A stretch of 32,053 bases of DNA from Myxococcales bacterium (lineage in GTDB: Bacteria > Myxococcota_A > Polyangia > Polyangiales > Polyangiaceae), in NCBI GenBank assembly GCA_903642325.1, contig CAHJWM010000055.1:1-32053 (forward strand), read 5' to 3'. Shown in pieces: positions 1 to 32,053 of this stretch (the first letter of the stretch is position 1; each line of letters starts with the position of its first letter). A program made the translations under genes and the position numbers. The notes below the pieces were generated by a model. That model saw only the letters and a list, made by a program, of their open reading frames with translations. It was not told the DNA's origin and made no database searches.

Positions 1-243
1 GGCGTGCCCGCGGGCGTGCCCGCGGGCGCCGCCGAAGCCGCGCGCGACACGCTGAGCGCCGCCCTCACCGCGGCCGAGCAACTACCGCGAGCTAGCGCCG
101 AGTCGCTGCTCCTGCACGCGCGGCAAGCCTTCATCCAAGGCATGCACCTGACGGCGCTGATCGCGGCGATTCTCGCGGGCTCCTGCGCTATCCTCGTGCT
201 GACGAGCCTGCCTCATACGAGGCTGCATCCGTCTGCCAGCTGA
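1..243 (+). CDS. C-terminal end of an MFS (DHA2/EmrB-like) transporter, 5' truncated
   Basis: The reading frame is open from the first base of the window, so the gene begins upstream. The visible 80 residues show an Ala-rich stretch, then a segment ending in AFIQGMH, then one hydrophobic helix (LTALIAAILAGSCAILVL) and a short basic tail. This loop, the AF-x-x-GM motif and a last helix are how many 14-helix DHA2-type drug exporters end, so I read it as the end of an inner-membrane efflux pump. The gene converges on the sigma factor gene with only about 25 bases between the stops. The family call rests on a short tail and is moderate. Substrate cannot be inferred. Confidence 0.5.
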   Translation, partial: GVPAGVPAGAAEAARDTLSAALTAAEQLPRASAESLLLHARQAFIQGMHLTALIAAILAGSCAILVLTSLPHTRLHPSAS

Positions 244-268
244 CGGATCGCGAGCAGAAACACGGCAC

Positions 269-1141
269 TCAAGCGGCGTTCACGGCGAGCCAGCTGCCGC
301 CTTGCGAAAGTTGCGTAATGCTCGTCTTCAGCTTCTTTTTGGCCCGCGCTTCGAGCTGGCGCGCGCGTTCACGCGAGACACCTAACCTGCGACCGATGTC
401 GGCGAGGGAAAGCTCGTCCTCACTGTCAGCCATCAGCCGATGCTCGACGATGTAGCGCTCGCGCGGATCCAATCCCGTGAGCGCGCGGCTGACCGCGTCG
501 CGGGCGTAGCCGTTCACCTCCGAGCTCATCAGACCGTCCTCCTGATTGGGCTCACCGGCGATCAGCGTGTCGGCGAGCGTCGTAGACGAATCGCTGTAAA
601 CAGGGGCGTCGAGCGATACATCGCGCGCCTCCAGCGAGCGGACCATGGCGGCGACCTTGGCGGCTGGCAGATCGAGCGCCTGCGCGAGCAGCGCATCCGC
701 CTGCTCGCCATCACCCACCAAATTCGCGATGCGCACGCGCTCACGCCGAATCTTGAAGAACATTTTTGAACGGAGCGCGCTCGAGCCTCCCACCATGCTC
801 CACGACCGGATCACGTGATTCAGAATGTACGCGCGAATCCAGTACGAGGCATACGTCACGAAGCGCGTGCCCCGGTCGTTATCGAACTTCTGCAATGCAT
901 GCACGAGGCCGAAGTTGCCCTCGGCAACCAGCTCGGACAGGGGCAAACCGTAACGGTGATATTTGAACGCGATCGATATGACATAGCGAAGGTGGGCACG
1001 GACGAGATTTTCACGCGCGCCTTCGTTCCGTTCCGTCAGCCAGCGCGTCGTTAGCGCATGCTCGTCTTCGCGTGACAGCTCAGGATAGTTATGCGCTGCG
1101 CTGATGTAGTGCGTGAGTGAGGGGTCGGTTTGGTGTGCCAT
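269..1141 (-). CDS. rpoH: RNA polymerase sigma factor, sigma-32 (RpoH) type
   Basis: A 290-residue sigma-70 family factor. Region 2 lies at about residues 45-116 (NLVRAHLRYVISIA, then AEGNFGLVHALQKFD and the RFVTYASYWIRAYI helix that binds the -10 element). The segment RSKMFFKIRRER at about 125-136 resembles the RpoH box. Region 4 is a C-terminal helix-turn-helix (LSLADIGRRLGVSRERARQLE). In RpoH proteins these parts direct polymerase to heat-shock promoters, and the length fits. The open frame extends upstream to 1270, but that part is basic, low in order and lies before the conserved start (MAHQTDPSLTHY), so ATG at 1141 is preferred. Myxobacteria often have several RpoH-like factors, so whether this is the main heat-shock sigma factor or a paralogue is open. 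Confidence 0.88.
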   Translation of the reverse strand: MAHQTDPSLTHYISAAHNYPELSREDEHALTTRWLTERNEGARENLVRAHLRYVISIAFKYHRYGLPLSELVAEGNFGLVHALQKFDNDRGTRFVTYASYWIRAYILNHVIRSWSMVGGSSALRSKMFFKIRRERVRIANLVGDGEQADALLAQALDLPAAKVAAMVRSLEARDVSLDAPVYSDSSTTLADTLIAGEPNQEDGLMSSEVNGYARDAVSRALTGLDPRERYIVEHRLMADSEDELSLADIGRRLGVSRERARQLEARAKKKLKTSITQLSQGGSWLAVNAA

Positions 1142-1599
1142 CTTGGTTCGCTGGTAATGTGCTCTGGCTACGCCGCGGGTTGCGTGAGAGTTCCGCGAAG
1201 TTTTGTTAAGGCGCGAGTCTGTACGTTTAGCCAACAGGGCTGGACGGACGCGCTTCGCGGGGCGCCGCAATTCCTGCCTGGCGGTTCGCCGCCGGGGCCG
1301 GGCCGGGCAGTCCTTGCCATCAACTGGCGATGTCCGTCTTCCATCGATCAGCGATTGGGTGTTGATGCATGGTCACCGAGCGGGACCGAGCGCACGCAGC
1401 CTTCGGCGTCGTGGCCGGCCTCACGCCGCTCCACCAGAGGGACGCGGAGCTCAGATTGCAGTTTGGCTCGAAGCCTGCCCGAGCCGGCGGCAGTCCGGCC
1501 CCCTATCCAGCGCGCCGCATCACCGCACGCGCGCCTGCTCGCCGTGAGCCTTCCGCAGCAAGGCGGCGCAGTCGCCGGCCTCGGTCATTCGCACGGCGG
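1142..1599 (-). other. Intergenic region upstream of the sigma factor
   Basis: About 460 bases without a convincing gene. It should hold the promoter of the sigma factor, but I find no clear -35/-10 pair. The open frames here are Arg/Pro/Ser-rich, as expected of noncoding GC-rich DNA. One short minus-strand stretch (1520 to about 1633) reads as orderly protein in a frame other than that of the neighbouring pseudouridine synthase; see the findings. Confidence 0.5.
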
Positions 1600-2514
1600 T
1601 CAGCCATCGCTTGCCACCGTCGTTCCGCACGGCTCACGTGCCAGCCATTGCTCGAGCCGAACATGCGGCGCCCCAGCGCTGCGCGTTTCCGCGGCATAAC
1701 GAAAAAGCGCCCGCACTTTGCGCGCGCGCAGCCCCGCGCGACCGCCAACCGCAGCCCACAGCGGCTCGACCTCGGGTTCGCCGAGTAGCCGCCAGTCACC
1801 GAGGGCGAGGCCGCCGTCGTGCAGCGGGCCAATGCCGCGGCGATGAAGGTGAACGAGGTGCAAGCCGAGCGCAAAACACATGTGTCGGATCTGGCGCTTC
1901 CTGCCTTGAGTCAGCGTGAGCTCGAGCTCGGTACAGTGGGCGTTGCGCGCCAAAATGTGCGCGCTCCGTGCACTGAGCAGCTCCCCGTTGTGCAGCACGC
2001 CATCGACCAACGTGGCAAGGCGCGGGTCGTCGTCCGAGAGGCATTCGTCGAGCCATAGCCAATAGCGTTTGTCGGTCGCATGATCGGGGCGCAACACCGC
2101 GCTCGCAAGATCGCCGTCGTTCGTGAATAGGAGAAGGCCAGTGGTGTCACGGTCCAGTCGACCCACTGGAAAGCAGCCCGCGGGCAGGGCACGGAGGTAC
2201 GGTGACAGGTCACTTTTGCCGTTTGGATCGCGCGCGGTGCAGGTCACGTGCTTGGGCTTGTTGAGTAAGGCATAGACGGGCGTGCACGTTGTATCGATTG
2301 GCCTGCCATCCAGCAGCAGGTGATCGTCCTCGAACACCAACGCTTCGAGCGCTAGGACGCGCGGCTCCGCGCCATCGGCCGCGCGCACGCTCAGCCGACC
2401 GGCGTGCCAGCATTCGGCCGCGTCTCGCAGTGGAAGACGCAGACTCTCTGCGGCTCGTTTCAGCAGACGCTGCGGCAGTCGACTCTTGGCATCGCTGCTG
2501 CCCACGCGTGACAC
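1600..2514 (-). CDS. 16S/23S rRNA pseudouridine synthase, RsuA/RluB/RluE/RluF type
   Basis: A 304-residue cytoplasmic enzyme that would isomerise a uridine in rRNA to pseudouridine. An S4-like RNA-binding region covers about residues 12-55. The catalytic domain follows, with the family signature GRLDRDTTGLLLFTNDG at 118-134; the Asp of GRLD (D121) is the expected nucleophile. Further conserved blocks are LNKPKHVTCTARDP (84-97) and LTQGRKRQIRHM. The start is a GTG at 2514. About 50 residues follow the last conserved block (AVGGRAGLRARKVRALF), ending in ASDG, which is a long tail for the family. It lies 47 bases from the end of the sensor kinase gene on the same strand. The exact rRNA target cannot be read from sequence. 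Confidence 0.9.
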   Translation of the reverse strand: MSRVGSSDAKSRLPQRLLKRAAESLRLPLRDAAECWHAGRLSVRAADGAEPRVLALEALVFEDDHLLLDGRPIDTTCTPVYALLNKPKHVTCTARDPNGKSDLSPYLRALPAGCFPVGRLDRDTTGLLLFTNDGDLASAVLRPDHATDKRYWLWLDECLSDDDPRLATLVDGVLHNGELLSARSAHILARNAHCTELELTLTQGRKRQIRHMCFALGLHLVHLHRRGIGPLHDGGLALGDWRLLGEPEVEPLWAAVGGRAGLRARKVRALFRYAAETRSAGAPHVRLEQWLAREPCGTTVASDG

Positions 2515-2522
2515 CTATCACG
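2507..2522. promoter_or_regulatory. Inverted repeat over the pseudouridine synthase start codon
   Basis: A perfect palindrome CGTGA-N6-TCACG spans the GTG start codon (2514-2512, minus strand). It could be an operator or a short hairpin limiting ribosome access. A 5-bp arm can occur by chance in GC-rich DNA. Confidence 0.2.
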
Positions 2523-2561
2523 TCGCGCGCCGCGCCTCACGCTTGATCGGCTCAGCGCATC

Positions 2562-4268
2562 CTAGGCGAGCTGCGGTTGGGCCGCAGCCCCGCTCGCCGC
2601 CGTCGCGAGCTCGGTTACGCCGGGTGGAGTCGGATCGAGCGCGTCTCTCACCTTTCGCGCCAAACTCTGCGGCGTGATGGGCTTCTGTATAAAGGCGATA
2701 GTCGAATAAAAGATGCCGTCGCGCACGGCTGCGTCGTCCGTGTAGCCCGACATGTAGAGCACCTTCATCTCCGGCCGTACTCGAAGCAACCGCTCCGCAA
2801 GCTCTCGGCCACTCATCCGGCGCATCACCACGTCCGTCAACAAGAGGTCGATTTTGGAAGCGTACTGTTCACAAAGCAGGAGCGCGTCGCCGCCGCTCTG
2901 GGCATCGAGCACGTTGTAGCCGTATTTGCGCAGAATGGTGCGAGCAAGGACTCGAACTTGTTCGTCGTCCTCGACCAACAGGATGGTTTCGTGGCCCTCT
3001 AGCCGCTCGATGTCCGGTGGCGGGGCCGATGGGCCTACGCGCGCATTTCGATCGATCAGCGGTAGGTAGACTTTAACCGTCGTTCCGTGTGCGAGCTCAC
3101 TGGAGACTCCGACGGCTCCGCCGCTCTGCTTTACAATCCCGGCAACCGTCGCCAGCCCGAGCCCAGTGCCTTTTCCCAGGGGCTTGGTCGTAAAAAACGG
3201 CTGGAACATCCGCTCTTGGGTGGCCGCGTCCATGCCAGTACCGGTGTCTGTCACCGTGATCAGCACGTGTGGTCCAGCGGTTACGCCCGCGTGCTCGCGG
3301 GCGTAGGCCTCGTCCAGCGCCACCTCTTCGGCCGCGATCGTGACTGTCCCACCGTCGGGCATGGCGTCGCGAGCGTTCACCGCAAGGTTGATCATCACCT
3401 GCTCGATCTGGCCGGGGTCGACCAACACCTTGCCGCAAGTGTCGGGAAAGATCGTCGAAAGCTCGACGCCAACCCCAACTAAGCGTTTCAACATGGCGCG
3501 CATTCCGGAAACGGTCGAGCATAGGTCCACGACCTCGGGCTGGATCACCTGCTGGCGGCCGAAAGCCAACAAGCGCCGCGTCAGGGTGCCCGCGAGCACC
3601 CCGGCCGTCTTGATCTCTTGCAGGTCCGCGCGCCTTGGATCTCCTTCTTCGAGATCGAACTCGAGCAGCTCGCTGTAACTCAGAATGACGGACAAGAGAT
3701 TGTTGAAATCATGAGCAACGCTCGCCGCTACGCTGCCGATGGCCTCTAGCTTCTTCGCCTGCTGGAGCTGCTCCTCGAGGTTCTTTCGTTCCGTCAAGTC
3801 GCGGGTGATCATCGCGAAGCCGATCAGCATTCCGGCCGGATCTTTGACTGCCGACAGCACCACGCTTGCCCAAAACTTGGAGCCGTCCTTGCGAACGCGC
3901 CAGCCTTCCTCTTCGACGCGGCCCGTACGTTCGGCGACTTCCAGGTTACGTTGGGCGCGGCCGTCGCCGGAAACCTGGAAGAACGTAGACAGGTGTTTGC
4001 CGACGATCTCCTCGGCTCGGTAGCCTTCGATCAACTCCGCGCCCGCATTCCAGCTTGCGACGTTTCCCGACGTATCCAGCGTGTACAACGCATAGTCCTT
4101 CACGCCGTGCATGAGCCGCAGGAAGCGATCCTCACTTTCTCCAAGAGCCACCGAGGCATCGGCGAGCTGCACGGTTTGCTCGCGAACCGTATCTTCGGCG
4201 GCTTCGAGCGCTAGCCGGGCCCCAGCTCCGCTGTCGCTGTCGCTGTCGAGTCTTGCCGTCCTGTTCAT
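2562..4268 (-). CDS. Hybrid sensor histidine kinase: PAS, HisKA, HATPase, receiver
   Basis: A 568-residue soluble hybrid sensor kinase; no membrane helix is seen. A short coiled N-terminus precedes a PAS domain (about 45-160, with WNAGAELIEGYRAEEIVGK and ITRDLTERK). HisKA follows with phospho-acceptor H186 in SVAAS-VAHDFNNLL. HATPase motifs are the N box (NLAVNARDAMPDGG), DTGTGMD and GKGTGLGLA. The C-terminal receiver domain (about 428-545) has VEDDEQVR, phospho-acceptor D479 in LLLTD, and K529 in IQKP. The ATG at 4268 is chosen over the GTG one codon earlier because AAGGAA sits six bases upstream of it. No separate response regulator is adjacent, so its output partner is elsewhere (orphan kinase). 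The PAS ligand is unknown. Confidence 0.93.
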   Translation of the reverse strand: MNRTARLDSDSDSGAGARLALEAAEDTVREQTVQLADASVALGESEDRFLRLMHGVKDYALYTLDTSGNVASWNAGAELIEGYRAEEIVGKHLSTFFQVSGDGRAQRNLEVAERTGRVEEEGWRVRKDGSKFWASVVLSAVKDPAGMLIGFAMITRDLTERKNLEEQLQQAKKLEAIGSVAASVAHDFNNLLSVILSYSELLEFDLEEGDPRRADLQEIKTAGVLAGTLTRRLLAFGRQQVIQPEVVDLCSTVSGMRAMLKRLVGVGVELSTIFPDTCGKVLVDPGQIEQVMINLAVNARDAMPDGGTVTIAAEEVALDEAYAREHAGVTAGPHVLITVTDTGTGMDAATQERMFQPFFTTKPLGKGTGLGLATVAGIVKQSGGAVGVSSELAHGTTVKVYLPLIDRNARVGPSAPPPDIERLEGHETILLVEDDEQVRVLARTILRKYGYNVLDAQSGGDALLLCEQYASKIDLLLTDVVMRRMSGRELAERLLRVRPEMKVLYMSGYTDDAAVRDGIFYSTIAFIQKPITPQSLARKVRDALDPTPPGVTELATAASGAAAQPQLA

Positions 4269-4700
4269 CACTTATTCCTTGCGCATCAGCGAAGCTCGCC
4301 TTCACCCGCAGACCGGCCGCGCTCGACGTGCGCTTAACCTGCCCCAACGCAGAGTGTGTCACCTGTCGCATAAAAATTCAAACAGCGCTGCGCTGTCGCG
4401 AAGCCGGCATGAATTGCCAGTCATCTCGATTAATAACAGCGTATCTTCTGCGTGTGCGCGCGTCTGCGCGTGCGCGACGCTTCGTGAACAGAGCGCGTTC
4501 GCCCGCGGCGTTGCCATGACTCATGCTTTATTCGGCTGCGACGCAAGGGGCTGCGGCGCGGGGCGCCATGTTGCAACGGTGCCCTGCAGTTCCCTGCGAC
4601 ATCGCTTATGGTGCTGTGTACGGCGAGGCGGAGCTCTTGTGCGCGGACCACACACACGCTCTGATGGTATGCCCACGCCCGCACTAATCGTGCAGCAAAC
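4269..4700. other. Divergent intergenic region between sensor kinase and broken permease
   Basis: About 430 bases between two divergently transcribed genes, so promoters for both are expected. The part around 4368-4445 is richer in A/T than its surroundings (ATAAAAATTCAAACA, ATTAATAACAG). I cannot define a confident -35/-10 pair or an operator, and see no gene. Confidence 0.4.
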
Positions 4701-5969
4701 ATGCCGGCTCGCGACGCGCTCACACTGCTGATTTTCGTGCTTACGATGCTGCTGGTTTTCTGGAAGCCGCGGGGCTACGCACGAAGCGTGCTGGACCGTG
4801 CTCGGCTCCGCCTTGATGGTTGGGCTCGGATTGGTGACGCCGCGCGACGCGCTTGGCGTGGTCATGAGCGCCAAGAGCGCGCTGTTATTCCTGCTGGCCC
4901 TGCTGATGTTATCGGCGCTCTTGGAAAAGAGTGGCTTCTTCGAGTGGGCGGCAATCTTGGCGGCGCGGCTGTCGCGAGGAGATGCGCGGGCGCTCTTCCG
5001 CAACGTATTTCTGCTTGGGGCCATCACCACCGCCACGCTTTCCCTCGACACGACCGCCGTCCTCTTGACGCCGATCGTCCTAGTTTTGGTGAGCCGCCTC
5101 CGCGCCGCGCCGGCTCCATTTCTGATGGCGTGCGCTTTCGTCGCCAACATGGGCTCGCTCCTGCTTCCGGTGAGTAATCTCACGAACCTAATTTTTGCGA
5201 ATGCCTTCCATCTGAGCTTCGCTCGCTTTGCGCGGCTCATGCTTTGCCCGCAAGTCGTTGCGCTGCTGGTCACGTTCTGGCTCCTCCGCTGGCGGTTTGG
5301 CGCAGAGCTCGCGCAAGGTTTCGACCTCGAACAGCTGCCAGGGGTGTCTGACGTGGTCCAGCACCGCGGCTACTTTAGGGCGTCCTTGGCCGTGCTCGCC
5401 GCCGTGCTGGTCGGTTACTTCGTGGCGCCGTTTGCTGGCCTCGAGCCTTACGTCGTGGGTTTCGCCGGGGCGCTGGTCTTGACGGTTGTCGGCCTTGGAT
5501 ACGGGCGAATCGAGCGCGCCTCCGTGCGGGCCGTCTCGTGGAGCATTTTCCCGTTCGTGATAGGCCTCTTCATCGTCGTGAGGGGGGTCGAGCATGCCGG
5601 CGCGGCGGCCTTGGCGATGCACTGGGTCAGCCGCCTCCCGCATCAGCGAGTCGCCAAAATTTTGATCAGCGCTTCAATGACCGGCGCCGCATCGAACCTG
5701 CTCAATAATTTGCCTACGGCGCTGGTAGCCAAGAGCGCACTGCTGGCTTCCAAGTCCGATGCGGCGGCCCAATTCGGGGCTCTCTTGGGAGCCGATCTTG
5801 GGCCAAATATCTTCCCTTTGGATCCCTGGCAACGCTCTTGGTGCTGACATCCGCCCGAAGGAAGGGCACCGCTGTCTCGCTAGCGCAGCTGGTCAAGGTG
5901 GGGCTGTGGCTCACTCCGCTCGTAGTACTGGCGGCGAGCCTCGCGCTCGCCCTGACGTTCGACATCTGA
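4701..5969 (+). pseudogene. ArsB-type anion permease gene disrupted by two frameshifts
   Basis: Inner-membrane ion permease of the ArsB/SLC13 superfamily, broken into three frames. The first helix (ALTLLIFVLTMLLVFWKPRG) is read from ATG 4701. At about 4785 the homology moves to another frame (VLGSALMVGLGLVTPRD), consistent with one extra base. That frame carries KSGFFEWAA, LDTTAVLLTPIVL, NLTNLIFA and the LLNNLPTALVAKSAL motif, then reaches GADLGPNIFP and runs into a false end at about 5847. The ArsB pattern continues as FGSLATLLVL in the original frame if one C is missing in the CCC run near 5818. It ends at the TGA at 5967-5969 after a last helix. The +1 and -1 changes compensate. Either the gene has decayed or the assembly has two base errors. 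No arsR or arsC is adjacent, so arsenite as substrate is not supported by context. Confidence 0.82.
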
Positions 5970-6147
5970 CGGGCAGGGGGAGGGATGAAACGACCGCGTA
6001 GGTTTCGATCGGAATCAGCGCGCCCGCTTTCACGGTACGCCGACATTTGACCACGCGCATCGGCCTTTTGAGCTTGCGTAGGATGTGCAAAGTGCGCCCG
6101 AGGCTGACGTGTGCCCCGGCGAGCTCAACAATGGGCTCCGCTACCCG
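5911..6147 (-). other. Unassigned open stretch, possible gene remnant
   Basis: An open minus-strand frame bounded by stops, without a good start codon. Its translation has a balanced, protein-like composition (EPIVELAGAHVSLGRTLHIL, then RKLKRPMRVVKC and ALIPIETYAVV). This is unlike the Arg/Pro-rich translations of neighbouring noncoding frames. Its end overlaps the 3' end of the permease pseudogene. I do not recognise it, and it may be a decayed fragment or chance. Confidence 0.18.
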
Positions 6148-6149
6148 CT

Positions 6150-6190
6150 AAAAATTCGCTTCACGCAGTGCCGTGTTGAGGCTGTGTGAG
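6150..6190 (-). terminator. Possible Rho-independent terminator of the ThuA-like lipoprotein
   Basis: On the minus strand, CAC-a-CAG and CTG-c-GTG can pair with one internal mismatch, and a TTTTT run follows. The site is about 40 bases past the lipoprotein stop. The stem is short and imperfect. Confidence 0.35.
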
Positions 6191-6228
6191 GGGCGAGCGC
6201 GTCGAATTCGTTGCGCTTGCCCGCTACG

Positions 6229-7746
6229 TTACTTGACGACCGTGGGGGTCTGGCCAATCGGCACGAGGCACGAGGAAAGGTCGAACAGCATGAACTCGAG
6301 CGCCTCTTCTTGCGGCGTGAGCGGGTGATCAGCGCATTGCGATGGTACGATACCGCTTTGGGTTCGCGCACGCGCTCCCATTTGGTTCGCCACGACTGGA
6401 TAGTCGGGGGCCACGCCTGGCGCATTCGTACCCGGTCCACCGCTCACGTGCAGGTCGCTGTATACGACGCGACCGCAGACGGCTCCCGCGCCCGCGCCGA
6501 CCGGCGTATCCACTGAAAAATATTGAGTCGCCGAGGGCGCTTGCGAAGCGTCCGGCGCGATGTGGATCCACTCGGTGGCTGGTGGCTGCGCAAGGGCCTG
6601 AACATTATTGCGAGCGAACCAGATCGGCAGCTGATTGGAAGTGAGCGCCCCGACCATGCCTAGCCACTGTGAAAGCGCCGAGCCCTCCGGAAACGCCGCG
6701 CCTCCGGCAAGGGTCGTGTTGATGACGCTGGGAAAGGACTGGGTATCGTCGATGGTCTGCATCCCTGTGGTCCAAGTGGCGAGGTTGTTCGCGCCGGTCG
6801 CGAACGGGCCCGTGTTGAACCACGCGTACTGATAATGGGATGCGAAGACGCGCCCGCCGGAGTTGGCGTAGTTCATCAAATAGGTCTGAAACGCGGCGGT
6901 CATCGGCGCTCCGGGTGTTCCCCCGGTGGTCTCCCGGCCCTCGCACGAAAGAAGAACCACATCGTGCTCGTTCAGATGCGCCTGCTGGTCCCAAAGACTT
7001 GAGTACGCTTCGACCGGGCCTTGCGCCATTGCCGCGCCTCGAAAGCCTGTGTAGATATGAATGTGGCCGCCCGCGGCCGAGCCGGCGACGTACTCACTTG
7101 CGGAGACGCCGAGACGCAATGGCAGGCATTCGAGTGAATCCGACGCCCCCGTGGCGATCGCGATGTTGGGTAGCGACCCCTCGGCGGAATTCGCCGGCAG
7201 ACGCATGTTGGGCACCTTGTTTGCCTGATTGGCGGCCACCGTGATCCCGTCATATTGCCGGCGCCACTTTCCGGTCTGGACCACGAGGCTGACGGGACCG
7301 CTTGGCGCGCACGGGATTTCGAAGTGGCCGCTCACGTCGGTCGGAGCCCCGATTGCAAGGACCTTGTTGGGTAAAAGCTGGCTACACCCGCAGGCAAGCG
7401 GAACGGTGTCTAGATTAGGAAGGGGTGACTCCGGATCCAGCACATAGACCGAAATATTGTATAAGGGGTTCTTTCCGGCGGGGTCGTAAACGTAACCCTC
7501 GATCGTAGTCGTATTACTGCCAGGGCCAGAGCCACACGCGGTCTGCGCAGAGCCCGCGCTACCGAGGCTGGGAGACACCTGGAGGTCAGGGGGTCTGCTC
7601 CCTCCGCCGGTGCCCTGCGCTCCACCAGCTCCGCCGCCGACCGCCGTGGGGCTGCCGTTCCCAGTTACGGTGTTTGGGGCAGCAGAGCTGCTGCAACCAG
7701 TCGGGCCAAGCAGGCAGATACAGGCGCAAAGAGAAGATAGGCGCAT
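6229..7746 (-). CDS. Exported lipoprotein with carboxypeptidase-regulatory-like and ThuA/GATase-like regions
   Basis: A 505-residue protein with a lipoprotein signal (MRLSSLCACICLLGPTGC, modified Cys probably C18) and a Gly/Ser/Ala-rich linker to about residue 60. A beta-sandwich of the carboxypeptidase regulatory type follows (about 80-185; IEGYVYDPAGKNPLYNISVYV, VSGHFEIP). The rest (about 190-495) resembles the ThuA/class I glutamine amidotransferase fold: HDVVLLSCEGRE at 261-272 has a Cys (C268) where the nucleophile elbow would be, followed by GGRVFASHYQYAWF and CGRVVYSDLHVSG near the end. I know such proteins as common but uncharacterised in Myxococcota. It probably sits in the outer membrane facing the periplasm or outside. 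The Pro at -3 makes the lipobox slightly unusual. Substrate unknown; it stands alone on its strand. Confidence 0.7.
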   Translation of the reverse strand: MRLSSLCACICLLGPTGCSSSAAPNTVTGNGSPTAVGGGAGGAQGTGGGSRPPDLQVSPSLGSAGSAQTACGSGPGSNTTTIEGYVYDPAGKNPLYNISVYVLDPESPLPNLDTVPLACGCSQLLPNKVLAIGAPTDVSGHFEIPCAPSGPVSLVVQTGKWRRQYDGITVAANQANKVPNMRLPANSAEGSLPNIAIATGASDSLECLPLRLGVSASEYVAGSAAGGHIHIYTGFRGAAMAQGPVEAYSSLWDQQAHLNEHDVVLLSCEGRETTGGTPGAPMTAAFQTYLMNYANSGGRVFASHYQYAWFNTGPFATGANNLATWTTGMQTIDDTQSFPSVINTTLAGGAAFPEGSALSQWLGMVGALTSNQLPIWFARNNVQALAQPPATEWIHIAPDASQAPSATQYFSVDTPVGAGAGAVCGRVVYSDLHVSGGPGTNAPGVAPDYPVVANQMGARARTQSGIVPSQCADHPLTPQEEALEFMLFDLSSCLVPIGQTPTVVK

Positions 7747-8150
7747 TTTGATCGCAGGCTCCGTTTAGGTTCGTGCGTGTGGGCTCATCGCTGTGGCAAT
7801 TCGTTCGCTGTCGGAGTTAGTTCGCTGTCGGAGTGAGTACCCGCGGAGCAACCTCCCAGGCACGAAAGGCACTTGCGATCGACTTCCGACGGCCGGGCCC
7901 GCTCTTCCTGTGTCCTCAAAGGTACGGCTTCTGCTGACCCCGGATACTCGTGTCTGAGTAAGTATGAGCGGCCGCACTTTTGATTCACTTATTTCGTCGC
8001 CCCAGATACCCCATGCGTTGCAATGGGCAACGCGAGCGGCATTTTCTGGTGTGGCAGGTACCTAACGCGCAGCTGACCGCGGCGGGAAAGAAGCCCGAGG
8101 CCCACAGAACCGACCAAGCCCAAACGTGCCGCGGGTTACAGACGCGGACG
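7747..8150. other. Intergenic region upstream of the lipoprotein and hemerythrin remnant
   Basis: About 400 bases with no convincing intact gene. It holds the divergent upstream regions of the lipoprotein (minus) and the hemerythrin remnant (plus), plus the 17-bp tandem repeat listed separately. The short open frames (7765-7977, 7980-8263) are Arg/Ser-rich and are not supported. Confidence 0.45.
7804..7837. repeat. Two-copy 17-bp tandem repeat upstream of the lipoprotein
   Basis: GTTCGCTGTCGGAGTTA (7804-7820) is followed at once by GTTCGCTGTCGGAGTGA (7821-7837), 16 of 17 identical. It lies 58-91 bases upstream of the lipoprotein start codon, where an activator or repressor could bind. It could also be a simple duplication. 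Confidence 0.6.
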
Positions 8151-8154
8151 TGTC

Positions 8155-8606
8155 CCGGAATGCCGATCCTGGTCGTGTATCGGCCGTCGGCTTCGAGCCT
8201 GCGCGCCAACGCCGCCTTGGTTCCACTCGACACGCTTCGCAACGCGGCCCAGCTCACGCACACGTTCGGCGAAAAGTATCACGAGAATCAAATCGAAGAA
8301 GCGTACTTGTTCCGGCGGTGAAGGCGGCGGGCAGGGCCGCAGCCTGCGAGATCGACACGCTCTTCGCACAGCACCAGCGCGGGCGTGGAATCTCCGATTT
8401 ACATCTTTGGCAGTGACTCGGAAAAGTGTTGGGGCTGCGGCCGAGCCGCTTCCGCGCAGCTCAGATGCGTTCGCGCTCATGTATGAAGAGCATGCCGCGC
8501 GTGAGACACGACCGTATTTCCTGCCTTGAGGGAGACGCTTTCTCCGGCGCAGCTCGACGAAATGGGCGAGCTGTTCGAAGACATCGAGCCTAAAATTTTC
8601 GGATGA
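8155..8606 (+). pseudogene. Decayed hemerythrin (HHE) domain protein
   Basis: A hemerythrin-like four-helix di-iron protein can be followed through successive frames. The first piece (about 8160-8308) reads GMPILVVYRP, then LVPLDTLRNAAQLTHTFGEK and YHENQIEEAYLF. This holds the H-x4-E-E-x2-LF helix that supplies iron ligands. The next frame (about 8300-8416) reads PAVKAAGRAAACEIDTLFAQ and HQRGRGISDL. A third frame (to 8529) reads FALMYEEHAARETRPYFLP, and after one missing base the end reads LRETLSPAQLDEMGELFEDI and EPKIFG, stopping at 8604-8606. Order, spacing and ligand motifs fit one HHE domain with at least three frameshifts, and no intact N-terminus is visible. Such proteins sense or carry O2 or iron. 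Three shifts in 450 bases favour real decay over sequencing error, but raw reads would settle it. Confidence 0.75.
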
Positions 8607-8766
8607 GGTGTTACCGTCTCGCGTTTCTAGGCGTGATTGCGAACGTACAGGCTGACTCCGCTGAGCCGCGCATAAGGGTCCGCGCGTGCCGTCCGCATGA
8701 AGCTCAGATCATCTTGGTCAACGCCGGCACGCAACTGGAGCCCACTGACGCGACCGCGCCGCAGTC

Positions 8767-11013
8767 TCAAAAGCCCGCCTCCAAGCCGACGCTTGGGATT
8801 GTAACTGGGCCGATCGACGTCGAGCCGAAGGTCTCTTTGCTGAGCGTTGCATTCAACACTTCGAACACGAAAGAGAGCCACGCCCTAGGTCGAATTTGCC
8901 AGCGCTTTTCCAGTCGCAGGTCGAGTCTATAAAATGGCGGGTCGCGTGCAGGGTCGCTCAGGGGCGCTCGGAGCAAGTCGCTCCCATCGGGGCTTTTCGG
9001 AGCGCCAGTATAAAACACCACTCGCGAGCCAGCTCGCCAGTGGCGGCCGAGGTCATACGCAACGGCTGCGCTGGCCACATGGGTGCGGTCAACCGAGCTC
9101 GGAAAGGTGTAACCGTCAATGGTCCGCGTCGAACGCGACAAGGTGTACGAAAGGTAGCCGCCCAGCCGTTTGGTCAAGCGTCGGTGCACGAAGAGCTCGA
9201 AGCCCAATGCGCGTCCTGTGCTGCGCGCGTCGATGGCCTCGTCTACGACTCGACGCAAGCTGATGGCGTCGCTCATGTTGAAAAACGCGTTGTGAAAGAC
9301 GCTCGCGGTCGCAGTCGTGTCCGCGGGCAGGTCGACTTCCACACCGGCGCTGGTTTGCCAGCTGCTTTGTAGGCCACCGCGCAGCTTGCCGGGTGCAAGC
9401 CCCGGTACGGGAACCACGAACGAAGGTGGCTGATGCGCGAGCCCGTAAGCGTGCACGATGCGTAGTTTATTGGTGATCTCGAAGCGTGCCGAGACCCTCG
9501 GGTCGACGCTCAGTGCGGTTGCGCCGCCGGAGCCGAACAGGTCGATGCGCGCGCCTGGCGTCACTTCGACACGCGCGGTTGGGCTCCAGACCAGGTCGGC
9601 GAATACGCCGAGCGCGACATCCGTGCGTGGCGGGAACATCGCGTTGAAGCGGAGCGTATCCGTGTCTTCTGGGTCTTCATAGGTTCGGTTGTCCGCGGTG
9701 TAGCCGTCGAGGGTCGCGTCCATCCCCGCACGCAGTAGCGCGTGCTCCCCGAGCATGTGGTGTAGCTCGCTCCGCAGGCCGATCATTTTGTCTCGCGAGT
9801 TCCGTTGATCCGCGATGCGTGTTTGATCCCAGCCCAAAATAACGTCGGTCCGCAGCGTGCTCGAACCGCCAAAGCGGTGGTCATAGCGGAGGTCGAGGCG
9901 ATAAAACTCGGAGCCGAAGACGACGTCCAGGATATGATTCTTGGTCTGCCCGACTAGATCGTACGAGCCGAAGCTGAACGCCGTGACGCGGTCCTGAGGC
10001 GTGATCTCGTACGTGATTCTCGCTTGATAGTCGTGATACGCGAGCGTCACATTTGGCGCCAACAATGAAACGAGCGCAGCCGTGTACGAATAGCGGCCAC
10101 CCAAGAGCACCGTTCCGCGACCGCCCGCAAAGCCCGTCTCGGCGAGGGCGCCCGCGTCGATCAACCTGAGGTTGGCCTCGCCGTGCAGCTCGGGGCGAGG
10201 CTCGCTGACTTCACCGGACACGATTCCGCCCGCGAAGCGGCCGAAGCGCGCGGGGTATCCGCCCGGATAGAGGTCGACGCGCTCCACCATTCCCGGATGT
10301 ACGATCGAGGGTCCTAACCCAACGTGGTAAAGGTACGGCACCCGCACGCCATCCAGGAAGTAGCCGACATTTCCTGGTGGCGCGCCGCGCACGTAAAAGA
10401 ACGGCAGCCCCGATACGATCGGCGTGACCCCCGGCAGCGCTTCGATGGCCCGGAACGGGTCGCCGAATGCACCTGGAAGTTGTCGAACCTCGGCCCTACT
10501 GAACGACGAGACCGCGGGCGCCAACTTCGTGCCAAGGACCTGGATTTCGATCGTGGTCGATACAGCCGGCGCTGGTTGAGCTCCGGTCGGTGGCGAGGCC
10601 CGGGGGGTGTCGAGCTCCGGCTCTGGATGAATGCGGGGGGCGACGAAGCGCACTTGGAAATGGATCACGGATGCCACCGGTGTGGCGCCGCGCGAGGCGG
10701 GCTCGAACGTCCAGCTCGACGCCGCCCGCACCGCCGCGTCCGAAAAACGAGATCTGTTCGTCGTCGTTCGCGCGTCGCGCACGGTGCCGTCGGCGTTGAT
10801 CGACAACTTCAAGACCACGACCGCGTCTCCGGTCGCGGCGGGCGGGTAGGTGACGTCCGCGCCGGACCGAAGGTGCGGCGGAACGATCCGCCGCGAAGCG
10901 CTCGTTGGCTTTGCGCCAGGAGCCGCTTCCGCGTGCGCCGCCGGCTCGCTCAGCAAGCGAGAGCAGGTCAGCCAGAGGCCCAAGACCAGCCCGCGCTTGG
11001 AGAGCCTGGTCAT
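8767..11013 (-). CDS. TonB-dependent receptor with its own N-terminal TonB-like domain
   Basis: A 748-residue outer-membrane transporter. After a signal peptide (GLVLGLWLTCSRLL, cleavage probably near AAHAEA), residues about 45-130 match a TonB C-terminal domain (VVVLKLSINADGTVRDARTT, SDAAVRAASSWTFEPA). A Pro-rich linker leads to the plug domain (about 155-275: EVRQLPGAFGDPFRAIEALP, FFYVRGAPPGNVGYFLDGV, VERVDLYPGGYPARFGRFAG). The rest is a beta-barrel with alternating aromatic strands, ending in Phe (VGLEAGF) as outer-membrane barrels do. ATG 11013 is preferred over the GTG two codons earlier. It starts about 37 bases after the stop of the upstream lipoprotein gene on the same strand, so it is probably the last gene of that operon. 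Energised uptake or export through it is inferred from family; the cargo is unknown. Confidence 0.9.
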   Translation of the reverse strand: MTRLSKRGLVLGLWLTCSRLLSEPAAHAEAAPGAKPTSASRRIVPPHLRSGADVTYPPAATGDAVVVLKLSINADGTVRDARTTTNRSRFSDAAVRAASSWTFEPASRGATPVASVIHFQVRFVAPRIHPEPELDTPRASPPTGAQPAPAVSTTIEIQVLGTKLAPAVSSFSRAEVRQLPGAFGDPFRAIEALPGVTPIVSGLPFFYVRGAPPGNVGYFLDGVRVPYLYHVGLGPSIVHPGMVERVDLYPGGYPARFGRFAGGIVSGEVSEPRPELHGEANLRLIDAGALAETGFAGGRGTVLLGGRYSYTAALVSLLAPNVTLAYHDYQARITYEITPQDRVTAFSFGSYDLVGQTKNHILDVVFGSEFYRLDLRYDHRFGGSSTLRTDVILGWDQTRIADQRNSRDKMIGLRSELHHMLGEHALLRAGMDATLDGYTADNRTYEDPEDTDTLRFNAMFPPRTDVALGVFADLVWSPTARVEVTPGARIDLFGSGGATALSVDPRVSARFEITNKLRIVHAYGLAHQPPSFVVPVPGLAPGKLRGGLQSSWQTSAGVEVDLPADTTATASVFHNAFFNMSDAISLRRVVDEAIDARSTGRALGFELFVHRRLTKRLGGYLSYTLSRSTRTIDGYTFPSSVDRTHVASAAVAYDLGRHWRAGSRVVFYTGAPKSPDGSDLLRAPLSDPARDPPFYRLDLRLEKRWQIRPRAWLSFVFEVLNATLSKETFGSTSIGPVTIPSVGLEAGF

Positions 11014-11050
11014 GAGCACACGGTAGATGCTCCTGCCTCGCGCGACGCTG

Positions 11051-12793
11051 TTATTCGGGTCGCTCGATGCCGGCGAGAATCAAGCCGCGCTCGCCCAGGT
11101 CGTAAAAATGGGTCAAGAGTGGACCTGGCGCGACGCCGTTGGTCACCCCCACCGTGGTGTAGCGCTCGATGGCGTTGTCGGGCAGCGATGCCGCGTGCTC
11201 CGCGCGTGGCAGCTCGACGCACACCTCACCGTCCGGATGCACCAGAGCGCGCACGGCGCTCGGATCGGACGTGCCGCGAGTCACGTCGGACGCGTAGTGA
11301 AACGCTTTCGTTGGAAAGGTGCCGGTGCTGCGCGAAAGATCGGTGGCACACATCGTTCTTCCCTCCACGCGAACGTCCGCCAATGGCGAGAGCTTCGAGA
11401 AATAACGCCTCAAGATGATGCGCTGACGCTCGAGCAAGACGTTGACCAGAAATTCGGTGTGCTCGGGCTTCGTGAAGTTACCGACGCCTACGGCCGCCCG
11501 CACGTCCTCTTCCGTGAAGCGCGCGATGATGCGCGTTGCCCAGGCCGCGTCGCGCTCGGTCATGCGCGAGTAGGCAGGGTTTGGGTACTCGCCGCGCCAC
11601 AGGTCCGGGTCGAAATCACGCGCGCTGAAATAACCGAAATTCTCCGCGCCCGGCGTACGCGCCGCGTGATCCCACGGCCGCGCTTGCACGCCCAATGTGG
11701 CGAAGTCTTCGAGGATGTAATTGAAATCCAACAAATAGGAATGGCCGAGACGACGCGAGAAACCGTCGACGTCCCACTCGCTTCCGAAACAATCGCCGAG
11801 GTCGATGTACCAATGGCGCACGTAGCCCGGGCTGCGCGGGTCCTTTTCATTGGTCGGCATCCACGTCGCCATGCTGTTTTGTTCGCGTGAATCGAAGTGG
11901 TTGAGCCAAGCGCCGAGCACACGCGCGCCTCGCAGATCTCGACGGTTCTCGTGTTTGATGGTGTCCGACGGATCGTCGCCGCGCGTGCCCTCATACTGAA
12001 ACGGTCCGAGCGGTTCGCCGGGCAGCCAGCGCGAAGCCACGGCTCGATACAGCTCCCCGCGACGACCCGTGGCTGAAAGGATCTTGTCGAGCAGCTTTTC
12101 GTCGAACTTCTTCGCGGGGCCGACATTGGCCTTGATCGTCAGGCCCGGCTTCAATGTAAGTGCCGATTTTTTGAAGTAAACGACGCTGTCGCACGGAGCC
12201 CACCATCCGGCCGCATAGTAAAAGCGGGTGGCGATGGCGGCGGCGCCCGTGGCGCGCTCAGCCTGGGCGTCGTCGGTCTTCAACATGAATTTCGTACCCT
12301 CGACTTTCACGCGAAAGCCCGGGTTAGCGCCGTTGTCTTTGCCGTGATCGATGACCCAGGTTCCGTCCGCTGGGTCCGGCTTGAGCTCCGCGCCCTCCGA
12401 GCAGTAACCTGAAGCCACCGTTTCAGGTGTCATGGGGTGGGCACCGATGCGATTGGTGAACCAGCTCGAGTCCGGGACCTCGTCGAACGCGTTCACGTTC
12501 TCTGCTTCGCCGTAGGAATCGACCTGAAAGAGCTTGGCGACGGGCCGAAAGATGGCGTTGTCAGCCGCGTCCCACGAGAACGACGACTCGTATTGCTCGG
12601 GCACGCACGCCGCGGCCTCTACGCCCTCCTTCGCAGGCGTATCGGGGCACTGGACCCTTACTGGGTCCAGATCTTGATCCCGCACGACCGGCGGGCTCAG
12701 GGCAAAATGGCGCGGATCCCCCGCGCACGCGACGAGCGCCGCGGCGCTCGTCAACCAACATGCAAACCTGGAAGTGTTGCGTTCAGAGGCCAT
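11051..12793 (-). CDS. Lipoprotein with an atypical kinase-like fold signature (copy 1)
   Basis: A 580-residue lipoprotein (perfect lipobox LVAC, C23). I recognise no named domain, but the order of conserved residues resembles atypical PI3K/HipA/FAM20-like kinases. KFMLK (K172) would be the ATP-binding Lys. E179 in QAERATGAAAIATRFYYAAG would be the helix-C Glu. HFDSREQNSM gives D301-x4-N306, the spacing of PI3K and HipA catalytic loops, and WYIDLGDCFG gives D331 of a DxG-type metal-binding motif. A long C-terminal region follows (SRMTERDAAWATRII, KPEHTEFL). ATG 12793 is chosen because it overlaps the upstream barrel stop by 11 nt exactly as in copy 2 and gives the right signal peptide. It should be anchored in an envelope membrane, where ATP is normally absent, so enzymatic activity is uncertain. 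Paralogue of the gene at 14329-16086. Confidence 0.72.
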   Translation of the reverse strand: MASERNTSRFACWLTSAAALVACAGDPRHFALSPPVVRDQDLDPVRVQCPDTPAKEGVEAAACVPEQYESSFSWDAADNAIFRPVAKLFQVDSYGEAENVNAFDEVPDSSWFTNRIGAHPMTPETVASGYCSEGAELKPDPADGTWVIDHGKDNGANPGFRVKVEGTKFMLKTDDAQAERATGAAAIATRFYYAAGWWAPCDSVVYFKKSALTLKPGLTIKANVGPAKKFDEKLLDKILSATGRRGELYRAVASRWLPGEPLGPFQYEGTRGDDPSDTIKHENRRDLRGARVLGAWLNHFDSREQNSMATWMPTNEKDPRSPGYVRHWYIDLGDCFGSEWDVDGFSRRLGHSYLLDFNYILEDFATLGVQARPWDHAARTPGAENFGYFSARDFDPDLWRGEYPNPAYSRMTERDAAWATRIIARFTEEDVRAAVGVGNFTKPEHTEFLVNVLLERQRIILRRYFSKLSPLADVRVEGRTMCATDLSRSTGTFPTKAFHYASDVTRGTSDPSAVRALVHPDGEVCVELPRAEHAASLPDNAIERYTTVGVTNGVAPGPLLTHFYDLGERGLILAGIERPE

Positions 12794-14159
12794 GGTGGGA
12801 TCCAATTACGATGCGCAAAGAAGAGTAGTGAAAGCCCTGCTCGAAGGGGTCTGTACCGCCAGCCACCAGGAGCTCCAGCCCAGACTCTGGCGAGCCGTTC
12901 GAGCGAAGACCGATGGCTGTGCTCAGCCGAAATAGGTCGGGGTCGAAGCCGTCCAAATGACGCCCGAACACGTTGCCAACGTCGGCCTGAAGCACGCCGT
13001 TCAGGTAAACCCAGACTGGCCAGGTGTACTGAGCCGTGGCCACGATGGCGCTGCGATCGATCAGCCGCCCCAACAAAAATCCGCGCATTGGCCGGCTGCC
13101 ACCGAGCGAAACCTGATCGGTGAAAGGGATCGTTCCGCGCAACGGATCGGTGAAATCGGCGGCCACGCCCAGGCCGAGCACGCGGCGCTTCCAAAGGTCT
13201 ATCCCAACCCCCGCTGCGCCGCCGTACGCGACCCACGCTCTGCGCTTCGCAGCGTCGCTCGACGGGGCGATGACGCTCTCACCGTGTGCTTCGAGGCGCA
13301 CGCCGGTACCGACATACGGATCGGCCTGGCGCGTATCTAGCGCGACGGACAGCGCTTGAAACGCCGCAGTGTAACCCTGTTCGTAACCCGGCGGCGAGGG
13401 CACCGTACCGTTCGAGACGGCATCGAACAGCGCGGGCTCCGCGCAGCAGCCGCCGTCACCAAAGCTCAGCGTGCGCACCCCGGCGCGAATGCTCAGCGCG
13501 CTCAGGTGCCAAAAGTCGTTCTGATAGCCGAGCGCAAACTCGGACGTCATTGCCTGGTATCGATACCGGGGATCGCTCGGGCTCCGCGGACCGATGCCAT
13601 AGAACGGCAAGTCTTTGCGCCGCACGAAGCTGACCTGCCCGGCGATCACCTGCCGCGGCGTGAGCGCGTAGTCGTCGCTCGCGTGAACCGAGACCCAATC
13701 CGGGCCCCACGTTCCAAAGTGCACGGCGAGCGTGTTCGGATCGGCGAGAAAGTATTTCCAGGTCAAGTTGAAGCCAACGCTCGGCTTCAATCCGAAATCG
13801 AACAATGCAGATGGGAATAGCGCCACGTTCTGCCGTTCACCGAACGTGAAAAAGCTGATCACCTGCTGCGGCCATTCGTTGCGCTCGGCCGCGCGGACCA
13901 AGGCCCCGACCGGCTCGCGCACCACGTACTCGCTCACCAGCCAAAGCGGGAACAGTATGACGCGCGGCACCCACAGTAATGCAGGCCCCACCGTTGGCGG
14001 GGGTGGACCGCCGTAGCGTTGGGATTCTCGCTTTGGAGCGCCAAATGCCGTCGCCGAATGAAGGATCCCAACGACCAGTAGGGCGATGGCCAAGCCAGAT
14101 GAAAAAAAAAGCCGATGACGACGATTAATTTTGAAGATTAAGCTACGTGCGGATAACAC
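12783..14159 (-). CDS. Omp85/BamA-superfamily outer-membrane barrel without POTRA domains (copy 1)
   Basis: A 458-residue protein. A signal peptide (GLAIALLVVGILHSATAFGA) precedes a Pro-rich segment (YGGPPPPTVGPALLWVPRV) and a short region LVSEYVVREPVGALVRAAER. The rest is beta-barrel-like. The Omp85 signature is near the end: GGSRPMRGFLLGRL (353-366, with the R-G-F/Y of the superfamily), then AQYTWPVWVYLNGVLQADVG, and GLRSNG strands to a C-terminal GSHHGL. No POTRA repeats are visible, so it is a short barrel rather than an assembly-machine BamA. It starts with GTG at 14159, 32 bases past a TTGACC hexamer. Its stop overlaps the kinase-like lipoprotein start (ATGGCCTCTGA), implying translational coupling and a shared function. 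Possible roles are surface display, secretion or insertion of its lipoprotein partner. Confidence 0.8.
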   Translation of the reverse strand: MLSARSLIFKINRRHRLFFSSGLAIALLVVGILHSATAFGAPKRESQRYGGPPPPTVGPALLWVPRVILFPLWLVSEYVVREPVGALVRAAERNEWPQQVISFFTFGERQNVALFPSALFDFGLKPSVGFNLTWKYFLADPNTLAVHFGTWGPDWVSVHASDDYALTPRQVIAGQVSFVRRKDLPFYGIGPRSPSDPRYRYQAMTSEFALGYQNDFWHLSALSIRAGVRTLSFGDGGCCAEPALFDAVSNGTVPSPPGYEQGYTAAFQALSVALDTRQADPYVGTGVRLEAHGESVIAPSSDAAKRRAWVAYGGAAGVGIDLWKRRVLGLGVAADFTDPLRGTIPFTDQVSLGGSRPMRGFLLGRLIDRSAIVATAQYTWPVWVYLNGVLQADVGNVFGRHLDGFDPDLFRLSTAIGLRSNGSPESGLELLVAGGTDPFEQGFHYSSLRIVIGSHHGL

Positions 14160-14170
14160 TCGACCATTGG

Positions 14171-14199
14171 GTGCCGTTTTCGAGCTGAAGGGTCAAGAA
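14171..14199 (-). promoter_or_regulatory. Conserved promoter-like block upstream of barrel copy 1
   Basis: On the minus strand this block contains TTCTTGACCCT followed by GAAAACGGCAC. Twenty-three of 29 positions match the block upstream of the other barrel (17460-17488). TTGACC resembles a -35 hexamer. No canonical -10 is seen at 16-18 bases, so an alternative sigma factor or an activator site is possible. The GTG start lies close downstream, so the leader must be very short if this is the promoter. Confidence 0.5.
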
Positions 14200-14328
14200 T
14201 TAATCGCACCACCGGCCCTCGGGCTCGCTTTCGCTTCCGCAATCGCCAAGAAAGCCGCTTTGCCCGCCGGTTTGGGCCCAGGCGCGGGTAGCCGAGGACG
14301 CGGCCAGGTCCGAAAGAGAGGACTTGCC

Positions 14329-16086
14329 CTACGAGCCCGGACGCTCGATCCCCACCAGCCGCAGGCCGCGCTTTGGGCCGAGGTCGAAAAAGTGCACCTC
14401 AAGCGGGCCCGGCGCAATGCCGTTCGTCATGCGCACGGTTACATAGCGCTGCACGGCATTGTCCGGGAGCGAGGCCGCGAGCGTTGCTTGTGGCACATCC
14501 AAACATGCGTCGTCGTTTTCGACGAGCACGCTCCGAGACGGCACCGGGTCCGCTTTGCCACGCGCTACGTCCGCAGCATAGTGAAACGCCTCACGCGGAA
14601 ACGTCCCGGTCTTGCGCGCCAAATCCGTCGCGCACAGCTGGCGGCCCAGTACACGGACATCGGCCAGCGGCGACAGCTTCGAAAAATAACGCTTGAGAAT
14701 GGTGTGCTGACGATCGCGCAGCACGCGGTACAGATATTCGGTGTGCTCGGGTTTGGTCAGATTCGCCACGTTGACCGCGGCGCGCACGTCTTCTGCCGTG
14801 AAGCGGGATATGATGCGCGTCGCCCAGGCCGCGTCTCGCTCGGTCATGCGCGAGAATGCCGGGTTCGGATACAAGCCGCGCCACAGGTCGGGGTCGAAAT
14901 CACGCTCGCTGAAATAACCGAAATTGGTAGCGCCGGGCGTTCTATAGGCTCGGTCCCAGGGGCGCTCTTGCACTCCGAGCGTGATGAAGTCTTCGAGGAT
15001 GTAGTTGAAGTCGAGCAAGTAGGAGTGACCCAGGCGACGCGAGAAGCCATCCTCACTCCATTCGCTTCCGAAACAGTCGCCGAGGTCGATGTACCAATGG
15101 CGCACGTAACCCGCGCTCCGTGGGTCCTTGGGGTTTTCCGCCATCCAAGTCGACATGCTGTTTTGCTCGCGCGAATCGAAGTGATTGAGCCACGCCGCCA
15201 TCACGCGAGCGCCGCGCAGATCACGCCTGTTTTCGTGCGCGATGGTGTCTGACGGGTCGTCGTCTCGGGTTCCCTCGTAGGTGAATGGTCCGAGCGCCTC
15301 GCCCGGAAGCCAGCGCGAGGCGACGGCCCGGTAAAGATCGCCGCGTGTGCCACCCGCCGACAAGATTTCGCTCAGCCGTTTCTCATCGAACTTGCGGACG
15401 GGTCCGACGTTGGCTTTGACCGTCAACCCCGGTTTCAGCTTGAGCACCGATCTTTTGAAATAGATGACGCTGTCGCAAGGCGCCCACCAACCGGCGGCAT
15501 AGTAGAGCCGAGACGCGACCGCGGCCGCGCTGGTGGTGCGCTCGGCCTGCGCATCATCGGTCTTGATCATGAATTTCGTGCCGTCGACCTTGATGCGGAA
15601 ACCAGGGTTGGCGCCGTTGTCCTTGCCATGGTCGATGAGCCAGCTGGCGTCCGCTGCCTCGTCTGGCTTTAGCTGAGGCCCTTCGGAGCAATAGCCCGAG
15701 GCCACCGCTTCCGGGGACATGGGCTGCGAGCCGATGCGGTTCGTGAACCAGCTGGAGTCCGGCACTTCGTCGAAGGCGTTGACGTTCTCGGCCTCCCCGT
15801 AAGAATCGACCTGAAAAAACTTGGATATGGGTCGGAAGATGACGTGGTCCGCGGCGTCCCAAGCGAACGAGGACTCGTACGGCTCGGGCATGCAAGCCTT
15901 GGCTTCGGCGTCCGCTCCGGCTTTCTTCGCCGTATCCGGACAATCGATCTTCACTAAATCGAGGTCTTGATCGCGCAACACTGGCGGGCTCAGCGCGAAG
16001 CGGCGCGGATCTTCTGCACAAGAGACCAGCGCCGCCGCACACGCCAGCCGACACCAGAGTCTGCGCCGGAACCGTTCAGATGCCAT
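14329..16086 (-). CDS. Lipoprotein with an atypical kinase-like fold signature (copy 2)
   Basis: A 585-residue paralogue of the lipoprotein at 11051-12793, alike over its whole length and nearly identical across the presumed active site. Lipobox LVSC (C23). The pattern is K175 in KFMIK, E182 in QAERTTSAAAVASRLYYAAG, D304-x4-N309 in HFDSREQNSM, and D334 in WYIDLGDCFG. Since all five residues are kept in both copies while flanking positions differ (KHENRR/AHENRR, PTNEK/AENPK), selection appears to preserve this site. ATG 16086 overlaps the upstream barrel stop by 11 nt (ATGGCATCTGA). The function is unknown; possibilities are an exported kinase, another nucleotidyl-transfer enzyme, or a ligand-binding pseudokinase. 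I have seen related uncharacterised proteins in Acidobacteria and Myxococcota, which is recollection and not a search. Confidence 0.72.
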   Translation of the reverse strand: MASERFRRRLWCRLACAAALVSCAEDPRRFALSPPVLRDQDLDLVKIDCPDTAKKAGADAEAKACMPEPYESSFAWDAADHVIFRPISKFFQVDSYGEAENVNAFDEVPDSSWFTNRIGSQPMSPEAVASGYCSEGPQLKPDEAADASWLIDHGKDNGANPGFRIKVDGTKFMIKTDDAQAERTTSAAAVASRLYYAAGWWAPCDSVIYFKRSVLKLKPGLTVKANVGPVRKFDEKRLSEILSAGGTRGDLYRAVASRWLPGEALGPFTYEGTRDDDPSDTIAHENRRDLRGARVMAAWLNHFDSREQNSMSTWMAENPKDPRSAGYVRHWYIDLGDCFGSEWSEDGFSRRLGHSYLLDFNYILEDFITLGVQERPWDRAYRTPGATNFGYFSERDFDPDLWRGLYPNPAFSRMTERDAAWATRIISRFTAEDVRAAVNVANLTKPEHTEYLYRVLRDRQHTILKRYFSKLSPLADVRVLGRQLCATDLARKTGTFPREAFHYAADVARGKADPVPSRSVLVENDDACLDVPQATLAASLPDNAVQRYVTVRMTNGIAPGPLEVHFFDLGPKRGLRLVGIERPGS

Positions 16087-17440
16087 GGTGCGACCCAATT
16101 ATGATGCGCAATGACGAGTAATGGAAACCCTGTTCGAACGGATCCGTCGCGCCGGCCACCAGCAGCTCCAAACCGGAATCGGGTGAGCCGTTCGAACGGA
16201 TGCCGACCGCCGTGCTCAGCCGGAACAGATCCGCGGAAAACCCATCGAGGTGCGGACCAAATACGTTGCCCACGTCGGCCTGTACGACGCCATTCAGATA
16301 CACCCAGACCGGCCAGACATACTGGGCGGTGGCCACGGCCGCGCTGCGATCGATCAGCCGGCCCATCAGGTAACCGCGCATCGGGCGTTCACCGCCAAGT
16401 GAAACCTGATCGGTGAACGGGATCGTTCCTTTCAGCGGATCGGTGAAGTCTGCTTCCACACTCAACCCGAGCACCCGGCGTTTCCACAAGTCGATTGTCA
16501 CTCCGGCGAGCCCGCCGTACCCCACCCACGCCCGCCGCGCGACGTCATTGTGCGGCGGCGCAACGACGCCTTCTCCGTGCGCTTCGAGGCGAAGGCCAGT
16601 ACCGATATAAGGGTCGGCTCGACGCGTGTCGATTGCTACTGATAGACTCTGAAATTCGGCAATGTAGCCCTGATGGTAGCCGGGGGGTGACGGCACCGTG
16701 CCATTGGCGACCGCATCCGAAAGATGGGGCTCCCCACAACAGCCGCCGTTGCCGAAGCTCAGTGTCCGCATGCCCGCGCGCACGGTGAGCGCGCTCAAGC
16801 GCCAAAAGTTGTTTTGGTAGCCGAGCGCAAATTCGGACGTCATCGCCTGATAGCGGTAGCGCGGATCGCTCGGGCTACGGGGGCCGATGCCATAAAATGG
16901 CAGGTCTTTTCGACGTACGAAGCTTGCTTGGGCGGCGATCACTTGATGCGGGGTGAGCGCGTACTCGTCGCTCGCTTTCACCGCTATCCAATCGGGCCCC
17001 CAGGTTCCGAAGTGCACCCGGAGCGTGTTCGGATCGGTGAGGAAGTACTTCCAACCTAAATTGAAGCCGACGCTCGGCTTCAAGCCGAAATCGAACAGCG
17101 CCGAAGGGTACAGCTCGATGTTCTGCCGGGGACCGAACGTGAAGAATTGGATTACGGCGTCCACCCAATTATTGCGTTCGGCCGCGCGCGTGAGCGCGCC
17201 GACCGGCTGGCGCAGGACGTATTCACTCACTAGCCAAACTGGAAATAAAACCACGCGCGGCACGTACATGAGGGACGGCCCGACGCGCGGCGGGGGGGGA
17301 CCGCCATAGTGTTGATGCTCACGCTTCGGATGGGCGAACACCTGGCTCGACCAAAAAACGACGAGCAGTAAGCTTAGCCAACGCGCCGCGACAGCGCGCC
17401 GGCGAGCGCGAACACGTATTGTGGAAATCAAGCCAAGCAC
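16076..17440 (-). CDS. Omp85/BamA-superfamily outer-membrane barrel without POTRA domains (copy 2)
   Basis: A 454-residue paralogue of the barrel at 12783-14159, with the same layout. The signal peptide (WLSLLLVVFWSSQVFA) precedes KREHQHYGGPPPPRVGPSLM, the motif LVSEYVLRQPVGALTRAAER, a barrel with FVRRKDLPFYGIGPRSPSDP, the Omp85 motif GGERPMRGYLMGRL, and a C-terminal GSHHGI. The frame is open to a TTG at 17485, but that TTG is part of the conserved TTGACCCT promoter-like block. GTG 17440 aligns better with the GTG start of copy 1 (both give a basic RR pair at positions 13-14 before the hydrophobic core). It is the first gene of the presumed five-gene operon. Confidence 0.8.
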   Translation of the reverse strand: MLGLISTIRVRARRRAVAARWLSLLLVVFWSSQVFAHPKREHQHYGGPPPPRVGPSLMYVPRVVLFPVWLVSEYVLRQPVGALTRAAERNNWVDAVIQFFTFGPRQNIELYPSALFDFGLKPSVGFNLGWKYFLTDPNTLRVHFGTWGPDWIAVKASDEYALTPHQVIAAQASFVRRKDLPFYGIGPRSPSDPRYRYQAMTSEFALGYQNNFWRLSALTVRAGMRTLSFGNGGCCGEPHLSDAVANGTVPSPPGYHQGYIAEFQSLSVAIDTRRADPYIGTGLRLEAHGEGVVAPPHNDVARRAWVGYGGLAGVTIDLWKRRVLGLSVEADFTDPLKGTIPFTDQVSLGGERPMRGYLMGRLIDRSAAVATAQYVWPVWVYLNGVVQADVGNVFGPHLDGFSADLFRLSTAVGIRSNGSPDSGLELLVAGATDPFEQGFHYSSLRIIIGSHHGI

Positions 17441-17459
17441 CGAGATACCGAGTTTACGC

Positions 17460-17488
17460 GTGCCGGTTTCACGTGGCAGGGTCAAGAA
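17460..17488 (-). promoter_or_regulatory. Conserved promoter-like block upstream of barrel copy 2
   Basis: Counterpart of the block at 14171-14199. On the minus strand it reads TTCTTGACCCT, then GAAACCGGCAC. It keeps the TTGACC hexamer and the CGGCAC element at the same spacing. It argues that each cassette copy has its own promoter and that 17440 rather than 17485 is the start codon. Confidence 0.5.
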
Positions 17489-17670
17489 CTAAAAGCTAGA
17501 CCCGCGCCGTGTTGGGCGGCCCGCACCATGTGATGTCCCAGGTTGCCCCGCGGCGTTTCTGGATGCCCCTGCCGCGCGCGCCCGGCGTCGGCGCGCTTCG
17601 CAGCGGCCGGGAGGACCACCGCCGTGACAGCGGGCGACGCCCCCCGCAAACAGGGTGGCCGGCGGAGCAG

Positions 17671-18684
17671 CTAACGCGAGCGTTTCGCCCTGAGCAAGAA
17701 CAGTGCGGCCGCCACACTGCCCACGACGGCCGCGGCGAGTAGCCCGCGGTGCGTTGCGGCCTCGGCGACCAGGCTCGTGCTTCGCGAACGCGTATCGAAG
17801 GTGCCATGTGAGCCGTGATCGCCGCTGACCGGAGTAAACAGGTTGTTCGTGGCGCCCTCCGTGACGGGCTCGTCGGTCTGCTGCGCGTCATATCCTGTGC
17901 GGCCGAGGTAGCGATCGGCCAACCCGGGCGCCAGCTTTGCGCCCGCCACGATGGCGAGCCAGGCAGGAAAGCCAACGTACAGCTCGCGGCGCGTGGAGCG
18001 CGCTGCGTACAGGATTGCGCGCGCCGCGACCTCCGGCTGAAAGATGGGCGGCACGGGCTGGGCCTTACGCGGTAGACGGCTCTTGACCCAGCCGAACTGG
18101 GGTGTGTTCAGCGCTGGCAAGTGCACCATGGTGAGGGTGACTCGGCTCTTGTCGTGGTGCAGCTCGCAGCGGAGTGAGTCAGTGAAGCCGCGGACGCCGG
18201 CCTTGGCACCGCAGTACGCGGATTGCAGTGGGATGCTGCGATACGCGAGGGCCGAGCCCACCTGCACGATCGTGCCGCGGTTACGCTTGGACATGCGCTT
18301 CAGCGCAGCCATGGTGCCATTCACGACCCCCAAGTACGTGACCGCCGTGACGCGCACGAATTCCTCGATGGTCATGTCCACAAACGGCGAAAACACCGAC
18401 GTCATGGCATTGTTGACCCACACGTCGATCGCCCCGAATGCCCGCTCCGTTTCTTCGGCCGCGCGCTCCACCGCCGCCGCATCGGCGACATCGATCGAAA
18501 ACACGAGGGCTCGGCCGCCCGCGGCTTCGACGTCACGTTTCGCCCCCGCCAACCCGTCAAGGCCACGCGCAATCAATGCAACGCTTGCCCCTTGGCGCGC
18601 GAAGGCGAGCGCGGTTGCTCGGCCGACGCCTGCCGAAGCACCGGTGATGACGACTACTTGGGATGTCACGCTCGACTCGACCAT
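17671..18684 (-). CDS. Short-chain dehydrogenase/reductase with a C-terminal membrane anchor
   Basis: A 337-residue SDR-family NAD(P)-dependent oxidoreductase. The Rossmann glycine motif TGASAGVG is at 14-21, NNA at 91-93, the catalytic Ser S144 lies in VQVGSALAY, and Y157-x3-K161 in AYCGAK. Residues after about 250 leave the SDR fold: a variable tail then a hydrophobic helix (LLAAAVVGSVAAALFLL) and a basic end (RAKRSR). So the enzyme is probably tethered to the inner membrane by its C-terminus, with the catalytic domain in the cytoplasm. ATG 18684 is preferred; a TTG at 18723 would add 13 residues. It is separated from the barrel operon by about 185 bases in which I see nothing. Substrate unknown. 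Confidence 0.85.
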   Translation of the reverse strand: MVESSVTSQVVVITGASAGVGRATALAFARQGASVALIARGLDGLAGAKRDVEAAGGRALVFSIDVADAAAVERAAEETERAFGAIDVWVNNAMTSVFSPFVDMTIEEFVRVTAVTYLGVVNGTMAALKRMSKRNRGTIVQVGSALAYRSIPLQSAYCGAKAGVRGFTDSLRCELHHDKSRVTLTMVHLPALNTPQFGWVKSRLPRKAQPVPPIFQPEVAARAILYAARSTRRELYVGFPAWLAIVAGAKLAPGLADRYLGRTGYDAQQTDEPVTEGATNNLFTPVSGDHGSHGTFDTRSRSTSLVAEAATHRGLLAAAVVGSVAAALFLLRAKRSR

Positions 18685-18921
18685 TTCCAGCAAGTCGTGG
18701 CCCAAGCTTGGCGCGCGCTTCAAGAAGAATCGAGCAGCACTCGCGAAAACCGTTCCACGAGCCTCGAAGGCACTCGGCTCGCGGCCCGACCTCGCTCGCT
18801 CATGAGCCTGCCGGCGCGCTTGCCTTCACAAAGCTGTCTAACCTCGAACGCGCGCTAGCCGGACTTCCGAGCGACTTGGCGCGCCGAGCGCAAAGGAGTG
18901 GACAGCGGCGCCGACCGCCCC

Positions 18922-19185
18922 ATGATCGACTCCGTGAAGACGACCCATTGCCTGGCGGTGCTGCCGCTCTTGTTCGCGTGTCGGCGAAACCACCCCGCTG
19001 AGGGCCCCATGCAACGTGCCGGTGCGGGTGTGGACAACGCGGCGCAAGCTACCGGGCACGCCCTCAGCGGGGCTGCTCGAAAGACTGGCGCGGCGCTGAA
19101 CAAGGCCGGCCACGCCACTGGCCATGCGGCGCAAAAGACCGGCCAAAAGCTGGGCGTCCGAGGCAGCGATCCAGGCGGAGAGTAA
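18922..19185 (+). CDS. Small repeat-rich lipoprotein
   Basis: An 87-residue protein. The N-terminus has a short signal with a lipobox (LAVLPLLFAC, C20), followed by an amphipathic Ala/Gly/Lys-rich region. This region contains repeats of the form A-x2-T-G-x-A (AAQATGHALSGAARKTGAAL, AGHATGHAAQKTG). Such repeats form helices in small envelope lipoproteins. It could begin instead at GTG 18898, which adds eight residues; AAAGGAG lies right at that GTG but about 22 bases before the ATG, so neither start has an ideal ribosome site. It points toward the dioxygenase-like gene. I do not recognise a family; a role in the envelope is inferred only from the lipobox. Confidence 0.6.
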   Translation: MIDSVKTTHCLAVLPLLFACRRNHPAEGPMQRAGAGVDNAAQATGHALSGAARKTGAALNKAGHATGHAAQKTGQKLGVRGSDPGGE

Positions 19186-19320
19186 TCCGCCGCCATACCC
19201 TTACAAAGCGTGAGGGTTTCGCGGGCTCAGGCCAACTGACTGACTCGCTTCTTCGCAGGCGCCGATTCGACGCCGAAGGCTAAGCCGGCGCGCGGCGTGG
19301 AGCTTGACCATGAACCAACG

Positions 19321-19344
19321 AAAAGGAGCCTGGCGCAACGCTCC
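19321..19344 (-). terminator. Rho-independent terminator of the dioxygenase-like gene
   Basis: On the minus strand GGAGC, a 10-base loop and GCTCC are followed directly by TTTT. It lies 23 bases past the stop of the dioxygenase-like gene. Confidence 0.6.
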
Positions 19345-19366
19345 CAGTCACCTCGTGGATAAGGGG

Positions 19367-20353
19367 TCACGAGCTCACGGTGATGGTCTTCCAGGCTAGG
19401 AGCGCGCCGTCGCTTTGTTGCTGTGTGCTGACGGCCACCTCCCCCAGCGCCAGGTTCGATTCCTTGATCACCTGATCATTGCTGTTTGACACGTAGCCTG
19501 CGCCGGTAGTGGCTTTGTAGTTAGGCTGTGTGTCGTAAATTGCAGACTTGAAATCGTCATCGAAGAAGAGCTGCGATGTGATGTACGCCGTTCCGCCAAC
19601 TGTTACTTTGAAATGGATGTGCGTGGCTCGGCTGGCATACCAGCCCGGAAAATTGGCATCGAACGTGATGCGACCGTCGCTGCCCGCCGTTTGAATGCCG
19701 CGTCCCCACAGGGCGGCGGCGGCCGCTGCGCTGCCGCCCGTGCAGAACGCGTCGTTGTCGCCGTCGATATCGCCCGAGTAGATGCCGACTGTATCGCACA
19801 TCCAGATCTCGACTGTTGCAGTGGGTATGGGACGGCAGCTCGCGTCCACCACCAATAGCTCCAGGCGCATGGGAAGCCCCGGATAGCCCTCACTCACATC
19901 CTTGCGGGTCAGCAGGCTGCTCGTCGCATGGCAGGGACCGGCGGTCGCCGCCTTGTATACGTTGCACGTCGGGCCGGCTCCGGCTGCGAATGGGTTGCCG
20001 TAATCCTTGCCGGACAAGATCGATGTTCCGCTCGTGGCCCAAGCCCCGTCACCGCTGCTTGCCGCGCCGCCCTCGCTTGCCTGGCTGGCATTGCCTGCCA
20101 TTCCCCCGCCAGCTTCGCCTGCGCTCGACTCATCGTTACCTGCGCGGCCTGAACTTGCGCCTCCGCCGCTCGCGCCTGCGCCTCCGCCTGCGCCGCTCGC
20201 GCCAGCGCCTGCGCCGCTCGCGCCAGCGCCTCCGCCGCTCGCGCCAGCGCCGTCTATCGTTGAAGAGCCGCATCCGAACAGGGCCGCGGCGCTCAAGCTG
20301 CCCAGGGCTTCGAGCACGCTGCGCCGTGACGCCCGTGGCCGCGATTCATGCAT
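19367..20353 (-). CDS. Exported intradiol ring-cleavage dioxygenase-like lipoprotein
   Basis: A 328-residue protein. The N-terminus has a twin-arginine-like motif (SRRSVLEAL at 9-17), a hydrophobic stretch and a probable lipidated Cys (ALFGC, C28), so it may be a Tat-exported lipoprotein. A long Gly/Ala/Ser linker (31 to about 105) separates it from an intradiol dioxygenase domain. That domain has AGPCHATSSLLTR (138-150), a beta-strand block (LELLVVDASCRPIPTATVEI) and the ferric-iron ligands: Y192 in GIYSGD, Y239, H245 and H247 in GWYASRATHIHF. R242-x2-H-x-H matches the Arg-x2-His-x-His of protocatechuate dioxygenases. Export in folded form via Tat would suit a metalloenzyme. No catechol pathway genes are adjacent; the substrate is unknown. 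A terminator follows. Confidence 0.78.
   Translation of the reverse strand: MHESRPRASRRSVLEALGSLSAAALFGCGSSTIDGAGASGGGAGASGAGAGASGAGGGAGASGGGASSGRAGNDESSAGEAGGGMAGNASQASEGGAASSGDGAWATSGTSILSGKDYGNPFAAGAGPTCNVYKAATAGPCHATSSLLTRKDVSEGYPGLPMRLELLVVDASCRPIPTATVEIWMCDTVGIYSGDIDGDNDAFCTGGSAAAAAALWGRGIQTAGSDGRITFDANFPGWYASRATHIHFKVTVGGTAYITSQLFFDDDFKSAIYDTQPNYKATTGAGYVSNSNDQVIKESNLALGEVAVSTQQQSDGALLAWKTITVSS
20165..20256 (-). repeat. Tandem repeats encoding the Gly/Ala/Ser linker
   Basis: The element GCCGCTCGCGCC starts at 20165, 20192, 20213 and 20234 (spacing 27, 21, 21), inside the dioxygenase-like gene. It encodes GAGASGA-type repeats on the minus strand. The repeats may vary in number by slippage without changing frame. 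Confidence 0.75.
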
Positions 20354-20427
20354 GGTGGTTGATCCTCATGTCGTTCACGGTTTGTGTGTCAGCCGCACGC
20401 CAGAAGCGATCACTCGGGCGAAACGAA

Positions 20428-20455
20428 TTGCATTGCTAAATGTTGCCGTTATCAT
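20428..20455 (+). promoter_or_regulatory. Possible sigma-70-type promoter for the topoisomerase-helicase fusion
   Basis: TTGCAT (20428-20433) and TATCAT (20450-20455) are separated by 16 bases, in the 225-base divergent region upstream of the fusion gene. The implied leader is about 115 bases. Found by eye only. Confidence 0.35.
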
Positions 20456-20578
20456 GGGCGGCTGCTTGAATTTGCTCGAGATATGGTTGGCCGCGGCGCG
20501 CTCGCGCAGAGTCTGCACTGACATATTCGTGACGGGTGGCAGCGCTCCGCGGATCAGACTGAGCTACACACCCACACC

Positions 20579-23500
20579 ATGACGATCGCTGTCGTTGCCG
20601 AGAAGCCGTCCGTCGGGCGTGACTTGGCGAGTGCCCTCGGAGCTACCCGACGGGGTGACGGAAAGCTTACCGGCAATGGCTACGTCGTGACTTGGGCAAT
20701 CGGTCATTTGGTCGGCTTGGCTGAGCCCGAGGGCATTCGACCGGAATGGAAGCGTTGGCGGCGGGAGGATCTGCCACTATTGCCCGAACATTGGCCGCTC
20801 ACCATCTTCGAGGCGACCCGCCCGCAGTTCGAGGTAGTGCGCCAGGTGCTCAACGCCCCCGATGTCACGGCCGTCATCTGCGCAACGGACGCGGGGCGGG
20901 AAGGTGAGCTGATCTTCCGGCTGATTTACGAGGCGGCCAAGTGCCGTCGCCCGGTGTCGCGGCTGTGGATCTCGTCGCTGACGGAGGCCGCGATCCGCGA
21001 AGGCATGCGCCGCGTGCGACCAGCGAAGGAGTACGACGACCTAGCGGACGCCGCCCTCGGCCGTAGCCGAGCGGACTGGCTCGTGGGCATGAATTTGTCG
21101 CGCGCCTATGGGCTTGCGCTCGACGCTCCGCTGTCGGTCGGCCGAGTTCAAACTCCGACGCTCGCCATGCTGGTCGAACGTGAGCTCGAGATCCGCGACT
21201 TCGTGCCGGAGGATTACTTGGAGGTCGTGGCCACTTTCTCGCCGAGAAGCGGCGAATCGTACCGCGGCACTTGGTTCGAGCCGGGCAAGGCGGAGCACCC
21301 GCAGCGGTTGCCCGCTTCGGGGCAACAGGCCGAGCAGGCCGTGGCCCGCGCGCTCGTGGGCCAAGCGCAGGTCGAGCGTGTGACGTCGCGGAGCAAGCGC
21401 TTGCCTCCGCCGCTCTTGTATGACTTGACCGAGCTGCAACGGCACATGAATCGCCTCTACGGCTCGTCGGCGCAGCGCACGCTCGATGCCGCGCAGGCTC
21501 TGTACGAAAAACACAAACTGCTGAGTTACCCGCGCACCGACAGCCGCCATCTGTCGGCGGCCGAGGCCAGCGCCTTGCCGGCCATCGTGAAGGCAATCGC
21601 CGCGCCCTATCTCGCGTTGCTCGCGGAAGGTAGCGGTGAGCGCGCGCTCTCCCGCCGTTTCGTAGACGACGCGAAAGTGACGGATCATCACGCCATCATC
21701 CCCACGGGAGCATCGGCTGCTGGCTGCGCGCTCGGCAGCGACGAGCGGCATGTGTACGAGCTCGTGTGTCGGCGTCTGTTGCAAGCTTACCATGCCGACT
21801 TCGTGTGGGCGGCGACTGAGGTCATCACCGCGATCCACCCGCTTGCCAGCGCCGAGCCGGTCGACCGATATCGCAGCCTGGGCACTGCCGTCCAGCAGCA
21901 GGGCTGGAAGGTGCTCGATCTGGGGGAGCCGAAGCCGCCTCGAGAAAAGTCTGAAAATAGGCGAAATGTAGCGGCTAGCGAGGAGGATAGCGTGCTGCCA
22001 GCGGGCCTTCGGGACGGCCAGCCGCAGCGCGTGTTGGGCGCGAAAGCGATACCCAAGACCACTCGTCCGCCGCCGCGCTTGAACGACGCCTCATTGCTGA
22101 CGGCCATGGAGACGGCCGGAAAAACCTTGGATGAAAAAGAGCTGTCGGAGGCGATGAAGGACAGCGGCCTGGGCACGCCGGCAACACGAGCGAGCATCAT
22201 CGAGACCCTGATCGCCCGCGGCTATGTCCTGCGCGAGGGTAAAGCGCTGATTGCGACCGAGCGCGGTCTCGGGCTGATCGCGGTGGTCGACCCCGAAGTA
22301 AAGAGCGCGGCCATGACCGGCGCCTGGGAAGCCCGGCTTCAGGCAATTGCCCGGGGTCGGGGTGCTTTGCCGCATTTCTTGCACCAAATTGAAGCATACG
22401 TGACGGCGGTGGTGAGCCGCGTGCCACCGGTGTTGCCGCCACTGGCCGGTCAATCGGAGCGCAAGCCGCCCAGGCCAACGGCGCGCTCGAGCTCTGAAGC
22501 GCCGCCCGTCGCCTCGCCTAACACGTCGATGGCTGGCGAGCTTTCCGTACCTCCGCGCGGACCGCGACGCACGCCCAGCGCGGCGGCGCCCAGTGAGCTT
22601 GCCAGCCTATTGCGTGAGCGCTTTGGATTCAGCACCTTCCGCCCGCATCAACAGGCGGTGTGTGAAGCGGTGGCCAGCGGCGAGGACGTATTGCTCGTCA
22701 TGCCTACGGGCGCGGGAAAGTCGCTGTGCTATCAGCTGCCAGGCCTGGCCCGCGGGGGAACGACCCTGGTCGTGAGCCCGCTCATCGCTTTGATGGAAGA
22801 TCAGGTCGCGCGCTTACGCGCGCTCGGCCTCCGCGCCGAGCGCATTCACTCGGGTCGGACTCGGCTCGAGTCGCGGCAAGTGTGTGCGGATTACGTGGCC
22901 GGCGCGCTCGATTACCTGTTCATCGCGCCCGAGCGCCTGGGCGTGGCCGGCTTTACCGAGCTCCTCGCGCGGCGGCCGCTCGGCTTGATAGCGATCGATG
23001 AAGCGCACTGCATTTCGCAATGGGGCCATGATTTCCGGCCTGATTACCGTCTGCTGGGGCAACGCTTGCCGATGTTGCGGCCTGCGCCGGTCGTGGCGCT
23101 CACGGCCACCGCCACGCCGCGCGTGCAAGAAGACATCGTAGCGCAGCTCGGCTTGGGCTCGGTGCGCCAGTTCATTCATGGCTTTCGCCGTCACAACCTG
23201 GCCCTCGAAGCATTGGAAGTACCGCCCAAAGATCGCCCGGGCCGCGCGCTTCAGTGGCTGTCCGCGGCGGATCGCTTGCCCGCGATCGTGTATGCGCCCA
23301 CGCGCAAAGCGGCCGAGCACGTGGCCTCGGTGCTCGGCGCAAAGTTTAGAGCGCAGCCGTATCACGCGGGGCTCACGGCGGAAACGCGCGAGCGGGTGCA
23401 GTCGGACTTCCTCGCTGGGCGATTGGACGTGGTGGTCGCGACCGTCGCCTTCGGCATGGGCGTGGACAAGGCCGACATCCGCACCGTGCTGCACCTCGCC

Positions 23501-24340
23501 CTGCCGGGCAGCGTCGAATCCTACTATCAAGAGATCGGGCGTGCCGGTCGGGACGGGAAACCGTCGCGCACCGTGCTCATGCACCACCTCGCCGATCGCA
23601 AAACCCATGAGTTCTTTTTGGAACGCGACTACCCGAGCGAGGCGCTGCTTGAAAAGCTGTTCAAGGCCCTCTCCCTCGCGCCCGTCAGCCCGGACGCGCT
23701 GCGTAAGAAGACGCGCATCGCAAAGAGTGATTTCGACAAAGCGCTCGAGAAACTGTGGATACACGGCGGCGTGCTTGGTGTCCCGCAAGCCGACCTCGTG
23801 CGCGGTGACGAAGGGTGGCGTGCGCCGTATGCCGCGCAGCGTGCCCTGCGTATCGAACAGCTCGAGCGGGTAGGCAAATTCGCCCAAGGCCGCCAATGCC
23901 GCATGGTCGGCCTCGTCGAGCACTTTGGTGACGAAGCGGATTCCGGGCAGGCCTGCGGTCTCTGCGACGTCTGCGCCCCTGATGCCTGCATCGCAGTCCC
24001 TTCGCTTGGGCCTCCACCCAAGGTGAACGCCGCGGCTGGCAAGCGCAGTCGTAAGCCGGGGAAACGGCGCGCTCGCGGCTCGTCGCGCATTCCGGCGGTG
24101 GTCCTCCCTGCTAGCGGCGCGAGCGCCGGGCTCGTGGCAAGCCTGCGCGCATGGCGCCTGCTAGAGGCCAAAAAAAAACGCGTTCCCGCGTTCCGCATCT
24201 TGACTAATCGCGCGCTGGTTGCCATCGCTGAGGCGCGCCCGGCAAGCACGGCCGCCCTGCGCGGTGTCGCTGGCATCGGGCCCAAAGTGCTGCGGAGCTA
24301 CAGCGCAGAGCTGGTGGGCCTGTGCACGCGTAACTTCTGA
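20579..24340 (+). CDS. DNA topoisomerase III fused to RecQ helicase (with HRDC domain)
   Basis: A 1253-residue fusion. Residues 1 to about 615 are a type IA topoisomerase III. The Toprim part has VAEKPS (E8) and CATDAGREGELI (D104, E108). The middle has GRSRADWLVGMNLSRAY and SVGRVQTPTL, and the active-site Tyr Y317 lies in LLSYPRTDSRHL; the expected core is complete, without C-terminal zinc fingers. A Pro/Ser-rich linker (about 616-672) leads to RecQ: MPTGAGKS (708-715), DEAH (807-810), the aromatic-rich loop HCISQWGHDFRPDY, and QEIGRAGRDG (984-993). Four Cys (C1107, C1126, C1129, C1132) form the RecQ zinc site. An HRDC-like domain ends the protein (about 1180-1250). RecQ and TopoIII are known to cooperate in decatenation and in resolving recombination intermediates; here they are one polypeptide. 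All catalytic residues are present, and no frameshift is evident. Confidence 0.95.
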   Translation: MTIAVVAEKPSVGRDLASALGATRRGDGKLTGNGYVVTWAIGHLVGLAEPEGIRPEWKRWRREDLPLLPEHWPLTIFEATRPQFEVVRQVLNAPDVTAVICATDAGREGELIFRLIYEAAKCRRPVSRLWISSLTEAAIREGMRRVRPAKEYDDLADAALGRSRADWLVGMNLSRAYGLALDAPLSVGRVQTPTLAMLVERELEIRDFVPEDYLEVVATFSPRSGESYRGTWFEPGKAEHPQRLPASGQQAEQAVARALVGQAQVERVTSRSKRLPPPLLYDLTELQRHMNRLYGSSAQRTLDAAQALYEKHKLLSYPRTDSRHLSAAEASALPAIVKAIAAPYLALLAEGSGERALSRRFVDDAKVTDHHAIIPTGASAAGCALGSDERHVYELVCRRLLQAYHADFVWAATEVITAIHPLASAEPVDRYRSLGTAVQQQGWKVLDLGEPKPPREKSENRRNVAASEEDSVLPAGLRDGQPQRVLGAKAIPKTTRPPPRLNDASLLTAMETAGKTLDEKELSEAMKDSGLGTPATRASIIETLIARGYVLREGKALIATERGLGLIAVVDPEVKSAAMTGAWEARLQAIARGRGALPHFLHQIEAYVTAVVSRVPPVLPPLAGQSERKPPRPTARSSSEAPPVASPNTSMAGELSVPPRGPRRTPSAAAPSELASLLRERFGFSTFRPHQQAVCEAVASGEDVLLVMPTGAGKSLCYQLPGLARGGTTLVVSPLIALMEDQVARLRALGLRAERIHSGRTRLESRQVCADYVAGALDYLFIAPERLGVAGFTELLARRPLGLIAIDEAHCISQWGHDFRPDYRLLGQRLPMLRPAPVVALTATATPRVQEDIVAQLGLGSVRQFIHGFRRHNLALEALEVPPKDRPGRALQWLSAADRLPAIVYAPTRKAAEHVASVLGAKFRAQPYHAGLTAETRERVQSDFLAGRLDVVVATVAFGMGVDKADIRTVLHLALPGSVESYYQEIGRAGRDGKPSRTVLMHHLADRKTHEFFLERDYPSEALLEKLFKALSLAPVSPDALRKKTRIAKSDFDKALEKLWIHGGVLGVPQADLVRGDEGWRAPYAAQRALRIEQLERVGKFAQGRQCRMVGLVEHFGDEADSGQACGLCDVCAPDACIAVPSLGPPPKVNAAAGKRSRKPGKRRARGSSRIPAVVLPASGASAGLVASLRAWRLLEAKKKRVPAFRILTNRALVAIAEARPASTAALRGVAGIGPKVLRSYSAELVGLCTRNF

Positions 24341-24430
24341 CCTGCAGCGATCGCGCCGGGCGGGGCTGCACTGAAAGCCGAAATTTACAGGGCGCGGGCG
24401 CCGGCCGGCGCGTCTGGCCGCAGAAAGCGT

Positions 24431-24451
24431 CGCGCCCGGCCAGGGGGCGCG
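24431..24451 (+). terminator. GC-rich hairpin after the fusion gene
   Basis: CGCGCCC and GGGCGCG form a perfect 7-bp stem around a 7-base loop, about 90 bases past the fusion stop. No T run follows, so it may only be a structural or pausing hairpin. Confidence 0.35.
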
Positions 24452-24454
24452 GCA

Positions 24455-24481
24455 TTGACACCGCCCGTTTCGAGCTAACCT
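24455..24481 (+). promoter_or_regulatory. Possible promoter of the CxxCH lipoprotein
   Basis: A perfect -35 hexamer TTGACA (24455-24460) is followed after 15 bases by TAACCT (24476-24481), which is only a fair -10 and closely spaced. The start codon is 22 bases further on. Confidence 0.3.
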
Positions 24482-24503
24482 TAGCCGTACCCCGCAAGCT
24501 CCG

Positions 24504-25334
24504 ATGCATCGAACCGTCGCTAGACTTTTGCCCTGCCTCGCGCCGTGCGCTTTCCTAGTCGCGCTCGCGCCGCTGTCTTGCGGTGGGCCCCAAGACAGCA
24601 GCGCATTGGATCCGCAGCAAGGTGCCGGAACGCTCGGGCCCGCCGCGCCCGCGCCGTCTACTGCGCCGCCTGCGCCCTCTGCGGCGGCGCCCGCGCCTCG
24701 CCCGCACAACCCGGGCTGCGCGCCGCCAACTGGCGTCAGCAACGCGCCCCGCAGCATCGCTGAGACGGTCGCGATGTTGAATGCCATGCCCAAGCCCGTG
24801 ACGCTGCCGTGTTTTCTGGAGGCACTCGCTCGGCCGCTCGAAATCAGCGCCACCAACAGCGTCTTCAGCGCGCAACCATCGCAAGGCCCAGGTACGCCGC
24901 GCATCTTCTTGTTTCGCGACCCGAACACGATGTCGATCGTGCCCGCTGGCTCCGGCGCGCCATTACTCGAGTTCGGCGAGCAGCGGCCGAACTACCGCTC
25001 TCTCAAAGCCGAGATCGAGTTTCCGGTCATTGCCGAGCTGTCCCCGACCGCTCCGTTCGAGCGGGTGCTCTTCAGTGATCAAGTGACGACCTGCGGCGTG
25101 TGCCACTCCGCGGAGGTGGTCGAGTCCAACCTGTCCGGCGTCAATCACTACGTTTCGCAATCACTGCGGCCCTTTCGCCAAGACCTGGTCAGCACGGCCT
25201 TTTTGCAGCAAGAGCTCGCCGTGTGCGACCGCACTCTCGAGCCGGGTCGCTGCGCCATGCTCGATGGCCTACTTGGTTGGGGCCCGGTCACCGATCACGC
25301 GTTTCCGGCCGATATGGCCACGTTCGGCAGTTAG
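24504..25334 (+). CDS. Exported lipoprotein with a single CxxCH motif
   Basis: A 276-residue protein. A hydrophobic signal (LLPCLAPCAFLVALAPLSC) ends in a probable lipidated Cys C26, followed by a Pro/Ala-rich linker to about residue 68. The globular part begins near CAPPTGVSNAPRSIAETVAM. It carries one heme-c-type motif CGVCH (C197, C200, H201) and other Cys (C72, C103, and two in AVCDRTLEPGRCAML). CxxCH in an exported protein can bind covalent heme or serve as a thiol or metal site; one motif alone does not decide. I do not recognise the family. It lies between the topoisomerase-helicase gene and the Lhr gene on the same strand, but each gap is about 165 bases, so a shared operon or role is doubtful. 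Confidence 0.7.
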   Translation: MHRTVARLLPCLAPCAFLVALAPLSCGGPQDSSALDPQQGAGTLGPAAPAPSTAPPAPSAAAPAPRPHNPGCAPPTGVSNAPRSIAETVAMLNAMPKPVTLPCFLEALARPLEISATNSVFSAQPSQGPGTPRIFLFRDPNTMSIVPAGSGAPLLEFGEQRPNYRSLKAEIEFPVIAELSPTAPFERVLFSDQVTTCGVCHSAEVVESNLSGVNHYVSQSLRPFRQDLVSTAFLQQELAVCDRTLEPGRCAMLDGLLGWGPVTDHAFPADMATFGS

Positions 25335-25499
25335 GCGGGCGCGGAGCCACGGCCTTTGGCCAGCGAACCGCCGCCTGAGCGTTGCGACAGGCGCGGGCGC
25401 CTCCGCCGCGGGTGTCGCCGCTGAAAATCGCCTGGAGCGCGCCGGTGTCTTCAGCTAATTCTGAAGGGCCGCTCCGTCCGTGAGCGGTTCAGCGAGACC

Positions 25500-28400
25500 A
25501 TGCCTCTTTCCGCATTTCACGTTGCCGTTCAGCGTTGGTTCAGCGAGCGGCTGGGCGAGCCTACGCCGCCACAGCGCGAAGGTTGGCCCGCGATCCGGGG
25601 CGGCAAGCACACGCTCATTGCCGCGCCCACCGGCTCGGGCAAAACCTTGGCCGCGTTCCTCTGTGCCCTCGACGGGCTACTGGTACGTGGCGTCGCGCTC
25701 GAAGCGACCACGCAGGTGCTGTACATCTCGCCGTTGAAGGCGCTCGCCAGCGACATACAAAAGAATCTGGAGGCGCCGCTAGCAGAGATTCGCGCGCTCG
25801 ACCCGAGCTTGCCGGAGGTGCGCGTTTGCGTGCGCACGGGCGATACGTCCGCCAAGAGCCGGGCGGCGATGACCAAACGCCCGCCCCACATCTTGGTCAC
25901 CACGCCAGAATCGGCCTACATCTTGCTAACCAGCGAGGGCGGGCGGCAGATGCTGAGCTCCGTACGCACGGTGATCGTGGACGAGATCCACGCCCTCGCG
26001 CGTGATAAGCGCGGCTCCCACCTGGCCCTCACGCTCGAACGCCTGGACGCGCTCGCGGGCCGCTCCGTGCAACGCATCGGCTTGTCCGCCACCCAAAAGC
26101 CACTCGAGGAAGTGGCGCGCTTCCTGGTGGGTGTGGGCCGCGACTGCGTGCTCGTGGACGCGGGTCATCTGCGGGAGATCGATCTCGGCATCGAGCTGCC
26201 GCCGTCGCCGCTGACCGCGGTTTGCTCACATGAAGTGTGGGACGAAATTTACGAACGAATCGCGACGCTCATCCGTGAGCACCGGACCACGTTGGTGTTC
26301 GTCAATACACGCAAGATGGCAGAGCGCGTGGCCGCGCGGCTTGGGTCCCGTCTCGGGCAAGCCGGAGTCGCCTGCCACCATGGAAGTCTGGCCGCGCCTC
26401 GCCGCCATGACGCGGAGCAACGCCTCAAGAGAGGCGAGCTCAAAGTGCTGGTCGCGACCGCCTCGCTCGAGCTCGGTATCGACATCGGGGATGTCGACCT
26501 CGTGCTTCAGATCGGGGCTTCGCGCTCCATCGCGACGCTGCTCCAGCGCGTGGGCCGCGCCGGTCACGGCGTGCGGCGCACGCCAAAAGGCCGCGTGTTT
26601 CCCCTTACTTTGGACGAGCTGGTGGAGGCGGCGGCGCTCCTCCGCAGTATTCGCGCCGGGAACCTCGACCGCACCCCGCAGCCCGGGCGGCCACTCGACA
26701 TTTTGGCGCAACAGATCGTGGCCGCTTGCGTCGCCGAGACGTGGGACGAGGCGTTGTTGTTTCAAATGTTGCGGCGCGCCTGGCCGTACCGTGAGCTCAC
26801 GCGCCGCGACTTCGACGAAGTCGTGAAGATGCACACCGAAGGCCGCTGGGCGCTCCTCCACCGCGACGGCGTTGGGCAGCGGCTGCGGGCAACTCGGCGG
26901 GCGCGTTTGACCGCAATCACCTCGGGCGGGGCGATCGCCGACAACGCGGATTATCAGGTCGTCCTCGACCCCGAAGGGACACTGGTCGGCACGCTGAACG
27001 AGGATTTCGCGATCGAGTCCAACGGTGGAGACATCTTCCAACTGGGTACGGCATCGTGGCGTATCCTGCGCGTCAGCGGCGGCGTGGTGCGCGTCGCAGA
27101 CGCGCAGGGCTCACCCCCCACGATCCCCTTCTGGCTCGGTGAAGCGCCAGCGCGCACGCGCGAGCTGTCGAACGAGATTTCGCGCCTGCGCGAGCACGCC
27201 CTGCTCGATCAGCCGCTGATCGCCGGCGAGATCGGCGAGGCGGCGGCGCTTCAGCTCGCCGAATATGTCTCAGCTGGGGTGAGTGTGCTGGGCGTCGTGC
27301 CGACCCAGCGGCGGGTCGTTTTGGAGCGCTTCTTCGATGAAAGTGGCGGCATGCAGTTGGTCTTGCATGCACCGTTCGGCGGCCGCATCAATCGGGCGTG
27401 GGGTCTGGCCTTGCGCAAGCGCTTCTGCCGCGGCTTTGGCTTCGAGTTGCAAGCCGCTGCCAATGAAGAAGCGATCGTGCTTTCGCTCGGCCCCCAGCAC
27501 AGCTTTCCGCTCGCGGAAGTGTTCGACTATTTGAGCCCAGAGACGGCGCAGGCGCTCTTGGTGCAAGCGCTCCTGGCCGCGCCCATGTTCAAGACGCGCT
27601 GGCGTTGGAACGTATCGCGCGCCCTGCTCGTCGAGCGCATGCGCGGGGGCAAGCGCACCGCGCCCCCGCTCGTGCGCATGCGCGCGGACGATCTTCTGGC
27701 CGCGAGCTTTCCCGCGGCCGTGGCCTGTGGCGAAACCTTGCCGCCCGGCGACATCGAGGTGCCCATGGACCACCCTCTCGTCCGTCAAACGGTCTTCGAC
27801 TGTTTGAATGAGGCGCTGGACATCGAGGGATTTTTGGCCGTACTACGCGATTTACGCGATGGCCGCATCGAGCGCGTTGCGATCGATTCGCCGGCCCCCT
27901 CGGTGTTCGCGCATGGCATTTTAGCGGCTCAGCCGTACACGTTCTTGGACGACGCACCGCTCGAAGAGCGGCGCACGCAGGCGGTGATCAGCCGCCGCAC
28001 GCTGGACGTAAAGTCAGCGGACGAGCTCGGCGCGCTCGATCCCGACGCCATCCGTCGCGTGCGCGAAGAAGCATGGCCGGCGCCGACCTCCGCCGAAGAG
28101 GTCCATGAAGCGCTGCTTTGGATGGGCTATGCAACGGTAGCAGAAGCTCGGCCCTGGTCGGATTGGATGCAAGAGCTCGCGCGTGCCGGCCGCATAGAGC
28201 TCGTGGGTGATCGCTACTTTGCCTTCGAGGCATCGCGCGAGCCAAAAGAAATATGGCGCGGCCGCCTGGAAGCGCTCGGCCCCATCTGCAGTGATGATCC
28301 ACTTTTGCTCGAGCTGGAGAGCGAAGGCTTCGCGCTCCGTGGCCGCTTCGAAGGCCGCGCAGGTTGGTGCAGCCGGCGTCTGCTCGCGCGCATTCACCGT

Positions 28401-29366
28401 TATACGCTGGAGGGTCTGAGAAAAGAGATCGAGCCCGTGACTGGTCTAGAATTTCTGCGCTTTTTAGCGGCCTGGCAGCACTTGGATGCGGACAAGCAGC
28501 TGGACGGGCCGCGCGGCGTGCTGGAAGTGATCCGCAAGCTTGCCGCGTTCGAAGTGCCCGCGCTGGCTTGGGAGGCGAGTGTGCTGCCGGCGCGCGTTCG
28601 CGGTTACAAGCGGGAATGGCTGGACGAGCTCACGCTATCGGGAGAGGTCGTGTGGGGCCGCCTGTGGGGCAGCGGCGCGGCGCCGATCCGCAGCACGCCC
28701 GTGTGTCTCGTCCCACGGGATCACTTGGAATCTTGGCTCGGGCTGTCGAACGCTCCGCAGGCGTCCGAGCTTGGCCACGCGGCTGAGTTGATCCATGGCT
28801 TGCTTGCCGCGCGCGGGGCCATGTTCGCGCAAGGCTTGCAGCGCACCTCCGACCTTCATATGGACGAGCTCGATGAAGGCTTGGCCGAGCTCATCGCGCG
28901 CGGGCTCGTCACCTGTGATTCGTTCGGCGGTTTGCGATCGCTATTACTCACGCCGTCCAAGCGCCGCTCGGCGGTAAAAATGGCCGGCCGCTGGAGCCTG
29001 CTTCGGCCAGGAAAGCTCGAGGCGCCGCCGGCGGAGTTCGTCGCACGGCAATTACTGCAGCGCACGGGCGTCGTTTTTCGAAAGACGGTGGCGCGTGAGA
29101 AGCAGCCGCTGCCCTGGCGTGACTTGCTCCGGGTGCTGCGTACCCTCGAAGCCCGCGGTGATGTACGCGGTGGTCGCTTCGTGGCGGGCTTCGATGGCGA
29201 GCAATATGCCCTGCCTGAAGCCATCACCCTGCTGCGTGCCGTGCGGCGTCGCGGCCCCGGCGAGCCCCTCCATGCGTCCGCCGCCGATCCTCTCAACTTC
29301 CGCGGTATCCTCACCCCCGACGAGCGCGTTTCGCCACTCTCTCGTCAAAAGGTATTGGTCGCCTAG
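25500..29366 (+). CDS. lhr: Lhr-family DEAD/DEAH-box helicase, long form
   Basis: A 1288-residue superfamily 2 helicase. Motif I APTGSGKT (42-49), Ia ISPLKALASDI, TTPES (134-138), motif II DEIH (161-164), motif III SAT (196-198), FVNTRKMAE (267-275), VATASLELGIDIGDVDLVLQ (318-337) and motif VI QRVGRAGH (349-356) are all intact and typical of Lhr. After the two RecA folds comes the Lhr core with winged-helix and beta-sheet regions to about residue 860. More than 400 further residues follow, as in long bacterial Lhr proteins, whose C-terminal part is winged-helix and glycosylase-like (family knowledge; not all landmarks checked). Lhr is a 3'-5' single-strand DNA translocase unwinding DNA or RNA-DNA hybrids and is linked to repair. 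It follows the TopoIII-RecQ gene on the same strand. Confidence 0.92.
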   Translation: MPLSAFHVAVQRWFSERLGEPTPPQREGWPAIRGGKHTLIAAPTGSGKTLAAFLCALDGLLVRGVALEATTQVLYISPLKALASDIQKNLEAPLAEIRALDPSLPEVRVCVRTGDTSAKSRAAMTKRPPHILVTTPESAYILLTSEGGRQMLSSVRTVIVDEIHALARDKRGSHLALTLERLDALAGRSVQRIGLSATQKPLEEVARFLVGVGRDCVLVDAGHLREIDLGIELPPSPLTAVCSHEVWDEIYERIATLIREHRTTLVFVNTRKMAERVAARLGSRLGQAGVACHHGSLAAPRRHDAEQRLKRGELKVLVATASLELGIDIGDVDLVLQIGASRSIATLLQRVGRAGHGVRRTPKGRVFPLTLDELVEAAALLRSIRAGNLDRTPQPGRPLDILAQQIVAACVAETWDEALLFQMLRRAWPYRELTRRDFDEVVKMHTEGRWALLHRDGVGQRLRATRRARLTAITSGGAIADNADYQVVLDPEGTLVGTLNEDFAIESNGGDIFQLGTASWRILRVSGGVVRVADAQGSPPTIPFWLGEAPARTRELSNEISRLREHALLDQPLIAGEIGEAAALQLAEYVSAGVSVLGVVPTQRRVVLERFFDESGGMQLVLHAPFGGRINRAWGLALRKRFCRGFGFELQAAANEEAIVLSLGPQHSFPLAEVFDYLSPETAQALLVQALLAAPMFKTRWRWNVSRALLVERMRGGKRTAPPLVRMRADDLLAASFPAAVACGETLPPGDIEVPMDHPLVRQTVFDCLNEALDIEGFLAVLRDLRDGRIERVAIDSPAPSVFAHGILAAQPYTFLDDAPLEERRTQAVISRRTLDVKSADELGALDPDAIRRVREEAWPAPTSAEEVHEALLWMGYATVAEARPWSDWMQELARAGRIELVGDRYFAFEASREPKEIWRGRLEALGPICSDDPLLLELESEGFALRGRFEGRAGWCSRRLLARIHRYTLEGLRKEIEPVTGLEFLRFLAAWQHLDADKQLDGPRGVLEVIRKLAAFEVPALAWEASVLPARVRGYKREWLDELTLSGEVVWGRLWGSGAAPIRSTPVCLVPRDHLESWLGLSNAPQASELGHAAELIHGLLAARGAMFAQGLQRTSDLHMDELDEGLAELIARGLVTCDSFGGLRSLLLTPSKRRSAVKMAGRWSLLRPGKLEAPPAEFVARQLLQRTGVVFRKTVAREKQPLPWRDLLRVLRTLEARGDVRGGRFVAGFDGEQYALPEAITLLRAVRRRGPGEPLHASAADPLNFRGILTPDERVSPLSRQKVLVA

Positions 29367-29428
29367 GGCCTCCGGCGACAATTGCCGGTGCCGGGTGCGT
29401 CCCGATCCGATTCTCTAGGGAACGGTTC

Positions 29429-29465
29429 ATCGCGGTTCGATTATTATCGCGCTGAAGATTTTTTT
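29429..29465 (+). terminator. Weak candidate terminator after lhr
   Basis: Two CGCG boxes (29431-29434 and 29448-29451) could pair, and a run of seven T follows at 29459-29465. The stem is short and the loop long. It lies in the gap between the convergent lhr and hydrolase genes. Confidence 0.22.
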
Positions 29466-29487
29466 GGGGTGCTCCTGTGCGGCGCGC

Positions 29488-30291
29488 TCAGCGGGGTGGC
29501 GACAGAAATTCATGGACCGCGGTAGTGAAGGCGGCGGGAGCCGTGAGCATGGCCACGTGCTGCTGACCTGCGAGCCGGCATACGCGCGCGTCGGGCAAGC
29601 GTTGGGCGAGGGCCTCCGCTCCGGCGATCATGCGCTGCGGGCTCGTGCCACCAATCAGCATCAGGGTTGGCACCCGCACGCGCGCAAGCTCCGCCGGTTC
29701 GAGCGAGAACGCGCGTTGTACGCGGGAATCATAGGGCACCGTGTGCGCGAGCGCGCTCACCATCTGACTCCAAGCCGGGCCGTTCTTCATCGCTTGCAGG
29801 TCGCTGTCCGTCGCCCGTGGACCTTCGCGTAAGAAAGTCTCCACCGCCAGCTCGCGTTGCCCCGCCGCCAAAAGCGCGTCCAGCCGCTCGGGCAAATCTG
29901 CGGCAATGCGATCGGCCTCGCCGAAAAACACCGGCGGCTCGTACGCGACCAGCCGTTCGAGCTTGTCGGGCTGGTGGGCGGCGACCTGAAAACAAAGCAG
30001 CGCCCCCGATGAATGCCCGAGTAGGTCAATCGGCCCGGGAATGGCCCGCAACAGCGCGAGGATATCCTCGACCTCGCGCTCCGGCGCGTAGGGCGCGCGG
30101 TCGCCACTCTTGCCGCGGCCCCGTCGATCGATGACGTACACGCAGCGATCGCGCGCGAGCGCTTGCACGGTGTTCGTCCACAGGTGCGCCCCGAACAAAG
30201 CCCCCGACACGACCACTAGCGCACGCCCGTCCCCATAGCTCTCAGCGCAGACCGCCGTGCCGTCTGCGGATTCGACCAGAAGCTCTGCCAT
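29488..30291 (-). CDS. Alpha/beta-fold hydrolase
   Basis: A 267-residue soluble protein. The fold is shown by VVVSGALFGAHLW (oxyanion strand and loop), VIDRRGRGKSGD (53-64), the nucleophile elbow GHSSG (92-96, S94), PTLMLIGGTSP, and the catalytic His in GQQHVAML (H245). It resembles esterase or peroxidase-like hydrolases of the family. The acid after strand 6 is usually an Asp in GG-D-SP, and here the position is Thr (GGTSP), so the acid must come from elsewhere or activity may be altered. There is no signal peptide. The gene converges on lhr with about 120 bases between. Substrate unknown. Confidence 0.85.
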   Translation of the reverse strand: MAELLVESADGTAVCAESYGDGRALVVVSGALFGAHLWTNTVQALARDRCVYVIDRRGRGKSGDRAPYAPEREVEDILALLRAIPGPIDLLGHSSGALLCFQVAAHQPDKLERLVAYEPPVFFGEADRIAADLPERLDALLAAGQRELAVETFLREGPRATDSDLQAMKNGPAWSQMVSALAHTVPYDSRVQRAFSLEPAELARVRVPTLMLIGGTSPQRMIAGAEALAQRLPDARVCRLAGQQHVAMLTAPAAFTTAVHEFLSPPR

Positions 30292-30571
30292 CGCTCGACC
30301 CTAGCGCGACGGCTGGGCGAGGTGCGTGACGAAAAACACTTCGCGCCCAACAGACGTGGCATTTCCGGCCCAAATTCGTGAGCGAGCGTCGCTCCAAGCG
30401 CTCGATGCGCAGCGTGGTGTGCGGCATCGAACGGAGGCATCCGGGCGATGATGCGATTGTGAAGGGCAGCCAAGAGGGCTCACGGCTCTCATTCCGGGAA
30501 GGCTCGGAGCTCTGCGCCCGCGGCAGCTCGTCAGAGCCCGGATTGACTGAGCGCCAGGGTGCGACGAGGCG
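30292..30571. other. Intergenic stretch between hydrolase and DUF4169-like gene
   Basis: About 280 bases in which I see no supportable gene, repeat or terminator. It should hold the promoter of the hydrolase on the minus strand. The open frames here are short and Arg/Ser-rich. Confidence 0.4.
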
Positions 30572-30787
30572 TTAGTCGACGACCTTGGGCGGATCCTCGG
30601 CCAGAGCGGGCGCCGCTTCGAGCCTCGCACCATTGGCCTTGGTTTCGAGCTTCGCCTTTTGCAGCGCGTCGCGTGAGCGTTCCGTATTGGTTCGCCCGTG
30701 CATGCGGCGATTCGTCTCCGCTTGCGTCCGGCGTGCCTGTTTGGCCTTCTGCTTACGAAACTCGTTCAAGTTGGAGATCTTGCTCAA
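30572..30787 (-). CDS. DUF4169-like small basic protein
   Basis: A 71-residue protein beginning at a TTG (30787), with GAGGGC a few bases upstream. The N-terminus SKISNLNEFRKQKAKQARR, then ETNRRMHGRTNTERSRDA, matches the DUF4169 pattern (start, Asn-Leu, R-K-x-K, then A-x2-N-R-x3-G-R-T-x2-E). That family is small, charged and largely helical, with no known role. The open frame runs up to 30937, but the upstream part is unlike the family and Cys/Arg-rich, so TTG is preferred. It is divergent from the DUF3309-like gene. Confidence 0.68.
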   Translation of the reverse strand: MSKISNLNEFRKQKAKQARRTQAETNRRMHGRTNTERSRDALQKAKLETKANGARLEAAPALAEDPPKVVD

Positions 30788-30994
30788 GCTGCCCTCGACT
30801 CGATACAGGGGGCGACCGCGTTCGCATGTGCGCGGCGGCCACGTCAACTGGAACGCACACCGAGACTGATTGCGACAGGCACCGAGTCGATTTCCCGGGG
30901 AAGTGGCCTCCATGTGCTGTCTAACTTTGGCCGCCAAATTGCATTGCGGTCAACCGAACGCGGCGCTCGGCGCCCCACAAGCAAAGGCACGGCA

Positions 30995-31141
30995 ATGTTT
31001 ACGATCCTCCTCATCATCCTGGTCTTGGCCCTCCTCGGTGGCGGCCTTGGGCACTCCCGTTTCGGCTACGCAGGCTGGTCCCCCGCCGGCGTGCTGATCG
31101 TGATTTTGCTGCTCCTAATGTTTACGGGCCACCGCATGTAA
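30995..31141 (+). CDS. DUF3309-like small membrane protein
   Basis: A 48-residue protein with a helix (FTILLIILVLALLGGGLG), a short loop with aromatic/Gly residues (HSRFGYAGWSPAG), and a second helix (VLIVILLLLMF). This is the layout of DUF3309 proteins, tiny two-helix inner-membrane proteins of unknown function. The ribosome site AAAGG lies nine bases before ATG 30995. The same frame is open far upstream (to 30698), but only this part has the membrane character. Confidence 0.75.
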   Translation: MFTILLIILVLALLGGGLGHSRFGYAGWSPAGVLIVILLLLMFTGHRM

Positions 31142-31270
31142 GTTGAAGGCTAAGTGAAGGCGGGTTCACGCGGCCGCGGTTCGCCCACGTGGCCCGCTCC
31201 GTCATGGTCGAAAAATGCCAAACGAGCGGGCGTCGGCTCGGCGAAGCTGCGGCGCCCGCCGGCTCCCGCG

Positions 31271-31546
31271 TCAATCGCCCGCACGCCGCCCGGAAGTGCG
31301 CGGTGCGAGCGCCAAAGAGGCAGGCATTTTCGCGCGCCGTGAAACATAAGAGCGCTTGCCGGCGCTCTCTGCGTACAACGTGCGCAGCGCCTCGATCGAG
31401 GACACCCCCGAATTACGAGCGATCCCGGCATGACCGCGACAAAGCACGACCGCGCGTTGATCGAACGAGATCTCGAGAAGCTCCCGGCCCGTTAGTACAC
31501 GTTGGGGACGAAACGACTCGCACACTTCACAGCGCTGCTGTTCCAT
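31271..31546 (-). CDS. Small Cys-rich, probably zinc-binding protein
   Basis: A 91-residue protein. CEVC near the start (residues 6-9) and LCRGH further on (VVLCRGHAGIARNSG) look like a Cys2-Cys/His zinc site. An orderly segment follows, SSIEALRTLYAESAGKRSYV, ending SRR. The last 20 residues (MPASLALAPRTSGRRAGD) are less ordered. I have seen similar small proteins in Myxococcota genomes but know no function. The composition is more protein-like than the other frames at this site. No strong ribosome site is visible before ATG 31546. Confidence 0.6.
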   Translation of the reverse strand: MEQQRCEVCESFRPQRVLTGRELLEISFDQRAVVLCRGHAGIARNSGVSSIEALRTLYAESAGKRSYVSRRAKMPASLALAPRTSGRRAGD

Positions 31547-31801
31547 CCGCGAATCGTTTCAGGAGCGGCAAGCGCTGGACAACTTTTCTATTTCGGAGCT
31601 TGCGCTAAGCGCACCCGTGGGGGCGCGCTCGGCGCAGCTCTTCCGCGCAAGCCGCGCTCGGCGCAGCTCATGCGAAGCGGATCGACGGCAATCGAGCTTC
31701 GCCGAGAAATGGCGATGGTTTCGAACAGATTCCAAACCATTGTCTCGAACCACGCCGCCGATTCGGCGAACAATTCGCGCGCCCGCGGACATTCACGCCC
31801 C
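31547..31801. other. Divergent upstream region with a 17-bp direct repeat
   Basis: About 255 bases between the Cys-rich protein and the last lipoprotein. It contains CGCGCTCGGCGCAGCTC twice (31624-31640 and 31653-31669), identical and 29 bases apart, start to start. This could be a binding site pair for a regulator of the lipoprotein or a short duplication. No gene is supported. Confidence 0.45.
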
Positions 31802-32053
31802 ATGAACAATCGAAGCGCAGCGGCGGCCGCGGTATGGGCGCAGTTTCCGTTTGCCTTGCTCGTTTTTTCAACACTTCCCGCTTGCAGTAGTGACGCCGCG
31901 CCCGCTAACCCGTCCGGGGTCGCAGGCGCGAACACCAACGGTGGCGCGGGCGGTGCTGGCTCGGGGGGAAGCTCGGTCGGCGGGAGTGGCGGCTCCGCCG
32001 CCGGGGCGGCTGGCTCGGCCGCTGGCGACAGCAGTGCCGCTGCCGGCGGCGGG
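31802..32053 (+). CDS. Gly/Ala/Ser-rich lipoprotein, 3' truncated by the window end
   Basis: The first 84 residues of an exported lipoprotein. The signal is MNNRSAAAAAVWAQFPFALL, then VFSTLPAC with lipobox LPAC (C28). The rest visible is a Gly/Ala/Ser linker (NGGAGGAGSGGSSVGGSGG and more), like the linkers of the two lipoproteins at 6229-7746 and 19367-20353. The functional domain lies beyond the window, so nothing can be said about its role. The frame stays open to the last base. Confidence 0.75.
   Translation, partial: MNNRSAAAAAVWAQFPFALLVFSTLPACSSDAAPANPSGVAGANTNGGAGGAGSGGSSVGGSGGSAAGAAGSAAGDSSAAAGGG

Follow-up and report, generated by a model that had tools for sequence, protein, structure and literature searches.

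A tandem cassette of a predicted POTRA-less Omp85-type barrel and a predicted kinase-fold lipoprotein in a myxococcal genome, with homologs in several phyla and linkage to nucleotide transporter genes

The window, which here means the whole stretch of 32,053 nucleotides that was analysed (positions 1 to 32,053 of contig CAHJWM010000055.1 from a Myxococcales bacterium, assembly GCA_903642325.1), contains two tandem copies of a cassette that consists of a barrel gene (B) followed by a lipoprotein gene (K), all on the minus strand. Relatives of the source genome are Myxococcota of the Polyangiaceae type. The genes and features of this region are listed below.

16076..17485, minus strand: barrel 1 (B1); start codon uncertain
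14329..16086, minus strand: lipoprotein and predicted kinase 1 (K1); 585 aa with the ATG start, lipobox LVSC
12783..14159, minus strand: barrel 2 (B2); 79% identical to B1, PF01103 at 21.5 bits
11051..12793, minus strand: lipoprotein and predicted kinase 2 (K2); 580 aa with the ATG start, lipobox LVAC, protein identity of 76% to K1
16076..16086, minus strand: 11-nt overlap of B1 and K1, ATGGCATCTGA
12783..12793, minus strand: 11-nt overlap of B2 and K2, ATGGCCTCTGA
8767..11019, minus strand: TonB-dependent receptor in which a TonB C-terminal domain (residues 66-126) precedes the plug; similar in its N-terminal part to the myxochelin receptor MxcH

In both 11-nt overlaps, the ATG of the K gene lies within the 3' end of the barrel gene, and the longer TTG-started ORFs are not needed. 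The two copies encode proteins with identities of 76% for K and 79% for B, and the low dN/dS ratios of the K and B gene pairs (0.11 and 0.12) point to purifying selection on both copies. Synonymous divergence is nearly equal for the two pairs (dS of 1.48 and 1.42), as fits a single duplication of the cassette as a unit, and K1 and K2 are sisters in the K tree with a support of 0.996. The initial annotation had described two complete copies in the same order, both intact and diverged and with an identical 11-nt overlap, and this description agrees with the ORFs, the identities and the selection estimates. It had also placed a TonB-dependent receptor closely behind the cassettes on the same strand. 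The position was confirmed (11019-8767, minus strand), but the receptor has no conserved counterpart in the other loci compared and was rejected as a member of the cassette.

Elsewhere in the window, a 1253-aa ORF at 20579-24340 on the plus strand encodes topoisomerase III (Toprim, Topoisom_bac) fused to a RecQ helicase (DEAD, Helicase_C, RecQ_Zn_bind, HRDC), a BLM/Top3-like pairing in a single chain. The fusion is apparently also present in 4 of the 29 relatives searched (G005, G006, G010, G045), and the ORF is followed in the window by a large Lhr-type helicase at 25500-29366.

In the AlphaFold2 model of B1 (pLDDT 87.2), a signal peptide is followed by a long helix at about residues 68-104 and then by a 16-strand Omp85 barrel. 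The model matched BamA (VIA Z 24.2, 305 residues, rmsd 3.8) and TamA (VIA Z 23.6, 297 residues, rmsd 4.2), and Sam50 was also among its matches, all three with Z values of 23-24; TamA was the closest Foldseek match. A sequence search of the PDB with B gave only weak, meaningless matches. The Omp85 profile PF01103 scored 20.2 and 21.5 bits on the two barrels in the window, slightly below the cut-off of 24, and it matched 42 of the 51 members of the B family at E <= 0.1, with a best value of 1.1e-18. A loop-6 motif of the (V/I)RG(F/Y) type precedes strand 12 as RPMRGY in B1 and RPMRGF in B2, and is present in 34 of the 51 members. No POTRA profile was matched among the families listed for the 51 members, and essentially helices precede strand 1 in the B1 model. 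Judged by its predicted structure, B is a POTRA-less 16-strand protein of the Omp85 superfamily; an Omp85-like barrel without POTRA had been proposed in the initial annotation.

For K1, the AlphaFold2 model (pLDDT 93.4) shows a kinase domain at about residues 140-475 and a C-terminal beta domain at residues 476-585, in the numbering of the 589-aa ORF. The best match of the model was CtkA (VIA Z 15.0, 233 residues, rmsd 3.9), which was also placed first by Foldseek (E 6.8e-5), followed by PI4KIIalpha (Z 13.1), CotH (12.8), Fam20C (12.6) and HipA (about 9.4). The Lys, catalytic Asp, Asn and metal-binding Asp were assigned as conserved columns in an alignment of 73 homologues, in which K179 was found in 71, D308 in 72, N313 in 72 and D338 in 71 of the proteins. 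In profile searches, 7 of the 73 family members matched HipA_2/HipA_C weakly (best E 0.016); NCBIfam gave no match, and a PDB sequence search with K found nothing. The invariance of a DEVPxSSWF motif was not counted as evidence, since the scan of species genomes picked loci by that pattern, which the genome surveys did not. The kinase-like signature that had been noted in the lipoprotein thus reappears as a kinase fold in the predicted structure, and K is predicted with high confidence to be an atypical kinase of the group that includes HipA/CtkA, CotH and Fam20.

The lipobox column holds a Cys in 65 of the 73 K homologues and lacks it in some proteins from Acidobacteriota and Gemmatimonadota. 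Two further pairs of Cys residues, 137-208 and 489-532, were both present in 56 and 58 of the homologues, respectively, and in no case was only one Cys of a pair found. They have thus been gained or lost jointly, as disulfides would be, which together with the signal sequences and the lipobox fits an extracytoplasmic location of K.

We compared the neighborhoods of K genes across genomes. Among 59 relatives, a simple search placed most K genes beside B, and a profile search found B next to almost all of the remaining ones. From Myxococcota, 113 evenly sampled genomes were surveyed: K was identified at 17 places in 12 of them, B immediately preceded it in the same orientation in 17/17 places, and the same 12 genomes hold both genes. 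B was also upstream of 46 of the 49 K genes at loci from other phyla, the remaining three lying at contig ends. After deduplication, B was adjacent to K in 92/105 Myxococcota loci and in 49/49 loci of other phyla. The scan of species genomes recovered relatives of K from Myxococcota, Acidobacteria, Gemmatimonadota, Eisenbacteria, Zixibacteria, Thermodesulfovibrionia (Nitrospirota) and Rhodothermales, and phylum surveys around single records identified K in 27 of 149 genomes (Acidobacteria), 5 of 121 (Gemmatimonadales) and 5 of 198 (Rhodothermales). The pair is conserved in at least six bacterial phyla, and some pairs are convergent or have the reverse order, which argues against a mere frozen gene order. 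The pairing is near-obligate, and the earlier suggestion that barrel and lipoprotein act as a pair is borne out as far as adjacency is concerned. The initial annotation had named rare adjacency of the two families, or a barrel prediction unlike Omp85, as findings that would refute the cassette, and both checks came out in its favor. That annotation also suggested that the two copies may serve different substrates. A set of 13 Myxococcota K genes (12 catalytically intact and one degenerate) has no adjacent B, which counts against an obligate partnership. PAP2 proteins are encoded upstream of K genes that lack the Omp85 barrel, at L135:3970-5972 and at the corresponding positions of L087 and L092. 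The PAP2 gene and K of L135 are separated by a gene for a 292-aa protein that has an apparent signal peptide and belongs to no known family. A replacement partner is possibly encoded here.

Other candidate explanations and variants were rejected. No K gene was found on the 72,556 plasmids searched, which speaks against a spread by plasmids, and PADLOC gave no match for K, B or the transporter described below, which speaks against a role in anti-phage defence. Two ORFs in metagenome assemblies that resemble natural fusions of B and K (L147:1236-3968 and L133:715-3603) look like deletions or assembly errors and were left out of the analysis. In both, the barrel is cut short at its end, by about half in L147 and by the last strand in L133.

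An all-against-all comparison of the flanking genes identified a further conserved neighbor, which is a TLC ATP/ADP transporter (NTT) by Pfam (PF03219). Eight of the nine carrier proteins scanned scored above the cut-off of 21 bits, and the ninth (L123:668-2947) fell below it with 19.3; one NTT neighbor matched structures of the ADP,ATP carrier of plants at E 1.4e-13. Of the 91 cassettes that have full flanks and an intact catalytic set, 46 had an NTT gene within about 6.5 kb, and such linked cassettes were seen in Myxococcota, Acidobacteriota, Gemmatimonadota, the Rhodothermales group and others. At the genome level, NTT was present in 27 of 28 relatives with an intact K and in 11 of 31 others (p = 5e-7, a value that ignores shared ancestry), with one truncated locus, in G014, excluded from the intact set. 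The K-bearing genomes have 54 NTT loci, of which 21 are at most 8 kb from a cassette, as compared to an expectation of 0.19. The remaining 33 lie away from it, and half of the intact cassettes have no nearby NTT, so that NTTs do other things too, which counts against a supply of nucleotide to K by NTT.

Tight operons have the orders NTT-phosphoesterase-B-K (L150), B-K-NTT-NTT/HEAT (L154) and NTT-B-K-PAP2 (L127). PAP2 genes were found beside 23 of the 91 intact cassettes with full flanks, with 19 of 60 among the intact Myxococcota cassettes, and calcineurin-like phosphoesterase genes beside 6 of the 91. No NTT, PAP2 or phosphoesterase gene was found in the window, which counts against a model in which these genes serve the cassette; the NTT of the source genome is on another contig (C59). 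Fusions of NTT with HEAT repeats were observed near cassettes in L154 (3724-6894), L091, L097, L125 and L148, and some loci also encode cyclic-nucleotide-binding proteins. The NTT-HEAT architecture was already described, with its function left open, by Major et al. (2017, PMC5381601). Relatives of these carriers may transport other nucleotides or, as some do, NAD (PMC5381601), a point against ATP as the supplied nucleotide.

Kinases that have lost catalytic residues were counted by alignment, with split HMM matches merged or dropped beforehand. At loci with full flanks, all 12 degenerate cassettes keep the barrel and none is linked to NTT, as compared to 46/91 intact cassettes (p = 0.0005, again ignoring shared ancestry). 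NTT linkage is thus confined to intact kinases at these loci. For flanks of any length, B was present at 21 of the 23 degenerate loci and NTT at one, L105, in which three of the four catalytic residues are kept. In the K tree, many of the degenerate kinases group in a single large clade and the others are several isolated lineages, so that catalysis has been lost several times independently. A pseudokinase branch in which the catalytic residues are lost and the barrel is kept comprises L021, L022, L023, L025, L029, L030, L031 and L078. Since the barrel is kept after catalytic loss and NTT is absent, the presence of B follows the K protein and that of NTT its reaction, and the model of NTT as a supplier of nucleotide and of B as a structural partner or exporter rests mainly on this difference.

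On balance, we consider it moderately probable that the cassette is a module of an outer-membrane Omp85-type barrel and an extracytoplasmic atypical kinase with a nucleotide supply from NTT, which phosphorylates a target in the envelope or at the surface. In this model, K would be exported by Sec, usually lipid-anchored, and located at or on the outer membrane, and B would be its dedicated partner, either as an anchor or as an exporter to the surface. The NTT/TLC carrier would move ATP or another nucleotide out of the cytoplasm, K would phosphorylate a protein, glycan or lipid, and the PAP2 or calcineurin-like phosphatases encoded nearby in some genomes may reverse or balance this phosphorylation. 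We infer the enzyme activity of K, the nucleotide export, the complex of B and K, their location and the phosphatase roles from the predicted folds and the gene neighborhoods. Kinase-fold proteins can also catalyze other reactions, which counts against reading K as a kinase.

The retention of the barrel through several independent catalytic losses makes the role of B independent of the kinase reaction, as would be expected if the barrel carried K across the outer membrane in a minimal form of two-partner secretion, with K outside the cell or attached to its surface and the NTT linkage secondary. B also shares its fold with known translocators, and the K proteins of some Acidobacteriota and Gemmatimonadota that lack the lipobox Cys resemble what free cargo might look like. 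However, B lacks the POTRA domain by which TpsB and PlpD recognize their cargo, the 13 Myxococcota K genes mentioned above have no adjacent barrel, and the neighboring NTT and phosphatases better match a system that is retained by the cell; we consider a pure exporter and cargo pair unlikely.

The same retention speaks against B as a substrate of K, since that role does not predict it. According to this explanation, K would phosphorylate or gate a barrel that moves lipid, nucleotide or another solute. The one-to-one pairing agrees with it, as do the Foldseek result, given that the TamA family is linked to lipid transport, and the PAP2 genes beside nearly a third of the intact Myxococcota cassettes, but we regard it as distinctly improbable. 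Finally, the kinase fold of K could serve as a mere scaffold, with K acting as a pseudo-enzyme or a binding protein. Degenerate lineages with a retained barrel exist, and the periplasm is not expected to hold bulk ATP, but the K/D/N/D set is kept in more than 70 of the 73 homologues, from several phyla, and at loci with full flanks only intact kinases are linked to NTT, which makes a scaffold very improbable.

The favored kinase module with nucleotide supply was compared to known systems. The "noNterm" class of Omp85 proteins is defined as a barrel without POTRA or other N-terminal domains, for which a role in membrane-protein biogenesis was merely suggested (Heinz and Lithgow, 2014, PMC4104836), in a paper that does not contain the word kinase. 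B is likewise POTRA-less, a likeness drawn from the class description, and differs by its predicted dedicated kinase partner. In two-partner secretion (TpsB/TpsA) and PlpD, an Omp85-type barrel likewise has a gene or domain as its dedicated partner. In contrast to these, the cassette has no POTRA and no TPS domain, for which no profile match was found in the K family, its partner is a kinase-fold lipoprotein, and secretion is here a proposal.

K shares the kinase fold and the DxxxxN...D catalytic layout with CtkA/HipA/HipT and CotH, of which CtkA and CotH are the nearest solved bacterial structures, but K alone has an export signal, usually a lipid anchor, a partner barrel and, at its C-terminus, an additional beta domain. 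Its identity to CtkA is about 13%, and most members of the family are below detection by Pfam. Fam20C and other eukaryotic kinases of the secretory pathway likewise have an atypical kinase fold, work outside the cytosol and need a nucleotide there; Fam20C differs in being eukaryotic, in the secretory pathway and without an Omp85 partner. For the NTT/TLC carriers of free-living bacteria, passages of Major et al. (2017, PMC5381601) leave the functions open, with energy exchange, photosynthesis and development as proposals, and draw no link to kinases, whereas NTT here adjoins kinase cassettes.

No such system of barrel, kinase and NTT was found in the open-access papers searched; the parts belong to known superfamilies, and it is the system as a whole that would be new. 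We tentatively suggest, as a possibility to be taken seriously, a hitherto undescribed system of diderm bacteria in which NTT carries ATP through the inner membrane for use by an outer-membrane kinase that is held or displayed by a dedicated POTRA-less Omp85 barrel, which may give a role to some NTTs of free-living bacteria and to part of the "noNterm" Omp85 proteins. To our knowledge, little is known about bacterial phosphorylation outside the cytoplasm, since an ATP pool is not expected there. Here, a single gene neighborhood, kept over at least six phyla, offers a predicted kinase, nucleotide carrier, outer-membrane partner and phosphatases. If the model is correct, it would explain the ATP/ADP-carrier homologs in some free-living bacteria, which Major et al. 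(2017, PMC5381601) left open, and POTRA-less Omp85 barrels would gain the function that was left open for them (PMC4104836). Kinase chemistry at the outer membrane would then become directly testable.
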